The translations under genes were made by a program, and so were the position numbers. From contig QEKJ01000006.1 of assembly GCA_003096535.1 (NCBI GenBank), positions 62,001 through 126,000 on the forward strand: 64,000 nt of DNA. Reading direction: 5' to 3'. Source of the stretch: Agathobaculum butyriciproducens. Lineage in GTDB: Bacteria; Bacillota; Clostridia; Oscillospirales; Butyricicoccaceae. A model generated the notes under the pieces. That model was not told the origin of the DNA, did no database searches, and saw only the letters and a program-made list of their open reading frames with translations. This document shows, piece by piece, positions 1-64,000 of this stretch (the first letter of the stretch is position 1; every line of letters starts with the position of its first letter).

Positions 1-464
1 TCGCTGTCTGCCGGGTCAAATTCCACACTGTTGTCCTTGTATTTTTTGAGGATGAAATGCGTACCGGTGGACAGCACGTTCTCCATCGGCGCCAGCTGCT
101 CGGAGACAAAGCGGGCAACCTCGCGCATGGTGCGTCCCTTGATGATAACGGTCAGATCGAAGCCGCCGCTCATCAGATACACGCTCTCCACCTGATGGTG
201 CGAATAGATCTGACGGGCGATCTCATCAAAGCCCATACCCTTCTGCGGGGTGATCTTGACCTCGATCAGCGCGGTTACGCTCTCCTTGGATGTTTTATCC
301 CAATCGACCACGGTCTTGTAGCCGAGGATCGTCGAATTCTTCTCGTAGGCCTTGATCGCGGCAGCAACGTCCTCTTCGCTTTCGCCGAGCATCGCGGCCA
401 GCTGTGCCGGAGTCAGGCGGGCATCCTGCGCCAGCAGATCAAGCAGCTTTTCAGGGTTTTTCAT
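1..464 (-). CDS. Lrp/AsnC-family transcriptional regulator (3' end cut by window edge)
   Basis: About 154 residues are visible, starting MKNPEKLLDLL; the stop lies outside the window. Residues 1-50 form the AsnC-type winged helix (a Leu/Ala-rich helix followed by a recognition helix and VVDWDK wing), and residues 60-145 resemble the RAM ligand-binding domain with the typical G-F-D pattern (LMSGGFDLTVIIKG). The family binds amino acids and regulates their metabolism as octamers. The start at 464 has GGGAGG ten bases upstream. It lies downstream of, and in the same orientation as, ilvBNCD, but a terminator and a 390-bp repeat-bearing gap separate them, so it is probably an independent unit. A role in branched-chain amino acid control is plausible from position only. 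Confidence 0.88.
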   Translation of the reverse strand, partial: MKNPEKLLDLLAQDARLTPAQLAAMLGESEEDVAAAIKAYEKNSTILGYKTVVDWDKTSKESVTALIEVKITPQKGMGFDEIARQIYSHHQVESVYLMSGGFDLTVIIKGRTMREVARFVSEQLAPMENVLSTGTHFILKKYKDNSVEFDPADS

Positions 465-561
465 AATAAATGACCTCCCTTTTTCGTTTTTTAAGAATTA
501 CTTTATTATAGCACTGCGGTGCAGTTCTGTCTATGCTTGGAGCAGAAATTTTGCGGCTGCG

Positions 562-802
562 GAATGGAGAATTGAAAATGGAGGATGGAGAATGAACGTG
601 ATTGGCAATCGGTGTACCGCACAAACGAATTTTCACGAACTGCATCGCAGGAGCGAACATTATTCGCCCACACCCATTTAACGGCAATGCGGGCGCACAC
701 TGTGCGCCCTACGGGATAACCGATGCCGATGAATTGCCCAATCCATTCACACAAATGAAACCATCGAGTTAATTCTCCATTTTCTATTCTCAATTCTCCA
801 TT
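562..802. repeat. D-type dispersed repeat box D1 in the 465-857 gap
   Basis: The gap between the Lrp-like gene and ilvD holds no plausible gene. It is bounded by two inverted tracts built from units like ATGGAGAATTGAAAATGG (left, 562-600) and their complement (right, 770-802). Between them lie small hairpins such as GCGAAC/ATTATTCGC and GCGCACACTGTGCGC followed by CCTACGGG, the latter of the GTAGGGGCG (R) type seen elsewhere in the window. The same end tracts recur at about 11051, 23211, 25054, 57371 and 63240. Confidence 0.7.
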
Positions 803-814
803 ACTCAGCAAAAA

Positions 815-844
815 AGAAGTCCGAAAAACTTTCGGACTTCTTTT
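815..844 (-). terminator. Intrinsic terminator after ilvD
   Basis: A stem AGAAGTCCGAAA with complementary arm TTTCGGACTTCT carries runs of T on both strands, so it could work in both directions. It sits just past the ilvD stop codon and ends the ilvBNCD transcript. Confidence 0.85.
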
Positions 845-857
845 CATTACGCCAAAA

Positions 858-2519
858 TCAACGAACCACAGCGCCCTGATCCGCAGAGGTGACCAGACGC
901 GAGTAGCGGTACAACCAGCCGGACTTGACATTCGGCTCACGCGGAACGTACTTGGCACGGCGTGCCTCCAGCTCCTCGTCGGAAACATTTACGTTTACCT
1001 TGCTGTTCGGGATATCGATGGAGATGATATCGCCTTCCTGCACCAGACCGATCTCGCCGCCGGAAGCAGCCTCCGGCGAAACGTGGCCGATGGATGCGCC
1101 GCGGGACGCACCGGAGAAACGGCCGTCGGTGATGAGCGCAACCGTGGTATCCAGCTTCATGCCGGCCAGCGCAGAGGTCGGGTTGAGCATCTCGCGCATG
1201 CCCGGACCGCCCTTCGGGCCTTCGTAGCGGATGACAACAACATCACCCGGCACGATCTTGCCGTTGTAGATGGCGGAAATTGCGTCCTCCTCGCAGTCGA
1301 ACACGCGTGCCGGACCTTCGTGCACCATCATTTCCGGTGCAACAGCCGAACGCTTGACAACACAGCCGTTCTTTGCGATGTTGCCCCACAGAACAGCGAT
1401 GCCGCCGGTCTGCGAATACGGATTCTCGAGCGGACGAACGACCTCCGGGTTCTTGTTGACAACGCCTTCGAGGTTCTCACCGACCGTCTTGCCGGTGCAG
1501 GTGATGAGCGACAGGTCGAGGAAATCGCGCTTGGTCAGCTCCTTCATGATGGCCGGAACGCCGCCTGCCATGTAAAGCTGCTCAATGTGATGCGGGCCTG
1601 CCGGAGCCAGATGGCAGATATTCGGCACCTTGCCGGACAGTTCGTTCAGGGTCTCAAGCTGCAGTGGAACGCCTGCTTCGTTTGCGATTGCCAGCAGGTG
1701 CAGAACCGAGTTGGTCGAGCAGCCGATCGCCATCTCGCAGGTCAGCGCGTTGCGGAATGCTGCCGGCGTGAGGATGTCGCGCGGCTTGATGTCCTTCTCG
1801 ATCAGCTCCATGATCTTCATGCCGGCGTGCTTTGCCAGATGAATACGGGCAGCCGAAACCGCCGGGGTCGTGCCGTTGCCCGGCAGCGCCATGCCGATCG
1901 CTTCGGACAGGCAGTTCATCGAGTTTGCGGTGTACATGCCTGCACACGAGCCGCAGCCCGGGCAGGAATTGCACTCGGCCTCGTAGAACGTTGCCTCGTC
2001 CATCATGCCGGCCTTGTAAGCGCCGACCGCCTCGAAGGTCTTGGACAGGGATACCTCCTCACCGCCGAAATGGCCTGCCATCATCGGGCCGCCGGAAACC
2101 AGAATGGACGGAATGTTCAGACGAGCGGCAGCCATCAGCATACCGGGAACGATCTTGTCGCAGTTCGGGATGAGCACCAGACCGTCCAGCTGGTGCGCCT
2201 GTGCCAGCGTCTCTACGCTGTCCGCGATCAGCTCACGGCTTGCCAGCGAATATTTCATGCCGATGTGGCCCATCGCAATGCCGTCGCATACGCCGATGGC
2301 CGGAACGAGCACCGGCGTACCGCCTGCCATGCGAACGCCTGCCTTAACCGCATCCGCGATCTTATCGAGGTTGATATGGCCCGGGATGATCTCGGAATAC
2401 GCCGAAACCACACCGATGATCGGCTGATTCATTTCCTCGTCGGTCATACCGCAGGCGCGCAGCAGCGAACGGTTCGGCATGCGCTCGGGTCCTGCAGTGA
2501 TGTTGTCACTTCTTCTCAC
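858..2519 (-). CDS. ilvD: Dihydroxy-acid dehydratase
   Basis: This 553-residue protein matches the usual IlvD length. It dehydrates 2,3-dihydroxyisovalerate and 2,3-dihydroxymethylvalerate to the 2-keto acids of valine and isoleucine synthesis, in the cytoplasm, using an iron-sulfur cluster. Visible signatures are [13 protein letters not shown] around residues 118-130 and [19 protein letters not shown] around 183-201, which carry the cluster and Mg-binding residues, and GRFSGASRG near 465. It is the last gene of ilvB-N-C-D, reached after an unusually long gap of 334 bases that contains a strong hairpin followed by U residues. The start is preceded by AAAGGAGG. Confidence 0.97.
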
Positions 2520-2853
2520 GGGGATTTTCCTCCTTTGAAAGCAGTCCAGCAGACTGCCTGATAGAAAAAACGGGCGGACGGGAAAATCCGTCCGCCCGTT
2601 CGGGGTAACTAAAAGCTGACGATCAGCACGCGAAATGCTTCACGTCTAACCGCAACCAAAGGTTGCGGCAATCATTCGGCACACAAAGTGTGCCGTAAAA
2701 AGTCAGGACATGCGCCTGACTTTTTACACCCCGACTCAGCGCCCGTGGGGCGCGTCATTGGGGTATTGACCAGTGGTTTCTACGGAACCGCTGGTCATAT
2801 ATAGGGGGCTTTTGAAGCCCCCTATAAGAAATAGTCTCAAGCGGAGCGCGAGA
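2520..2853 (-). promoter_or_regulatory. Structured 334-base ilvC-ilvD intergenic region
   Basis: There is no gene here, but the minus-strand transcript could form a series of hairpins: GGGGGCTT/AAGCCCCC at about 2813-2826, ACCAGCGGTT/AACCACTGGT at 2769-2796, AAAGTCAGG/CCTGACTTT at 2698-2726, GGCACAC/GTGTGCC at 2678-2695, and CCGCAACC/GGTTGCGG at 2650-2668. A strong terminator-like hairpin at 2569-2600 comes last. I find no T-box consensus in it, so any attenuation mechanism is unproven. A promoter of its own for ilvD is possible. Confidence 0.5.
2569..2600 (-). terminator. Strong terminator hairpin inside the ilv operon, just upstream of ilvD
   Basis: On the minus strand an AACGGGCGGACGG arm pairs with CCGTCCGCCCGTT and is followed by T6. 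This is a textbook intrinsic terminator placed about 50 bases before the ilvD start codon rather than at the operon end. It either ends an ilvBNC transcript or acts as a conditional attenuator. Confidence 0.8.
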
Positions 2854-3861
<1,008 letters not shown>

Positions 3862-4002
3862 CTAAAAATTTATAAAGAGTCAATTATATGAATCAGCAGT
3901 CAGTAATCAGTGATTGCAAGGTGCTTCCTCCCCGGTTATAAAACATTTCTCCGGCGCGGCAGCGCTTTTCAGTCCCAATTTCCAACTCCTAATTAACCAA
4001 AA

Positions 4003-4479
4003 TTATTTTTCAATTGCCGTAACACCCGAACGGCTCATCTCGAGGATCTTAAAGTTCGAGATGACGTCGAGGAAGGCATCGATGCGGCTCGGCACTTCGG
4101 AAAGCTCGATGATCATTTCGCTCTCCTGCGTATCGACCACGCGCGCGCCATACAGGTCGCACAGTTGGCGGATATCATTTCGAACGCTCACGTCCGGCGT
4201 ATGCAGCTTGACGAACACCAGCTCACTGCAGCAGGAGCTGTCTTCTTCGAGGTGTACAACATGCATGACCTCTTCCAGCTTTGCCAGCTGCTTCATGATC
4301 TGCTCAAGCACCATATGGTCGCCCTGCACGATGATAGACATGCAGGAAACCTTCGGATCAGTCGTGGCCGAAACGGTCAGCGAGTCGATGTTGTAGCCGC
4401 GGCGGCCAAACAGGCTGGATACGCGGGCCAGAACACCGGCGTTGTTCTGTACGGTGACAGAAAGGATATACTTTTCCAT
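4003..4479 (-). CDS. ilvN: Acetolactate synthase small (regulatory) subunit
   Basis: A 158-residue protein with the N-terminal ACT domain (residues 1-80, VTVQNNAGVLARVSSLFGRR) that binds valine or another end product and regulates the catalytic subunit. The C-terminal half (residues 85-158) matches the ALS small-subunit domain. The start sits 13 bases after the ilvB stop, with AAGGAGAAATT upstream, indicating tight coupling with the catalytic subunit. It is often called ilvH in other species; the length fits the IlvH/IlvN group. Confidence 0.95.
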   Translation of the reverse strand: MEKYILSVTVQNNAGVLARVSSLFGRRGYNIDSLTVSATTDPKVSCMSIIVQGDHMVLEQIMKQLAKLEEVMHVVHLEEDSSCCSELVFVKLHTPDVSVRNDIRQLCDLYGARVVDTQESEMIIELSEVPSRIDAFLDVISNFKILEMSRSGVTAIEK

Positions 4480-4492
4480 AATTTCTCCTTCC

Positions 4493-6157
4493 TTATTCCG
4501 TTACAAGATCGTCAACCGTGCCGCCTGCCGGGATCATCGGCAGGACGCGCTCGTCCTTGTCGATCTGTGCGTCGATCAGCACAGGACCGGTACGCTTCAT
4601 CGCTTCACGCAGCGCGTCGCGCAGCTCGGCGATATTGGAAACACGGAAGCCGCGTGCGCCGAAGGCGTCGGCCAGCTTGACGTAATCTGTCTTGCGGTGC
4701 GGGTCGGTCTGCGAGTAGCGGCTGCCATAGAACATGGTCTGCCACTGACGCACGTTGCCGAGCACGCGGTTATTCATAATGATCGTGATCACCGGCAGAT
4801 TATAGGAAACCGCGGTGCAGATCTCGTTAAGGTTCATGTGGAACGAGCCGTCGCCCGTGATGTGGACAACCGTTCTGTCCGGGAAGGCCACCTGTGCGCC
4901 GAGAGCCGCGCCGTAGCCGAAGCCCATCGTACCCAGACCGCCGGACGTCAGAAACTGACGAACGTGCTTGCGGCCGTTGTACTGCGCGCTCCAAAGCTGG
5001 TGCTGACCAACGTCGGTTGCGATAATGGTGTCCTCCGGGGTCTCCTCCGCAACTGTGCGGAGCAGCTGGTGCGGATGGATAACGCTCTCGTCGTCCTTCG
5101 GCACATAGTCGAGCTTTGTCTGCCACTCGGCAATCTGCGCGCGCCATGCGTCGTGCTTTGCCTCCTTGATATACGGCATAACCTTTTCGAGGAAGGTCTC
5201 CGCATCGGAAACAATGGCATAATCAACGCCGATGTTCTTATTGATCTCCGCGTTGTCAATGTCAACGTGGATAACCTTCGCCGACGGTGCAAAACGCTTG
5301 GTGTTGGTCGCAACGCGGTCGGAGAAGCGGGCGCCGATGCAGACCAGCAGGTCACAGCGCTCAACCGCCCATGCGGCAGAAACCGTACCGTGCATACCGA
5401 TCATGCCGAGGCTGAGCGGCTCGGTATCCGGGATGCAGCCGATGGCCATCATGGTGTGCGCCGACGGAATATCCGCCTTGCGCTGCAGCTGCAGCAGCAT
5501 GTCGCCTGCGTCAGAGGTTTCAACACCGCCGCCGTAATAGATCATCGGACGCTCGGAGGCGGCGATCATATCCGCTACGGTCTGCAGCTCTTCGTCCGAA
5601 ATCTCGTAGGTCTCGTTGATCTCAACCTTGCCCTTCGGGATAAACTCACACTTAGCGGCGGTAATATCCTTCGGGATGTCGATCAGCACCGGACCCGGAC
5701 GTCCGGAAGCAGCAATGCGGAACGCATCGCGCACGGTGTCAGCGAGTTCGTCAACATCACGGACAACGAAATTGTGCTTGGTGATCGGCATGGTGATGCC
5801 GGCAATGTAAACCTCCTGAAAGGAGTCGCGGCCGATGAGGCTGGTGCCGACGTTGCCGGTGATGGCAACCATCGGGATGGAATCCATATACGCGGTAGCA
5901 ATACCGGTTACGAGGTTGGTCGCACCCGGTCCGCTCGTTGCCAGGCAGACGCCTACCTTGCCGGTCGCACGGGCGTAGCCGTCCGCTGCGTGTGCTGCGC
6001 CCTGTTCGTGCGCGGTCAGAATATGTCGAATGCGGTCGCTGTTTTTGTAAAGTGCGTCATAGATGTTCAAAACCGCACCGCCGGGATAACCGAAAATGGT
6101 ATCAACTCCCTGCTCTACAAGTGCGTCGATCAGAATCTCTGCGCCGTTCTTTACCAT
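4493..6157 (-). CDS. ilvB: Acetolactate synthase large (catalytic) subunit
   Basis: A 554-residue thiamine-diphosphate enzyme condensing pyruvate with pyruvate or 2-ketobutyrate, the first common step of branched-chain amino acid synthesis. The N-terminal PYR domain shows HEQGAAHAADGYARATGK with the catalytic Glu near residue 50, followed by the ATSGPGATN segment. The C-terminal TPP/Mg motif is GDGSFHMNLNEI with the distal Asn in IIMNN. The start has AAAGGAGGCGG upstream. It is the first gene after the T-box leader, so its expression probably responds to uncharged branched-chain tRNA. Confidence 0.97.
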   Translation of the reverse strand: MVKNGAEILIDALVEQGVDTIFGYPGGAVLNIYDALYKNSDRIRHILTAHEQGAAHAADGYARATGKVGVCLATSGPGATNLVTGIATAYMDSIPMVAITGNVGTSLIGRDSFQEVYIAGITMPITKHNFVVRDVDELADTVRDAFRIAASGRPGPVLIDIPKDITAAKCEFIPKGKVEINETYEISDEELQTVADMIAASERPMIYYGGGVETSDAGDMLLQLQRKADIPSAHTMMAIGCIPDTEPLSLGMIGMHGTVSAAWAVERCDLLVCIGARFSDRVATNTKRFAPSAKVIHVDIDNAEINKNIGVDYAIVSDAETFLEKVMPYIKEAKHDAWRAQIAEWQTKLDYVPKDDESVIHPHQLLRTVAEETPEDTIIATDVGQHQLWSAQYNGRKHVRQFLTSGGLGTMGFGYGAALGAQVAFPDRTVVHITGDGSFHMNLNEICTAVSYNLPVITIIMNNRVLGNVRQWQTMFYGSRYSQTDPHRKTDYVKLADAFGARGFRVSNIAELRDALREAMKRTGPVLIDAQIDKDERVLPMIPAGGTVDDLVTE

Positions 6158-6246
6158 TGCGAATCCGCCTCCTTTCTCTCATTTCAACATAGCATACATA
6201 CTTATGCAGCAGCCGGATAACGATTGCCGCAAGATACCGTATAAAC

Positions 6247-6525
6247 AAAAAAGCCCTTGTCTCACAAAGAGACAAAGACCAAAAACTCTGCGGTACCACT
6301 CTTTTTGCCACACTGCCCTATTCGGCGGCATGACCACTCACCCGATCGTTTAACGCAGATCATGCGGGATAGCTTACACTGAACCCTGTTTCATTTCATT
6401 TCAGCAATCCGGCTCCCGGAGGACTTTCGCACTTTCCGTTTCCCACTGTCTTACACCAGCCGACAGCTCTCTATCATGGGTCCGGGACGCTACTTTTCCG
6501 TTCGCAGCCTGTATCTTTTTGAATG
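6247..6525 (-). promoter_or_regulatory. T-box riboswitch controlling ilvBNCD
   Basis: Read on the minus strand, the T-box sequence AGAGTGGTACCGCAGAG lies at 6302-6286, close to the family consensus. It is followed by a terminator hairpin (CTTTGTCTC/GAGACAAGG, about 6277-6253) and a T6 run at 6251-6246. The upstream Stem I has the expected distal elements AGAGAG and GGCTGGTG around 6470-6445 and a UCCCGGA/UCCGGGA helix. The tRNA acceptor end should pair with the T-box bulge when uncharged, favouring read-through. The specifier codon cannot be fixed by eye; given the genes, Ile, Leu or Val is expected. The rest of the 6158-6699 gap holds the leader promoter region and nothing else that I recognise. 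Confidence 0.93.
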
Positions 6526-6699
6526 TTGTTTATATTATAAAGGCGTTTTCTCAGAATGTCAACGTCTTTCCGACTGCAAATATGCGAAAACTGTCGTGCA
6601 TATTTCTTTGTTTTTTCGCCATACTACACAATGCCAAACATGTACAGTTTTCGCCCCGGTAAACTGTGCTATTTTCACAAACAAAGGAGGTGCAGTCGT

Positions 6700-7377
6700 A
6701 TGGCAGTGCCGCTGCTGCGCACGCTGATTTTATACTGTGCGGTCATCTGCGCCGTGCGGCTGATGGGGAAACGGCAGATCGGCGAGCTGGACCCGTCCGA
6801 GCTGGTCGTTACCATTCTGGTATCCGATCTGGCGGCTGTGCCCATGCAGGATTTAGGAATTCCGCTGCTCTCCGGTCTGGTGCCGATCGCCACGCTCGTG
6901 GTGCTCGAGATTTTCCTCAGCTTCGCCGCACTCAAAAGCCGCAGATTCCGGCGGCTGCTGAACGGTCAGCCGGCCATCATCATTCGCAGGGGACAGCTCG
7001 ATATTGGCAAACTGCGGCAAATGCGGCTGACGACCGACGAGGTGATAGAAACACTCCGCAAACAAAACGTTGCAGCCGTGTCCGATGTGAAATACGGCGT
7101 CATCGAGCCGGACGGCACGCTGACGGTTATCCTCAAGCAGCCGCAGCAGCCGGTCACGGCGGAAATGCTCGGCATTACGCCCAAGGATACCGGTCTGCCG
7201 CTCGTTGTCGTGTCGGACGGCAAGATGGTTTCGCGCTCGCTCGAGCTGCTGCACCTCTCCCCTGCGGATATCGAGCGGCGGCTGAAAAACCAGAGTATCG
7301 CGGTCGAGGATGTGTTCCTGATGACGCTCGACGACTGCGGCAACACGTTCCTGCAGAAAAAGGAGGGCCGTGCATGA
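6700..7377 (+). CDS. DUF421 (YetF/YcaP-type) membrane protein
   Basis: The chosen ATG at 6700 has AAAGGAGGTG seven bases upstream and gives 225 residues; a longer upstream reading lacks such a site. Residues 1-80 form about three membrane helices around the family motif RLMGKRQIGELDPSELVVTILVSD. The soluble C-terminal domain (residues 85-225) contains GQPAIIIRRGQLD and the alternating sheet typical of YetF. The molecular role of the family is not known; several members are linked to spores or envelope stress. The stop overlaps the start of the next gene (ATGA), so the two are co-translated. Confidence 0.88.
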   Translation: MAVPLLRTLILYCAVICAVRLMGKRQIGELDPSELVVTILVSDLAAVPMQDLGIPLLSGLVPIATLVVLEIFLSFAALKSRRFRRLLNGQPAIIIRRGQLDIGKLRQMRLTTDEVIETLRKQNVAAVSDVKYGVIEPDGTLTVILKQPQQPVTAEMLGITPKDTGLPLVVVSDGKMVSRSLELLHLSPADIERRLKNQSIAVEDVFLMTLDDCGNTFLQKKEGRA

Positions 7378-7712
7378 AGCGATTGCTGACGGCTGCCGTG
7401 CTGTGTACCGTGCTCATCCTCGGCAGTGTATGGAGCGTAAGAGCCGTGGATAACACGGCACAGGCGGTCGCCCTCGAAGTAGAGAACGACCGCCTGAATG
7501 AAGCGCAGGAGACATGGGACGCAGCACAGACCCTGCTCGGCGCTCTGCTGCTGCACAGCGAGATTGATCAGGCTGACCGGCTGTTTGACCGTATGCTTGC
7601 CGCACAGCAAAACGGCTTGACGGACGAATTTTCGCTTGACCGCGCAGAGCTGCTCGCTCAGCTGAGGCATTTGCCGGAGGTGCAGCGTCCGACGCTTAAA
7701 AATCTGTTTTAA
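7374..7712 (+). CDS. DUF4363-family secreted or anchored protein
   Basis: The 112-residue product starts at 7374, overlapping the DUF421 stop by 4 bases, with GGAGGG upstream. Residues 1-24 form a signal peptide or anchor (LLTAAVLCTVLILGSVWSV), and the remainder is a charged helical region (about 25-112) predicted to lie outside the membrane. DUF421 followed by DUF4363 is a recurring pair in Clostridia, so a joint function is likely but unknown. Its TAA stop is formed at the left terminus of repeat copy M-A. Confidence 0.75.
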   Translation: MKRLLTAAVLCTVLILGSVWSVRAVDNTAQAVALEVENDRLNEAQETWDAAQTLLGALLLHSEIDQADRLFDRMLAAQQNGLTDEFSLDRAELLAQLRHLPEVQRPTLKNLF

Positions 7713-7910
7713 GGCAACACCGCACAATTAAAGCTGCGGCGCTTTGCGGAAATTTTGTGTCCTGACTTTGGCTTCGGTTCCTTGCGCGAGTTCCGTCCGC
7801 GCTGCCGAAGTTTCACGGTAATACATCAAGTATTACCGCAAAACTGCGCCTCGTCAGTACGCAAAATTTGCTCGCAAATCGCTCTTGTTCAATTATGCGG
7901 TATTCCCTTA
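7711..7910. repeat. M-type short inverted-repeat element, copy A
   Basis: About 200 bp bounded by imperfect terminal inverted repeats, left AAGGCAACACCGCACAATTA and right ending in the complement of TAAGGGAATACCGCATAATT. An inner hairpin (GGTAATAC/GTATTACC) lies mid-element. It shares ends and interior with copies at 13391-13553 and 37014-37213. It carries no gene and resembles a miniature element. It exactly fills the space between two convergent genes and contributes the stop codons of both. Confidence 0.8.
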
Positions 7911-8267
7911 ACGGTATTCACGCACCTGCACGGACAGACCGTCCGGATCGTAAACGTAGAAGTAGCGCGCGTCCGGCTCCGGCTGGCGGATATCGGACGG
8001 ATTCATGCCGTGCAGGACGGCACGCTCATGCGCACTGGCGATATCCTCCGTACCGAAGCAGAGGAACATACCGGACGCCTTGACGGTCTCACCCTCCGGC
8101 ATGCCGATCAGCTCCAGCTGGGTTTCGCCGTTGGCGTTCTGCAGATAAGCAATGCTGCCGCCGTTCGCGGAGAACTGCGTGTGAATCTTCAACTCGGTGA
8201 GCGTCTGGTAAAAATGCAGCGATTTCTCGAAATCGCGCACGCGGAGCGCTAAATGGTGGATGTGCAT
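7908..8267 (-). CDS. VOC/glyoxalase-like metalloprotein
   Basis: The start at 8267 (MHIHHLALRVRDFEKS) is preceded by GAGGTG and yields 119 residues, one vicinal-oxygen-chelate unit of two beta-alpha-beta-beta-beta modules. Putative metal ligands are His5 (IHHLAL), the Glu of LELIG near residue 55, and the terminal DPDGLSVQV segment. Members include glyoxalase I, dioxygenases and antibiotic-binding proteins; the short sequence does not allow a substrate to be named. It is a single-gene unit. Its TAA stop lies in the right terminus of M-type copy A. Confidence 0.85.
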   Translation of the reverse strand: MHIHHLALRVRDFEKSLHFYQTLTELKIHTQFSANGGSIAYLQNANGETQLELIGMPEGETVKASGMFLCFGTEDIASAHERAVLHGMNPSDIRQPEPDARYFYVYDPDGLSVQVREYR

Positions 8268-8339
8268 AGCAGACACCTCGTTTCGTTGTTTTGTTTTATT
8301 GTATAAAACTCTGCGACAGGCTGTCAATAGGAAAGTTTC

Positions 8340-9090
8340 TGCTGAAATGGTGATTTGTTGCTTACGAAGCAAGCGGAATCCTGCCTGCCCGGCAGGGGCA
8401 CAAGAAGGAGAGAACCAAGGTTCTCTCCTTCTTGTGAATCATCCTTCTTCCTTAGAGGGTCTGACGCAGATTACCGATATGTGACCGCTGCGAAATAGAG
8501 GAACGGCAGAGGATTTTTTCTTCCGCAGAGACGCACTGCGTGCGCTCATGTATCCGCGTATTCGCAGCGTCAGATACCATTATTCTGCTACACAGGCGGG
8601 CAACTCTACACTGGGTGCGGCATAACAGTGCCGCACGATTCGTAAGCGCGTTATGATAGACAGGGCCTGCGAGGATAGATTGTACCGAACGCCTAAATTC
8701 GCAGGTGTCATCCGTTATAACGTGTTAAAGAGTTGCGCGACACGGGTATGTTGCGCCTGCAAAGATGAAACCGCAGGTGTAGCAGTAATGTATCTGACAC
8801 TGCGAATAAGTCGAGAAAGACACGGAAGAAAAAATCCTCTGCCGTTCCCCCATTTCGCAGCGGTCACATGTCGGCAATCTGCGCCAGACTAACTGACAAG
8901 GGAAAGGTAGGAGTCCAAAGAGGAAGGGAAACCGCAGGTGTCCCTTCCTTTTTGCCCCCGCAGCGGGCGCCGCACTCTCCCGTGCTCCGCAGAGCGCAAC
9001 TCTCCGCTTGATTTCAAGCGAATACCTCCCGTCCGTTAGGGGCGAACCCGCCTGCGGCAGTTCGTGTTCCCCAGTCATCCGGTGCAGGAA
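8340..9090. repeat. P-type large palindromic element, copy 1 (full)
   Basis: This fills the 8268-9210 gap. Two long arms are imperfect inverted copies of each other: 8393-8590 (containing GAACGGCAGAGGATTTTTTC) and 8770-8960 (containing its complement, GAAAAAATCCTCTGCCGTTC). Outer hairpins such as GGAAGGG/CCCTTCC followed by T5 (8929-8953) look like terminators at the ends. The core, 8600-8765, has hairpins GTGCGGCA/TGCCGCAC and GCGCGAC/GTTGCGC. No convincing reading frame is present. It matches 26945-27665 over its full length, but there the core is in the opposite orientation. Confidence 0.8.
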
Positions 9091-9144
9091 AAAGGAGCCG
9101 TCCGGACGGCTCCCATCTCCCCGGGCAAGCAGTAAAATTCCCTC

Positions 9145-9194
9145 TTGACATTCCGCAATCACCGACTACAATATTACTTAGGAAACGAAGTAAT
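9145..9194 (+). promoter_or_regulatory. Promoter and likely operator of the marR-MATE operon
   Basis: TTGACA at 9145-9150 and TACAAT at 9167-9172 are 16 bases apart. Directly after the -10 box is an inverted repeat ATTACTT (9173-9179) and AAGTAAT (9188-9194). Its placement over the expected transcription start suits repression by the MarR-type protein encoded just downstream. Confidence 0.75.
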
Positions 9195-9210
9195 TAGGCG
9201 AGGTGATTTC

Positions 9211-9636
9211 ATGGATACCGGGCGGCTTATCAACAAGCTATCCAACTGCCTGCGCCGCCGGTCGGCGGAAACGCAAAAGCGCATTCACATCAGCGGCACC
9301 AAAGGTCAGATACTCAACTATATTTTAATAGAAAGCCAAAAGCGCCCGCTTGTACAGCGCGACGTCGAACAGGAATTCGGCCTGCGGCCTTCCACCGCAA
9401 CCGAAATGCTGCAGACCCTGCAGGCTGCCGATCTCATCCGCCGCGAACCCGATCCTGCGGACGCACGGCGCAAGTGCATTGTCTGCACTGAAAAAGCCGA
9501 AGCCTTCCGTCCCGCCTGCCTGCAGGAGATTACGGAGACCGAAGCCATGCTGCTCCGTGGCATCTCGCCCGAGGAGCGGGACACATTTATGCGGATCGGG
9601 CTGAAAATGCTTTCAAATTTTGAAAAAAACGATTAA
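9211..9636 (+). CDS. MarR-family transcriptional regulator
   Basis: The ATG at 9211 (MDTGRLINKLSNCL) has GAGGTG upstream and gives 141 residues. The winged-helix core is at residues 30-105: a recognition helix in LRPSTATEMLQTLQAADLIRR and a wing DPADARRKCIVCTEKAE. MarR dimers usually repress a neighbouring efflux gene and release DNA when a ligand binds. It sits 69 bases before a MATE exporter on the same strand and follows a palindrome abutting the promoter, so autoregulation of the pair is likely. Confidence 0.9.
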   Translation: MDTGRLINKLSNCLRRRSAETQKRIHISGTKGQILNYILIESQKRPLVQRDVEQEFGLRPSTATEMLQTLQAADLIRREPDPADARRKCIVCTEKAEAFRPACLQEITETEAMLLRGISPEERDTFMRIGLKMLSNFEKND

Positions 9637-9705
9637 CCATTCCCGCAGGGCGGGCTGTCCTGCCGCTTCGATGGGAACAATCGTTAAATTTCCAAAGTAA
9701 GGAAC

Positions 9706-11052
9706 GTGAACAATTTGGATAATGATACTCTCCTCGGCAAAGCGCCGATACCTCGTGCAGTAGCCGCAATGGCGATTCCGAGCGTCATCAGCAGCCTTGT
9801 CACCGTGGTGTACAACATGGCGGACACCTTTTTCGTCGGACAGACCGGCGATGCCCTGCAGGTAGCCGCCGTCAGTCTGACCAACCCGATCTTCATCCTG
9901 CTGATGGCGTTCGCCAACATGTTCGGCATGGGCGGCAGTGCGATAATCTCGGTCGCGCTCGGCGAGAACAACCACCAAAGCGTGAAGAAAATCTCCTCGT
10001 TCATCTCATGGGCGAGCTTGGTCGTCGGCGCAGCGTTTGCCGCCGTACTGCTGTGCTTCACCGCGCCCATCCTGCACCTGTTCGGCGCGGACGCAAGCAC
10101 ATTTGCGTTTGCCCGCGGCTACACGGTTTACATCGCGTTCGGCGCACCGTTCGTCATCTGGTCGGCGGCAGCCAGCTTCGTTGTGCGTGCGGAAGGCGCG
10201 AGCAAGGAGGCCATGATTGGCAGCATGATCGGCACGATTGCGAACATCGTACTCGACCCGGTTTTCGTCTCCGGTCTGGGACAGGGCGCGGCAGGCGCAG
10301 CCATTGCAACCACCATCGGCAATATGCTTGCGGCGCTGTACTACCTGTGGTATTTTCTCAAAAAGTCGCGGCGGTTTTCGCTTGCGCCGAAGGACGCGCT
10401 CTGCGGCACGCACATTGCCGTGCGCGTGTGCTCTGCCGGCTTTCCAACCGCCATTTTCTCCGCGCTGATGTGTGTTTCAACCATTGTGCTCAACCTGATT
10501 CTGGTCGCCTACGGCAACGCGCCCGTTGCGGCGATCGGCATCGTGTTCAAAGCGAATATGTTCATCACCTTCCTGCAAATGGGCCTTGCAAACGGTGTAC
10601 AGCCGATTTTCGGTTACAGCTACGGTGCGGGTGATATCAAGCGTTTTGCCGATACCGAGCGTTTTACCAAGCTGTGCTGCTTTGTTGTCGGATTGGCGGC
10701 AACCGCGCTCTATTTCTTCCTGCGCAAGCCGATCATCGGCCTGTTCGTAGACGACAGCGGCGTTATTACATACGGCGTGCAGATGCTGATCGCCTACATG
10801 CTGTCCGGCCCGTTCATCGGTTTTTTGTTCGTCAATATGAACTGTATGCAGTCGGTCGGACGCGCCCTTCCGGCTACCGCGCTGTCCGTGCTGCGGCAGG
10901 GTCTGCTGCTCATTCCCCTGCTGTATCTGCTGAATGCGGTTTTCGGTCTGAATGGTGCAGTTCTCGGACAGTCCATCACGGATTATGTCACTATTGCGCT
11001 GTCGTGCGTGGTTTGGAGAAGGATTCGGCACGGATTGGAGCAGCATCCATAA
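9706..11052 (+). CDS. MATE-family multidrug/cation efflux transporter
   Basis: A GTG start at 9706 with TAAGGA upstream gives 448 residues with about 12 predicted membrane helices in two homologous halves. The N-terminal half has the typical IPSVISSLVTVVYNMADTFF and FANMFGMGGSAIISVALG. MATE proteins export cationic drugs or metabolites with Na+ or H+ antiport. The MarR gene upstream is probably its regulator. The first codons (NNLDNDTLLGKAPI) fit the usual cytoplasmic N-terminus of this Clostridial MATE group. Confidence 0.93.
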   Translation: MNNLDNDTLLGKAPIPRAVAAMAIPSVISSLVTVVYNMADTFFVGQTGDALQVAAVSLTNPIFILLMAFANMFGMGGSAIISVALGENNHQSVKKISSFISWASLVVGAAFAAVLLCFTAPILHLFGADASTFAFARGYTVYIAFGAPFVIWSAAASFVVRAEGASKEAMIGSMIGTIANIVLDPVFVSGLGQGAAGAAIATTIGNMLAALYYLWYFLKKSRRFSLAPKDALCGTHIAVRVCSAGFPTAIFSALMCVSTIVLNLILVAYGNAPVAAIGIVFKANMFITFLQMGLANGVQPIFGYSYGAGDIKRFADTERFTKLCCFVVGLAATALYFFLRKPIIGLFVDDSGVITYGVQMLIAYMLSGPFIGFLFVNMNCMQSVGRALPATALSVLRQGLLLIPLLYLLNAVFGLNGAVLGQSITDYVTIALSCVVWRRIRHGLEQHP

Positions 11053-11178
11053 TGGAGATGAATGTGATGGTTCAACGTGTGCCATCCCTAACCATTCACC
11101 AACACTGCCGCAGGGGGGACCAGTGGTCGCCCACGCAGCGCCATATCTTTAATTTTCCATTCTCAATTCTCAATTTTT
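11051..11178. repeat. D-type dispersed repeat box D2
   Basis: The MATE-uppP gap starts with AATGGAGATGAATGTGATGG and ends with AATTTTCCATTCTCAATTCT, the complementary D-type termini. The interior has GGACCAGTGGTCGCCCACGC, a degenerate R-type hairpin. Confidence 0.6.
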
Positions 11179-11195
11179 ACCCATGAACGTAAAAC

Positions 11196-11227
11196 AAAAA
11201 GAGGTCTGCCCCGCAGACCTCTTTTTC
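11196..11227. terminator. Bidirectional terminator between MATE and uppP
   Basis: The hairpin GAGGTCTG/CAGACCTC has A and T tracts on both sides, fitting the convergent arrangement of the MATE gene (plus strand) and uppP (minus strand). Confidence 0.88.
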
Positions 11228-11231
11228 CTAT

Positions 11232-12071
11232 TCACTTCGCCAGCATAAAGTACGCCAGCACGGCGATACCGAGGATAATACGATACCAGCCGAACACCTT
11301 GAAATCGTGCTTCTTGACAAAGCTCATCAGGAAACGGATGATGAGCAGCGAGGACACGAACGCGGTGATTGTACCGATACCGAGGATCATCAGCTCGGTG
11401 GATGTAAACGCAAAGCCGAACTTGAGAATCTTGAGCAGGCTTGCGCCGAACATGACCGGAATGGCCAGAAAGAACGTAAACTCCGCAGCCACGGTACGCG
11501 ACACGCCGAGCAGCAGTGCGCCGACGATGGTCGCGCCGGAGCGCGAGGTGCCCGGGAACACAGCCGCAATCAGCTGGAACATACCGATCATAAATACGGT
11601 CGGATAAGTAAGCTCCGTGAGTGCGTTGATGCGCGCCGGCTTGCCCTTATGCGCATTCTCGACCAGAATAAACGCTGCGCCGAACACGATCAGCGCAATG
11701 GAAACCGTCTGGTAATTGTAGAACAGTTCTTCAAACAGGTCGTTCCACTTGAGACCGACGATCGCCGCCGGAACGCAAGCTACCAGAATCTTGATCCACA
11801 GCTTGACGGTATCCATATTCAGCACGATGGATGCGCCGCCGTGACGGCCCTTTCGCCGTTCAAACGGGAAAATTTGTCCCCAGAACAGGACAACGACCGC
11901 GAGTATCGCACCGAGCTGAATAACCACCTCGAACATGCTGTAAAACGCTTCCGACACGTCCAGCTTTACAAACTCATTGAGCAGAATCATGTGTCCGGTA
12001 CTGCTGATCGGCAGCCACTCGGTGATGCCCTCTACAATGCCGAACAGAAATGCTTTGAGCAATTCTATCAC
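11232..12071 (-). CDS. uppP: Undecaprenyl-diphosphatase
   Basis: A 279-residue membrane protein of the BacA/UppP family with about eight helices. It dephosphorylates undecaprenyl diphosphate on the outer face of the membrane, recycling the lipid carrier for peptidoglycan and other envelope polymers; overexpression gives bacitracin tolerance in other species. The two active-site motifs are visible: EGITEWLPISSTGH at residues 14-27 and PGTSRSGATIVGALLLG around 170-187. The start has AAGGAGGAAAA upstream. It is transcribed alone. Confidence 0.96.
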   Translation of the reverse strand: MIELLKAFLFGIVEGITEWLPISSTGHMILLNEFVKLDVSEAFYSMFEVVIQLGAILAVVVLFWGQIFPFERRKGRHGGASIVLNMDTVKLWIKILVACVPAAIVGLKWNDLFEELFYNYQTVSIALIVFGAAFILVENAHKGKPARINALTELTYPTVFMIGMFQLIAAVFPGTSRSGATIVGALLLGVSRTVAAEFTFFLAIPVMFGASLLKILKFGFAFTSTELMILGIGTITAFVSSLLIIRFLMSFVKKHDFKVFGWYRIILGIAVLAYFMLAK

Positions 12072-12199
12072 AGGGTTTTCCTCCTTAAATTTTTGTTCCG
12101 TTTTTCTTATGTTATTTTATACCTTACCACAACTTATGCCATCCCGCAAGCAAACAAGCGGAAATGTCATAAAAAAGTTATACTTTGCAGCAGGCTGAC

Positions 12200-12228
12200 T
12201 TGCCATTCCGAGTGTACCGTGGTATATT
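12200..12228 (+). promoter_or_regulatory. Putative promoter of tsaE-tsaB
   Basis: TTGCCA (12200-12205) and TATATT (12223-12228) are separated by 17 bases, about 40 bases ahead of the tsaE start. Confidence 0.6.
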
Positions 12229-12265
12229 ATAAATGTATAGTTATGATTGACAGAAAGGTGTTTTC

Positions 12266-12687
12266 ATGGAATATATCACCCACTCACCCGAGGAGACCGA
12301 AGCACTCGGCGCAGAATACGCCAAAAGCCTCAAGGCAGGCGATGTCGTTGCGTTCTCCGGCGACCTCGGTGCCGGCAAGACCGCATTCACGCGCGGCGTG
12401 CTGCACGGACTCGGCTACGAGGGCCGCGTCACCAGCCCGACCTTTGCCATTGCAAACGAATACGAAACGCCGACGGTCAAGGTCGCGCACTTCGACCTGT
12501 ACCGCATTCTCGACAGCGAAGCGCTGTTCGAGATCGGCTTTGACGAATATCTCGACGGCAGCCGCATTGTGCTCATCGAATGGAGCGAAAACGCCGCAGA
12601 CGTTCTGCCGGAAGCCTACAAAACCGTCCATATTGCCTACGGCGATGCGGACAACGACCGCCGCATTACGATTGGAGAAGTGACTGT

Positions 12688-12691
<4 letters not shown>
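12266..12691 (+). CDS. tsaE: tRNA threonylcarbamoyladenosine biosynthesis ATPase TsaE
   Basis: A 141-residue P-loop protein. Walker A GDLGAGKTAF is at residues 32-41, with the TSPTFAIANEY and HFDLYRI segments (around 58-80) that define the family. TsaE binds TsaB-TsaD and drives turnover of the t6A37-forming complex. The ATG has AAAGGTG upstream. The stop overlaps the tsaB start, so the two are translationally coupled. Confidence 0.96.
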
Positions 12692-14219
<1,528 letters not shown>

Positions 14220-14294
14220 GCAATATACCGCTGATTTTTCGGTATCTGCAGTACAATTTCACACCGACCGTCCCTGCAAAGAAGGGTGAACCGT

Positions 14295-14660
14295 ATGACA
14301 TTTGATGGTATCCGGCGTTTATCCCCGTATTGGAGCCTCGCCCTTTGCTACGGCGTCGTGACGGCGGTCGGGCTGATCCCCGGTCTGCTGTATGGCAATG
14401 AATTTGCCTACTGGCTGCTCGGCTTCTGGCTGATTCTGCCGGTTTCGGCGCTGCTGTGTACGTTCCGGGCGGCATACCGCGCCCTGCCGCGATACGGTCT
14501 GATGCCCGTGTTCGTCGGCCTGTGGGCGATTGTTCTGCCGCTTGCCACGTTCCGCTCGACTGAGATGCAAAGCCTGTTTTACGGGCTTGTTCCCTCGCTG
14601 GTCGGCTTAACGCTAGGCGTACTGGTGCGCAAATTTGTATTCTGGTATCGAAACAGATAG
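14295..14660 (+). CDS. Small four-helix membrane protein, unknown function
   Basis: I chose the ATG at 14295 because GAAGGGTG lies just upstream; a GTG at 14286 is inside that site. The product has 121 residues and four predicted membrane segments (approximately residues 14-33, 38-57, 70-90, 97-113) ending in a basic tail KFVFWYRNR. I do not recognise the family. It follows upp by 75 bases with only a weak hairpin between, so it may be co-transcribed. Confidence 0.7.
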   Translation: MTFDGIRRLSPYWSLALCYGVVTAVGLIPGLLYGNEFAYWLLGFWLILPVSALLCTFRAAYRALPRYGLMPVFVGLWAIVLPLATFRSTEMQSLFYGLVPSLVGLTLGVLVRKFVFWYRNR

Positions 14661-14731
14661 AGACACTTTTAAGGACACTTTTGCGGTGCGGCTTTCGAGC
14701 CGCACCGTTTTGTTGGGAGAAAATTGAACCT

Positions 14732-15316
14732 ATGCAATTTTACGAACTAAACTCCAGCCGCATGGACTACCGCGAGCTGAGTGCGGACGACCTCGACCTG
14801 CTGACGCCGCTCCTGCGCAGCGCGGAGACCATGCAGACGCTCGGCGGCGCACTCTCCTACGAGCAGACGCTGGACTGGCTGGTGGATACGCTGCGCCGCT
14901 ATCAAACCGAGGGCTGCGGTTGGCTGCTCGCACTTGATAAGCCGACCGGCGTTCCCGCGGCTCTGTGCGGCCTGACTTACGAGCAGGTCGGCGCGGAACG
15001 CGTGCTGACCGCGAACTGCATCGTCCGGCATGAGCTGCGCGGCATCGGCGTCGGCCGCGAGTGCATCGCCGCGTGCCTGCTGTACGCGTTCGAATCCATG
15101 CACGCCGACGAGGTCAGCGCCTTCGTGCAGAAGGATGATCTCGCAGGACTGCATACCGCCGTTGCCTGCCGTATGCAGCCGACCGAAAAGGTCAGTCATA
15201 CCGTCTTCGGCAAGACCGCACCGTGTGTACGGTGTGTAGTCCGGAATCCGCACCTCGCAGAGAAGGCAGAATCAGAAAACGAACTGTCAGAAAATAAAAA
15301 GAGCACCGAAACGTGA
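14732..15316 (+). CDS. GNAT-family N-acetyltransferase
   Basis: A start at 14732 with GGGAGA upstream gives 194 residues. The N-terminal YRELSADDLDLLTPLLRS layout and the acetyl-CoA-binding motif in IVRHELRGIGVGRECI (residues 94-109) resemble RimJ/RimL-type acetyltransferases that modify protein N-termini or small amines. The substrate is unknown. The C-terminal tail (SENELSENKKSTET) is low complexity, and its last codons and stop lie inside the terminator hairpin, suggesting the frame was extended into it. Confidence 0.8.
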   Translation: MQFYELNSSRMDYRELSADDLDLLTPLLRSAETMQTLGGALSYEQTLDWLVDTLRRYQTEGCGWLLALDKPTGVPAALCGLTYEQVGAERVLTANCIVRHELRGIGVGRECIAACLLYAFESMHADEVSAFVQKDDLAGLHTAVACRMQPTEKVSHTVFGKTAPCVRCVVRNPHLAEKAESENELSENKKSTET

Positions 15317-15334
15317 GTTTCTGTGCTCTTTTGT
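15299..15334 (+). terminator. Terminator overlapping the GNAT stop codon
   Basis: GAGCACCGAAAC pairs with GTTTCTGTGCTC, one mismatch, followed by TTTTG. The TGA stop is in the loop. Confidence 0.85.
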
Positions 15335-15479
15335 TATCATTTTGTGCGATACGCATTGTTTAGCAATGGTGCATGCGGTTTACCCGGTGCGCCAAGGTCG
15401 TACCCCAGGGTACCTTCTCTTGCGGCGTTGCCGCAATTCACCTTGCCGCACCCTACGGTAAAGTCCGTCATTAAATGAA

Positions 15480-15775
15480 ACCCGCAGGTGCCGTCCGTAA
15501 TAACGCGAAAAAGAGTCGCGCAACACTGTTATGTTGCGCTTGCGTAGAATAAACCGCATGTGTAGCAGTACGGAATCCGGCATTGCGCAGAGGTAAAGAA
15601 ATGGGAGCACACTGTGCTCCCCTACGGCAGAAAAAAATCCTCTGCCGTTCCTTTATAGTCTCAGTTCTGAAAATTTCGCCGTGCTATTCCAAAGGGAAAC
15701 GGGAGTCAAGAGGGTAGAAACCGCAGGTGTCTACCCTCTTATTGCCGCGGCGCAACCGCCGCAATTCCCCACACG
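15480..15775. repeat. P-type element, partial copy 4 (core edge and right arm), in the 15317-15814 gap
   Basis: CCCGCAGGTGCCGTCCGTAA, GCGCAACACTG/TTGCGCTTGCG and GTGTAGCAGTA match the core and right arm of the full P copies, then GAAAAAAATCCTCTGCCGTTC-like sequence and AAAGGGAAACGGGAGTCAA follow, ending in the hairpin AGAGGGTAGA/TCTACCCTCT. An R-type hairpin (GGGAGCACACTGTGCTCCCC) is inserted at about 15602-15622. At 15402-15446 lies an E-like hairpin. No gene is present in this gap. Confidence 0.65.
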
Positions 15776-15814
15776 CCGTGGGTACGGCGCGTTTCTCCGT
15801 TTGCCAAACGATAA

Positions 15815-16324
15815 TCATCGATACTGCTCCGCCCAGACAGCCTCATTCGCCTCCAGCGACTTCGGCACATCCAGTACCCGCTGGTTCGCGCTGCCGCGAA
15901 ACCGCAGCTCGATGTTCTTCTCCGCCATGATAAACGGCCCGTCTACCAGTAAATCCAACTGCCCGAGCAGCTTTTTCACAAACGGATCGCTCAGCTCCAG
16001 CAGCTGCTCAAACGTGTACCCCGAGTACGCCATCAGGTGCTTGCCCTTGCGCTTCAGCTCCACCGCAAGATGATACAGCGGTTCTGCCTTACAGAACGGC
16101 TCGCCGCCCGAGAACGTCACACCCTTGATGAACGGATTGCGGCACATATCCTTCAGCAGCGTGTCCAGCTCAATATCCTGACCGCCCTCAAAGTCGTGCG
16201 TCTGCGGGTTGTGGCAGCCCGGACAGCCGTGCGGACAGCCCTGCACAAACAGCGTATAGCGGAAGCCGGGGCCGTCCACAATGGACTCCCCGACTGTACC
16301 TGCAATGCGGATTTTACCTTCCAT
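15815..16324 (-). CDS. nrdG: Anaerobic ribonucleotide reductase activating protein (radical SAM)
   Basis: A 169-residue radical-SAM activase. The cluster motif is C30-PHG-C34-PG-C37 (a CX3CX2C pattern), followed by SGGEPF near residue 71. It uses S-adenosylmethionine to create the glycyl radical needed by NrdD. Here the glycine it should act on appears to be in the 64-residue protein encoded immediately upstream, whose stop touches this start. Together with NrdD this is an oxygen-sensitive class III system, which fits an anaerobe. Confidence 0.95.
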   Translation of the reverse strand: MEGKIRIAGTVGESIVDGPGFRYTLFVQGCPHGCPGCHNPQTHDFEGGQDIELDTLLKDMCRNPFIKGVTFSGGEPFCKAEPLYHLAVELKRKGKHLMAYSGYTFEQLLELSDPFVKKLLGQLDLLVDGPFIMAEKNIELRFRGSANQRVLDVPKSLEANEAVWAEQYR

Positions 16325-16518
16325 CAGGCGGTGTGCTCCTGACGCATGGAGCAGCAGCTCGAAACACTGTGCTTTACGCGGTCGTGCTCCTCCGCGCGCT
16401 TGCCGTTGTTGAAGCGGTCGAGCGTGCCTACCAGATAACCCGTAATGCGGCGGATACGTTCAAAGCCTACACCTTCACCAATCATCGGCTCCTGTGCAGC
16501 GATATTCTTAGTTTCCAT
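16324..16518 (-). CDS. Separate glycyl-radical tail of class III ribonucleotide reductase
   Basis: A 64-residue protein. Residues 19-50 (FERIRRITGYLVG, then DRFNNGKRAEEHDRVKH) correspond to the extreme C-terminus of ordinary NrdD, in which the glycine of a GY motif carries the radical. The long upstream NrdD lacks this stretch. The small gene has its own start and AAAGGGAG site, 21 bases after the NrdD stop, and happens to be in the same frame as it. I infer that it supplies the radical domain in trans, as a spare-part subunit. It could alternatively be a reading produced by an old nonsense mutation. Confidence 0.8.
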   Translation of the reverse strand: METKNIAAQEPMIGEGVGFERIRRITGYLVGTLDRFNNGKRAEEHDRVKHSVSSCCSMRQEHTA

Positions 16519-16539
16519 GATAGAATGCTCCCTTTCCTG

Positions 16540-18873
16540 TCACTTTTTGACGATTTTCAATGCATTCGGCTGACGGTCGGCTTCTTCGGCAGGGTCGCCG
16601 TGATAGCCGATCGTGGTGCTGTTATAATTTTTATACAGTCCCAGCTTCTGCAGCTTGGACAGCGGAACGCCTTCACCCTCGCGGCGGCCGCAGCGCGGAC
16701 ATACTTCACCGATAATGCCGGTATAGCCGCAGACCGGATCGCGGTCGATCGGGTGGTTGATCGCGCCGTAGCCGATGCCGGCTTCCTTCATCGCGCGAAC
16801 GACAGCCTCAAACGCTTCGAGATTCTGCGTCGGATCGCCGTCCAGCTCAATGTAGCTGATATGACCGCCGTTGGTCAGCTCGTGATACGGCGCCTCGCGG
16901 GCGATCTTCTCAAACGCCGAAATCGGATAGTAAACCGGCACATGGAAGGAGTTGGTGTAGTAATCACGATCGGTAACGCCGGGAATCATGCCGTATTTCT
17001 CACGGTCGATCTTGACAAACCGGCCGGACAGACCCTCTGCCGGGGTAGCGATCAGCGAGAAGTTGAGGTGGTATTTCTCGGTTGCCTCATCCATGCGCTG
17101 ACGCATGTGACCAACGATCTCAAGACCAAGGTTCTGCGCCTCGTCGCTCTCGCCGTGGTGTACGCCGATGAGCGCCTTGAGGCACTCTGCCAGACCGATG
17201 AAGCCGAGCGTCAGCGTTCCGTGCTTAAGCACCTCGCCAACCTCGTCATCCGGACCCAGTTTTTCGGAATCCAGCCATACGCCCTCGCCCATCAGGAACG
17301 GGTAGTTGCGCACGCGCTTGCCGCACTGGATACGGAAACGGTCGAGCAGCTGGTCGATAACGAGGTCGATCTTGCGGTCGAGATCCTCGAAGAACCAGTC
17401 CAGATCGCCGTGGCTGCGGATTGCGATGCGCGGCAGGTTGACCGACGTGAACGACAGGTTGCCGCGGCCGTAGGTAATCTCACGGGTCGGATCGCACACG
17501 TTGGACATAACACGCGTGCGGCAGCCCATGTAGCCGACCTCGGTCTCCGGATGACCCGGCTTGTAATACTGCAGGTTAAACGGTGCATCGAGGAACGAGA
17601 AATTCGGGAACATGCGCTTCGCGGAAACGCGGCATGCCAGCTTGAACAGGTCGTAGTTCGGGTCGCCCTCGTTGTAGTTGACGCCTTCCTTGACCTTGAA
17701 AATATGAATCGGGAAAATCGGGGTCTCCCCGTTGCCCAGACCGGCCTCGGTCGCGAGCAGCAGCTGCTCCATGACCAGACGGCCCTCCGGTGAGGTATCC
17801 GTACCGTAGTTGAGCGACGAGAACGGAATCTGCGCACCTGCACGCGAATGCATGGTGTTCAGGTTGTGAACCAGCGCCTCCATTGCCTGATAGGTGGTCT
17901 TGCGAGTTTCCTTATCCGCGTACTTGCGGGCAAACTTCATGCACTTTGCAACCGTCTTTTCGTCGAGCGTCTCGGAAAGTACCTTCGCCATCGCTTCATC
18001 ATAGCCGTTACCGCCTGCCAGACAAGCCCACTTGCCGGTCTCCTGCTCGACACGCTCGGTCAGCGCACGCGCATCGACCTCGTTGTTGTCGTCCTCGCCG
18101 AACACCTCAAGGGCCTTGGCGAGATTGTCGCGGAACAGCTTGCGGAAGGTCTTGCGCACGCCCGGCGCCATCGAGTAATCGAAGTTCGGCACGCTCTGAC
18201 CGCCGTGCTGGTCGTTCTGGTTGGACTGGATGGCGATGCACGCCAGCGCGGAGTACGAACGGATGTCGTTCGGCTCACGCAGGAAGCCGTGACCGGTGGA
18301 AAAACCATCGCGGAACAGCTTCAGCAGGTCAATCTGACAGCAGGTGGTGGTCAGCGTCAGAAAATCCAGATCGTGGATATGGATATCGCCCTCGCGGTGC
18401 GCCTTGGCATGCGCCGGATCGAGGATAAACATCTCATAGAACTGCTTGGCGCCCTCGGAGCCGTACTTGAGCATGGTGCCCATCGCGGTATCACCGTCGA
18501 TGTTGGCGTTCTCTCGCTTGACGTCGTTCTCGAGCGAGGACTTGAACGTCAGATCCTCGTACACCTTCATCAGACGGGTGTTCATCTCACGCACGCGGGT
18601 GCGCTCGTTGCGGTACAGGATGTACTTCTTGGCCGTGCGGGCATGTCCGCTTTCGATCAGAACCTTCTCAACAGTGTCCTGCACCTGTTCAACGGTGGGA
18701 GTTTCGGTTCCAGCAGTCTCCTCCAGCGTTTTTTCGACCTGCTCTGCCAGCTCCTGCGCCATATCGTGGTCCTGGCCGCCGGATGCCTGTGCTGCGCCGA
18801 AAATTGCATTTGTGATCTTGTCGATCTCAAAGGGAGCCATGCGCCCGTCCCGCTTGACGATCTGCTGAATCAT
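16540..18873 (-). CDS. nrdD: Anaerobic ribonucleoside-triphosphate reductase, main subunit
   Basis: The start at 18873 (MIQQIVKRDGRM) has GAGAGGG upstream; seven further upstream codons lack such a site. The product has 777 residues. Residues 1-95 are an ATP-cone regulatory domain (KRDGRMAPFEIDKI, GHARTAKKYILYRNER). The ten-stranded barrel follows, with the TTTCCQIDLLKL segment. Cysteines near the C-terminus (CGYTG and CPRCG) form the expected zinc site, but the tail then diverges (LQKLGLYKNYN) and lacks the RRVCGY-type radical loop, apart from a weak IGYHGD. It reduces NTPs to dNTPs anaerobically with the next two gene products. Confidence 0.94.
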   Translation of the reverse strand: MIQQIVKRDGRMAPFEIDKITNAIFGAAQASGGQDHDMAQELAEQVEKTLEETAGTETPTVEQVQDTVEKVLIESGHARTAKKYILYRNERTRVREMNTRLMKVYEDLTFKSSLENDVKRENANIDGDTAMGTMLKYGSEGAKQFYEMFILDPAHAKAHREGDIHIHDLDFLTLTTTCCQIDLLKLFRDGFSTGHGFLREPNDIRSYSALACIAIQSNQNDQHGGQSVPNFDYSMAPGVRKTFRKLFRDNLAKALEVFGEDDNNEVDARALTERVEQETGKWACLAGGNGYDEAMAKVLSETLDEKTVAKCMKFARKYADKETRKTTYQAMEALVHNLNTMHSRAGAQIPFSSLNYGTDTSPEGRLVMEQLLLATEAGLGNGETPIFPIHIFKVKEGVNYNEGDPNYDLFKLACRVSAKRMFPNFSFLDAPFNLQYYKPGHPETEVGYMGCRTRVMSNVCDPTREITYGRGNLSFTSVNLPRIAIRSHGDLDWFFEDLDRKIDLVIDQLLDRFRIQCGKRVRNYPFLMGEGVWLDSEKLGPDDEVGEVLKHGTLTLGFIGLAECLKALIGVHHGESDEAQNLGLEIVGHMRQRMDEATEKYHLNFSLIATPAEGLSGRFVKIDREKYGMIPGVTDRDYYTNSFHVPVYYPISAFEKIAREAPYHELTNGGHISYIELDGDPTQNLEAFEAVVRAMKEAGIGYGAINHPIDRDPVCGYTGIIGEVCPRCGRREGEGVPLSKLQKLGLYKNYNSTTIGYHGDPAEEADRQPNALKIVKK

Positions 18874-18927
18874 AAAGAAAAATCCCTCTCTCATACAAAA
18901 ACCGCCTGACGGCGATTTCTTGATTAT

Positions 18928-18976
18928 TTACTAAATTATGTAGTGCTGCATTCGATATCGCACAATATCTTGTGTC
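18928..18976 (-). promoter_or_regulatory. Two tandem NrdR-box-like palindromes upstream of nrdD
   Basis: ACTAAATTATGTAGTG (18930-18945) and GCACAATATCTTGTGT (18960-18975) both resemble the NrdR consensus ACACTATATATAGTGT. Their centres are about 31 bp apart, three helical turns, the known spacing of NrdR sites. NrdR, not seen in this window, would repress the operon when dATP is high. The rest of the 18874-19289 gap is AT-rich and includes a 26-bp palindrome at 19185. Confidence 0.65.
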
Positions 18977-19184
18977 TGCTTATCTCTTGCTTATATATTC
19001 TAACGCAGAAACACCGCCCTGTCAAGGCGCTAAATTCTTTTTGGCACATTTGCAAGAAAAGCACTATTTTTATTGGAGTATTCTCTAAACTTTTCCTCTT
19101 GACTCGAAAAATTTATCAGAAAAGCGCGACAAATTTCACAAAGTTTCTCCTTTATTTTCTCTGTGGTAATTTCTCCCGCGAGAA

Positions 19185-19210
19185 ACGGATACACTATATA
19201 TGGTATCCGT
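19185..19210. promoter_or_regulatory. 26-bp palindrome between nrdD and fba
   Basis: Arms ACGGATAC and GTATCCGT are perfect and flank ACTATATATG, which matches half of the NrdR consensus. It is over 300 bases upstream of nrdD and past the fba terminator. Function unknown. Confidence 0.4.
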
Positions 19211-19231
19211 TCTATTCTCCATCACAAGATG

Positions 19232-19268
19232 AAAAAAAGAACCCCGGAACAGGATTCCGAGGTTCTTT
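19232..19268 (-). terminator. Terminator of fba
   Basis: On the minus strand AAAGAACCTCGGAATC pairs with GTTCCGGGGTTCTTT, followed by T-rich sequence, about 25 bases past the fba stop. Confidence 0.85.
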
Positions 19269-19289
19269 GGTTTCGATCAGAAAATGATC

Positions 19290-20258
19290 TTATGCCTTGC
19301 CGTTGCAGCCCAGAACATTGATCAGCTTGTGGGTAACCATGTCCTTGACAGCCTGACGAGCCGGCTTCAGGTACTGGCGCGGGTCGAAGTGATCCGGATG
19401 CTCAGCGAAGTGCTCGCGGATAGAAGCGGTGATAGCCAGACGAATATCGGAGTCGATATTGATCTTGCAGACGGACAGCTGTGCAGCGTGACGCAGCTCT
19501 TCCTCCGGAATGCCGATTGCATCCGGCATCTTGCCGCCGAACTTGTTGATCTTGTCAACAAACTCACGCGGTACGGAAGAGGAACCGTGCAGTACGATCG
19601 GGAAGCCCGGCAGACGCTTGGAAACTTCCTCGAGTACGTCGAAACGCAGCGGAGGCGGAACCAGAACGCCGTCAGCATTGCGGGTGCACTGCTCCGGAGT
19701 GAACTTGTAAGCGCCGTGAGAGGTGCCGATTGCGATCGCCAGAGAGTCACAGCCGGTGCGGGTTACGAACTCCTCAACCTCTTCCGGATGAGTGTAGGAG
19801 GAATCCGCAGCGGAAACCTTAACGTCATCCTCTACGCCAGCCAGGGTGCCGAGCTCAGCCTCGACAACAACGCCGTGAGCGTGAGCGTACTCTACAACCT
19901 TCTTGGTCTCCTCAACGTTCTCGTCGAACGGACGGGAGGAGCAGTCGATCATAACGGAGGAGAAACCGCCGTCGATGCAGGCCTTGCAGGTCTCGAAGTC
20001 CGGGCCGTGGTCCAGGTGCAGAGCGATCGGAATATCCGGGCACTCGATAACAGCAGCCTCTACCATCTTAACGAGGTAGGTGTGGTTTGCGTAAGCGCGT
20101 GCGCCCTTGGATACCTGCAGGACTACCGGAGCGTGCTGCTCCTGGCAAGCCTCGGTGATACCCTGAACGATCTCCATGTTGTTCACGTTGAAAGCGCCAA
20201 CAGCGTAGCCGCCGTCGTAGGCCTTCTTGAACATCTCAGTAGTAGTAACTAAAGGCAT
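19290..20258 (-). CDS. fba: Class II fructose-bisphosphate aldolase
   Basis: A start at 20258 (MPLVTTTEMFKKAYDGG) with AAAGGAAG upstream gives 322 residues. It splits fructose-1,6-bisphosphate in glycolysis. Zinc and substrate residues are in LHLDHG (about residue 80), VVEAELGTLAGVED, ATGTSHG-like IGTSHGAYKF and HGSSSVP, followed by KINIDSDIRLA. Codons are strongly biased, as in highly expressed genes. It is divergent from pfp across 260 bases, so two consecutive glycolytic steps share a regulatory gap. Confidence 0.96.
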   Translation of the reverse strand: MPLVTTTEMFKKAYDGGYAVGAFNVNNMEIVQGITEACQEQHAPVVLQVSKGARAYANHTYLVKMVEAAVIECPDIPIALHLDHGPDFETCKACIDGGFSSVMIDCSSRPFDENVEETKKVVEYAHAHGVVVEAELGTLAGVEDDVKVSAADSSYTHPEEVEEFVTRTGCDSLAIAIGTSHGAYKFTPEQCTRNADGVLVPPPLRFDVLEEVSKRLPGFPIVLHGSSSVPREFVDKINKFGGKMPDAIGIPEEELRHAAQLSVCKINIDSDIRLAITASIREHFAEHPDHFDPRQYLKPARQAVKDMVTHKLINVLGCNGKA

Positions 20259-20518
20259 GGGAATACTTCCTTTCTGATAAAAACTGAATCTTAAAAATTC
20301 TGCTTTTATTTTATCAGTTAAGCATACTAAAATCAAGTCCATATCAAAAAAATCCTGTCATTTTTTCGCCGAATTCCTGCGGCATGTTTGCCAAAATTGC
20401 CAAACCTGCCGAAAACGCAGGATTTTCATTGATTTTTTTCATATTATATGATACTCTTTATGAGTAAGAAAATGCATGGCACAGCTCTGCGTTTTAATTT
20501 GCTTAGGAGGTTTTATCA

Positions 20519-21760
20519 ATGAGTGAACTGAAAGGCGCTTGCGTCATCGGTCAGTCGGGCGGCCCGACTTCCGTAATCAACTCTTCTGTTCTGGGTGCGC
20601 TGGAGGCAGCACTGGACAATCCGTCCATCACCCGCGTATTTGGCATGGCACACGGCATCAAGGGCCTGCTGAACGACGACCTGTATGATATCGACAAGGA
20701 AGACCGCGACGAGCTGGCTCTTCTGCGCTACACCCCGTCCTCTGCACTGGGCTCCTGCCGCTACAAGCTGGCTGATCCGGATGTTGACGACACCGATTAC
20801 AAGCGCATCCTTGAGATCTTCAAGAAGTACGACATCCGTTACTTCTTCTACAACGGCGGCAACGACTCCATGGATACCTGCAACAAGGTTTCCAAGTATA
20901 TGATGAAGTCCGGCTACGAGTGCCGCGTAATGGGCATTCCGAAGACCATCGACAATGACCTGTTCGGCACCGACCACTGCCCGGGCTTTGCTTCCGCTGC
21001 CAAGTATATCGCTACTTCCTGCATGGAGATCTATCAGGACGCTCGCGTATACGACACCGGCATGGTCTGCGTCGTAGAGATCATGGGCCGTCACGCTGGC
21101 TGGCTGGCTGGTGCTGCCGGTCTGGCTACCGCTATGGGCGCAGGTCCGGATCTGGTTTACCTGCCGGAGACCGACTTCGATATGAAGAAGTTCCTGGCTG
21201 ACGTAAAGCGCATCTACGACGAGAAGGGCAACTGCCTGGTAGCTGTTTCCGAGGGTATCCACTACGCTGACGGCTCCTTCGTATCCGAGGCTAAGACCTC
21301 TGCTACCGACGGCTTCGGCCATGCACAGCTCGGCGGTCTGGCTTCCATGCTGGCTGACACCGTTAAGAACGAGCTGGGCTGCAAGGTTCGCGGCATCGAG
21401 CTGAGCCTGCTGCAGCGCTGCGCTGCTCACTGCGCTTCCAAGACCGACGTCGACGAGTCCTATATGTCCGGCAAGGCTGCTGTTGAGAACGCAGTTGCAG
21501 GCAAGACCGACTACATGCCGGGCTTCAAGTGCACCCGTGACGAGAACGGCTACAAGTGCGAGATCGAGCTGCTGCCGCTCTCCGAGGTTGCCAACACCGA
21601 GAAGAAGGTTCCGCGTGAGTGGATCAACGAAGAAGGCAACGGCGTAACGCAGGAGTTCGTTGACTACGCTCTGCCGCTCATCAACGGCGAGAACGTTGGC
21701 CCGAAGGTATCCGGTCTGCCGCGCTTCGCTAACCTGAAGAAGATCAAGGCTGAGGCTTAA
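20519..21760 (+). CDS. pfp: Pyrophosphate-dependent 6-phosphofructokinase
   Basis: A 413-residue PFK with the N-terminal GQSGGPTSVINSS loop, GGNDSM at residues 113-118 and PKTIDNDL at 141-148. ATP-type enzymes have GGDGS/T and G-type residues at these positions, so an Asp/Asn-containing loop with this length indicates PPi as the phosphoryl donor, making the step reversible. I assign PPi use from motif, not from experiment. AGGAGG is nine bases before the ATG. Codon usage is highly biased. It is divergent from fba and followed by a terminator. Confidence 0.92.
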   Translation: MSELKGACVIGQSGGPTSVINSSVLGALEAALDNPSITRVFGMAHGIKGLLNDDLYDIDKEDRDELALLRYTPSSALGSCRYKLADPDVDDTDYKRILEIFKKYDIRYFFYNGGNDSMDTCNKVSKYMMKSGYECRVMGIPKTIDNDLFGTDHCPGFASAAKYIATSCMEIYQDARVYDTGMVCVVEIMGRHAGWLAGAAGLATAMGAGPDLVYLPETDFDMKKFLADVKRIYDEKGNCLVAVSEGIHYADGSFVSEAKTSATDGFGHAQLGGLASMLADTVKNELGCKVRGIELSLLQRCAAHCASKTDVDESYMSGKAAVENAVAGKTDYMPGFKCTRDENGYKCEIELLPLSEVANTEKKVPREWINEEGNGVTQEFVDYALPLINGENVGPKVSGLPRFANLKKIKAEA

Positions 21761-21806
21761 TCTTTTCGGTTTAACTGAACAGAGCGTGCCTTGCGGTGCG
21801 TAATCA

Positions 21807-21844
21807 AAACGGGTAGAGCCGCAAGGCTCTGCCCGTTTGCTTTT
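21807..21844 (+). terminator. Terminator of pfp
   Basis: AAACGGGTAGAGCC pairs with GGCTCTGCCCGTTT, followed by GCTTTT. Confidence 0.85.
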
Positions 21845-21859
21845 AAGAGGAATTTCTGT

Positions 21860-22522
21860 ATGAAGCTTTTGAAATCCAAGAAAAATCTTCTGCTTGCGGC
21901 TTCCGTCATCGTCTGGCTGGGCACCTGCCTGCTCGCCATGCATTGGAACACCGTGTATGACGGTGCCATCGGCGGCTTCCCGACCTATCTGTGGGTGTTC
22001 GCGCCGGTCGCGCTCATTTTCAACATTTTTATGAACAGCAGACCCAGTAATCCCGACGGCAGGGATCACAGCCGCTGGGCGCAGGCGCTGCTCGTCTTTC
22101 TGGTGGCGCTGATGCTGTTTATTGCCCTGCTGTCCGGCATGAACCCGCTGTATGAGATCAGCTTCTGGTGGATTGCAGCGCTGATCGTGCTGTCCTTCAT
22201 CGGCCTGCTGATCGGCAAGTGCATGAACCACCCTCTGCAGGAGGCTTCGCTGCGGCAGTCCGCCTATACCATCTTCCTGCTGTACCTGTCCTACGCCATC
22301 GCGCAGCTCGGCATGATCGCCGTGCTGCATCCGGTATCCGTTGACGAAATCATCCGCACCGGCGAGGCCGCAGGCGGCGAATATATGTCCCGCATCGGAG
22401 GCAGCGCGGAGCATCCTCTCGGCGTGTATTTTTTCATCAGTCCGGACGACGGCTGGTGCTACTATGACGTGCTGACCGGCGAAGCCGCTGCCGATTATCA
22501 CAGCGCCTACGAACCCGCTTAA
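21860..22522 (+). CDS. Hypothetical multi-pass membrane protein
   Basis: The start at 21860 (MKLLKSKKNLLL) with AAGAGG upstream gives 220 residues. About five hydrophobic segments are visible between residues 10 and 150, followed by a soluble C-terminal part (residues 155-220, including GVYFFISPDDGWCYYD). I do not recognise the family. It is read together with the next gene, 18 bases downstream. Confidence 0.7.
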   Translation: MKLLKSKKNLLLAASVIVWLGTCLLAMHWNTVYDGAIGGFPTYLWVFAPVALIFNIFMNSRPSNPDGRDHSRWAQALLVFLVALMLFIALLSGMNPLYEISFWWIAALIVLSFIGLLIGKCMNHPLQEASLRQSAYTIFLLYLSYAIAQLGMIAVLHPVSVDEIIRTGEAAGGEYMSRIGGSAEHPLGVYFFISPDDGWCYYDVLTGEAAADYHSAYEPA

Positions 22523-22539
22523 CAAATCGAGGTACTCTT

Positions 22540-23199
22540 ATGCTTGAAATCACCAAGGACCCGACCTTTGCCGAGCGCAATATTCCGCTCGGCATCCTCG
22601 AAGTCACCTATCCCGACCGTTCTGCATGGGATATAACGAAATTTTACGACCTTGTTCACGCAGAACTGGATGCCCTGCGCGAAAAGTATGCCGACTACGA
22701 CCGCAAGGCCGTTTTCGGTGAAAACCCGTACTTCCGGTTTTTCAAGAAGTTCAAAAAGACCTATCCTGTCATGCAGCAGTTCGAGTCGGTGCTGTTCAAG
22801 GGACGTCCGTTCCCCGAGGATGACCCGGTGATGGGTGTTCCCTTTCTGCTGGAGCTGACCACGTTCGTACTCTCCGGCACACATGACATCGACCGTATGG
22901 ACGGCCCGTTGACCATCTTCACGCCGAGCGAAAAGCTGCCGTTTCTGGGTATGCGCGCCGCAAGTACGCATACCTACCCGAAGGACATCTGCGGACGCGA
23001 TAGCTCGGGTATCATTTTCAGCATGATCGCCGGTGCGGACGACCGAACCTGCATCCATCCGGACAGCCGCCATGTGTTCCATCCCGTGTTCGGCACGCCG
23101 GATACCGATCAGGCGGTTATCGAGAACGCACTCCGACGACTCGAGTTCTTCGTGAAGGTTCTGGCACCGGATGCAGAAATCGAAAGCCGCATCATTTAA
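22540..23199 (+). CDS. B3/B4 tRNA-binding-domain protein (COG3382-like)
   Basis: A 219-residue protein that resembles the free-standing B3/B4 domain of phenylalanyl-tRNA synthetase beta chain: the YPVMQQFESVLFKGRPFP segment (around residues 75-92) and the following GTHDIDRMDGPL correspond to the conserved V-x-SLL-x-KGR-P-LP and YDLDKL blocks. In PheRS this domain edits mischarged Tyr-tRNAPhe; free versions are of unknown or editing function. The RGRDSSGIIFSMIAG-like tail fits a substrate pocket. Assignment is by remembered motif pattern only. Confidence 0.72.
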   Translation: MLEITKDPTFAERNIPLGILEVTYPDRSAWDITKFYDLVHAELDALREKYADYDRKAVFGENPYFRFFKKFKKTYPVMQQFESVLFKGRPFPEDDPVMGVPFLLELTTFVLSGTHDIDRMDGPLTIFTPSEKLPFLGMRAASTHTYPKDICGRDSSGIIFSMIAGADDRTCIHPDSRHVFHPVFGTPDTDQAVIENALRRLEFFVKVLAPDAEIESRII

Positions 23200-23210
23200 G
23201 CGATTGCAGT

Positions 23211-23320
23211 AATGGAAAATTGAAAATGGAGAATTGAGAATTGCGGTATCGCGCACAGCGCGATGATTTAATCCCGCCTTTCAGGCGGCTCCTTCATTTT
23301 CCATTTTCCATTCTCAATTC
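23211..23320. repeat. D-type dispersed repeat box D3
   Basis: Termini AATGGAAAATTGAAAATGG and ATTTTCCATTCTCAATTC flank GCGGTATCGCGC, GCGCGATGATTTAAT, and CCGCC/GGCGG hairpins. The interior is nearly identical to D4 at 25054-25174, and the two lie on either side of glnS in the same orientation. Confidence 0.8.
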
Positions 23321-23330
23321 ATCTCTAACG

Positions 23331-23366
23331 AAAAAAGCTCTCTGAACAAAGTTCAGAGAGCTTTTC
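23331..23366 (-). terminator. Terminator of glnS
   Basis: AAAAGCTCTCTGAAC pairs with GTTCAGAGAGCTTTT, with T/A tracts on both strands, so it may serve both converging transcripts. Confidence 0.88.
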
Positions 23367-23376
23367 TTATCTGTGC

Positions 23377-25038
23377 TTACTTTTTCAGCGTTTTTGCAAA
23401 GCTGTCCTTAAGGGTAACAATGCGGTTGAATCGGCCGCTCTCGCGGTCCTTGCAATAATAACCCATGCGGACAAACTGGAAGCGTTCGCCTTCCTTGGCA
23501 TCAGCCAGCGACGGCTCGAGCTTGCAGCCGGTCAGCTTCTTGAGCGAATCCGGATTGAGGTAATCCAGATAATCCGTGCCCTCCGGTACGTCATTAACGT
23601 TCTCGAGGGTAAACAGATTATCGTACAGATACAGGTCCGCGTCGATGGCGTGCTCGGCAGATACCCAGTGAATGGTGCCCTTGACCTTGCGGCCGTCCAC
23701 CGGCATGCCGTTGCGGGTCTCAAGATCAGCCGTGCAGCGGATTTCCACGATCTCGCCGTTGTCGTCCTTGACGATCTCGTTGCACTTGACGATATACGCG
23801 CCCATCAGACGAACCTCGCCGTCCGGCTTGAGACGTTGGAACTTCGGAGGCGGAACCTCCGCGAAATCGCTCTTTTCGATATACAGCTCACGGGTGAACG
23901 GAACCTTGCGGTTGCCTGCTTCCTCATTGCGCGGATTGTTCGGCACTTCGAACTCCTCGCACTGACCCTCCGGATAGTTGGTGATAACCAGCTTGACCGG
24001 CTCGGTGACTGCCATGCGGCGCAGCGCGGTCTCGTTCAGCTCCTCGCGGATGCAGTGCTCGAGCAGCTTGATGTCAACCAGCGAGTTGGCCTTTGCGATG
24101 CCGGCGCGCTGTACAAAATCGAGGATGGCGCTCGGCGTGTAGCCGCGGCGGCGCAGCGCACACAGCGTAGGCATACGCGGATCGTCCCAGCCCTCAACGT
24201 GCTTTTCAAATACCAGCTGACGCAGATAACGCTTGGACATAACGGTGTGCGTTACATTCAGGCGGGCAAACTCGCGCTGCTTGGGATGATGCGGCAGCGG
24301 GCAGTTGTCAACCACCCACTCGTACAGCGGACGGTGGTTCTCAAACTCAATCGAGCACATGGAGTGCGTGATGCCCTCAAGTGCGTCCTGAATCGGGTGT
24401 GCAAAGTCGTACAGCGGATAGATGCACCACTTATCGCCCTGACGGTGATGGTGTGCACGCACGATGCGGTAAATCGCCGGGTCGCGCAGGTTCATGTTCG
24501 GACTTGCCATGTCGATCTTGGCACGCAGCGTCTTGGAGCCGTCGGCAAACTTGCCGTCGCGCATGTCCTGGAACAGCTGCAGGTTCTCCTCAACCGAACG
24601 GTCGCGGTACGGGCTCGGCTTGCCCGGCTCGGTCAGAGAGCCGCGGTACTGGCGCATTTCCTCCTGCGTCAGATCGTCAACATACGCCTTGCCGTCCTTG
24701 ATCAGCTGTACCGCGCAGTTAAAGCAGGTTTCAAAGTAGTCCGAGCCGTAGTACACACCGCCGCTCGGCTCCTCGCCGGTCAGCCACTTGATGTCCTCCC
24801 AGATGGAGTCTACATACTCGGTATCCTCCTTGACCGGGTTGGTGTCGTCATAGCGCAGATTGAACAGACCGTTGTATTTTTTTGCGATAGACCAGTTGAT
24901 GAAGATCGCCTTTGCCGAGCCGATATGCAGATAACCGTTCGGCTCCGGCGGAAAGCGGGTGTGGATGCGCTCGGAAAGACCGTTTTTAATATCCTCGTCG
25001 ATGATTTCTGTGAGGAAGTTGTTTACATTCTCTAACAT
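23377..25038 (-). CDS. glnS: Glutaminyl-tRNA synthetase
   Basis: A 553-residue class I synthetase. The HIGS motif is at residues 38-41 within RFPPEPNGYLHIGSAKA and the second signature is VMSKRYL near 272. The C-terminal anticodon-binding beta-barrels (EFEVPNNPRNEEAG to the end) match bacterial GlnRS. It charges tRNAGln directly, whereas many Firmicutes use GatCAB amidation instead. It shares strand with gltX, 135 bases downstream of it, a gap filled by a D-type repeat. Confidence 0.96.
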   Translation of the reverse strand: MLENVNNFLTEIIDEDIKNGLSERIHTRFPPEPNGYLHIGSAKAIFINWSIAKKYNGLFNLRYDDTNPVKEDTEYVDSIWEDIKWLTGEEPSGGVYYGSDYFETCFNCAVQLIKDGKAYVDDLTQEEMRQYRGSLTEPGKPSPYRDRSVEENLQLFQDMRDGKFADGSKTLRAKIDMASPNMNLRDPAIYRIVRAHHHRQGDKWCIYPLYDFAHPIQDALEGITHSMCSIEFENHRPLYEWVVDNCPLPHHPKQREFARLNVTHTVMSKRYLRQLVFEKHVEGWDDPRMPTLCALRRRGYTPSAILDFVQRAGIAKANSLVDIKLLEHCIREELNETALRRMAVTEPVKLVITNYPEGQCEEFEVPNNPRNEEAGNRKVPFTRELYIEKSDFAEVPPPKFQRLKPDGEVRLMGAYIVKCNEIVKDDNGEIVEIRCTADLETRNGMPVDGRKVKGTIHWVSAEHAIDADLYLYDNLFTLENVNDVPEGTDYLDYLNPDSLKKLTGCKLEPSLADAKEGERFQFVRMGYYCKDRESGRFNRIVTLKDSFAKTLKK

Positions 25039-25053
25039 TTATTATTCTCCCTT

Positions 25054-25174
25054 GGAATTGAGAATTGAAAATGGAAAATTGAAAATTGCGGTATCGCGCT
25101 GCGCGCGATGATTTAATTCCGCCCTTTGGGCGGCTCCTTCATTCTCCATTATCCATTTTACATTTTCCATTATT
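25054..25174. repeat. D-type dispersed repeat box D4
   Basis: A near-copy of D3: the same D termini and GCGGTATCGCGCTGCGCGCG, ATGATTTAATTCCGCCC/GGGCGGCTCCTTCATT. It occupies the whole gltX-glnS gap. Confidence 0.8.
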
Positions 25175-26826
25175 CAAAGCGCATCTGCGCACTTAGACAG
25201 GCGTTCCAGAACCTTTTCCTTACCCAGAATACCCATTACGGTCTGGAGGTCCGGTGCGTTCTGGCGGCCTGCCACTGCCACACGGACAACCATGGACACA
25301 TCACCGACGGCGCCCTTATAGGCGGACGGGTCAGCCTTATACGCCTTGGTGTCGGCGGCGTAGCCGTGTGCAGAAGCGATCTGCTTCATCTTGTCGAAGA
25401 AGCCATCCGGCGTATCGTTCTCGTCGAACATGCCTGCAAAATCGCTCAGGATTGCCTTGGCGTCCTCAGCGGAGACGCGCTCCGGCATGGTGTAATCCGG
25501 CTGGAACAGCTCGTCGAACATGAAGTCCATGTAGCCCTTGGCATCCGACCACAGCGCAAGATCCTTGCGCGGCTTTTTGCCGCCGCGGCCGATGGCGAGG
25601 TACGCCTTGGAGAATGCCGGGTCGCGGGTCAGCAGTGCGTTAAACTCCTTGTCGTTGACAGCAGACCACTCGGCAACAAAGTTGTAAACCTGCTCTGCCG
25701 TCATGCGCGAAATGACGTTCTTGGAAACGTCGCGCAGCTTCTCGATGTCAAACAGCGCGCCCGAGCCGCTCATCTTCTTGGTGGTGAACTGGAAATCGTT
25801 CATCGGCAGATCGGGATTTGCGCGGCGCCACTCCTCGAAGTTGGAGTTGAGGAGCGTCATCAGGTACTCGAGAACCGCCGGTACCGGATAGCCCTCCTGC
25901 GCGTAGAACGTCAGCGCCAGTTCCGGGTCCTTGCGCTTGGACAGCTTGCGCTTGCCGCCGGTCTCCGGGTCGATCTTCATCAGCTGGGCGGTGTGTGCGT
26001 ACTTCGGCGCCTTCCAGCCCATCGCGCGGAACAGCTGCAGGTGTACCGGCAGCGTTGCCAGCCACTCCTCGCCGCGGACAACGACGGTCGTGCCCATCAG
26101 ATGGTCGTCCACAACGTGCGCAAAGTGGTAGGTCGGGATGCCGTCGGACTTGAGGATAACCACGTCCTGATCGTTCTCGGTGACTTCCATCTTGCCCTTG
26201 ACGAGATCTTCATGGCGGATCTTGTGCTCAATGCTGCCCTCCGAGCGGAAACGAACAACATACGGCGTGCCCTTGGCGAGCTCTGCCTCGATGTCCTCCA
26301 TCGGACGGTCGCGCCATACGGCGTACTTGCCGTAGTAGCCGAAGTTTTCCTTGTTCTTCTCCTGCTGCTCGTGCGCGGCGGAGAGCTCCTCCTCGGTGCA
26401 GAAGCACGGGTACGCCATGCCGCGCTGCACGAGGCTCTTGACGAAGGTCTGGTAGATCTCGGCACGCTGGCTCTGTCGGTACGGACCGTAGATGCCGGTC
26501 TCGCCGTCAGTCGTTGCACCCTCGTCGAACGGCAGGCCGAACGACTTGAACGCGTCGATGATCATCTGTACGCCGCCTTCTACCTCACGCTTGCGGTCGG
26601 TGTCCTCAATACGCAGATAAAATACACCCTTGGACTGGTGCGCCAGGCGCTCATCCACCAGTGCACCGTACAGGTTGCCGAGGTGCATGAAGCCGGTCGG
26701 GCTTGGGCCCATGCGGGTTACCTTTGCACCCTCGGGCAGCTCACGCTTGGGATAGCGGGCCTCCATCTCCTCCGGCGTGGTATTGATATGCGGAAACAGC
26801 AGTTCCGCCAAACGGTTGTAATCCAT
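25174..26826 (-). CDS. gltX: Glutamyl-tRNA synthetase
   Basis: A 550-residue class I synthetase. RMGPSPTGFMHLGN at residues 38-51 contains the HIGH-equivalent HLGN, and KLSKRKDP near 293 is the KMSKS-equivalent. A cysteine/histidine-poor insertion and an alpha-helical C-terminal anticodon domain follow. With a dedicated GlnRS next door it is probably a discriminating GluRS. At its N-terminus there are about 35 extra residues compared with typical bacterial GltX. No T-box or other leader is visible upstream. Confidence 0.95.
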   Translation of the reverse strand: MDYNRLAELLFPHINTTPEEMEARYPKRELPEGAKVTRMGPSPTGFMHLGNLYGALVDERLAHQSKGVFYLRIEDTDRKREVEGGVQMIIDAFKSFGLPFDEGATTDGETGIYGPYRQSQRAEIYQTFVKSLVQRGMAYPCFCTEEELSAAHEQQEKNKENFGYYGKYAVWRDRPMEDIEAELAKGTPYVVRFRSEGSIEHKIRHEDLVKGKMEVTENDQDVVILKSDGIPTYHFAHVVDDHLMGTTVVVRGEEWLATLPVHLQLFRAMGWKAPKYAHTAQLMKIDPETGGKRKLSKRKDPELALTFYAQEGYPVPAVLEYLMTLLNSNFEEWRRANPDLPMNDFQFTTKKMSGSGALFDIEKLRDVSKNVISRMTAEQVYNFVAEWSAVNDKEFNALLTRDPAFSKAYLAIGRGGKKPRKDLALWSDAKGYMDFMFDELFQPDYTMPERVSAEDAKAILSDFAGMFDENDTPDGFFDKMKQIASAHGYAADTKAYKADPSAYKGAVGDVSMVVRVAVAGRQNAPDLQTVMGILGKEKVLERLSKCADAL

Positions 26827-26944
26827 TTATCTCTCACTCCAACTCGTTAGACTGCGCGGAGACGCGGTTTGTGCGCTCCACGAGTGTTTTTCCCATAATA
26901 GTATTATTTTAGCACAATGCAGCCTTGTACGCAAGACATAAAGC

Positions 26945-27665
26945 CGGTTTTAATCGCTTGTTTTGCCGCTTGCGAAGCGAACGGAAATTGCGCTGACGCC
27001 GCGCGGGCGCACAAGAGGACAGACACCTGCGGTTTCCGCCCTCTTGTGAATCTCCCCTTTCCCTTAGATAGCCTGGCGCAGATTGCCGACATGCAACCGC
27101 TGCGAAACAAGGGAACGGCAGAGGATTTTTTCTTCCGTGTTTTTCTCAACCTATTCGCAGGGTCAGATACATTACTGCTACACATATCAGAGGGTCTCCG
27201 CAGGCGCGACATAGCAGTGTCGCGCAACCCGTTGGCACGTTGTACCGCACGGCACCTGCGATTTTAGGCGTTTGATACAATTTATCCTTGCAGGCCCTGT
27301 CTATCATAAAGCGCTAATAAATTGTTCGGCACTGTTATGCCGCACCCTGCGTAGAAGCCGATATGTGTAGCAGTAAGCTATCTGTGAACTGCGAAAAGGC
27401 GGAGAAAGACACGCTGTGGTAACCCGACTGCCGTTCCCCTATTTTGGAGCGGTCACATATAGGAAATCTGCGCCAGGCTATCTAAGGGAAAGGTAGGAGT
27501 TCAAAGAGGAAGGGAAACCGCAGGTGTCCCTTCCTTTTTGCCCCAGCGGCGGGCGCCGCAACGTTCCTGCCGTCCGCAGGCGGCACACTCCCCGCTGAGG
27601 TTCAGCGAAAAACGCCCCGCCCGTTAGGAGCGAACACGCTGACGCAGTTCGTGTGCCCCGGTCAC
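26945..27665. repeat. P-type large palindromic element, copy 2 (full)
   Basis: Fills the 26827-27718 gap. The flanks match copy 1 in the same orientation: left GCACAAGAGGACAG/CTCTTGTGAATC, right AAAGGTAGGAGTTCAAAGAG and GGAAGGG/CCCTTCC with T5. Arms are mutually inverted (27105-27185 and 27360-27470). The core segment (CACCTGCGATTTTAGGCG to GGCCCTGTCTATCATAA, 27252-27308) is the reverse complement of that in copy 1. No gene seen. Confidence 0.8.
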
Positions 27666-27683
27666 TCTATGTCAAGAGAAAAG

Positions 27684-27713
27684 GAAAACGGCACAGCTTA
27701 CGCCATGCCGTTT
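27684..27713 (-). terminator. Terminator after the lipoprotein gene
   Basis: AAACGGCA pairs with TGCCGTTT; on the minus strand it is followed by TTCCTTTTC. Weaker than the others, but placed right after the stop codon. Confidence 0.6.
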
Positions 27714-27718
27714 CTGTT

Positions 27719-28051
27719 TTACGGATTTTCCGCCGGAGCATTCGTACCATTCGCCGTATTCGGCTGCTTCGCCGCATTATTGTTATCTCCGGTCACGGCG
27801 TCTGCGCCATCGCGGATAGCGTTGCCAGCATCGTCCACCGCGTCTCCGACGGCATTGCCTGCTTCGTCCACGCCTTCGCGGACGTCATCACCGACGGTAT
27901 TCGTGTTGGTGTCGCGCCGCTCATCAACAGCGTTGTTGGTGCCATTGTTGGTGCCATTGCCGTTGTCTGTGCCGTTATCCTTGCTGTTGCTGCCGCAGCC
28001 GCAGACGAACAGCATCGTCAGCGCCGCCAGCAGGGCGATCAGCTTTTTCAT
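27719..28051 (-). CDS. Small acidic lipoprotein, low complexity
   Basis: A start at 28051 with GGAGGG upstream gives 110 residues. The signal peptide MKKLIALLAALTMLFVCGC ends in a lipobox VCGC, so cysteine 19 is the likely lipid anchor. The mature part is almost all Asn, Asp, Gly, Thr and Ala with repeats such as NGTNNGTNN and DDVREGVDEAGNAVGD, and looks disordered. It lies 50 bases after the Gx-transporter gene on the same strand and may be the last gene of that operon. Function unknown. Confidence 0.78.
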   Translation of the reverse strand: MKKLIALLAALTMLFVCGCGSNSKDNGTDNGNGTNNGTNNAVDERRDTNTNTVGDDVREGVDEAGNAVGDAVDDAGNAIRDGADAVTGDNNNAAKQPNTANGTNAPAENP

Positions 28052-28101
28052 AGCAGTCCCTCCTAATCTGTTTTCGTTAGTATGAGGCTGCTTTTTCAAA
28101 T

Positions 28102-28617
28102 TTATGCACTGAAATCAATTTTTTTGAGGTGATGTAACACGACCGAGCAGGTCAGTCCCGTCACCAGTCCGAGCGGCACGCTCATCACGAGCAGGAACGG
28201 CAGATATGCGATTACGGCCCAGTTTTTCAGCCAGATCACAGCCGCTGCCATCTGTCCGATATTATGCGCCGCAGCGCCGCCTACGCTCACGCCGAACAGT
28301 GAGCAGAATCTGCCTTCGGCTTTGAGCAGGATTCCCATCACGATGAGCGACAGCAGGCCGCCGAACAGCGAGAACAGGAACGCCGACACGCTGCCCATCA
28401 GCAGCGAGGAAATGGCAACGCGCGTTACCACAATGGCGAATGCGTCTCTCGCGCTCAGCCGCGTGAGCGCAAACAGCGTCACCACATTCACCAGCCCTAA
28501 TTTGACGCCGGGCACGGGCACGATGGCATCCAGCGGGAACATGCGCTCGACCAGCGAGAGCACGACGGCCACCGCCGCCAGCATGCCGCAGAGCGTCAAT
28601 CGTTTTGCATTTTTCAT
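28102..28617 (-). CDS. Gx transporter family protein (heptaprenyl diphosphate synthase component I-like)
   Basis: The ATG at 28617 has AAGGGGTG upstream and yields 171 residues with about five membrane helices. The family signature VPGVKLGLVNVVTLFAL (residues 36-52) and GGAAAHNIGQM (around 112-122) are present. Such ECF-S-like membrane proteins often sit beside NusG-II and ApbE genes, as in flavin-based electron transfer loci of Firmicutes. A quinone or flavin role is inferred from neighbours. It starts 12 bases after the NusG-II stop. Confidence 0.82.
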   Translation of the reverse strand: MKNAKRLTLCGMLAAVAVVLSLVERMFPLDAIVPVPGVKLGLVNVVTLFALTRLSARDAFAIVVTRVAISSLLMGSVSAFLFSLFGGLLSLIVMGILLKAEGRFCSLFGVSVGGAAAHNIGQMAAAVIWLKNWAVIAYLPFLLVMSVPLGLVTGLTCSVVLHHLKKIDFSA

Positions 28618-28629
28618 GTGCTGCACCCC

Positions 28630-29001
28630 TTACGATACCACAGCGTCGATGCTGCTGTCATTCACGCCGACCAGCTTGAGCACCACGCGGTGCGGCAGAC
28701 AGACCGCCGCCTGTCCGGCATGGGTAAGTGTACCGGTACGCACGCACACCTGATCCCGACAGTCTGCGTCCGCCATTTTCGCTGTTTTGCCCGAGAGCAC
28801 AATGGTGTTGCCGTCCAGCTTGATCGTGCGGTCGGTCGCGTCGTTCAGCTGTACCCGCTCGATGAGCGTATCGTTCTGCCAGACCTCAGCGTACAGCTTG
28901 TCGCCGGAGCTGTGAAACGTCAGCGCTGCCGCCAGCGCGCCTGCCATCGCCAGAACCACGCCGATGATGATAAAATCACCGAATTTCAGCTTATTCCGCA
29001 T
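28630..29001 (-). CDS. NusG domain II-containing membrane-anchored protein
   Basis: The start at 29001 overlaps the end of apbE by 11 bases. The 123-residue product has a membrane anchor at residues 9-27 (FIIIGVVLAMAGALAAALT) and an extracytoplasmic domain whose DCRDQVCVRTGTLTHAGQAAVCLPHRVVLKLVG segment, given here as a family feature in residues 80-112, contains three cysteines. NusG domain II proteins (PF07009) accompany Rnf-like and flavin electron-transfer genes, e.g. EetA-like proteins. A redox role is inferred. Confidence 0.8.
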   Translation of the reverse strand: MRNKLKFGDFIIIGVVLAMAGALAAALTFHSSGDKLYAEVWQNDTLIERVQLNDATDRTIKLDGNTIVLSGKTAKMADADCRDQVCVRTGTLTHAGQAAVCLPHRVVLKLVGVNDSSIDAVVS

Positions 29002-30040
29002 AGGTGTATCCCTTTTTCTCGCCGAGGAACTCAAACGTGCAGTCCCCTGTCTTGGATGTGGTGTACACCTGCTTGTCCGAGGTGATGAACACGGCCGCAA
29101 TCTCGTTCTCCTCGCAGTATTTCATGCCCTTATCCAGACCCATGACGAACAGCGCGGTTGTCAGCGCATCCGCCTTGGTCGAGCACGAGTCAATAACGGT
29201 CACGCCGCGCAGGCCGCTGTCCGCCGGATACCCTGTTGCTGGGTCAAAAATGTGGTGATAGCGCTTGCCGTCCTTTTCAAAAAATCGCTCGTAATCACCC
29301 GAAGTAACAACCGAGCCGTCACGCAGCGACACCACCGCAATCGAATCCGTGTTGTCGTCTGGATCGGCAATGCCGATGTTCCAGTCGTCCGTGCCGCTGT
29401 CTGCGGTTTTGCCGCCGTACATCTCAATATTGCCGCTCAGCCGCGCCAGAACGTGCCACTGATCCGAGGTGTCGCTCTCCACCATTTCGTGCACGATGTC
29501 GCCTGCGTAGCCCTTGCCGATACCGCCCAGATCGACCTGTGCGCCGTTCAGCAGCTGCACCTGATTGTTGCCGAGCAGCTTGACGTTCTGATAGCCGACA
29601 TGCGTCAGCGCTTCATCAATCTCGCTCTGCGCGGGCACACGCGCGTTGTCCGTGCCGATGCCCCAGAGGTCGGTCAGCGGCGCCATCGTCGGGTCAAACG
29701 CACCGTTTGTCGTCTCGGCGTACTCGAGTGCTTTCTCAAGCGCGGTGTATGTGTCATCGCTCACCTCGGTCGGCTGGCCGTTCGCGTGATTCAGCTTGTA
29801 GAGATCGCCCGCCTGCTGCGTGCGCGAGAGCGCCGCGTCCAGCTGATTGACGCGCTGCTCGATCTTGACAGCCATGTCCTCTGCCGCGCTTTCGCTCTTT
29901 TCGCTTGACACATCGACCGACATGTAGGTGTCCATCGCAAAAAAGTCCTCGGTGATAGTGTAGAGCTGTGTACTGCTGCCGCTTGAGCCGCAGCCGGACA
30001 GCGCAAGCAGCAGCATCGCCGCTGCAAGATAGCGTTTCAT
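28991..30040 (-). CDS. apbE: FAD:protein FMN transferase (ApbE), lipoprotein form
   Basis: A start at 30040 with AAAGGAG upstream gives 349 residues with lipobox LSGC (cysteine 17), so it acts on the outer membrane face. ApbE transfers FMN from FAD to a threonine of target proteins such as NqrC/RnfG-type domains. Motifs include DTYMSVDV near 40, GAFDPTM (about 115), DLGGIGKGYAGD (about 170) and IFDPATGYPAD with the metal site near 265, then DALTTALFVMG. It is the first gene of an operon with NusG-II and Gx-transporter genes. No flavinylation target is seen in the window. Confidence 0.93.
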   Translation of the reverse strand: MKRYLAAAMLLLALSGCGSSGSSTQLYTITEDFFAMDTYMSVDVSSEKSESAAEDMAVKIEQRVNQLDAALSRTQQAGDLYKLNHANGQPTEVSDDTYTALEKALEYAETTNGAFDPTMAPLTDLWGIGTDNARVPAQSEIDEALTHVGYQNVKLLGNNQVQLLNGAQVDLGGIGKGYAGDIVHEMVESDTSDQWHVLARLSGNIEMYGGKTADSGTDDWNIGIADPDDNTDSIAVVSLRDGSVVTSGDYERFFEKDGKRYHHIFDPATGYPADSGLRGVTVIDSCSTKADALTTALFVMGLDKGMKYCEENEIAAVFITSDKQVYTTSKTGDCTFEFLGEKKGYTYAE

Positions 30041-30123
30041 AGCATTGCTCCTTTGTTTATACAATACAAAATCACTGTACATTATACCGCACGTTCCCGC
30101 AGCGTGCAAGTATCATATAAGAC

Positions 30124-30162
30124 AAAAAAACAGCACCGAACCGTAAAGTTCGATGCTGTTTG
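30124..30162 (-). terminator. Terminator of the HIT-protein gene
   Basis: On the minus strand AACAGCATCGAAC pairs with GTTCGGTGCTGTT, followed by T7. Confidence 0.85.
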
Positions 30163-30182
30163 TGACTTATGCAGCCAAAGGA

Positions 30183-30605
30183 TTAAAGGCCAAGCTCCTT
30201 CTGGAGAGCCTCGATCATTTCCTTGTACTCCTCGTCCTTCAGGATAACCGGCTCCGGATTGGTGATGGCAAAGCTGCCGCCGAACTCAAAGCCGCCCTCG
30301 TACTTCGGTACGATATGGAAATGCAGGTGCGGATTGCTGTCGCCGAACGAACCGAGGTTGATCTTGGTGCAGCCCCACAGCTTCTTGATAGCGCCGGAAG
30401 CAGCAGCCAGATCTGCACAGTAATCGTTGCGCTCCTGCTCGTCGCACTCGCACAGCTCCTTCTTATGGCTCTTGAGCGCCAGTGCGCAGCGACCCTTGTG
30501 TGCCTGATCCTTGAACAGGTACAGGGTACCTGCCTTCATGTCGCCAACCTTAAACATGATTGCTTCGCGGCCCTCATGGTGCTCATCACAGTAAAAACAG
30601 CCCAT
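30183..30605 (-). CDS. HIT-family nucleotide hydrolase/transferase
   Basis: A start at 30605 (MGCFYCDEHH) with GAAGGAG upstream gives 140 residues. The histidine triad HLHFHIVP is at residues 93-100. The N-terminal C3-xx-C6 with H10/H46-type residues suggests a structural zinc site. HIT enzymes hydrolyse nucleoside phosphoramidates or dinucleotides via a covalent His intermediate; the exact substrate cannot be told. It is monocistronic and not clearly linked to its neighbours. Confidence 0.9.
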   Translation of the reverse strand: MGCFYCDEHHEGREAIMFKVGDMKAGTLYLFKDQAHKGRCALALKSHKKELCECDEQERNDYCADLAAASGAIKKLWGCTKINLGSFGDSNPHLHFHIVPKYEGGFEFGGSFAITNPEPVILKDEEYKEMIEALQKELGL

Positions 30606-30703
30606 TGTTATGATCTCCTTCATGTATAAATTCTCCGGCAGGTCACACCCTGCCGTAATCTATCTTTATTATACAACGGCCCGGCCGGGATTTCCACTGT
30701 TTT

Positions 30704-31768
30704 TTATATGGCGTACAAATTCGTATCCCACGCCGGAACATAAGGATGGTGACGCAGATACAGCCGGTAGCTCGGCTGCAGCGCATGGATGAGCAGCGGC
30801 AGCTGGAAAAAATCCTCACTGCGGTGATAGGCAGCAATATTCAGCTTGGGCGCGTACTGCCGAATGGTTTTCTCGGCGCCGGCGATGGCTTCGCGCTCTG
30901 CGCCCTCCACGTCCATTTTGAGATAGGTGCACGGGCGTCCGGACAGCACGCTGTCGAGCGCACGCATCTGCGTCTCTTTGCCCTGCCCCGCTACGCGGGA
31001 CTGGCGGCCTGCCTGATCGGTGAAGCATTTGACCGTGTCCTCGTTCCACGCGCCCGCCTGCACGAGCGTAACATCGCCCGTGATATTGGCACTCGCCCAC
31101 TCATTCAGCTTGCGGAAGCTGCGGCGATCGGGTTCGAGGGCGGTAACGGACGCAAACCTGCCGTCCGTGTAGTGCAGCAGCTCGCGGATGGTGTCACCGT
31201 TGTATGCGCCGAGGTCGGAGAAGTGCTCCTCTGCGGTCGGGCGCAGGAGATTATGAAACACCTCATCCTTGTCGGATTCGCTGTGACGCAGGTATTCCAT
31301 TTTGCCGGACAGCTTAAAGCGCACGGTATCGAGGAAAACCTCGCGCGACAAATCATCCGCCAGAAGATCATACGCGCGCTGCATTTCGTCCCGGTGCATG
31401 CGCACGAAATCCTCATCGAACAGCGGTCCCTCGACCACCGGCACGTCCGGTGCCACCGCATCGTATTTGTCCTCGAGCGCATACATCAGCTGCAGCACCT
31501 CGGCTCTCTGGCTGGCGAACGCAATCACGATTACAATATCCTCGCCAAGCTCCGCCACCGTGTCCGACAGCTTGCGCACGCAGAACCCGTGGAACAGATT
31601 GCCGCGGGCAAATTCATCACTCGCGAACACCGCAGACGCACGAATGCCCAGCCGCTCGAACTGTGCAAGTATTTTGTCCGCGCCGTCGCCCATGCCGTAC
31701 AGCGCGATTGGACGCGTTTCTTCCTGCAATCGACGCCAGACCGACTGCTCTAACGATAAAAAATCCAT
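30704..31768 (-). CDS. FkbM-family methyltransferase with N-terminal sugar-nucleotide-like domain
   Basis: A start at 31768 (MDFLSLEQSVWRRL) with GGGAGAAATT upstream gives 354 residues. Residues 25-110 look like a small Rossmann unit (IALYGMGDGADKIL) as found in NAD-dependent or PglD-like proteins. From about residue 190 the SAM-binding FkbM core is clear: FSDLGAYNGDTIREL, TALEPDRRSF, YLKMDVEGAERE. FkbM enzymes O-methylate sugars or other natural-product groups. It faces away from the Ser/Tyr-rich/DUF6734 pair, with a shared upstream gap. Confidence 0.88.
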   Translation of the reverse strand: MDFLSLEQSVWRRLQEETRPIALYGMGDGADKILAQFERLGIRASAVFASDEFARGNLFHGFCVRKLSDTVAELGEDIVIVIAFASQRAEVLQLMYALEDKYDAVAPDVPVVEGPLFDEDFVRMHRDEMQRAYDLLADDLSREVFLDTVRFKLSGKMEYLRHSESDKDEVFHNLLRPTAEEHFSDLGAYNGDTIRELLHYTDGRFASVTALEPDRRSFRKLNEWASANITGDVTLVQAGAWNEDTVKCFTDQAGRQSRVAGQGKETQMRALDSVLSGRPCTYLKMDVEGAEREAIAGAEKTIRQYAPKLNIAAYHRSEDFFQLPLLIHALQPSYRLYLRHHPYVPAWDTNLYAI

Positions 31769-31811
31769 AATTTCTCCCATTCTATATACAAATGACATTT
31801 ATCTAACTTTT

Positions 31812-31916
31812 ACCGTAGGGCGAGTGCCTCACGGTAGTTGTTTCATCCAATCCGCAGAATGGATATTGTGCCAACCTGATAAAACGGACGCGCAATGCGC
31901 GCCCCTACAATATTTT
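31812..31916. repeat. R-type REP-like hairpins in the 31769-32083 gap
   Basis: CCGTAGGGCGAGTGCCTCAC and GCGCAATGCGCGCCCCTACA have the GTAGGGGCG-type arms seen elsewhere. The remaining gap is AT-rich promoter sequence. Confidence 0.55.
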
Positions 31917-32023
31917 ACATGGTACAGCATAATAAACCGACCGGAACACCGTATCTGTTTTCTCCCTACTATTATACGAAAACCGTCTGCGGATTGTAAA
32001 GCCAAAATTTTGCTTGTTTGCGG

Positions 32024-32052
32024 TTGCGGATTACGCTCCCTTCATATATAAT
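32024..32052 (+). promoter_or_regulatory. Putative promoter of the Ser/Tyr-rich protein operon
   Basis: TTGCGG (32024-32029) and TATAAT (32047-32052) are 17 bases apart; the start codon is at 32084, giving a short leader. Confidence 0.6.
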
Positions 32053-32083
32053 TATAATTAGTGAATGAGAGGTGTGTGGTGTT

Positions 32084-32557
32084 ATGTCCAAGCCGAACGG
32101 TATTGTGGCAATGAATCCGGAAAAATACCGCGAGATCGACGGCGTTGTGTTCGACGAAGCGAGCTATGCGCGGCATTGCCAACCGAAAACCGAGGAAGCA
32201 CCTGCTCCCGAGACCGCACCCGAAGCAAGTGATCCGGCACAGTCTGCCGCACCAGCATCTGTTTTCGCGGTGGACCCCTACCCGGAAGGCTGGTATCCTG
32301 CCGATGACGAGCGCCCGCCGGTGCCCATCATGGGCGGCGCTGTCCCCTCGACAGCTGGTGAGGAAACCGTTGTCTCCGCATCCGGTGAAACTACCGTTAT
32401 ACAGACCGTCTGCGTGCCGTGCGGCTCAGGCTCCGGCTCGTATGTGACCTCGTACACCACCTCTTACCGCACCAGTTATTCCGGTTCCGGATCAGGTTCG
32501 TTCCGGTTCGGTTCCGGCTCGTGCCCGGTCGGCGGCTACGGATTGGAGCTGATCTGA
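32084..32557 (+). CDS. Unrecognised Ser/Tyr/Gly-rich protein, possible modification substrate
   Basis: A start at 32084 with AGAGGTG upstream gives 157 residues without signal peptide or membrane helix. Residues 1-35 are a charged, leader-like region (NPEKYREIDGVVFDEASYAR). Residues 37-100 are Pro/Ala/Glu-rich. The C-terminus, about 110-157, is dominated by Gly, Ser, Thr and Tyr: a CVPCGSGSGS start, three TSY repeats (YVTSYTTSYRTSYS) and another GSGSGS run ending SCPVGGYGLELI. I do not recognise a family. Its stop overlaps the start of a DUF6734-like gene (TGATG), so the two are tightly coupled; a substrate-enzyme pair is possible. Confidence 0.65.
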   Translation: MSKPNGIVAMNPEKYREIDGVVFDEASYARHCQPKTEEAPAPETAPEASDPAQSAAPASVFAVDPYPEGWYPADDERPPVPIMGGAVPSTAGEETVVSASGETTVIQTVCVPCGSGSGSYVTSYTTSYRTSYSGSGSGSFRFGSGSCPVGGYGLELI

Positions 32558-33414
32558 TGCAGGCGTTCCACTCCAACTGGACAAGACCATTTTTCATCAG
32601 CAATCCCCATATGGAATACCGAATCGAGCCGTTTGAACTGCTCACGACCGCGCTTTCCGCGCTCGAGTGGCGCAGAGAGAACGGTTCGATCCGTATGATC
32701 TGCGACACACCTGCCAAGCGTTATTATGAATCGCTCGGGTTTTGTTTTTTGTGGGATGACGGCGTGTATCCCCTGTTGGACACCATGCCCGAGGACATAA
32801 ACGCCACAGCCTTCTGGGCGGCCGGCAAGCTGTACGCGCTCTCCGCTGTGCCATCGCCGTGCGTGATGCTTGATACAGATTTCATCTGCTGGAAATCCAT
32901 CAGCAATCTGCTCGACGGACCGGACACCGCAGCCATCCACCGCGAGGACATTATGCCGTCCATCTATCCGGATCAAACGGCATTCGCCAAAACCGAAGGC
33001 TTCCCGCTTGATTCATTTGACTGGACGGTACAGCCGTTCAATACCGCGCTCGCCTATTTCGGCAATGACGAGTTCCGACGGTACTACACGGACACCGCCA
33101 TCCGCTTCATGCGCTGCTCACCGGATGCCGACGACACACTCACCTACATGGTGTTCGCCGAGCAGCGGCTGCTCGCCATGTGCGCCGAGAAAAAGCACGC
33201 ACGCGCGGCTGCCCTCAGCGACCTGCCTGCGCTGTTCGGCGGTGCGCAGAACGGCTGTTTTACCCATATCTGGGGCTTTAAGCAGCAAATGCGGGAGAAT
33301 CCCGAGTTGTATGAGGATTTCTGCAGACGGTGTGCCGCAAGGCTGCAGAAAGACTTCCCGGAGGAATCCAAAACGATTGCGAAAATTGCGGAATTATCTC
33401 CGTTTTTTGCATAA
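32557..33414 (+). CDS. DUF6734-like protein, possible glycosyltransferase fold
   Basis: A start at 32557 within the upstream stop gives 285 residues. The pattern WTRPFF...LLTTALSALEWRRENGS, then LDTMPEDIN...FWAAGKLYAL and VMLDTDFICWKS (around residues 100-120) recalls DUF6734 proteins, in which a D-x-D segment resembles the metal site of GT-A glycosyltransferases. That reading is from memory of the pattern; sugar transfer is inference. The translational coupling to a Ser/Thr/Tyr-rich protein makes that protein the obvious candidate acceptor. No transporter is next to it. Confidence 0.6.
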   Translation: MQAFHSNWTRPFFISNPHMEYRIEPFELLTTALSALEWRRENGSIRMICDTPAKRYYESLGFCFLWDDGVYPLLDTMPEDINATAFWAAGKLYALSAVPSPCVMLDTDFICWKSISNLLDGPDTAAIHREDIMPSIYPDQTAFAKTEGFPLDSFDWTVQPFNTALAYFGNDEFRRYYTDTAIRFMRCSPDADDTLTYMVFAEQRLLAMCAEKKHARAAALSDLPALFGGAQNGCFTHIWGFKQQMRENPELYEDFCRRCAARLQKDFPEESKTIAKIAELSPFFA

Positions 33415-33416
33415 AA

Positions 33417-33442
33417 AAAGACAGCCTGTCGGCTGTCTTTTG
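33417..33442 (+). terminator. Terminator after the DUF6734-like gene
   Basis: AAAAGACAGCC pairs with GGCTGTCTTTT after the plus-strand stop. The ydjH-like gene converges from the other side. Confidence 0.85.
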
Positions 33443-33489
33443 CTTTTTGTTTACAGAAAATGCAGCTATGTTCATTCTCCATTTTCCAT

Positions 33490-34467
33490 TCAGAATTTAC
33501 CGCTTCTCCCATGTCCGCCGCTGCTGGTATGGCTGACGCTGCCGGAAAATCCGGCTCCGCCGTGACCGCCGCCGGTCGAATTGTTATTATTGTCATTCCG
33601 CGGAATCTGCCGCCGCTTCTGCGAGGTATAACGGTAAATATCGCGGCTGAGCGTCAGCTTGAGACCGCCGTTTCCCACATACTGGTTTGCGGTCGTCTGC
33701 GTACGCACGGATTTCATCTGCGAGCGGAACACCATGCACACGATGAGTGCAATGACGCACGAAATGAGCAGCGACAGGCCGAATGCACCGCCGAGCGAAA
33801 ACGAATCGTCCGCTGTGTCTTCCTGCGTACTGTCCGAAATCTCGACCTCATTATGCACCGGCACACCGGCTTCGCCGCCTTTGGCGACATGCTGCAAATA
33901 CCACTCACAGCCGGAAACGAAGTCCGAAAAGCCGCCGTACCAGTCGTCGTTTCCGAAATTATCCAGGAAATACGACTCCAAATCCTGCTGGACCGCATCG
34001 CTGAAAATCTCCTCGGCTTTCGCGCCGTGCGCATAGGTCGCAAAATCGCGGTCATCCAGACTGATGAGCAGCGCCACGCCGTCGCCGTCCTCGCTCGCAC
34101 CCAGATCAAGCTCGTTGTAGAGCTGCTCCGCCGCGTCGTAAGCGCCGTCTCCGTACGGCGTGTAGTCGTCAATCGTGATGATGCCGATGCCGATGCTGTA
34201 TTTCTCCGCGATCGCCCTGGTCTTTTCCTCGAGCGTGTCAATCTGGGTCTGCGTCAGCACCTCTTCATAGTCGAACACGCGCGGCTTGTCTGCCGACGGG
34301 TCAATCGAATCCGTACCGCCGAGCGGTGCGGTCTGGTCAGTTTCCTCCGTCTGGGTGGTCGAGGTGTCGCTCTCATCCGTTATATCGTCCTCAACCGCAA
34401 AGGCCGGAAACAGCAGCAAAAGCACTGCCAAGAGCGCAGCCAGACGCAGTTTTCTCTTGTTTTTCAT
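33490..34467 (-). CDS. TPM-domain membrane protein, YdjH-like
   Basis: 325 residues: signal peptide 1-24, a TPM domain about 60-190 (DYEEVLTQTQIDTLEEKTRAI-like start and ISLDDRDFATYAHGAK), a membrane helix near 230-248 and a Gly/Ser/His-rich tail (GGGHGGAGFSGS) with poly-Asn before it. TPM proteins include the Psb32/YgcG group; B. subtilis YdjH is the match by context. It starts 13 bases after the zinc-ribbon gene. In B. subtilis the ydjFGHI operon is a membrane-stress module. The D-type repeat end reaches its stop codon. Confidence 0.82.
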   Translation of the reverse strand: MKNKRKLRLAALLAVLLLLFPAFAVEDDITDESDTSTTQTEETDQTAPLGGTDSIDPSADKPRVFDYEEVLTQTQIDTLEEKTRAIAEKYSIGIGIITIDDYTPYGDGAYDAAEQLYNELDLGASEDGDGVALLISLDDRDFATYAHGAKAEEIFSDAVQQDLESYFLDNFGNDDWYGGFSDFVSGCEWYLQHVAKGGEAGVPVHNEVEISDSTQEDTADDSFSLGGAFGLSLLISCVIALIVCMVFRSQMKSVRTQTTANQYVGNGGLKLTLSRDIYRYTSQKRRQIPRNDNNNNSTGGGHGGAGFSGSVSHTSSGGHGRSGKF

Positions 34468-34480
34468 CTACGCCGCCTCC

Positions 34481-35587
34481 TTACAGAAAATACAGCAGCG
34501 CCGTCAGCACCGCAGTCATGGGCGCGGCAACGGCGGCAAACAGACCCCAGAACCGCTTTCTGTCCACCGGCAGGTCACCGACCATGCGTCCGGTCTGACC
34601 GTTCATCGCAAACATGTAATTCTTGCCGTTCCAGCGGGTATTCAGCATCCAGACCGGCAGCAGCGCGTAATGCACGCCGGTGCGTTTGAGGTGAATGTCC
34701 TCGCCGGTCGGCATGACCGAGGTATACGGACGGCCGTTTCGCGCGGTTCCCTGCAGCGCATCCGACAGCGACTGCCGACAGCGTTTGTCCGCGCGGCTGC
34801 TACTCTCCTCGATGGAAACATCGAACTTATCCGCGAAAAATCCGGGCAGATAGGCGGTCGAGAACGGCTTCAGGCCGGCATAATCAAACGGCTCGATGGA
34901 ATCCATATAATCATCCGGCATCTTGCGCGATGCATCCACCGGCACGCGGCTGAACGGCAGCGTACCCGCGCGCTGCACCTCGTAAAAGCTGGTCTCGGTG
35001 ATTTCCGTGTCTCCGTAACGGAACACGCGCGTGGTCGTCGCCATGTAATTCGCGCTGCCTTCGGCTTCACCGTCGAACAGCCAGAACGGCACATAAATGC
35101 CGCGCAGCTCCTCGATATGATTATTATCGCGGAACAGCTTGGGCAGCAGCAGCTTTCCCTTGTAATGCTGCTTGAGCGCGGAAACCGCATCCTCCTTGCT
35201 CAGCGTGAACGGCAGTATGTAGTCCGGCTTGAGAATGCCGCTGAACTGCTCGGGAATGACGGTCGGGTTGCCGCAGTACGGGCACGAGGTCGCCGCCGTG
35301 GTCTCCTCGCAGATCAGCTGCGCACCGCAGGACGGACAGCTGTATACGCGCATCTTGTCCGCGTCCGTGCCCCAGTCCTCATCTGCGGAGGATTGCCATT
35401 CGCCGGTGTCGCTCCCCGTCTCTGGCTGAGACGCGGCCTGCTGTTCCTTTTCGGCGTACAGCTTTTCGATCTCTGCCGGGTCAAATGACGAGCCGCAGTA
35501 GTCGCATTGCAGCCGTCCCGTAGCGCCGTCGTAGTGCAGCGGTCCCGTGCAGGACGGGCATTGGTAGTTTGTTGCTTTGTCTGACAT
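34481..35587 (-). CDS. Zinc-ribbon membrane protein, YdjG-like
   Basis: 368 residues. Two zinc ribbons are at the N-terminus: CPSCTGPLHYDG...CDYCG (residues 10-32) and CPSCGAQL...CPYCG (about 84-105). A central beta-rich domain (IYVPFWLFDGEAEGSANYMA) follows, and a membrane helix lies at the C-terminal end (about 350-367). This is the architecture of YdjG. It lies between an SPFH/zinc-ribbon gene and a TPM gene, the same order as ydjI-G-H equivalents. Probable role: envelope-stress membrane complex, inferred from synteny. Confidence 0.82.
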   Translation of the reverse strand: MSDKATNYQCPSCTGPLHYDGATGRLQCDYCGSSFDPAEIEKLYAEKEQQAASQPETGSDTGEWQSSADEDWGTDADKMRVYSCPSCGAQLICEETTAATSCPYCGNPTVIPEQFSGILKPDYILPFTLSKEDAVSALKQHYKGKLLLPKLFRDNNHIEELRGIYVPFWLFDGEAEGSANYMATTTRVFRYGDTEITETSFYEVQRAGTLPFSRVPVDASRKMPDDYMDSIEPFDYAGLKPFSTAYLPGFFADKFDVSIEESSSRADKRCRQSLSDALQGTARNGRPYTSVMPTGEDIHLKRTGVHYALLPVWMLNTRWNGKNYMFAMNGQTGRMVGDLPVDRKRFWGLFAAVAAPMTAVLTALLYFL

Positions 35588-35623
35588 TTCTTCACCATCA
35601 CTTTTTATTTTTGAAGTGAATCC

Positions 35624-35651
35624 GTAGGGCGGGTTTCCCTCACCCTACGAT
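35624..35651. repeat. R-type hairpin between ydjI-like and ydjG-like genes
   Basis: CGTAGGG and CCCTACG arms flank CGGGTTTCCCTCA in an 87-base intergenic gap inside the operon. Confidence 0.6.
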
Positions 35652-35674
35652 ATACATTGAATCGTCTATCATTT

Positions 35675-36949
35675 TTACATATTTGGTTTCGCCTTGCCGC
35701 ACTCCGAGCAAAACTTTCCCTGATTGACTGCGCCGCACGAGCACGTCCAGGTCGTATTCTCCGGTCGGGGCTTTCCGCACTCAGAGCAGAATTTTCCGGT
35801 ATTGACCGTACCGCAAACGCATTTCCAGCTGCTCTGCTCAGGTCTGGGCCTGCCGCAGCCCATGCAGAATTTGCCGGTGTTGCCGGTCTGTCCGCACGAG
35901 CACGTCCACTCACCTGCCGTCTGCGCCTGCCGGGCCTGCTGCTGACCCATTGCGTACAGATTCTGCACGCTGGCGCCGCCTGCCTGACCGGCCATATTCA
36001 TGCCCATGAACGCCATCGCCGGACCGGCGTTCGCATTCGCTGCCGCAGACTTCATCGCCTCGGCCTGCGCGTGCACGAGCGAGCCTGCCGCACGGGTCGG
36101 ATCGCGGTAGGCAGCCTCGCGCTGCATTTCCTTGATGGTCTTTTCGTCCTCCTCGTCTGCCTTGACCGAGTTGACGCCGAACGACACGATCTCGATGCCG
36201 CGCAGCTCACGCCACTTGGATGAAAGCTGTTCGTTGAGCGCGTCCGCAATTTCCATCGTATGCGCGGGCAGCGCCGAGTAGCGCACACCGTTTGCACCAA
36301 TGCGCGCAAAGGCGGGCTGCAGCGCGGTCAACAGCTCGCTTTTGAGCTGGCTGTCCAGATTTTCCCGCCGGTATTCCTCTGCCATGTTGCCGCACACGTT
36401 GGTATAGAACAGCATGGGATTGACAATCTTGTAGCTGTACTCGCCGAAGCACCGCAGGCCAATGTCCATGTCGATGCCCGCCCGCTCATCGAGCACGCGG
36501 AACGGCACCGGAGACGCGGTTCCGTACTTGTTGCCGGTCAGCTCCTTGGTGTTGAAATAGTAGACGCGCTGCGTGCGCGGCGCTTCTCCGCCGAACGTGA
36601 AGCGCTTGGCCATGTTGGCGAACATTTTGCACACGCTGTCACCGAACGAACCGGCGAAAATAGTCGGCTCGGCGGACGAATCGTAGACGAACTCGCCCGG
36701 CTCGAACGCGGCTTCCACGACCTTGCCCTGATCGACGATCATCATCGCCTGTCCGTCCGCCACCGCGATGACCGAGCCGCTCGTGATGATATCCTCGTCG
36801 CCCTTGGTGTTGCTCGACCGCTTGGTGACCTTTTTGCGGCCCTTGACCGCGAGCACATCCGCGTTTATCGCATCACAGTAAAAATATTCCTTCCACTGGT
36901 CAGCCAGCACACCGCCGCCCGCGCCTGCTGCTGCTTTGATAAGTCCCAT
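35675..36949 (-). CDS. SPFH-domain protein with zinc ribbons, YdjI-like
   Basis: 424 residues. Residues 20-300 form an SPFH/band-7 domain (EYFYCDAINADVLAVKGRKK start; ELRGIEIVSFGVNSVKAD). Residues 345-424 contain three zinc ribbons of the form CSCG...GKFCSECG. B. subtilis YdjI recruits the PspA homologue YdjF to the membrane; no pspA is visible here. It is the first gene of the three-gene minus-strand unit. SPFH proteins form oligomeric rings or cages on membranes. Start has AAGGAGAATG. Confidence 0.88.
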   Translation of the reverse strand: MGLIKAAAGAGGGVLADQWKEYFYCDAINADVLAVKGRKKVTKRSSNTKGDEDIITSGSVIAVADGQAMMIVDQGKVVEAAFEPGEFVYDSSAEPTIFAGSFGDSVCKMFANMAKRFTFGGEAPRTQRVYYFNTKELTGNKYGTASPVPFRVLDERAGIDMDIGLRCFGEYSYKIVNPMLFYTNVCGNMAEEYRRENLDSQLKSELLTALQPAFARIGANGVRYSALPAHTMEIADALNEQLSSKWRELRGIEIVSFGVNSVKADEEDEKTIKEMQREAAYRDPTRAAGSLVHAQAEAMKSAAANANAGPAMAFMGMNMAGQAGGASVQNLYAMGQQQARQAQTAGEWTCSCGQTGNTGKFCMGCGRPRPEQSSWKCVCGTVNTGKFCSECGKPRPENTTWTCSCGAVNQGKFCSECGKAKPNM

Positions 36950-37013
36950 TTGACATTCTCCTTTTATCTGATAGCGTGCCGTTGTTTTACAATCTATACC
37001 TTGGTGAATAATT

Positions 37014-37213
37014 CAGGCAGCACCGCACAATTAAAGCAGCGGCTTCTTGCGCAGGCTCCGGTCGCGCTGCCGCGGCGCTTTACGGAAATTTTGTGCTCTG
37101 ACTTCGTTGTGATTTCATGGTAATACATCAAGTATTACCGTGAAATCACGTCTTGTCAGTCCGCAAAATTTACTCGTAAATCGCTCTTGTTCAATTACGC
37201 GGTATTGCCTTAA
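37014..37213. repeat. M-type short inverted-repeat element, copy C, in the 36950-37408 gap
   Basis: Begins GGCAGCACCGCACAATTAAA, ends TTCAATTACGCGGTATTGCC, with the inner hairpin GGTAATAC/GTATTACC and GCAAAATTTACTCGTAAATC as in copies A and B. It lies between the YdjI-like and Sel1 genes. The remaining gap up to 37408 contains the Sel1 promoter. Confidence 0.8.
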
Positions 37214-37325
37214 GAAATCCTATTTCCAGTTTACGTTTTTTCAGCGCAAAGCGCAAGTCCATTCACACACATTTCACATTTTTGTCAAGATACGGTTGTG
37301 CCATGCTATTTCTTCCGCTTTTTCG

Positions 37326-37354
37326 TAGACTTTCGACGTGCGGTGTGATAGAAT
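37326..37354 (+). promoter_or_regulatory. Putative promoter of the Sel1 gene
   Basis: TAGACT (37326-37331) and TAGAAT (37349-37354) with 17-base spacing and a TG just before the -10 box. Confidence 0.55.
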
Positions 37355-37408
37355 AAGATATCTGCATACCGCATATTTCGAAGGCGGTACTGTCTGGAGG
37401 AGTAAACA

Positions 37409-38122
37409 ATGGAAGCGAACAAGGAAAATCAGCAGAGCATTGAACAGGCGTTCGAGCAGGCTCTGGACGCATATAAGGCAGGCAATTTTGCCGAAGCAGC
37501 CGGTCAGTGGCTGGCTCTCGCGGAGGACGGCTGTGCACCGGCGCAGCGTGCGCTCGGCTCGCTGTATGAGCGCGGACAGGGCGTGGAAAAGAATGCTGAA
37601 AATGCCTTTGAATGGACAAAAAAGGCGGCTGAGCAAAACGATCCGGTTGCTATGTTTAATCTGGCGTGCTACCATGACAAGGGCTTCGGCGTGAAAAAGA
37701 ATCAGCAGACCGCGCTCACCTGGTACCGCAAGGCCGCTGAATACGGTCATCCGGAGGCTGCGGCACTGATCGCCAGCCTGATCGAGACGGGCGACCGCGG
37801 CTTGGAGAAGGACATGGACGAGGCTGTCCGCTGGTACCAGATTGCCGCAAACCGCGGCAACGTACTGGCGATGGGCCGTCTGGCATGGCTGTACAGCACC
37901 GGTACCGGCGTTCCGCAGGATGCGGCCTTCGCCTTCCAGTATTTTCTCAAGGCCGCTCAGGGCGGCAACGCAGCGTGCATGATGAACACCGCCATCCTGT
38001 ACGCACGCGGCGAAGGCACGCCGCATAACGCGCACGAGGCGCTCTACTGGGCCGAGCAGGCCAAGAAGCACGGCGCTCCGCAGGCCGAGCAGCTCATCAA
38101 TGCCATCAAGAAGAACGGATAA
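37409..38122 (+). CDS. Sel1-repeat protein
   Basis: 237 residues made of about six Sel1/TPR-like repeats of 36 residues (A-x-G-x-LYxxGxGVxKNxxxAFxWxxKAAEQ). Examples start near residues 50, 86, 122, 160 and 196. No signal peptide, so it is cytoplasmic. Sel1 repeats form superhelical scaffolds for protein contacts; the partner is unknown. GGAGG is upstream of the ATG. It is followed by a strong terminator and appears monocistronic. Confidence 0.9.
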   Translation: MEANKENQQSIEQAFEQALDAYKAGNFAEAAGQWLALAEDGCAPAQRALGSLYERGQGVEKNAENAFEWTKKAAEQNDPVAMFNLACYHDKGFGVKKNQQTALTWYRKAAEYGHPEAAALIASLIETGDRGLEKDMDEAVRWYQIAANRGNVLAMGRLAWLYSTGTGVPQDAAFAFQYFLKAAQGGNAACMMNTAILYARGEGTPHNAHEALYWAEQAKKHGAPQAEQLINAIKKNG

Positions 38123-38126
38123 GATC

Positions 38127-38162
38127 GAAAACCGGCGTTTTTACGTCGGTTTTTCTTTTTTT
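38127..38162 (+). terminator. Terminator of the Sel1 gene
   Basis: AAAACCGGCG/CGTCGGTTTT-like hairpin followed by T-rich sequence (TCTTTTTTT). Confidence 0.85.
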
Positions 38163-38225
38163 GCAGGTCAGATCAAGCGGCACAGCTCATTTTCCTGTAT
38201 CATGCAGGGACAAGGAGGGATTTTC

Positions 38226-39149
38226 ATGCAAAACTGGCACGACAATGTTCTGCGGCTGATCGCTGAGATTGACCGCTGTATCCGTGCGCACGAGGGCGAA
38301 ACGCTGACACTCGCGCATTTAGCGAGGCTGCTTGACTGTTCGCAGTCGCAGGTTTCGCACCAATTCCACGCGCTGACGGGCACTTCCCTGCGGGATTTTG
38401 TGCAGGCACGCCGTCCGGCGCTCGCGCTGCCTGCGGTTCGGGACGGAGAACAGCGGCTGCTTGATATCGCGCTCGACTGCGGTTTTTCCTCGCAGGAGGC
38501 GTTCACGCGCGCGTTCCGTGCGGCTTACGGCATCACGCCCGGCGAATATCGGCGCTCTCCCCGCCCGCTGTCGCTGCGCACGGTGATTCGGCCGTTGGAC
38601 TGTTATCTCGCAGAGCAGGCTCCCGCAGGCACGGAAGGAGATGTGCAGACGTATTTTATCACGCTTCCGTCGCACCAATTTGCACACATTCGCAACTATG
38701 AGAGCATCGGCTACTGGGATTTTATGCAAAAGCAGTCCCGCATTCCCGGAGCGGATTTGGAGACGGTCAGCGCACTTCTGCGGCAGCTTGCCCCCGAAGC
38801 CGAGCAGCGGATGGCGTTCGTGAATGAGCCGAGCGGCCGTATCTGCAGCTGGGGCATTCCTCTGGCGGAATGCTGGGGTGTGCGTCTGCCGCGCGATTGC
38901 ACAGATGCGGTGCCCGCTCCGCTGCAGCTGATGGAGGTCCCCGAAGGGGATTATCTGGTTTTCGAGCACGGTCCGTTTGATCTGCAGACGGAAAACGGTC
39001 TTGTTGAGGCAAAAATCGAGCGTGCGATGCGTGATTTCGATTACGAGGCCGCCGGCTGCTGTCTGGATACCGCACCCGGTCGTGTGTTCTATTTTGTGCA
39101 CGATTGTGTGCGTTTCTGGAAATATATCCGGCCTGTTGTTCGATTTTAG
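38226..39149 (+). CDS. AraC-type regulator with GyrI-like effector domain
   Basis: A start at 38226 with AAGGAGGG upstream gives 307 residues. Two HTH motifs lie in residues 5-105 (LTLAHLARLLDCSQSQVSHQF; LDIALDCGFSSQEAFTRAFRAAYG), followed by GyrI-like/integron-type ligand-binding domain (residues 125-300). This pairing (as in Rob-type or SbmC-like proteins) responds to drugs or metabolites. It precedes an FUSC-family membrane protein by 77 bases and may control it. Confidence 0.88.
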   Translation: MQNWHDNVLRLIAEIDRCIRAHEGETLTLAHLARLLDCSQSQVSHQFHALTGTSLRDFVQARRPALALPAVRDGEQRLLDIALDCGFSSQEAFTRAFRAAYGITPGEYRRSPRPLSLRTVIRPLDCYLAEQAPAGTEGDVQTYFITLPSHQFAHIRNYESIGYWDFMQKQSRIPGADLETVSALLRQLAPEAEQRMAFVNEPSGRICSWGIPLAECWGVRLPRDCTDAVPAPLQLMEVPEGDYLVFEHGPFDLQTENGLVEAKIERAMRDFDYEAAGCCLDTAPGRVFYFVHDCVRFWKYIRPVVRF

Positions 39150-39226
39150 AAAAAACAGTTGAAATTCTTTCTCGATGGTGATACAGTTATATAGTTACTC
39201 ATTTTCACCGATTGGAAAGGAATTTC

Positions 39227-40276
39227 ATGACATTTTATCAGGAATTACAGGTCAATCAGGCAGGCTCAAAGAAAATCATCCGCGAGAGTGCGTCACAGCG
39301 TGAAAAACTGTACCATATTGCCGTATATTTGACCAAAATTGCGATAACCGTCGCATTCTGCTTCATTTTTGTTTCACTTTACAGTCTGGGCTTCGGCGCG
39401 GACAACAGCATTGTCGGCGTAGTCGTGCTGCTGTATCTGCTCGTATTTCGCAGCGCACATCTGTGCATTCGCACAGGGCAGTCCACGCTGCTGCTCGCCG
39501 GATTTTTCGGCATTATGGCCGTCGGACCGCATGCGGCTAATCTGGCCGGCCCGGTCGGCGGATTGTTCATCAATGCTGCTGCGATTGCACTGCTCATTCT
39601 GTTCGGCTGCCACGAGCCGAGAATGTTTAATCAGTCCACACTCGTGCTCGGCTATCTGCTGCTGTATGGTTACGATGTGAGCGGGCACGCCTATCAAATG
39701 CGCCTGTTTGGACTTGCTGTCGGTGCGCTTCTGGTCTGCGCGGTATTCTACGGCAACCATCGCGGCAATGCCTATGAGCTCTGTGCAGGAGACATCCTTC
39801 CTGCTTTCGATCTGCGCCATCCGCGCTCCAAATGGCAGCTTTGCCAGATCATCTGCGTTCCGCTCGTGCTTTTCCTTGCAGAGCTGAGCGGCATGCCGCG
39901 TGCGATGTGGGCGGGCATTGCCGCCATGAGCGCAATCCTTCCCGCGATGGACGATATGCGCTACCGCGTTCGCTGGCGTATCATCGGAAATATCGCAGGT
40001 GTTTGCTGCTTTTTAGCGCTGTATTTCCTGCTTCCGTCCTCGATTTACGCCTATATCGGCGTGATTGGCGGCATCGGTGTCGGTTTCTCTGCGAAATACG
40101 GCTGGCAGGCTGTGTTCAACACGTTCGGTGCGCTCGCTATTGCAACCAGCGCATACGGACTCAAAAGCGCGGTCGGTCTGCGTGTCGCGCAAAATGTGTT
40201 CGGCGTGGTCTTTGCGCTGCTGTTCTGCCTGATTCTCCACCGCATTTTGGCCCGCTGGGAGCGCTCTGCAAACTGA
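39227..40276 (+). CDS. FUSC-family (aromatic acid exporter-like) membrane protein
   Basis: A start at 39227 with GGAAAGGAATTTC upstream gives 349 residues with about ten predicted membrane helices in two groups (residues 30-165 and 205-345), the second reminiscent of the FUSC/YccS domain. Such proteins export aromatic or phenolic acids. The cytoplasmic loop at 170-200 is short. The AraC/GyrI-like gene upstream suggests regulation by an effluxed compound. Family placement is by helix pattern and motif, so moderate. Confidence 0.7.
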   Translation: MTFYQELQVNQAGSKKIIRESASQREKLYHIAVYLTKIAITVAFCFIFVSLYSLGFGADNSIVGVVVLLYLLVFRSAHLCIRTGQSTLLLAGFFGIMAVGPHAANLAGPVGGLFINAAAIALLILFGCHEPRMFNQSTLVLGYLLLYGYDVSGHAYQMRLFGLAVGALLVCAVFYGNHRGNAYELCAGDILPAFDLRHPRSKWQLCQIICVPLVLFLAELSGMPRAMWAGIAAMSAILPAMDDMRYRVRWRIIGNIAGVCCFLALYFLLPSSIYAYIGVIGGIGVGFSAKYGWQAVFNTFGALAIATSAYGLKSAVGLRVAQNVFGVVFALLFCLILHRILARWERSAN

Positions 40277-40280
40277 GCCA

Positions 40281-40324
40281 GCAGCTGTTCTGTGCAAATG
40301 CACGGAACAGCTGTTTCTTTTTTG
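40281..40324 (+). terminator. Terminator of the FUSC gene
   Basis: CAGCTGTTC pairs with GAACAGCTG (with inner GTGCA/TGCAC), followed by T-rich tail. Confidence 0.85.
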
Positions 40325-40355
40325 CACATACCGTAAACCATTTTTATAAAATCAG

Positions 40356-40384
40356 TTGACATTGCAGTAAATCTGTGGTTTAAT
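40356..40384 (+). promoter_or_regulatory. Promoter of bioY
   Basis: TTGACA (40356-40361), 17 bases, TTTAAT (40379-40384). I see no BirA operator palindrome. Confidence 0.7.
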
Positions 40385-40416
40385 GCAATAAGCAAAACAA
40401 CGAGGAGGAACTCCCA

Positions 40417-40986
40417 ATGAGTGACATTTCCAGCAAAACTGCGCCGCGCAGCCGTTTTTCCGTGCGCGAGATCTGCTATTCCGGCCTGTTCGCAGCGGTC
40501 ATCGCGATCATGGCGCAGATTTCCATTCCGATGCCCGGCGGCGTACCCATGACCATGCAGACGTTCGCAATCACACTGGCGGCTGTCGTACTCGGCGCCA
40601 AGCTGAGCACGGTTTCAAGCGTAATTTATCTGCTGCTCGGTGCCGTCGGCGTACCGGTGCTTGCGAACTTTTCCGGCGGTTTTGACAAGTTTATCGGTCC
40701 TACCGGCGGTTTTCTGATCTCCTTCCCGCTGATGGCGTTTATCATCGGCTGGGGCGCCGACCACCGTCATGCATTCCGCGGCGCGTATGTACTCGCACTG
40801 ATCGTCGGCACGATTGCCAACTATGTTGTCGGCACGGCGATGTTCTGCGTACTCATGAACAGCTCGATCGCCGCAGGCGTGACCGCATGCGTGCTGCCGT
40901 TCATCCCGACCGCTATCATCAAGGCTGTTCTTGCAACCGTGATCGGCTTTCTCGTTCGCAAGCGCATCCCGGGGCTCAAGGCATGA
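40417..40986 (+). CDS. bioY: Biotin transporter substrate-binding component BioY
   Basis: 189 residues, six membrane helices. The S-component signature MPGGVPMTMQTFAITLAAVVLGAKLS is at residues 39-64 and GPTGGFLISF at about 96. BioY captures biotin and works with the shared ECF module (not in the window). No biotin biosynthesis genes are nearby, which hints at uptake dependence. The stop overlaps the start of the DUF1284 gene (ATGA), so they are coupled. GAGGAGGAA precedes the ATG. Confidence 0.95.
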   Translation: MSDISSKTAPRSRFSVREICYSGLFAAVIAIMAQISIPMPGGVPMTMQTFAITLAAVVLGAKLSTVSSVIYLLLGAVGVPVLANFSGGFDKFIGPTGGFLISFPLMAFIIGWGADHRHAFRGAYVLALIVGTIANYVVGTAMFCVLMNSSIAAGVTACVLPFIPTAIIKAVLATVIGFLVRKRIPGLKA

Positions 40987-41372
40987 TCCGGCTGCGCCCG
41001 CATCATCTGCTTTGCACACAAGGCTACTCCGGCAAGGGCTATAGCACAGAATTTGTGCAAAATATGAGTGCAATTGTGCATTCTCTACGAAATGTACCGG
41101 GAACCCGAATCCGGCTTGTCTTTGGTTCGGATTCTCTGTGCGCGCACTGCCCGCACCACACCGCTGACGACCTGTGCGAATCACAGGAAAAGGTCTCTCG
41201 TTTTGACCGAAAGACGGTCGAATACTTTGATTTGCACGAGGGCGAGTACGTTTATCAGGACCTGATCCGTGCTATCGACACACAAATGACTCCGGCCATG
41301 CTGGAGGATATTTGTCGCGGATGTGCATGGTACCCCGTCAGCGCCTGCAAAAAGAATATCTGCGGAAAATGA
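40983..41372 (+). CDS. DUF1284 cysteine-rich protein
   Basis: A start at 40983 overlapping the bioY stop gives 129 residues. The N-terminal IRLRPHHLLCTQGYSGKGYS motif (residues 2-21) and eight cysteines, including CAHCPHH and CRGCAWYPVSACKKNIC, match DUF1284. The spacing suggests an iron-sulfur or zinc site. The family function is unknown; coupling to bioY suggests a biotin- or cofactor-related role (inference). Its stop is followed four bases later by the E1 hairpin. Confidence 0.82.
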   Translation: MIRLRPHHLLCTQGYSGKGYSTEFVQNMSAIVHSLRNVPGTRIRLVFGSDSLCAHCPHHTADDLCESQEKVSRFDRKTVEYFDLHEGEYVYQDLIRAIDTQMTPAMLEDICRGCAWYPVSACKKNICGK

Positions 41373-41375
41373 AAT

Positions 41376-41693
41376 GAGGCACACCGAAAGGTGTGCCTCT
41401 GAGGCTGTCGAAAAACTTCGTTTTCCGAACAGCCTCTCGCTCGAAACCACGCTTTCGAGCGAATCTCGAAGAAAAAACGCGTCCTGCGGACACATTTTTT
41501 CTTCCCTTGTATAAATTCCGAGATACACAAGGTGAATTGCCGCATAGCGGCAAGAGAGGGTGGCCTGGGCCATGCTCCCGGAATTTATGAATTTGCAAAG
41601 CAAATTCGATTGAATGCGTGCTGCCGCACGAAGCATAAAAATCGAATATTGCTTTTTCGACAAGCTGTGAGGCACACCGAAAGGTGTGCCTCT
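41376..41693. repeat. E-type element copy 1 with flanking hairpin duplication
   Basis: A 268-bp element (41401-41668) is bracketed by two identical copies of a 25-bp hairpin, arms GAGGCACACC and GGTGTGCCTC, at 41376-41400 and 41669-41693. The element starts GAGGCTGTCGAAAAAC and ends TTTTTCGACAAGCTGT, giving partial terminal inverted repeats. No gene. About 75% identical to E2 in opposite orientation. The 41373-41858 gap otherwise holds the BlaI-type promoter. Confidence 0.8.
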
Positions 41694-41778
41694 CTCCCTG
41701 TCGTCAGAAAATATGTTGTCACTTCTCACAATTTATCATGTCCCGTTTTAGATATTCCTACAAATTTCCATCAAGATA

Positions 41779-41834
41779 TTGACAACCACCTTAAAGGTGG
41801 TTATTCTTATCTTATAATAAACACCTTACAGGTG
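41779..41834 (+). promoter_or_regulatory. Promoter and twin operators of the BlaI/M56 operon
   Basis: TTGACA (41779-41784), 17-base spacer, TATTCT (41802-41807). The spacer (41785-41801) is a perfect palindrome ACCACCTT-A-AAGGTGGT. A second palindrome CACCTTACAGGTG lies at 41822-41834. Operators of this kind bind dimers of BlaI/CopY-type repressors; here one would block polymerase directly. Confidence 0.85.
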
Positions 41835-41858
41835 ATTATCAAAACAGAGGTGAGGTCA

Positions 41859-42281
41859 ATGAAGCGCTTCAAGCTGTCCAACTCCGAGGAAATTCTGATG
41901 GACACCTTATGGCGGGAAGACCGTCCGCTCACAACGCTGCAGCTTGCCGAAAAAGTTACGGAAGCCCGCTGGAACACCAATTATATCGACAAACTGCTCG
42001 GTCAGCTTGTCAAAAAAGGCATGGTGCAGGTCAGCGGTCTGCTGCAGAACGGACGCTATCAGTCGCGGCAGTTCGTCCCCTGCTACACCAAGGACGAATT
42101 TCTGGCGAATATGCTCGAGGAGCAAGGCGTGAACCAGGCACTGTTTGCTCGAATCGCCGTGGCGCTGTTCAAAAAACCTGCCAAATCAAACGAATCCGAG
42201 CAGGAAGAAAAGCTGATTGCCGAGCTGGAAAAAATGGTCGATCAGTACGAAGCTGCGCTACAGAACAAAGAAGAGAAATAA
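41859..42281 (+). CDS. BlaI/MecI/CopY-family repressor
   Basis: A start at 41859 with GAGGTG upstream gives 140 residues. The winged helix (residues 5-75: LSNSEEILMDTLWREDRPLTTLQLAEKV, WNTNYIDKLLGQLVKKG) and a helical dimerisation tail match BlaI. It represses until a membrane protease, the next gene product, cleaves it. Two palindromes sit at its own promoter. The target beyond this operon is unseen; no beta-lactamase gene is in the window. Confidence 0.92.
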   Translation: MKRFKLSNSEEILMDTLWREDRPLTTLQLAEKVTEARWNTNYIDKLLGQLVKKGMVQVSGLLQNGRYQSRQFVPCYTKDEFLANMLEEQGVNQALFARIAVALFKKPAKSNESEQEEKLIAELEKMVDQYEAALQNKEEK

Positions 42282-42282
42282 T

Positions 42283-43431
42283 ATGCAAATAACCCTGTTT
42301 TCCTTTATATCTGCACTTTTGTGGAGCAGTTTGTTGATTATTGTAATCTATCTTGTGCGGCGCACACGCTTCCGGCCGCATTTCGGCGTGCTGACCATGG
42401 TGCTGCTGTACCTGTTCTGCGCCGCGCGCCTGCTGCTGCCGCTCGAGTTTCCGTACACAGTGATTGTGAGCGACAGCGTCGTGTATCCGCGCATCTACAG
42501 CTTTCTGGCGCGCAAGCCCGATTCGGTCACGCACCTGCCGGTCGGACTGCTTTTGTGTGCAATCTGGCTGTTCGGCACAGTTTTTCTGCTGATTCGTTAC
42601 GCGCTGCAGTATCGCAAAGCCATCCGCGCTGCGCGGCAAGCCAGGCCATGGGACAGCCGCACGGCTTCCCTGCTGAGCGAGATCCGGCGGCAGACCGGCC
42701 GCACCATCAAAGTTCGCGGACGTACAGCCGCGAATATCGAATCCGCCTTTGGCGTAGGTGTGCTGCACCGGTACATCATTCTGCCGGACAAGACGTACAC
42801 AGATGCCGAGCTGCACTACATTCTGCTGCATGAGTACACGCATTTTCTCAACCATGATACGGCTGTCAAGCTGCTCGTAACGCTGTACTGCATCATTTTC
42901 TGGTGGAATCCGGTCGTATACCTGCTGCAGAAGGATTTGGAACAGACGCTCGAGCTTAAGTGTGACCGTGCGATTGCACAGACGCTGAATGCGCAGGAAC
43001 GCACAGCCTATCTGCGCGCCATCCTCGCCGCAATGAAGCAAGGCTGCACGCAGCAGCCGGTGCCGCAGCCGTCCACGGCCCTGTTTCGCGCCGAGGCGAA
43101 CAAGGCCATGCGGGAGCGGTTCACCGCCGTGCTCGCCTGCGCGGAGCAGCCGAACGACCGAACCGCAAGTGCCGTACTCATCGGCAGCTTTGCTGTCCTG
43201 CTGGCACTGTCGTATGCGGTGCTGCCGCAGCCAGCATTCGAGCCGCCGGCCGAGCCCGACAGCAGCTCGACCGTCTATTTTGACGACGAGAATGCCTATC
43301 TCAAGCAAAGTGCAGACGGACGATACTGGCTGTGCATTGACGGCCACAAGCCGTATGAGCTGACAGAGGGTGACGTGCAATTTTATCTGGAGCACTCGGT
43401 TTTCAAATATATCCGCGAGACCGAGCAATAA
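42283..43431 (+). CDS. M56-family membrane metallopeptidase (BlaR1-like, truncated sensor)
   Basis: A start at 42283, two bases after the repressor stop, gives 382 residues. Four membrane helices surround the peptidase domain: HEYTH at residues 183-187 and ELKCD near 222 are the zinc-binding and catalytic motifs. One helix (about 313-332) leads to a short C-terminal domain of about 50 residues (NAYLKQSADGRYWLCIDGHKP), far shorter than the penicillin-binding sensor of BlaR1. What it senses is unknown. Confidence 0.88.
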   Translation: MQITLFSFISALLWSSLLIIVIYLVRRTRFRPHFGVLTMVLLYLFCAARLLLPLEFPYTVIVSDSVVYPRIYSFLARKPDSVTHLPVGLLLCAIWLFGTVFLLIRYALQYRKAIRAARQARPWDSRTASLLSEIRRQTGRTIKVRGRTAANIESAFGVGVLHRYIILPDKTYTDAELHYILLHEYTHFLNHDTAVKLLVTLYCIIFWWNPVVYLLQKDLEQTLELKCDRAIAQTLNAQERTAYLRAILAAMKQGCTQQPVPQPSTALFRAEANKAMRERFTAVLACAEQPNDRTASAVLIGSFAVLLALSYAVLPQPAFEPPAEPDSSSTVYFDDENAYLKQSADGRYWLCIDGHKPYELTEGDVQFYLEHSVFKYIRETEQ

Positions 43432-43495
43432 AAGGCAGCTGCCGAAGGATAGCGGCAGCACAGAGAGTAAAAGCAAAATGTGGGACGAAAATAGA

Positions 43496-43528
43496 AGCAG
43501 CTGAGATGTGGGGTCTCAGCTGCTTTTG
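43496..43528 (+). terminator. Terminator of the BlaI/M56 operon
   Basis: AGCAGCTGAGA pairs with TCTCAGCTGCT, followed by TTTGTG. Confidence 0.85.
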
Positions 43529-43540
43529 TGCAGACAAAAG

Positions 43541-43566
43541 AAAAAGCCACTCAAAATGAGTGGCTT
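43541..43566 (-). terminator. Terminator of the tRNA-Val gene
   Basis: On the minus strand AAGCCACTC pairs with GAGTGGCTT, then TTTTC. Confidence 0.8.
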
Positions 43567-43568
43567 GG

Positions 43569-43644
43569 TGGTGGACATTAACGGGTTCGAACCGCTGACC
43601 TTCCGCACGTCAAGCGGATGCTCTTCCAGCTGAGCTAAATGTCC
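43569..43644 (-). tRNA. tRNA-Val (anticodon GAC)
   Basis: The 76-nt gene folds into a cloverleaf: acceptor GGACATT/AATGTCC, D arm GCTC/GAGC with AGCTGGAA, anticodon stem TCCGC/GCGGA with loop TTGACGT giving anticodon GAC, variable AGGTC and T arm AGCGG/CCGTT with TTCGAAC. The discriminator A and CCA are encoded. It is read with efp upstream on the same strand. Confidence 0.93.
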
Positions 43645-43686
43645 AAATCAGGGATGGCGGCTGCCATCCCTGTTGGCTGCAAATTT

Positions 43687-44250
43687 TTACTTGGTCTTGC
43701 TGCGGCCCAGATACTCACCGGTACGGGTGTCGATCTGGATGCGCTCGCCCTGCTCGATAAAGATCGGAACCTTAACAACAGCACCGGTCTCAACGGTAGC
43801 GGGCTTGAGTACGTTAGTAGCAGTGTTGCCCTTAACGCCCGGCTCGGTCTCAGTGATCTCGAGCTCAACGAACAGCGGCGGCTCAACTGCGAAAACGCTG
43901 CCCTTGTAGGAAAGAACCTTAACGTTCTCGTTCTCCTTCACGAAGCGGAAATCGTCGCCCAGAGTATCCTTGCTGATCGGAATCTGCTCATAGGTCTCGT
44001 TGTCCATGAAGTAGTACAGGTCACCTTCATTGTACAGATACTGCATCTCGCGGCGCTCTACGAAAGCCTCCTCGAACTTAGCAGTCGGGTTGAAGGAGGT
44101 CTCAGTAACCGCACCGGTTACGACGTTCTTCATCTTGACACGAACAAAAGCAGCGCCCTTGCCCGGCTTTACATGCTGGAACTCAATAACCTGCTGTACC
44201 TGACCGTCCATTTCAAAAGTTACGCCGTTACGAAATTCACCTGCGGTCAT
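43687..44250 (-). CDS. efp: Elongation factor P
   Basis: 187 residues, standard EF-P length, with three beta-barrel domains. The modifiable tip loop is KPGKGAA (residues 28-34), and the C-terminal signature [11 protein letters not shown] rescues ribosomes stalled at polyproline. The start has TTTGGAGG upstream. It is preceded on the opposite side by a promoter region in the 44251-44598 gap and followed by the tRNA gene. Confidence 0.95.
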
Positions 44251-44598
44251 AATCGCTATGCCTCCAAATAATAGTATTTTTTACATCATTAAGCATCATT
44301 CGACTGTTCATACAAAACAGTGCTTGTATATAATACCCTATTTTCGCGTATTTTGCAAGAGGGTAACGCATATTTTCTTGAAAATTTTTATCGCGGGTTG
44401 AACCTGGCACTTTCCTGCACCGGTTGACCTGGGCACACGAACTGCCGCAGGCGGGTTCGGCCTGACGGTGCGGCTCACGGGCGGCTCCTTTTCCTGCACC
44501 GCCTGCGCGGTTCGCATTTCCTCAGTTGCCCTATGCCGAGAAAACGAAAAAGGCACCGCTCACGCGGTGCCTCTCCCTTCTGCGGATATGTTGGCCGC
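44251..44598. other. 348-base gap between efp and the Cys-rich gene
   Basis: The minus-strand efp promoter lies near 44310-44340 (TATTATAT). At 44405-44465 a segment (TCCTGCACCGG..., GAACTGCCGCAGGCGGGTTC) is the reverse complement of segments at about 9048-9100 and 27616-27665. The rest is terminator and repeat-like sequence; no gene seen. Confidence 0.6.
44546..44573 (-). terminator. Terminator of the Cys-rich membrane protein gene
   Basis: On the minus strand GGCACCGC/GCGGTGCC hairpin with AGA before it and T5 after it. Confidence 0.8.
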
Positions 44599-44769
44599 TC
44601 AGCAGCAGCAGTTGCCGCAATTACCGCAGCCGCCGCAGGTATTATCACCACAGGTACCGCAGGAACCACAGCCGCCGCTGCCCTGACCGCAGCATACCCA
44701 GATCAGGATGATCAGGATGATAATCCACCACCAGGAATTTTCGCCCCAGAAGCTGTTAGAAGAACACAT
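44599..44769 (-). CDS. Tiny membrane protein with Gly/Cys-rich tail
   Basis: A start at 44769 (MCSSNSFWGENS) with AGGAGGAAATG upstream gives 56 residues. Residues 13-27 (WWWIIILIILIWVCC) form one membrane helix; the rest is Gly/Cys-rich (GCGSCGTCGDNTCGGCGNCGNCCC, about a dozen cysteines; I give it in pieces to limit length: CGSCGTCGDN, TCGGCGNCGN, CCC). It resembles proteins annotated as chorion-class high-cysteine in Clostridia. Function unknown: metal binding or peptide-like activity are both possible. Confidence 0.75.
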   Translation of the reverse strand: MCSSNSFWGENSWWWIIILIILIWVCCGQGSGGCGSCGTCGDNTCGGCGNCGNCCC

Positions 44770-44838
44770 ACTGTCATTTCCTCCTATCAAAGATTTCATT
44801 ACATTCTATGGTAAGAGGCCGAAAATGGTTACACATTC

Positions 44839-46116
44839 TCAATTCTCAATTTTCGCCAATACGCCGTCCTTGTGCAGACCGATAACCTTTACGGTGACCG
44901 GATGATTTTTCTCCGCCTTATCCTCTATATATACAGGAAAGCCGTAGCGTCCGTGCGCCGCCCACAGGCCGCCGGTCGGGTGCTCGGGCAGCGCGTACAG
45001 CGTGCGGCCGACAAACTGCTTTCGATAGACGATACTGCTTGTCTCCGCCACCTGCTTTGCCCGCTCGGCGCGGGCGGTTTTGGTCTGCTGATCGAGCTGA
45101 CCCGGCATGGCGGCCGCCTTTGTGCCCTCGCGTACGGAATACGGGAATACATGCACGGACGCGAACGCGCATCTCTCCAGAAAGGCCAGCGTCTGCGTAA
45201 ACTCGTCCTCGGTCTCGCCCGGAAAGCCGACAATCAAATCGGTCGTAACCGAGCAGTCCGGAAACGCACGTCTCAGCCGCTCGACACACCGGTAAAATTC
45301 CTCGCTCGTGTAGTGGCGGTTCATGCGCCGGAGAACGGTATCGCAGCCGCTCTGCATAGACAAATGAAAATGCTGTGCGAGATTGGCAAAGCCGGCAAGC
45401 CGTTCACAAAACGCATCGTCCACCGCCCGCGGGTCGAGGGAGCCGAGCCGGAACTGCACGTTCGGCTGCGCGGTCAGCAGCTTCTCCAGCAGCTCGGTGA
45501 GCGGCACCTGCGGCTCGAAGTCCTTGCCGTAGGACGCGATCTCGATGCCGGTCAGCACGATCTCGTGCACGCCCGCGTCAGCCAGCCGCGCCGTCTGATC
45601 GAGCGCCTGCTCGACCGGCAGTGAGCGCACTCGCCCTCTCGCATACGGAATGATGCAGTAGGTGCAGAAGTTGTTGCAGCCGTCCTCGATCTTGAGCAGC
45701 GCGCGCGTGCGGCCGTGCGGGATACCGGCAGGCAGAGTCTCAAAGCCGCTGTCCTCGCTCTCATGTACCTGTACGGCCTGTCCGCTGACGGCCTGCTCGC
45801 ACAGGCCGATCACCTGCGCCCTGTTCCTGGTACCGCAGATGAGGTCGATCTCGCCGGTGGCGCGGACACGCTCCGGATCGGTCTGTGCAAAGCAGCCGCA
45901 CGCCGCGATAACCGCGTTCGGATTGTCTCTCCGCAGCTTGTGGAACGCGCGGATATTCTTATGGTCGGACACCGATGTTACCGTACAGGTGTTGACGATC
46001 ACGGCGTCCGCGCCCTTATCCACGATCTCATGTCCGCGCGCCTGCGCCAGCTGACTGAGCGCCTGCGTCTCAAATAAATTAACCTTGCAGCCCAAGGTGA
46101 AAAAAGCAAATTTCAC
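44839..46116 (-). CDS. mtaB: tRNA t6A37 methylthiotransferase MtaB
   Basis: I chose a GTG start at 46116 (codes VKFAFFTLGCKVN), with AAAGGA ten bases upstream, because the upstream open frame has no family resemblance; this gives 425 residues. It is a radical-SAM methylthiotransferase converting t6A37 to ms2t6A37. The N-terminal UPF0004 domain has cysteines in GCKVN, NTCTVT and CGCF; the radical-SAM motif is CNNFCTYC; a TRAM domain is at the C-terminus. The last codons and stop (KIEN) are formed by a D-type repeat end. Confidence 0.93.
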   Translation of the reverse strand: MKFAFFTLGCKVNLFETQALSQLAQARGHEIVDKGADAVIVNTCTVTSVSDHKNIRAFHKLRRDNPNAVIAACGCFAQTDPERVRATGEIDLICGTRNRAQVIGLCEQAVSGQAVQVHESEDSGFETLPAGIPHGRTRALLKIEDGCNNFCTYCIIPYARGRVRSLPVEQALDQTARLADAGVHEIVLTGIEIASYGKDFEPQVPLTELLEKLLTAQPNVQFRLGSLDPRAVDDAFCERLAGFANLAQHFHLSMQSGCDTVLRRMNRHYTSEEFYRCVERLRRAFPDCSVTTDLIVGFPGETEDEFTQTLAFLERCAFASVHVFPYSVREGTKAAAMPGQLDQQTKTARAERAKQVAETSSIVYRKQFVGRTLYALPEHPTGGLWAAHGRYGFPVYIEDKAEKNHPVTVKVIGLHKDGVLAKIEN

Positions 46117-46324
46117 AAATGTACATTCCTTTGCTCTCAGCGGCCCGCTGCGCGCTTGCGAATCCCCTATATATAATAATAAGGTGTTCGATTGGATTAC
46201 AGCGTTTGTAACCTTACTCTCGCGCGCGTGCGGCCGCTGTGGATTTTCGCTGTCGATTCCTGCGTTTTTTTCGCGTTTGACAGGCTCTATTTTATCACAA
46301 AAATGCGAAATTTCAAAACAATGT

Positions 46325-46395
46325 TTGACAAACCTGTTCAAGCATGCTATACTGTAACCGTAATGTAACTTTGGAATGTAACCATTTTGTAACTA
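46325..46395 (+). promoter_or_regulatory. Promoter with four TGTAAC repeats
   Basis: TTGACA (46325-46330), 17 bases, TATACT (46348-46353). Downstream, between 46353 and 46393, TGTAAC occurs four times about 10-13 bases apart, just ahead of the AAGGAG site. Binding of a regulator or mRNA-level control is possible. Confidence 0.7.
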
Positions 46396-46410
46396 TAAGG
46401 AGTGCAGATA

Positions 46411-46707
46411 ATGCCTACCACCAAGAAGAATAACCTTCTGGAATACAAGGGTCACCCGCTGATGCGTAAGGAAAACATCATCTATTACGGCTCGATGAGT
46501 GACTCTCACATCATTATGATGCAGATCCTCGAATCTAGTGATTACAAGGGTCTGCCGGTTGCAAAGCGTGTATCCGTACAGCTTCAGCAGACCGATCCCA
46601 ACGTACGTATGAAAGAGCGTATCGTCAAGAAAACCGAGAAGAACAGCATGTGGGCAGCGATGGATATTGCATCCATCTGGCTCGGCAGAGCACTGCACAC
46701 GAAGTAA
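46411..46707 (+). CDS. Conserved hypothetical protein (about 98 residues)
   Basis: The ATG at 46411 has AAGGAG eight bases upstream. The 98 residues start PTTKKNNLLEYKGHPLMRKE and have several segments (NIIYYGSMSDSHIIMMQILES, YKGLPVAKRVSVQL) of alternating hydrophobic character, with a basic C-terminal half. I recall similar proteins in many Clostridia but not their function. It is read in the same direction as the NlpC gene, 71 bases downstream, without an obvious terminator between them. Confidence 0.75.
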   Translation: MPTTKKNNLLEYKGHPLMRKENIIYYGSMSDSHIIMMQILESSDYKGLPVAKRVSVQLQQTDPNVRMKERIVKKTEKNSMWAAMDIASIWLGRALHTK

Positions 46708-46778
46708 GACTTCACCGCAGCTTGCTGCGGCAGTGTAAAGGCTGTTTTCTCCCATTTTGAAACGGAGGCTTCAATTTC

Positions 46779-48137
46779 ATGTCTTTTTCTAAAAAACTCG
46801 CTCGCTTCGCACTTTCCGGTGCACTTGCGATGTCGATGGTCCTGCCGAACTCGCTGGCAGTATTTCAGGCCAAGGTAAACGCAGATTCGCTTTACCTGCG
46901 TCAGTCCCCCGGCGGTGCAGTGATCACGACCCTCTCCAAGGGTACCACGGTTGCGGTACTGAATAACAGCTCCAGCTGGTACAAGGTATCCGTAAACGGC
47001 AAGGAAGGCTACGTCAGCGGCGAGTACCTGACCGGCACCACCGCAACCGACGTTGCACTCGGCACCGGCACTGTAAAGTGCTCGAGCAGTGTAAATTTCC
47101 GTTCGGCGCCGAACACCTCGTCCACCTCTTACGGTGAGCTGAAGAACGGCACCAAGGTAAATGTAGTCGGCGTAAGCAGCGGCTGGTACAAGGTTACATA
47201 CAATGGCAAGACCGGCTATATCCATCCGGATTATATCACGCTCGCAAGCAGCTCCGCCGGCACCGCCATCGCTCCGTCGAACACCGTTACCTCTACGACC
47301 GGCACCGCCGGTACGGTGAAGTGTTCCTCGAGTGTAAACCTGCGTTCCGAGGCCAATACTTCCTCTTCCATTCTGGCAGAGCTGAAGAACGGCACCGCAG
47401 TTACCGTTGTCAGCACCGCAAACGGCTGGTGCAAGGTAACCTGCTCCGGCAAGACCGGCTACATCAAGCAGGATTATGTATCGACCACCGGTTCGGCATC
47501 CAATAACACGTCCGCGTCCACCGGTACGGCAGCAGTAGTTAAGTGCTCCTCTACCGTAAACTTCCGCTCTGCGGCAAGCACCTCTTCCACCATTCTCGGT
47601 GAGCTGAAGAACGGCACCGCTGTTACCGTGCTCAGCACGTCTAACGGCTGGAGCAAGGTATCCTACGCAGGCAAGACCGGCTACATCAGTGCGGACTATC
47701 TCGTAACTGCTTCGTCCGGTACGGCGATCAGCCCGTCGAACACCGCAGCTTCTGTCTCGATCAGCGCAAAGCGCCAGAGCGTGCTGAACTATGCTGCACA
47801 GTTCCTCGGTGTTCCGTATGTATACGGCGGCAGCACGCCGAGCGGCTTTGACTGCTCCGGCTTCACCTCCTATGTGTTCAAGAACACGGTCGGCTCCATC
47901 CCGCGTGTCGCTCAGGCACAGTATGATGCCACCACCCGTGTTTCCCGCGACGACCTTCTGCCGGGCGATCTGGTATTCTTCGGCAGCAGCACCTCGTCCA
48001 TCAGCCATGTAGGCATTTATGTCGGCAGTAACCAGTTCATCCACGCACCCAGCACGGGCGATGTGGTTAAGTACTCGTCGCTGACCGGCAGCTATGCGAC
48101 CCGCTATCAGGGCGCAGGCCGCGTAATTTTTGAGTAA
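46779..48137 (+). CDS. SH3-repeat NlpC/P60 cell-wall hydrolase
   Basis: 452 residues: signal peptide 1-36 (the likely cut is after NADS-type Ala region), four bacterial SH3 domains (approx. 33-85, 97-152, 182-235, 248-305), a linker and an NlpC/P60 domain 320-452. The Cys-His-polar triad is in FDCSGF (near 370), SHVGIY and HAPS. Such enzymes cleave D-iGlu-diaminopimelate bonds; SH3 repeats bind wall. Short Gly/Ser/Thr linkers separate domains. It is a probable secreted remodelling enzyme, preceded by GGAGGC. Confidence 0.93.
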   Translation: MSFSKKLARFALSGALAMSMVLPNSLAVFQAKVNADSLYLRQSPGGAVITTLSKGTTVAVLNNSSSWYKVSVNGKEGYVSGEYLTGTTATDVALGTGTVKCSSSVNFRSAPNTSSTSYGELKNGTKVNVVGVSSGWYKVTYNGKTGYIHPDYITLASSSAGTAIAPSNTVTSTTGTAGTVKCSSSVNLRSEANTSSSILAELKNGTAVTVVSTANGWCKVTCSGKTGYIKQDYVSTTGSASNNTSASTGTAAVVKCSSTVNFRSAASTSSTILGELKNGTAVTVLSTSNGWSKVSYAGKTGYISADYLVTASSGTAISPSNTAASVSISAKRQSVLNYAAQFLGVPYVYGGSTPSGFDCSGFTSYVFKNTVGSIPRVAQAQYDATTRVSRDDLLPGDLVFFGSSTSSISHVGIYVGSNQFIHAPSTGDVVKYSSLTGSYATRYQGAGRVIFE

Positions 48138-48150
48138 GGTTACATACCAG

Positions 48151-48185
48151 AAATCCCTTCGGTTTTCCGAAGGGATTTTTCTTTT
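48151..48185 (+). terminator. Terminator of the NlpC/P60 gene
   Basis: AAATCCCTTCGG/CCGAAGGGATTT hairpin followed by TTCTTTT. Confidence 0.88.
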
Positions 48186-48200
48186 GCCTGTTGAGAGCGG

Positions 48201-48752
48201 TTATCCCAGCAGCACCGCTTCCCCGTCCTGCCACTGTATGGTCTGCGGCGTGAAGTCCCGCTGTTCCATGCGGGTATTCCACTGTGCGGCGAACGCATCG
48301 GAGAGTGCCTGAGCGGTCTGCTCGGGCAAGGTAAAGCCTTCCAGCTTGATGGTCCGGCAGGCAAGGCTGAGTTTGCCGTTTGAAACAGCTACGCTCCACG
48401 CGCCGTACAGCTTGCAGCGCTCCGGCAGAAACAGCAGCGCCGTGCGCAGCTTGCCGGGTACCAGATTGCTTTCCGTCAGTGCTTGACGGGTTACGGCTGC
48501 CGTCACGGAAATCGTGCCGTCACGGCTGATTTTGACCGCCGTGTCCTCGACCGGAAACGGCAGCGCTTCGGTCATCACAGACGCGATATCTTCCTCCGTA
48601 ATGTGAAATTCCATTGCATCGCCCTCCTCGGGTGCGGCAGGCGCTGTGCTGGTATCCGCCCTGCCCATCAGCATATTTCCCAGCATCAGCAGGCACAGGA
48701 GCAGGCATACGCCTAAGATTACGGTATAGACTGCGCTTTTTTCCTCCTGCAT
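48201..48752 (-). CDS. Membrane-anchored protein, YpmS/DUF2140-like (tentative)
   Basis: A start at 48752 with AGGGAGG upstream gives 183 residues. One N-terminal helix (residues 10-32, VYTVILGVCLLLCLLMLGN) anchors an extracytoplasmic domain (about 55-183) of alternating beta strands, with EEDIASVMTEALPF, a VTRQALTESN segment and LEGFTLPEQTAQALSDAF. It recalls YpmS-type proteins; I am not certain of the family. It converges on the NlpC gene. Confidence 0.55.
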   Translation of the reverse strand: MQEEKSAVYTVILGVCLLLCLLMLGNMLMGRADTSTAPAAPEEGDAMEFHITEEDIASVMTEALPFPVEDTAVKISRDGTISVTAAVTRQALTESNLVPGKLRTALLFLPERCKLYGAWSVAVSNGKLSLACRTIKLEGFTLPEQTAQALSDAFAAQWNTRMEQRDFTPQTIQWQDGEAVLLG

Positions 48753-48867
48753 GGCGGGTGCCTCCCTTTTTGCTTCTTGCAACAGCTTATGCGGGATTGG
48801 GGTTTATATGCGTGCTATCGGATGCGGAATTGGAGCCAGCCTTTGGCTGGGAGGTTCGCCGCACCCG

Positions 48868-49136
48868 CGGCGGTGGGCAAAAAGGAAGGGACACCTACGG
48901 TTTGCCCGTAGGCTGCTAAACATCGTTCCCGCGCCGTGCGCGGATTAAATGAGTGCCCTTCCTCTTTGAACTCCTCCCTTTCCCTTGTTTCCTAATCTGA
49001 CGCATACCAGAGACCGGCGACCGCTTCGAAAAGGAAAACGGCAGTCGGGTTACTCTTGCGTGTCTTTCTCCGCCTATCCGCAGTTCACAGATAATCTACT
49101 GCTACACATATCGGCTACTCTCCGCAGGCGCAACAC
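48868..49136. repeat. P-type element, partial copy 3 (right arm, reverse orientation)
   Basis: The sequence from GGGCAAAAAGGAAGGGACAC through CTTTGAACTCCTCCCTTTCC, ACGGCAGTCGGGTTACTCTT and GCTACACATATCGGCTACTC is the reverse complement of the right arm of the P copies at 27360-27540. An insertion (CGTGCGCGGATTAAATGAGT) interrupts it. Ends at 49136, followed by an E-like fragment (CACAAGGTGAATTGCCCGAA) and a D-type end at about 49218-49247. Confidence 0.7.
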
Positions 49137-49263
49137 AAGGTGAATTGCCCGAAGGGCAGGAGAAGCCACACTGGGGTGCCCCGCCGTGCAACCCATCTGC
49201 ACATTACTTCACCGCAGGGTCAATCTCCATTTTCTATTCTCAATTACTGCTTCGCATACGAAA

Positions 49264-49579
49264 AAAGCACCGCTTTCGCGGTGCTTTCAGTCTGTCGATA
49301 AAGTCAATCTATCGTTTTTACTTTTCGTGCGGCAGCACGCATAAAATAGAATTTGCACAGCAAATTCATAATTCCCGGGGGCGTGGCCCAGGCCACCCTC
49401 TTTTGCCGCTATGCGACAATTCACCTTGTGTACCTCGGGAATTATACAAGGGACGAAAAATTGTGCCCGTAGGGCGCGGCTTTTCGTCAAGATTCGATTG
49501 AAAGCGTGGTTTCAATCGAGAGGCTGCTCGAAAAACGGAGTTTTTCGACAGCCTCAAAGCACCGCTTTCGCGGTGCTTT
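49264..49579. repeat. E-type element copy 2 with flanking hairpin duplication
   Basis: A 268-bp element (49288-49555), in reverse orientation, is bracketed by identical 24-bp hairpins, arms AAAGCACCGC and GCGGTGCTTT, at 49264-49287 and 49556-49579. The right hairpin, followed by TTCGC on one side and T-rich on the other strand, is the natural terminator of the NSS gene. Core similarity to E1 includes GGGTGGCCTGGGCCA and TGCGTGCTGCCGCACGAA. No gene. Confidence 0.8.
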
Positions 49580-49589
49580 TCGCATTTCT

Positions 49590-50957
49590 TTAGAAGAACT
49601 TATCCTTAATGCCGAGTGCAAAGATGATGAGCACGATAACCGGCAGGATATAGCTTACATAGAAGCGGATATTATCCTTGACCTTGAGTCCGCCGCCTTC
49701 GTTGGCCTCCTCCTTGAAGTTCTTCCAGCCCCAGCCGCAGCGGGAGGTGCAGAACAGCAGGTAAACCAGCGAACCGAGCGGCAGCCAGATGTTGGACACG
49801 AGGAAGTCCTCGAGGTCGAGCACGTTCGAGCCTGCGCCGAACGGCTGGAAGCCGGACCAGACATTGAAGCCGAGCACGCACGGCAGTGACAGCAGGATCA
49901 TCAGCACGATGTTGATGGCTGCGGTCTTTTTGCGGCTCCAGCCGGTCAGGTCCATGCAGCAGGACATGATGTTCTCGAACACAGCGAGGACGGTCGAGAA
50001 GGCCGCAAACGCCATGAATACGAAGAACAGGCTGCCCCACAGGCGGCCGAGCGCCATGTGGTTAAAGATATTCGGCAGCGTGACGAAGATCAGGTTCGGA
50101 CCGCTGTCCGGTGCCACGCCGAAGGCAAAGCACGCCGGGAAGATGATCAGACCGGCAGTAAATGCTACGAACGTATCCAGAATCGCAACATTGACGGCCT
50201 CGCCGAGCAGCGCACGGCCCTTGCCGATATAGCTGCCGAAGATAGCCATCGCACCGATGCCGAGCGACAGCGTGAAGAACGCCTGATTCATCGCGGCAAC
50301 GATAACATTGGCGATGCCGCACTCCTGCATACGGCCGAGATCCGGAATCAGATAGAAGCGCAGACCCTCGCCCGAGCCTTCGGTCAGGATGCTGTTGATC
50401 GCCAGAATAACCATGATGGCCAGCAGAATGATCATCATCACCTTGGTAACGCGCTCCAGACCGCCCTGCAGACCGAACGAGTTGATCATAAAGCCGACGA
50501 TAACGACCGCAACCATGCAGACCGCCATAACCACCGGCTTGCCGAGCATTTCCGGAAAGGCTGCCTGCACCTGCTCACTGGTCGCACCGACAAATCGGCC
50601 GCTGACCGTCAGGTAGAAGTAGTACAGCATCCAGCCGCACACGGTGGTGTAGAACATCATCAGCAGGTAGTTGCCGATCATCGCCAGATAGCCGTGGATG
50701 TGCCACTTGCTGCCCGGCTTCTCGAGCGCCTGATACGCCCGCACCGGACTTTTCTGGCTCGCACGGCCGATGGCAAATTCCATCGTCATGATCGGCAGAC
50801 CGAGGATGAGCAGGAACAGCACATAGCACACGACGAACGCGCCGCCGCCGTACTGACCGACCATCCACGGGAACTTCCATACGTTGCCCACGCCGATGGC
50901 GCAGCCTGCGGAAAGCAGGATGAAGCCGAGACGTGAACCGAGTCTTTCTCTTGGCAT
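49590..50957 (-). CDS. NSS-family sodium-dependent transporter
   Basis: 455 residues with about 11-12 membrane helices in the LeuT fold. The family signature VGNVWKFPWM is near residues 23-32, and the sodium-site region IFPACFAFG and FVFMAFAAFSTVLAV are recognisable. NSS symporters take up amino acids or amines with Na+. The substrate cannot be predicted. The ATG follows GAAAAATAAAC-type AT-rich sequence with a weak site. It is upstream of the duplicated hairpin/E2 structure that lies just past its stop. Confidence 0.92.
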   Translation of the reverse strand: MPRERLGSRLGFILLSAGCAIGVGNVWKFPWMVGQYGGGAFVVCYVLFLLILGLPIMTMEFAIGRASQKSPVRAYQALEKPGSKWHIHGYLAMIGNYLLMMFYTTVCGWMLYYFYLTVSGRFVGATSEQVQAAFPEMLGKPVVMAVCMVAVVIVGFMINSFGLQGGLERVTKVMMIILLAIMVILAINSILTEGSGEGLRFYLIPDLGRMQECGIANVIVAAMNQAFFTLSLGIGAMAIFGSYIGKGRALLGEAVNVAILDTFVAFTAGLIIFPACFAFGVAPDSGPNLIFVTLPNIFNHMALGRLWGSLFFVFMAFAAFSTVLAVFENIMSCCMDLTGWSRKKTAAINIVLMILLSLPCVLGFNVWSGFQPFGAGSNVLDLEDFLVSNIWLPLGSLVYLLFCTSRCGWGWKNFKEEANEGGGLKVKDNIRFYVSYILPVIVLIIFALGIKDKFF

Positions 50958-51037
50958 TGTTTATTTTTCCCCTTTTTTCTGTGCCGCGTATTGAGCAAAC
51001 TGCAATATCGGCACGACTTACATACTATAATCAAGCG

Positions 51038-51538
51038 TCATGATTGTTCTTCGACGCGTGATTTCTCTAATTTGCGGATCTCTTTCCGCTTTTTGCGCAG
51101 CTCGCGGAAGAAATTCCGCAGAATGTCCGCGCATTCCTGCTCCAGCACGCCGCTCACCAGCGCGGGCTGATGATTGTACGGCAGTGCGAACAGATTTATC
51201 AGCGAGCCGCACGAGCCGGCCTTCGGGTCGGGCGCACCGTAGTACACGGTTTTCATGCGCGAGTTGATGAGCGCGCCTGCGCACATCGGGCACGGCTCGA
51301 GCGTAACGTACAGATCGCAGCGGTGCAGCCGCCAGCCGCCCAGCTTTTTGCACGCCTTCTCGATGGCCTCGATTTCTGCATGGTGCAGTGCGTTTTTCTT
51401 TGTTTCCCGGCGGTTGCGTCCGCGTCCGACAATTTTGCCGTCGCAGACAACCACCGCGCCGACCGGCACTTCGCCCTCGTCCGCCGCCTTTTGCGCCAGT
51501 TTGAGCGCGGCCTTCATGTATTTTTCCTGTTCGGTCAT
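51038..51538 (-). CDS. tadA: tRNA adenosine(34) deaminase TadA
   Basis: The start at 51538 (MTEQEKYMKAALKLA) with TGAGGAA upstream gives 166 residues. The zinc deaminase motifs are HAE at residues 53-55 and PCPMC at 83-87, the catalytic Glu being residue 55. It converts wobble A34 of tRNA-Arg to inosine. It starts eight bases after the SHOCT gene, on the same strand. Confidence 0.95.
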   Translation of the reverse strand: MTEQEKYMKAALKLAQKAADEGEVPVGAVVVCDGKIVGRGRNRRETKKNALHHAEIEAIEKACKKLGGWRLHRCDLYVTLEPCPMCAGALINSRMKTVYYGAPDPKAGSCGSLINLFALPYNHQPALVSGVLEQECADILRNFFRELRKKRKEIRKLEKSRVEEQS

Positions 51539-51545
51539 AAATTCC

Positions 51546-52499
51546 TCAGATTTTCCCGAGCAGACGCGCTTTCGCCTGCTCAAATTCTTCGCGCGTGACA
51601 AAGCCGCGCTCGCACAGCCCTGCCAGAACGGAAAGCTGCTCGACCGGTGTCGGTGTGCGGTCGCTCAGCGCCACCTCGTCAAATTCCTTTTCCGGAATGA
51701 GCGCGTCAAACGCCGCAAGGCTGTCCGGCGAAAACCGCAGGTCCACGCGCCGGTTTTCCCACTGCACCCGAAGCTGCACATAGCGTTCATCGTGCTGCAC
51801 CTGCTCGGTGCGGACCGGTTCGGACTGCACCGCCGCCTCGATGGCGCGTCCATGCGGATTGAACGAAAACGGATGTTCCCAGCCTGCCCAGTATGCCGCC
51901 GAGCGGTCAACGGTCACACCGCCGCCGGATACGCGCGTTTCCGTGCGCATGCCGCCGCACAGACGGTAAAACCGGATTGCCTGCACCGGCAGTTCGCCGC
52001 TGTACAGGTTGTCCTTGCCCGTGTAAAGGTTTCTGTCGCGCCGGAAAAAGCACAGCGTATCTCCCTCGCGCCAGACCTCCAGCTTGCCCTTTGACAGCAG
52101 CTCACCGCCGTCCGTCACTCTCACCAGAAAGGACTTTTCGGGCGGGTTCTTCGGCTCTCCGGCACTGCGGCAGTCCAGTCCCCATTCCTGCAGCACCGCA
52201 AGGTTTTCCGCACGGTACGACACGGAAAGCGCCGCCTTTGTGCCGCGCACATCGGTCAGCGTCAACGCGATCGGACGCACCTTGTACACGCGGAGCAGAC
52301 CCTGTATTTCGTCCGGCTCGGTCGGTGCCGCGTCCGCGGTAAGCGTGTACGCGCCCTTGTCCAGCGTGAGCGGCAGCTGCCCGCTGCCCTCGTCGGTCGG
52401 CATCAGCGTCCACGCCACCGGCTCGGAAAATAAGTAATAGCGTCCCGCCGGTACGAACGGTGCGTCCTCTCGAATGGCTGTAACTACGTTTTTACTCAT
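51546..52499 (-). CDS. SHOCT-domain protein
   Basis: 317 residues. The C-terminal 33 residues (PVEQLSVLAGLCERGFVTREEFEQAK...) form a SHOCT domain, a short helical C-terminal oligomerisation motif. The remaining 280 residues are beta-rich without recognisable enzyme motifs or membrane helices. Function unknown. The start has CAGGTG upstream, and tadA follows closely. Confidence 0.75.
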   Translation of the reverse strand: MSKNVVTAIREDAPFVPAGRYYLFSEPVAWTLMPTDEGSGQLPLTLDKGAYTLTADAAPTEPDEIQGLLRVYKVRPIALTLTDVRGTKAALSVSYRAENLAVLQEWGLDCRSAGEPKNPPEKSFLVRVTDGGELLSKGKLEVWREGDTLCFFRRDRNLYTGKDNLYSGELPVQAIRFYRLCGGMRTETRVSGGGVTVDRSAAYWAGWEHPFSFNPHGRAIEAAVQSEPVRTEQVQHDERYVQLRVQWENRRVDLRFSPDSLAAFDALIPEKEFDEVALSDRTPTPVEQLSVLAGLCERGFVTREEFEQAKARLLGKI

Positions 52500-52591
52500 C
52501 AGAATTCACCTGCCCCACAGTAAAGTCCATGTTAAAAATTTCAATTTGCTTGCAAATTGCATACAGGGGTATGGATATCCCCTATCAAGCG

Positions 52592-53659
52592 TCAGCGCGC
52601 TTTCATTTGTCTTTGCCGCGACAGATTCATCGTGCCGTCCTGCATTTTCGACAGATTTTCCAGACAGTTGCCGGTACCGTATGCCACGCACGAAACCGCT
52701 TCGTCCGCGACGCGCGTCGGAATGCCGGTCTTGGAGGCGATGAGCTTGTCAAAGCCCCAGATCAGCGAACCGCCGCCTGTCATGGTGATGCCGTTGGCGG
52801 AAATGTCGCCGGTCAGCTCGGGAGGTGTGCGCTCGAGCACCCAGTGCACCGCCTCAACGATCGCTGAGGAGACCTCCTCGAGTGCATCGAGGATCTCACT
52901 CGAGCTTACGGTAAACGTGCGCGGCAGACCGGTCATCAGACAGCGTCCCCTGACCTCCATGATCGCTTCCTCGCTGCGCGGATACACACAGCCGACCGTG
53001 CGCTTGATCTCCTCTGCCGTGCGGTCGCCGATCAGCGCATTGTGCTTACGGCGGACGTACTTGACAATGGCCTCGTCGAACTTATCGCCCGCGACCTTGA
53101 TAGACGTGGATTCGACGATGCCGCCGAGCGAAATAACCGCCACATCGGTCGTGCCGCCGCCAATATCGACCACCAGATTGCCGTTGGCCCTGTTGATGTC
53201 GATGCCCGCGCCGATGGCCGCCGCGACCGGCTCCTCGACCAGAAAAACGCGCTTTGCGCCCGCCTGCGTGCCCGCATCAATGACGGCACGCTCCTCCACC
53301 TCGGTGATGATGGACGGCACACAAATGACCACATTCGGCTTGAACAGGTGGATACCCTGCACCTTTGCGATGAATTCCTTGATCATGCGCTCGGTCATCT
53401 CGTAATCCGAAATAACGCCCTCGCGCAGCGGACGGATGGCGACAATGTTGCCCGGTGTACGGCCAAGCATGCTCTGCGCTTCCTCGCCCACGGCAAGGAT
53501 TTTACCGGAAACCTTGTCCACCGCCACAACGGACGGCTCGTTAAGTACAACACCCTTGCCCTTTACATAGACCAGCACGGTTGCTGTGCCGAGGTCGATG
53601 CCGATATCGCTCGAAAAAAGCGACATCTTTTTCGCGATTCTTTGCAGAAAAGAAGCCAT
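52592..53659 (-). CDS. mreB: MreB/Mbl-like rod-shape actin homologue
   Basis: 355 residues of the actin/Hsp70 ATPase family. DIGIDLGTATVLVYVKGKG (phosphate 1, residues 18-36), VDIGGGTTDVAVI (phosphate 2, about 160-172) and TGGGSLIWGFDKL (adenosine loop, about 300) are evident, plus the MreB-typical RPLREGVISDYEMTERMI. It forms filaments that position wall synthesis. Whether it is MreB, Mbl or MreBH cannot be decided by eye. mreC and mreD do not follow, as they do in the classical operon. Confidence 0.92.
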   Translation of the reverse strand: MASFLQRIAKKMSLFSSDIGIDLGTATVLVYVKGKGVVLNEPSVVAVDKVSGKILAVGEEAQSMLGRTPGNIVAIRPLREGVISDYEMTERMIKEFIAKVQGIHLFKPNVVICVPSIITEVEERAVIDAGTQAGAKRVFLVEEPVAAAIGAGIDINRANGNLVVDIGGGTTDVAVISLGGIVESTSIKVAGDKFDEAIVKYVRRKHNALIGDRTAEEIKRTVGCVYPRSEEAIMEVRGRCLMTGLPRTFTVSSSEILDALEEVSSAIVEAVHWVLERTPPELTGDISANGITMTGGGSLIWGFDKLIASKTGIPTRVADEAVSCVAYGTGNCLENLSKMQDGTMNLSRQRQMKAR

Positions 53660-53779
53660 ATTTCATTCCTTTCTCCGCGCTCTGTTCGCGTGGATTGACA
53701 GTATTACCATTATACAGATTTTGTGCGCCATTTGCAAGACTCCGGGGCAAATACCGAAAATTCGACAGAGAAAATGGCA

Positions 53780-54700
53780 TCACTCCGGCAGCGTGTCCGT
53801 ATACTGCTGGAATCTGACATCGTTTTCCACCTGTTTTTTATAGGCTTCATACGCCTCCGCCAGCGATTCATATCTCGTCTTGTCTTTGATATAATTCTTA
53901 AAGGTACTGTAACTGTAGATATGGTCCACAATCGCAACATAGCTTTGGCCATTGTTAACTCGGGTCGCGGTGGTCGTTTCTGAGATGTAATAGCCGCCGC
54001 TCGCCGGGCTGATAATGACCGGTATCTGCTTTGTCGCACCGACGGCATTGGTATCGACCGATGTCCAGAACAAATAGCGGTCGCTCTTGTTCGTGGAACT
54101 GCCGAGAAACGCCCATGTGCCATTTTTCAGCAGGCTGTCGCTTCTCATCTCCTTCTCCACCAGGGGCACCATAGTGGAATTGGGGCACTTCGAGTCGATC
54201 TCAAAATTCGAATTATTCTTCAGTGTCTTCAAAATACCCGTCCGATCGAGTATGTCGTGCAGATTCTCGTTCCAGTCGATCGTGCCGCCCAGTGTGCTCT
54301 TGCCTTTCCAGTCAAACACGATCACAGCCTTTGCGCTGTCATAGTACACTTCGCATTCTCCGCCCGCGGCAGGGGTTCCTTTCCAGTTCGCGGTATCTCC
54401 TTGTGTCTTATAATGGGTAACGCCTGCAATTGTAATGGGATCTCTCGACTGCCAATCATCCTGCTTCTGCTTCAGCTTGACCGTCTTGCTCATGTTGTCT
54501 TTGTCCTGCTCCGTAACCGCAGTCAGCACATCGATATACGCCGCCCGCACCTCGATGAGGTCGGATGCCTCCAGACTTCTCTCGATATACTGTATCAGCG
54601 CCGGTATCATAAATGCCGCAAGGATCGCCAGAATGACCAGCACAACGATCAATTCCACCAGCGTAAATCCCTTGCGAGTATTTTTCTCTTTCTTCTGCAT
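53780..54700 (-). CDS. Orphan type IV prepilin-like protein
   Basis: 306 residues. The prepilin signature KGFTLVELIVVLVILAIL (residues 11-28) has the cleavage glycine before Phe and the Glu at mature position 5. The remainder is a long globular beta-rich domain with no homology I know. No pilus assembly genes (pilB, pilC, pilD) are nearby. It begins 15 bases after the recD2 stop with AAAAGGTG upstream, so the two are co-transcribed. Length is well above normal major pilins. Confidence 0.82.
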   Translation of the reverse strand: MQKKEKNTRKGFTLVELIVVLVILAILAAFMIPALIQYIERSLEASDLIEVRAAYIDVLTAVTEQDKDNMSKTVKLKQKQDDWQSRDPITIAGVTHYKTQGDTANWKGTPAAGGECEVYYDSAKAVIVFDWKGKSTLGGTIDWNENLHDILDRTGILKTLKNNSNFEIDSKCPNSTMVPLVEKEMRSDSLLKNGTWAFLGSSTNKSDRYLFWTSVDTNAVGATKQIPVIISPASGGYYISETTTATRVNNGQSYVAIVDHIYSYSTFKNYIKDKTRYESLAEAYEAYKKQVENDVRFQQYTDTLPE

Positions 54701-54714
54701 TTTATCAGCACCTT

Positions 54715-56970
54715 TTACTGAGTTTCGGCTAACCTAAGACGGGCTTTCAGCGCGCTGTACCGTCTGCCCTTCTGGTTGTTATTTACCATATACGCTACCA
54801 CATCCTGACTGCCGACGATAACAAGCAGGCGCTTCGCGCGTGTGATTGCGGTGTAGAGAATGTTGCGCGTGAGCAGTTTGCGCGGCAGACCGTCCGACAG
54901 AGCGAGCACCACCGCGTCAAACTCGCTGCCCTGCGATTTATGTACGGTGACGGCATACGCCAGCTCCAGCTCGTTCAGCATATCGAAGGTGTAAGTCGCA
55001 ATGCGGTCGTCAAAGCGAATCACCATGCACTCCTGCTGCGGAAAAATGCGGATGATCTCGCCGACGTCGCCGTTGAACACGCCGGTTCCCTGCTCGTCGT
55101 CCCCCTGCTTTTCCCACACAATGTCGTAGTTGTTTCGCACCTGCATCACGCGGTCGCCCTCGCGGAAAATGGTGTCTCCGAAGCGCTTTTCCAGCTTGCT
55201 TTCACTTGGTGGATTGAGTGCCTCCTGCAGACGGCGGTTGAGCGGAATAGTTCCGCTGCCGTGCCGCTTGGCAGGCGAAAGCACCTGTATCTGTGCAGGA
55301 GTAAAGCCGTAGTGCTTGGGCAGTCTCTGGGCGCAAAGCTGTGCCACCGTTTCGATAACAGACGTCGGCTCCGCCCGTTTCATGATGAAAAAGTCGCCGT
55401 CCGCGCCGGATGGCCTGGGCATTTCACCCGCGTTGACCGCGTGCGCGTTCATTACAATGTCGGACTGCTGCGCCTGACGGAAGATCTCGGTCAGCTGAAT
55501 GGTCGGCACCCGATGTGAGGTGATCAGGTCGCGCAGGAAGTTGCCCGGACCGACCGGCGGCAGCTGATCAGCATCACCGACGAGCACGAGCCGCGCACCG
55601 TGCGGCAGCGCATTGATGAGCGCCTGCATGAGCGTGATGTCCACCATGGACACCTCGTCCAGAATGACCGCATCGCACTCGAGCGGATTGGTCACACTGC
55701 GGGCAAACACCGTGCGTCCGCCGCCCGCAAAGCCTGCCTCGAGCAGCCGGTGAATGGTTTTCGCCTCCATACCGGTCAGGTCGGAAAGACGTTTTGCCGC
55801 GCGGCCGGTCGGCGCGGCGAGCAGCGTGTCCAGTCCCAGTGCCTCAAACACCTGCAGGATGCCGCGCACCGTAGTCGTTTTGCCGGTGCCCGGGCCGCCG
55901 GTCAGGATAACCAGACCATTGCGTGCAGCCGTTGAAATCGCAAGCTGCTGTTTCTCGGAAAAAGTGAACTCACTGTTCTCCAAAAGCGCGGAAAGCAGCT
56001 CATCCACATCAAAATCGTACTCATAATTGCGCTCTGCCATGTAGCCGAGCATTTCGGCAAGGTAGGCCTCCGCGTCGTGCATATCGCGCAGATAGACCGC
56101 GTCGCGGCCTGCGATGTGCTCACGCACCAGCCGCCCCTTCTCCTCCAGGCGAGCAATGCCGTGCAGCGCCCGGTCCTCGTCCACGACCACGTCATCGTCG
56201 CTCAGCAGCATGCACACCGCGTACAACAGCTTCTCCACTGGGATGAACGTGTGGCCGTTGTTCAGGTTAAAGGTCAGTGTATACAGAATGCCCGCGTCCA
56301 CGCGCTCATCGCTCAGCAGCGACAGCCCAAGCTCCATCGCCAGACCGTCCGCCAGCTTGAAATCCACATCATAGTATGGGTCACACAGCAGATACGGGTT
56401 CTCGCACAGCGCGTCGATGGCGCTGTCGTGCAGGCGCTTGTACAGCAGCGGCGTGAGCGCGACCGGCAGACCGTGTTCGCTCAGAAAGTCCATCAGCAGG
56501 CGCATTTCGCTCTGTTCGGTGAACTGACGGCCGATCTCCTTCGCCTTGCGGTCGGTAATGCCGCGCAGCTCCGACAGACGCTCCGGCTCGTGCATAAGAA
56601 TGTCAAACGTGTCCTCACCGAACTTTTCCGCAATTTTTGCCGCCAGCCGCGGACCGATGCCGCGAATCAGACCCGAACCGAGGTACTCCGCGATGCCGCG
56701 CACCGAGGTCGGCAGCCGGCGCTCAAACGCCTCGGTCGCAAACTGCTCGCCGTAGGTCGGGTGCGTCACCCAGCAGCCGGTCAGAATGACCTCCTCACCC
56801 AGTCCAATGTTGGGAAACGTGCCGGTCGCCGTGACCTCGGCTCCGTTTTCCGCAGCAAGGCGCAGCACGGCATAGCCGTTTTCGTCGTTGTAGTAAACGA
56901 TCTGCTGCACCGTGCCGCGCACGATCAAATATTCTCTTTCGTCCAACGTCCCACCGTCCCAACTTGTCAT
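54715..56970 (-). CDS. RecD2-type DNA helicase
   Basis: 751 residues of the SF1B RecD2 family. The N-terminal OB and helix-hairpin-helix part (residues 1-200, LRGITDRKAKEIG) precedes the motor: Walker A GGPGTGKTTT near 352-361, DEVSMVD, GDADQLPPVG, and the C-terminal TVHKSQGSEFDAV and YTAITRAKRLL. It unwinds DNA 5'-3' in repair and replication restart. Its start overlaps the stop of the small gene upstream (ATGA). Confidence 0.94.
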   Translation of the reverse strand: MTSWDGGTLDEREYLIVRGTVQQIVYYNDENGYAVLRLAAENGAEVTATGTFPNIGLGEEVILTGCWVTHPTYGEQFATEAFERRLPTSVRGIAEYLGSGLIRGIGPRLAAKIAEKFGEDTFDILMHEPERLSELRGITDRKAKEIGRQFTEQSEMRLLMDFLSEHGLPVALTPLLYKRLHDSAIDALCENPYLLCDPYYDVDFKLADGLAMELGLSLLSDERVDAGILYTLTFNLNNGHTFIPVEKLLYAVCMLLSDDDVVVDEDRALHGIARLEEKGRLVREHIAGRDAVYLRDMHDAEAYLAEMLGYMAERNYEYDFDVDELLSALLENSEFTFSEKQQLAISTAARNGLVILTGGPGTGKTTTVRGILQVFEALGLDTLLAAPTGRAAKRLSDLTGMEAKTIHRLLEAGFAGGGRTVFARSVTNPLECDAVILDEVSMVDITLMQALINALPHGARLVLVGDADQLPPVGPGNFLRDLITSHRVPTIQLTEIFRQAQQSDIVMNAHAVNAGEMPRPSGADGDFFIMKRAEPTSVIETVAQLCAQRLPKHYGFTPAQIQVLSPAKRHGSGTIPLNRRLQEALNPPSESKLEKRFGDTIFREGDRVMQVRNNYDIVWEKQGDDEQGTGVFNGDVGEIIRIFPQQECMVIRFDDRIATYTFDMLNELELAYAVTVHKSQGSEFDAVVLALSDGLPRKLLTRNILYTAITRAKRLLVIVGSQDVVAYMVNNNQKGRRYSALKARLRLAETQ

Positions 56971-57266
56971 TCCAGATAGGTTATGTCCTGCCGTGCCGCC
57001 ATGTACTTGGCGATGTTCTGTCCCTGTCCGCTGCCGATTTCAACAAATGTAATCAGCAGACCGGGAAAATACTGCCGCCGCACGCGCAGTGCCGCGCGGA
57101 TCAGGTGTTCGCTGACGGCATCGCAGCCGTCGCCGTACAGCGTCAGCTCCGCCGAGCCGTGCAGCCGCAGCAGCCGTGCGGAGACGATCTCATACACCGT
57201 GTGCAGCACGGTGTAAAATCCCACCGCGGCAAATACCGCCAGAACCGATTGCAGAAAAACAGACAT
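56967..57266 (-). CDS. Small membrane-associated protein, unknown
   Basis: 99 residues. One hydrophobic helix at residues 3-24 (VFLQSVLAVFAAVGFYTVLH), then a mixed alpha/beta soluble part (LTLYGDGCDAVSEHLIRAALRVRRQYFP). It overlaps recD2 by four bases. No family recognised. Confidence 0.65.
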   Translation of the reverse strand: MSVFLQSVLAVFAAVGFYTVLHTVYEIVSARLLRLHGSAELTLYGDGCDAVSEHLIRAALRVRRQYFPGLLITFVEIGSGQGQNIAKYMAARQDITYLE

Positions 57267-57370
57267 GAGCGTTCCCTCCTGCTATCAGCCTATGCACGGA
57301 GGGAATACTTTGTTAGTATATAGTATAGCACAATTGTTCGGATAAGTAAACCGAGCAGAAAATCCGGGGA

Positions 57371-57437
57371 TAATTGAAAATTGAGAATGGAGAATGAACG
57401 TGATGATAGAACGATAACCAAATTTCATTCTCCATTC
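57371..57437. repeat. D-type dispersed repeat box D8
   Basis: Left AATTGAAAATTGAGAATGG and right TTCATTCTCCATTCC termini enclose only about 30 bases. Confidence 0.65.
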
Positions 57438-57440
57438 CTG

Positions 57441-57472
57441 AAAAAGAGACGCTTTCGCGTCTCTTTTTCAGG
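57441..57472 (-). terminator. Terminator overlapping the stop of the small gene at 57468
   Basis: AAAAAGAGACGC pairs with GCGTCTCTTTTT; the gene stop lies at its edge. Confidence 0.85.
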
Positions 57473-57686
57473 TTTCGTGTTCTTTGCACCACTCATTCAG
57501 CGTTTCCCGATCAGTGCCCTGCATGGAACAGGCGGTTCCGCAATCCCGTTCATTGGGCGGCAGCGAGATACCCTCGCTCATCTTTTCCTGTTCCCGCGCG
57601 GCCACTGCCGGTTTGCTGCGGCGCAGCCACTCGAACGCCTTCGCGGCGGCCCGGAGCTGATAGCGGTTTTCGTGATTTTCCGACAT
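57468..57686 (-). CDS. Small hydrophilic protein, unknown
   Basis: A start at 57686 (MSENHENRYQLRAAAKAFEW) with GGAGGGATG upstream gives 72 residues. Mostly helical and charged, with two or three cysteines in the second half (CGTACSMQG, EWCKEH). No family recognised. It lies downstream of and in the same direction as tuf, beyond the tuf terminator. Confidence 0.6.
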   Translation of the reverse strand: MSENHENRYQLRAAAKAFEWLRRSKPAVAAREQEKMSEGISLPPNERDCGTACSMQGTDRETLNEWCKEHET

Positions 57687-57737
57687 AATTGCATCCCTCC
57701 TTCGCATAGTATGCGCAGGAAAGAGGATTTTACGCAC

Positions 57738-57770
57738 AAAAAAGCTCCCATGCCGAAGCATGGGAGCTTG
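57738..57770 (-). terminator. Terminator of tuf
   Basis: On the minus strand GCTCCCATGC pairs with GCATGGGAGC, then TTTTTTG. Confidence 0.88.
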
Positions 57771-57801
57771 TAAATTGCGTTATGCTATTGCTTAACAAAA
57801 A

Positions 57802-59004
57802 TTAAGCGTTGATAGCGGTTACGACGCCGGAACCTACGGTGCGGCCACCCTCACGGATAGCGAAACGCAGGCCTTCCTCGATAGCGATCGGGGTGATCAG
57901 CTCAACGTCCATCTCAACGTTGTCGCCCGGCATGCACATCTCAGTGCCTTCCGGCAGAGTGATAACGCCAGTTACGTCGGTGGTACGGAAGTAGAACTGC
58001 GGACGGTAGTTGTTGAAGAACGGAGTATGACGGCCGCCCTCTTCCTTCTTCAGAACGTATACCTGACCGTGGAACTTGGTGTGCGGGTGAATGGAGCCCG
58101 GCTTAGCCAGAACCTGGCCACGCTCAACCTCGTTCTTCTGGATGCCGCGGAGCAGAGCACCGATGTTGTCGCCTGCTTCAGCGTAGTCCAGCAGCTTGCG
58201 GAACATCTCGATACCGGTTACAACGGTCTTGCGCGGAGCGTCCATCAGACCAACGATCTCAACTTCCTCGCCCATCTTCAGCTGGCCACGCTCTACACGG
58301 CCGGTAGCTACGGTACCACGACCGGTGATGGAGAATACGTCCTCAACCGGCATGATGAACGGCTTGTCAGCAGCACGGTCCGGGGTCGGGATATAAGAGT
58401 CAACAGCGTCCATCAGCTCGTGGATGCACTTGTACTCCGGAGCGTTCGGATCCTTGGAATCGCAGGTCAGAACGTTCAGAGCGGAACCACGGATTACCGG
58501 AACGTCGTCGCCCGGGAAATCGTAAGAGGACAGCAGCTCACGGATCTCCATCTCAACCAGGTCGAGCAGCTCCTCGTCGTCTACCTGATCAGCCTTGTTC
58601 ATGAAGACAACGATATACGGAACGCCTACCTGACGGGACAGCAGGATGTGCTCGCGGGTCTGCGGCATCGGGCCGTCAGCAGCGGATACAACCAGGATAG
58701 CACCGTCCATCTGAGCAGCGCCGGTGATCATGTTCTTAACGTAGTCGGCATGGCCCGGGCAGTCAACGTGAGCGTAGTGACGCTTAGCGGTGTGATACTC
58801 AACGTGTGCGGTGTTGATGGTAATGCCGCGCTCCTTCTCCTCCGGAGCCTTGTCGATTGCGTCGTATGCCTGATACTCAGCATCGCCCTCGAGAGCCAGA
58901 ACCTTGGTGATTGCAGCGGTCAGAGTGGTCTTGCCGTGGTCAACGTGGCCGATGGTGCCAATGTTAACGTGCGGCAGAGAACGGTCAAATTTTTCCTTTG
59001 CCAT
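57802..59004 (-). CDS. tuf: Elongation factor Tu
   Basis: 400 residues. GTP-binding motifs: GHVDHGKT (19-26), [13 protein letters not shown] (about 81-93) and NKAD (about 136-139). It delivers aminoacyl-tRNA to the ribosome. Codons are extremely biased. It is the last gene of the str unit, 91 bases after fusA, with GAGGAGG upstream of the start. Confidence 0.98.
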
Positions 59005-59095
59005 TGTGGATATCCTCCTCGTAAAATGAATTAAAAGTCATGTTGCATTTATTTTACTGCATTTCGAGAAAAAATGCAATAGGCTGCAGCAGATT

Positions 59096-61201
59096 TTAGT
59101 CGTTGTTTTTGGTACGGCTGTCGATGATCTTCTCCTGAATGCTCTTCGGCACTTCAGTGTAGTGGCTCGGCTGCATGGTATACTGGCCACGGCCCTGGGT
59201 GCGGGAACGCAGAGCAGTTGCGTAACCGAACATCTCGCTCAGCGGAACGCCGGCAGAGATAGCCTGTACGCCGCCACGCGGCTCCATGCCCTGGATCTGA
59301 CCACGACGGGAGTTCAGGTCGCCGATAACGTCGCCCATATACTCCTCCGGTACCATTACGTCAACCTGCATGATCGGCTCCATCAGAACCGGATCAGCCT
59401 TCTTCATAGCTTCCTTGAACGCCATAGAACCAGCGATCTTGAACGCCATCTCAGAGGAGTCGACTTCGTGGTAAGAGCCATCATACAGGGTTACCTTAAC
59501 GTCAACAACCGGGTAGCCTGCGAGGATACCAGACTGCATAGCGCCCTGGATACCCTGATTAACAGGCTCGATATATTCCTTCGGGATAGCACCGCCAACG
59601 ATCTTGTTGATGAACTCGTAGCCCTTGCCGGACTCGTTCGGCTCAACGATGATCTTAACATGGCCGTACTGGCCCTTACCACCGGACTGACGAGCGTACT
59701 TCTGATCAACGTCAGCGGAGCGGCGGATGGTCTCCTTGTAAGCAACCTGAGGAGAACCTACGTTAGCCTCTACCTTGAACTCGCGCAGCAGACGGTCAAC
59801 GATGATCTCCAGATGAAGCTCGCCCATACCAGCGATAATGGTCTGGCCGGTCTCTTCATCGGTGTAGGTCTTGAAAGTCGGGTCCTCTTCTGCCAGCTTA
59901 GCCAGCGCGATACCCATCTTCTCCTGACCAGCCTTGGTCTTCGGCTCGATCGCAACACGGATAACCGGGTCCGGGAACTCCATAGACTCGAGGATGATCG
60001 GGTGCTTCTCATCACACAGCGTATCGCCGGTGGTGGTGTTCTTAAAGCCGATGCCCGCAGCGATATCGCCGGAATATACGCAGTCGATATCCTGACGGTG
60101 GTTAGCGTGCATCTGCAGAATACGGCCCAGACGCTCGCGCTGATCCTTGGTAGCATTCAGTACGGAGGAACCAGCGGTGATGGTGCCGGAGTATACGCGG
60201 AAGAACGTCAGACGGCCAACGAACGGGTCGGTAGCGATCTTGAACGCCAGCGCAGAGAACGGCGCATCATCAGAAGACGGACGGGAATCCTCCTCGTCGG
60301 TCTGCGGGTTTACACCCTTGATGTCCGGGATGTCGGTCGGAGCCGGCATGTATTCGATAACAGCGTCCAGCAGCGGCTGTACGCCCTTGTTGCGGTATGC
60401 GGTGCCGCAGAGTACCGGAACGATTTCGTTGGCGATACAGCCCTTGCGGATTGCAGCCTTAACTTCCGGAATGGTCAGCTCTTCGCCCTCGAGGTACTTC
60501 ATCATGAGGTCCTCGTCCAGCTCAGCAACGTGCTCCCACAGTTCGTCGTGGTACTGCTGAGCCTTCTCCATCATGTCAGCCGGAATATCCTCGTCGCGGA
60601 TATCCTTGCCGAGGTCGTCATAGTAAACCTCAGCGCGCATGGTGATCAGGTCGATGATACCCTTGAAGGTATCCTCAGAGCCGATCGGCAGCTGAACCGG
60701 AACAGCGTTGCACTTCAGACGGTCCTTCATCATGTTGACTACGTTGTAGAAGTCAGCACCCATGATATCCATCTTGTTTACGAACGCCATACGCGGAACC
60801 TTGTACTTGTCAGCCTGATGCCAAACGGTCTCAGACTGCGGCTCAACGCCGCCCTTTGCACAGAATACGGTTACGGAACCGTCCAGTACACGCAGGGAGC
60901 GCTCTACCTCTACGGTAAAGTCAACGTGGCCCGGGGTGTCGATGATGTTGATACGATGCTCCGGGAACTGATGAGTAGAGCCGGACCAGTGGCAGGTGGT
61001 AGCTGCGGAGGTGATGGTGATACCACGCTCCTGCTCCTGCTCCATCCAGTCCATGGTAGCGGTACCGTCGTGGGTATCGCCGATCTTATGGTTTACACCG
61101 GTGTAATACAGAATACGCTCGGTGGTAGTGGTCTTACCGGCGTCGATGTGCGCCATGATGCCGATATTTCTGGTTCTTTCCAGGGAATATTCTCTAGGCA
61201 T
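59096..61201 (-). CDS. fusA: Elongation factor G
   Basis: 701 residues: G domain with [10 protein letters not shown] (about 17-26), [17 protein letters not shown], then domains II-V. EF-G drives translocation and helps ribosome recycling. Biased codons. It lies between rpsG and tuf in the standard order, with AAAGGAGAGCAAT before the ATG. Confidence 0.98.
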
Positions 61202-61240
61202 ATTGCTCTCCTTTCAAAGCGTTATGCGGAAACCGACAGA

Positions 61241-61711
61241 TTAATAGCGGTAGTGTGCGAACGCCTTGTTCGCCTCTGCCATCTTGTGGGTATCCTCGCG
61301 CTTCTTAACAGCACCGCCCAGATTGTTGCAAGCGTCCAGGATCTCGCCTGCCAGACGCTCACGCATGGTCTTTTCAGAACGAGCGCGGGAGTACTTGGTG
61401 ATCCAACGCAGGCCCAGGGTCTGACGACGCTCCGGGCGAACTTCCATCGGCACCTGGTAGGTAGCGCCGCCTACACGGCGAGCCTTAACTTCCAGGGTCG
61501 GCATGATGTTTTCCATAGCCTCGGTGAAAACCTCCAGCGGTTCACGACCGGTCTTTTCACGAACGATATCGAAAGCACCATAAACAACCTTCTGCGAAAC
61601 GCCCTTCTTGCCGTCGAGCATGATAGAGTTTACCAGCTTGGTGACGAGCTTGGAATTATAAAGCGGATCGGGCAGAACGTCTCTCTTGGGGACATTACCT
61701 CTTCTTGGCAC
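61241..61711 (-). CDS. rpsG: 30S ribosomal protein S7
   Basis: A GTG start at 61711 ([17 protein letters not shown] follows) with GGAGGGAAGTAAA upstream gives 156 residues, the standard length. Conserved [14 protein letters not shown] and ALRWI-type [13 protein letters not shown] regions are present. S7 nucleates the 30S head. It is 40 bases from fusA. Confidence 0.96.
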
Positions 61712-62032
61712 TTTACTTCCCTCCTTCAAAAATATTTGATTTCATAGGTACTTCGGCGGATCTTTGACCGCCGTTGTTCATGCCTGTCCGAGGTAAAGGC
61801 CCGATTTATGCAATCGGAACTAAAATGCCTCAGACAAAGCATAGCTGCTTTGCTGAAAAATAACTTTCTCGCAAAACCTTGTGGGTTGGCTCCTTGCCTT
61901 CCGTTTCCTTATTTGCAAGGTAACGGTACAGGAGTAATCAAGCATGATTGTGCAGATCAAGGCGCAGCCACGCGCCGCGTACAAAGGTACGCAAGTGCGG
62001 GTGCAACGCAGAGATGTGCAATCAGGCGCAGA
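61712..62032. other. 321-base gap between rpsL and rpsG
   Basis: Unusually long for this operon (normally tens of bases). It contains several short inverted repeats such as GCGGATCTTTGACCGC, CCGATT/AATCGG, and GCAAAGCATAGCTGCTTTGC, and no reading frame. I see no known leader motif. It may be a repeat insertion or an RNA-structured regulatory region; unresolved. Confidence 0.5.
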
Positions 62033-62452
62033 TTACTTGCCTGCCTTCGGGCGCTTAGCACCGTACTTGGAACGAGCCTGACGACGGTTAGCAACACCCT
62101 GGGTATCCAGAGTACCACGGATGATGTGGTAACGAACACCAGGAAGGTCCTTTACACGACCGCCGCGAACCATAACTACAGAGTGCTCCTGCAGGTTGTG
62201 GCCTTCACCGGGGATGTAAGCGGAAACTTCCATCTGGTTGGTCAGCTTTACACGAGCTACCTTACGAAGAGCAGAGTTCGGCTTCTTCGGGGTCATGGTC
62301 TTAACCGTGGTGCAAACGCCGCGCTTCTGCGGAGCGGACTGATCGGTAGCCTTCTTCTTCTGAGAGTTGTAGCCTACCTGAAGAGCCGGTGCCGTAGACT
62401 TGGTAACGACTGCCTCACGACCCTTACGGACGAGTTGGTTAAAAGTTGGCAT
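62033..62452 (-). CDS. rpsL: 30S ribosomal protein S12
   Basis: A start at 62452 with AAGGAGGAAATAAA gives 139 residues. Hallmark segments are [14 protein letters not shown] and [11 protein letters not shown], with [15 protein letters not shown]; lysines in these positions are the usual streptomycin-sensitivity residues. S12 sits at the decoding centre. Confidence 0.97.
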
Positions 62453-62518
62453 TTTATTTCCTCCTTCTTTCAAAGATATTTATGAAAAGCGCGTTTTGCG
62501 CAATTCAACAAAGAAAAA

Positions 62519-62761
62519 TCAGTGCAGAACTACGACTACTGCCGCGCCGACATCAATGCCGACCGCATCGCCGAGCTCCGTCATCGTGGTGACCTCGGTA
62601 ACTTCCATACCGTGTTCACTGCAAAGCTCATAAATCGGTCCGACGACTCGTTTTTCTGCGTCCAGCGCAACAAAGACCTGTGCGGCTGCGCCGTCCCGAA
62701 TCGCTTTTTTCGACTGCTTTACACCGATCACCTTGTGCGCCGTGTGAAGTTCTGAAAGCAT
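62519..62761 (-). CDS. L7Ae/L30e-like ribosome-associated RNA-binding protein
   Basis: A start at 62761 (MLSELHTAHKVIGVKQSKKAI) with AGGAGGAATATT upstream gives 80 residues. The L7Ae pattern GVKQSKKAIRDGAAAQVFVALDA and EVTTMTELGDAVGIDVGAA matches the YbxF/RplGB family that binds kink-turns near ribosomes. Its position between rpoC and rpsL is the usual one in Firmicutes. Confidence 0.9.
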   Translation of the reverse strand: MLSELHTAHKVIGVKQSKKAIRDGAAAQVFVALDAEKRVVGPIYELCSEHGMEVTEVTTMTELGDAVGIDVGAAVVVVLH

Positions 62762-62924
62762 AATATTCCTCCTATACGGCATACTCCCATAGTATACGGG
62801 TTTGTCCCCTTGTTGTCAAGTGTTTTCTCGAATTTTTTTATTTTTTACGAGATTTTTCTTTTCCAGACAAATTTGACACCTGGCAAAAGGAGTTTCCGCA
62901 GGATACATTCAATGATTACGCTAT

Positions 62925-63263
62925 ACCGTAGGGTGCGACGACCTCGGCGCACCGTTTCTAACGATTGGTGCACGTTATCCCGTAGGGGCGAGCAGTGCTC
63001 GCCCACGCATCCGTTTAACCATAGCGCAGGAGGCCAATGGCCTCCCCTACGGGGGTAACATTATGCAAACGGTTTACCAATAAATATGTGCCTGTCGTTA
63101 TCGGTTTGCGGGCGAACAATGTTCGCCCCTACGGAGCAGATTGTACAGACCGGATAGATACGGTGCGCCGTGGTCGTCGCACCCTACGGTATCCATTCAG
63201 CATAAAATTGAAACGGAGAAACATCGTAAACCGTCACGGTAATTCTCCATTCTCAATTTTCCA
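62925..63263. repeat. Cluster of R- and D-type repeats in the 62762-63347 gap
   Basis: At least four REP-like hairpins: GGTGCG/CGCACC at 62933-62960, GTAGGGGCGAGCAGTGCTCG at 62983-63002, AGGAGGCCAATGGCCTCC at 63028-63045, and GGGCGAACAATGTTCGCCCC at 63112-63131, then CGCACCCTACGG at 63180 and a D-type end at 63240-63263. No gene seen. Confidence 0.75.
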
Positions 63264-63274
63264 TTCGGCACAAG

Positions 63275-63312
63275 CAAAAACAGGAGAACACCTTACAGTG
63301 TTCCCCTGTTTT
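63275..63312 (-). terminator. Terminator of rpoC
   Basis: On the minus strand AAAACAGGGGAACAC pairs with GTGTTCTCCTGTTTT, then a T run. Confidence 0.88.
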
Positions 63313-63347
63313 ACTTAATCTATACAGCGTTTTCGGCTTTCTGCAAA

Positions 63348-64000
63348 TCAGTCGAGATTTACAGTCTGCTCGTAGTGACCGGTGCAGTAATCGGACACAC
63401 CCGAGCCGGCCGGAATCAGCTTGCCGATGATTACGTTCTCCTTCAGGCCCATCAGCGGATCGACCTTGCCCTTGATTGCGGCGTCGGTCAGCACGCGGGT
63501 GGTCTCCTGGAAGGATGCAGCGGACATCCACGAATCGGTTGCGAGGGATGCCTTGGTGATACCCATGAGGGTCGGCTCCGCAACAGCCAGACGGAGACCT
63601 TCCTCGCCGGCGTCGATGCGTGCCTGCACCTTGTTGTTGTAATCCTCGAACTCGAGCCAGTCCATAACAGAACCCGGCAGAACCTCAGCGTCGCCTGCGT
63701 CCTCAACGCGAACCTTGCGCATCATCTGACGAACGATAACCTCGATATGCTTATCGTTGATATCTACGCCCTGCTGACGGTAAACCTTCTGAACTTCCTT
63801 GATCTCGTAGTCGTGAACGGCGCGAGGATCGAGGATACGCAGAATGTCATGCGGGTTGAGCGAGCCTTCGTTCAGCTGGAAGCCCTGCGGAATCTCCTGA
63901 CCGTCGGTTACGCGGATACCGGAGGACGAAGCCAGCTGGTAGGAACGCATATCGCCGGTCTGCGGGTTGACGATGTTGACGGTCTTGACGGTGGTGCGCT
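63348..64000 (-). CDS. rpoC: RNA polymerase beta' subunit (C-terminal part, 5' end outside window)
   Basis: The visible 217 residues end in EQTVNLD. Recognisable pieces are [58 protein letters not shown] and [20 protein letters not shown], followed by [15 protein letters not shown]. These belong to the C-terminal module of beta'. The gene enters the window from the right and ends with a terminator, so the downstream L7Ae-rpsL-rpsG-fusA-tuf genes probably have their own promoter, unlike some operons that read through. Confidence 0.97.

Follow-up and report, generated by a model that had tools for sequence, protein, structure and literature searches.

The window, a stretch of 64,000 nucleotides from Agathobaculum butyriciproducens (contig QEKJ01000006.1), contains at two places a gene-less element, named E here, which stands between two copies of one hairpin (Table 1). 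The first copy, E1, is neighboured on one side by a DUF1284 gene (40983-41372), whose stop codon ends 2 nt ahead of the left hairpin, and on the other side by a gene for a penicillinase-repressor-type regulator. The two hairpin copies around E1 (TGAGGCACACCGAAAGGTGTGCCTCT) are identical, as the initial annotation had noticed, but they extend over 26 bp and not 25 bp; the block between them measures 267 bp, or 268 bp when the repeat is taken as 25 bp. The partial terminal inverted repeats described for this block were found as well, with GAGGCTGTCGAAAAAC at the left end and CAGCTTGTCGAAAAAGC, read inward, at the right end. The second copy, E2, is 84% alike to E1 across 260 nt, and its two flanking hairpins are identical to one another (AAAGCACCGCGAAAGCGGTGCTTT). 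Two similar elements with unlike hairpins show that the hairpin does not belong to the element, and the earlier view that it represents the target is borne out by these flanks. The left hairpin of E1 resembles a terminator on the minus strand, with a 10-bp stem followed by ATTTCATTTT, and the 1.6-kb stretch around E1 holds 7 terminator-like sites vs. 2.0 expected. An empty E1 site was not found with a DNA query from the upstream genes, which gave only 3 short and weak matches in other genomes of the genus.

Table 1. Elements E1 and E2, their flanking hairpins and internal features, in window coordinates.
Feature	Position	Strand	Basis
Left copy of target hairpin, 26 bp	41375..41400	+	Same letters as 41668-41693
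E1, non-coding mobile element (putative MITE), 267 bp	41401..41667	+	In the same genome, 13 of 15 main loci (L001-L015) lie between paired hairpins
End hairpin H1 of E1: terminal repeat GAGGCTGTCGAAAAAC and its complement	41401..41436	+	Fold; helix 1, 98.0% of cells paired (n = 32 elements)
Internal hairpin H2 of E1, covarying across the genus	41437..41462	+	Helix 2, 100% of cells paired; 3 pairs changed on both sides
45-bp module in the tip of hairpin 4 of E1	41528..41572	+	E1 vs. L004; missing from 222-bp copies
Right copy of target hairpin, 26 bp	41668..41693	+	Identity with 41375-41400
Hairpin copy on one side of E2, 24 bp	49264..49287	-	Sequence comparison
E2, 268-bp copy of the element of E1	49288..49555	-	Sequence comparison with E1
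Hairpin copy on the other side of E2, 24 bp	49556..49579	-	Sequence comparison

In the genome from which the window was taken (2.8 Mb, 57 contigs), 44 matches to E1 were listed. Ten were near full length and several were partial; the remaining ones formed a tail hitting the 45-bp internal module or one internal hairpin, and many of them covered the 45-bp module only. At the main loci, the two copies without a repeated hairpin on both sides, L014 and L015, are truncated. The size of E ranges from 161 to 273 bp. Its 222-bp form was matched in 23 of the 25 genomes sampled from the genus, which is probably Agathobaculum, and E accounts for an abundant repeat of gut clostridia, with 46 and 47 matches, fragments counted, in two of these genomes (G003 and G004, respectively). 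A second subfamily of E (L041, L021, L022, L023) has different second and third hairpins and a similar hairpin 4, and its member L041 also lies between paired hairpins.

The 45-bp module (CAAGGTGAATTGC, a small hairpin, then the GCAAGAGARGGTGCCCTGGGG type) occupies the tip of hairpin 4 in both E1 and E2. In the window it occurs, besides its place in E1, at 15446 (minus strand), 49135 and 49429 (minus strand), and elsewhere at L020, L024-L027 and L030. It is also present within other, unrelated repeats of the same genome, and may constitute a micro-element nested in hairpin tips. One such host repeat is represented in the window by an inverted pair, ATACCGTAGGGTGCGACGACCTCGGCGCACCG, at 62923-63192. 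Three related repeats, dispersed and several hundred bases long, contain inverted pieces and represent another family (8419-8974, 27031-27560, 48875-49135). Also, AT-rich tracts of the CATTCTCAATTCTCCATT type were observed at 566-802, 11149-11184, 23211-23328, 25056-25171, 33471-33504, 44834-44860, 49219-49252, 57368-57404 and 63234-63272.

The junctions were measured by a script that took the element end and the direct repeat outside it at 105 related loci from the genus genomes, a hairpin repeat being defined by a stem of at least 6 pairs and a repeat of at least 18 bp. A direct repeat was present at 65 of the 105 loci, and 59 of these fold and reach both thresholds. They represent 56 distinct sequences of 18-44 bp (median 28), as the L005 row measured the L003 element and as L080/L081 and L319/L320 are the same sites. 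The 46 loci below the thresholds include truncated copies and copies at contig ends. By chance, such repeats are rare: when the left flank of one copy was paired with the right flank of another, a repeat of at least 18 bp appeared in 3 of 577 pairings, doubled sites included. Copies with a paired hairpin of their own, for which the initial annotation had proposed to search, were thus encountered across the genus, and the 59 loci gave no case of a constant hairpin common to different copies. The latter observation bears on the reading in which the hairpin belongs to the element, as the end of a composite unit that makes no target duplication. The presence of a hairpin at both ends of 59 loci agrees with such a unit, but one family of elements surrounded by 56 different hairpins speaks against it.

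The junction lies at most 1 nt from the foot of the stem in 47 of the 59 loci on the 5′ side and in 48 on the 3′ side, and no unpaired base separates stem and junction in 35 and 40 of them, respectively. The span of the hairpin correlates with the length of the repeat (0.81, 59 loci), the measured repeat being longer than the hairpin in some rows (e.g., L009, L271, L275, L278, L321). A duplication of fixed length is ruled out by lengths of 18 to 44 bp that track the hairpin.

The comparison of empty and filled sites was possible between G003 and G004, which are close relatives (98-99% identity in the flanks of three common copies). Among 15 loci of G003, these 3 were common with G004 and L346, whose flank consists of repeats only, was omitted, leaving 11 flanks that were searched in G004. 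L326 proved to be the L324 site and L336 was unmatched in G004; of the 9 compared, L334/L361 gave no alignment of the left flank, and 8 pairs were finally aligned on both flanks. The element was absent from G004 in all 8. In 7 pairs, the two flanks, when aligned to the empty site, overlap by a whole hairpin, of 44, 29, 28, 34, 24, 30 and 29 bp; in the eighth (L350/L357), the overlap is only 12 bp and lies in the 3′ arm of the hairpin. At the seven sites, one hairpin is thus present when the element is absent, and two when it is there. This supports the earlier claim that insertion duplicated the hairpin, and supplies the single-hairpin sites in relatives that had been proposed as its check. 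Stem-loop replacement of the IS1272 type was not observed in these 7 pairs, where the hairpin was kept and duplicated. The seven empty sites, which already have one hairpin, refute the hairpin as a part of the element, and we give the composite unit practically no chance.

A different objection is that an ordinary transposase with a preference for palindromes makes a long, loosely variable stagger, and that the match with the hairpin is incidental. Other IS families do make duplications of variable length, and the site with 12 bp would fit this scheme. It appears improbable to us, as the duplication follows the span of the hairpin over 18-44 bp and as in most copies the junctions are found at the two feet of the stem.

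The surroundings of the duplicated hairpins show a bias in composition. Over 54 of the 59 loci (5 rows were omitted from this count), the mean number of A in the 8 nt before the left copy is 4.1 and that of T in the 8 nt following the right copy is 4.2, vs. 1.65 expected in each case. At least 5 of the 8 letters belong to the A- or T-tract on one side at least in 39 of the 54 loci, and on both sides in 10. Judged from these A-tract and T-tract signatures, the target hairpins look like intrinsic terminators. The left hairpin retains the A-tract and the right hairpin the T-tract, and therefore transcripts from either side should cross E before they reach a hairpin with its U-tract. The behaviour of E suggests a route for the insertion of DNA at gene ends, with a hairpin retained on each side.

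A transposase with ends matching those of E was sought among IS1182-type genes, using the profiles PF13751 and NF033551. In the order, 87 of 295 genomes had an IS1182 match and 22 of 295 had one over the cut-off. Thirty loci were fetched, of which 24 were validly testable, L235, L241-L244 and L246 being excluded for their position at contig ends. Whole-hairpin duplication was found around full IS1182 elements at 6 of the 24 tested loci (L220, L221, L222, L226, L227, L228). At the 18 others a whole-hairpin repeat was not detected, and most of these fall outside the clade of the hairpin type described below. The genome G220 is particularly informative as it holds five byte-identical copies of an IS of 1526 bp. 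Four of them are flanked by exact repeats (20, 21, 30 and 22 bp), a different hairpin in each case, which again argues against a composite unit with hairpin ends. The fifth copy (L248) has two different hairpins at its ends. The same situation was encountered in L218 and L223, which like L248 are full IS1182 elements with a hairpin at each end, the two hairpins being unlike. These mismatched hairpins are not explained by simple insertion, and could result from recombination between copies or from another insertion route.

The ends of these IS, such as CAGCCTGTCGAAAAAG and CAGACTGTCAAAGAAC, resemble the ends of E. By inspection, the ends common to E and to the full IS consist of GAG or CAG, then NCTGTC(G/A)AA. 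The target choice and the junctions are also common to both, with duplication of the whole hairpin in each case; the exceptions are the 12-bp overlap among E and the copies with two different hairpins among the full IS. A tree of 23 transposases placed the eight rows labelled as hairpin type (L220-L224, L226-L228) in one clade with support 96/94, with L218 as sister, and all eight exceed the NF033551 cut-off. In this tree L223 and L224 were labelled as hairpin type although the copy shown has unlike end hairpins; L224 is the same place as L248, whose four sister copies have paired hairpins, and L218 was left unlabelled. At L212, in a KSB1 bacterium, both ends of an IS1182 element carry the exact sequence GAGACTGTCGAAAAACC, and hairpin duplication was not seen in its flanks. 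Also, the end GAGRCTGTCGAAAAAC marks other short hairpin-repeat elements in other clostridia (e.g., L100, L115, L140, L171, L192, L208); in a scan with this pattern, any direct repeat was present at 12 of 121 sites among the matches listed.

In the genus itself, transposases of this kind were found as fragments. The beginning of contig 9 of G003 encodes approximately 120 C-terminal residues of such a transposase; the end CTTTGACAGTCTG comes next and abuts a hairpin. Contig 9 of G005 holds the start of another one, beside a hairpin. The best match of the G003 fragment was L227/L228 (68% identity, 118 residues) and that of the G005 fragment was L221 (89% identity, 103 residues). PF13751 had 11 matches, which lie in 9 of the 25 genus genomes; a narrow end pattern revealed no E-type end beside these matches, and this pattern missed the end of G003. 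In the 12 genus genomes searched, the only hits over the IS1182 cut-off were in the genome that carries the window, and an IS1182 match was absent from 5 of them (G002, G004, G010, G016, G024), all of which have matches to E. Among these, G004 is assembled as one contig, has no IS1182 hit, and differs from G003 by recent insertions of E.

In the genome that carries the window, a transposase with E-type ends was not found; the reading of its end-like sites covered six loci of 42. Its two IS1182 genes (L061 and L062, IS1182 by model) were ruled out as partners by their other ends, GGGRCTGTCGCAC and GACTTTGTCAACAGCGCC. L061 (about 1267-3163) has a terminal hairpin of a design like that of H1 (GGGGCTGTCGCAC, a 4-nt loop and the complement), and duplication of a hairpin was not seen there, the flanks being AAATAA and TTATTT. 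Thus, the transposase with matching ends that the initial annotation suggested looking for occurs in complete elements within the order; two genus genomes have fragments of it, located at contig ends, and it was not found in the genome of E1 itself. Because full IS1182 elements have matching ends, make the same duplication and form one clade, E is most likely a MITE of the hairpin-targeting IS1182 clade.

The interior of E folds as a chain of about six hairpins. Covariation was analyzed on an alignment of 32 elements out of the 59, in which the orientation of L008 and L009 had been reversed; doubled sites, other subfamilies, copies of 161-164 nt and those containing the 45-bp module were left out. 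In five helices comprising 40 pairs, 98.4% of 1267 cells were standard pairs, the structure being predicted from the same alignment, and the pairing dropped to 32-51% when the helices were slid by 1-3 columns. Nineteen pairs changed on both sides, and such cells numbered 144 vs. 40.2 in shuffles. Further pair types numbered 35 vs. 29.8 in shuffles, a value reached by 7 of 500 shuffles. Counted from the table, G-U cells in paired columns were 14 of 1267. Since G-U cells are few, upkeep of the helices of E as palindromes at the level of DNA, through selection or through quasi-palindrome correction, is no less likely than a role as RNA.

Conserved covarying hairpins, together with the placement of E at terminator-like hairpins, would also be expected if E were copied via RNA, a structured transcript ending at a terminator being reverse-transcribed into another terminator. 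This route seems highly improbable, as both ends of E resemble DNA-transposon ends, as full IS with DDE transposases yield the same junctions, and as G-U cells are few. The Rfam scan of the window also argues against it: only a T-box and a tRNA were found at gathering score, both away from E, and the 7 weak hits around E1 were all under gathering scores.

We consider it likely that E1 is a non-autonomous MITE, moved in trans by a transposase of one IS1182 clade, for which a hairpin chosen by its shape is copied to both sides of the element. Several findings weigh against this reading: a transposase with E-type ends was not found in the genome of the window, 5 genus genomes have E and no IS1182 hit, the overlap of L350/L357 is 12 bp, the end hairpins of L218, L223 and L248 are unlike, and the hairpin repeat was not obtained at 18 IS1182 loci and 46 E loci. 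The transposase would recognize as target a hairpin-forming inverted repeat, often terminator-like, presumably extruded as a hairpin or a cruciform. The ends of the element would then be joined to different strands, one at each side of the stem base (the 5′ feet of the hairpin or cruciform), and as a result the joints would be staggered by the length of the hairpin. Gap repair would finally copy the whole hairpin to both sides of the element. The length of a duplication in DNA transposition is usually regarded as a property of the enzyme; here, the copied length seems to be set by the shape of the target and not by a fixed enzyme ruler. We regard as rather probable the wider proposal that in a clade of DDE transposases the duplication is measured by DNA structure, with extruded hairpins joined to the element at their 5′ feet, a hairpin left on each side and the U-tracts beyond the element. 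The same outcome would be obtained if the substrate were a hairpin on single-stranded DNA, on the lagging strand at a replication fork, and not a duplex cruciform; short imperfect terminator stems extrude poorly as cruciforms, which speaks for this variant, a possible one that we nevertheless hold to be somewhat unlikely.

ISfinder lists long duplications for some members of the IS1182 family. Other known systems share part of the features of E. MITEAba12 and the MITE of P. gingivalis are gene-less and have ends in common with a full IS; as portrayed in the accessible parts of the reports on bacterial MITEs, they are like E short and present in multiple copies. What characterizes E is the duplication of whole hairpins, which differ from site to site and vary in length, together with a covarying interior of multiple hairpins. 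Group IIC introns insert at terminator hairpins by means of a ribozyme and a reverse transcriptase, and are not known to make a target duplication. E likewise inserts at terminator-like hairpins, but the intron ribozyme and the reverse transcriptase were not seen in it: no intron family gave a hit at E1, and a reverse transcriptase gene would not fit into 267 bp. Palindromic extragenic targets are common to E and to the IS elements directed at REP palindromes, but the targets of the latter are, in the part of that paper available, members of a repeat family (PMC1525189), whereas the target hairpins of E differ in sequence.

Among the closest known systems are IS1272, TnSha1 and TnSha2, elements of the IS1182 family in staphylococci, which like E combine an IS1182-family transposase with stem-loop targets, those described in the accessible text of the two studies having no common sequence (PMC5678879, PMC4923244). 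Five of these target hairpins (A-E) were confirmed as terminators by RNA-seq data, according to the accessible sections of Furi et al. (PMC4923244). IS1272 deletes or replaces the terminator hairpin and does not duplicate its target, as far as the same accessible text goes (PMC5678879, PMC4923244), whereas at E the whole hairpin is duplicated. IS1182-related transposases are otherwise described, in the part consulted of a further article, as acting with or without target duplication (PMC12056078). The natural pairs of empty and filled sites reported here are thus of interest as the duplication follows the target hairpin, in a family whose member IS1272 deletes or replaces it, and they lead to a concrete prediction, joining at the 5′ or at the 3′ foot, on which two related transposases can be compared. 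In the available portion of Wan et al., whole-hairpin duplication appears as a hypothetical pathway only, and the present data correspond to the prediction of its pathway b (PMC5678879). Beyond this hypothetical pathway, a description of whole-hairpin duplication was not found in the accessible portions of the open-access literature. Thus, to the extent of these sources, the targeting of hairpins by the IS1182 family had already been published for IS1272 (PMC5678879, PMC4923244), and the duplication of the whole hairpin constitutes the new part.
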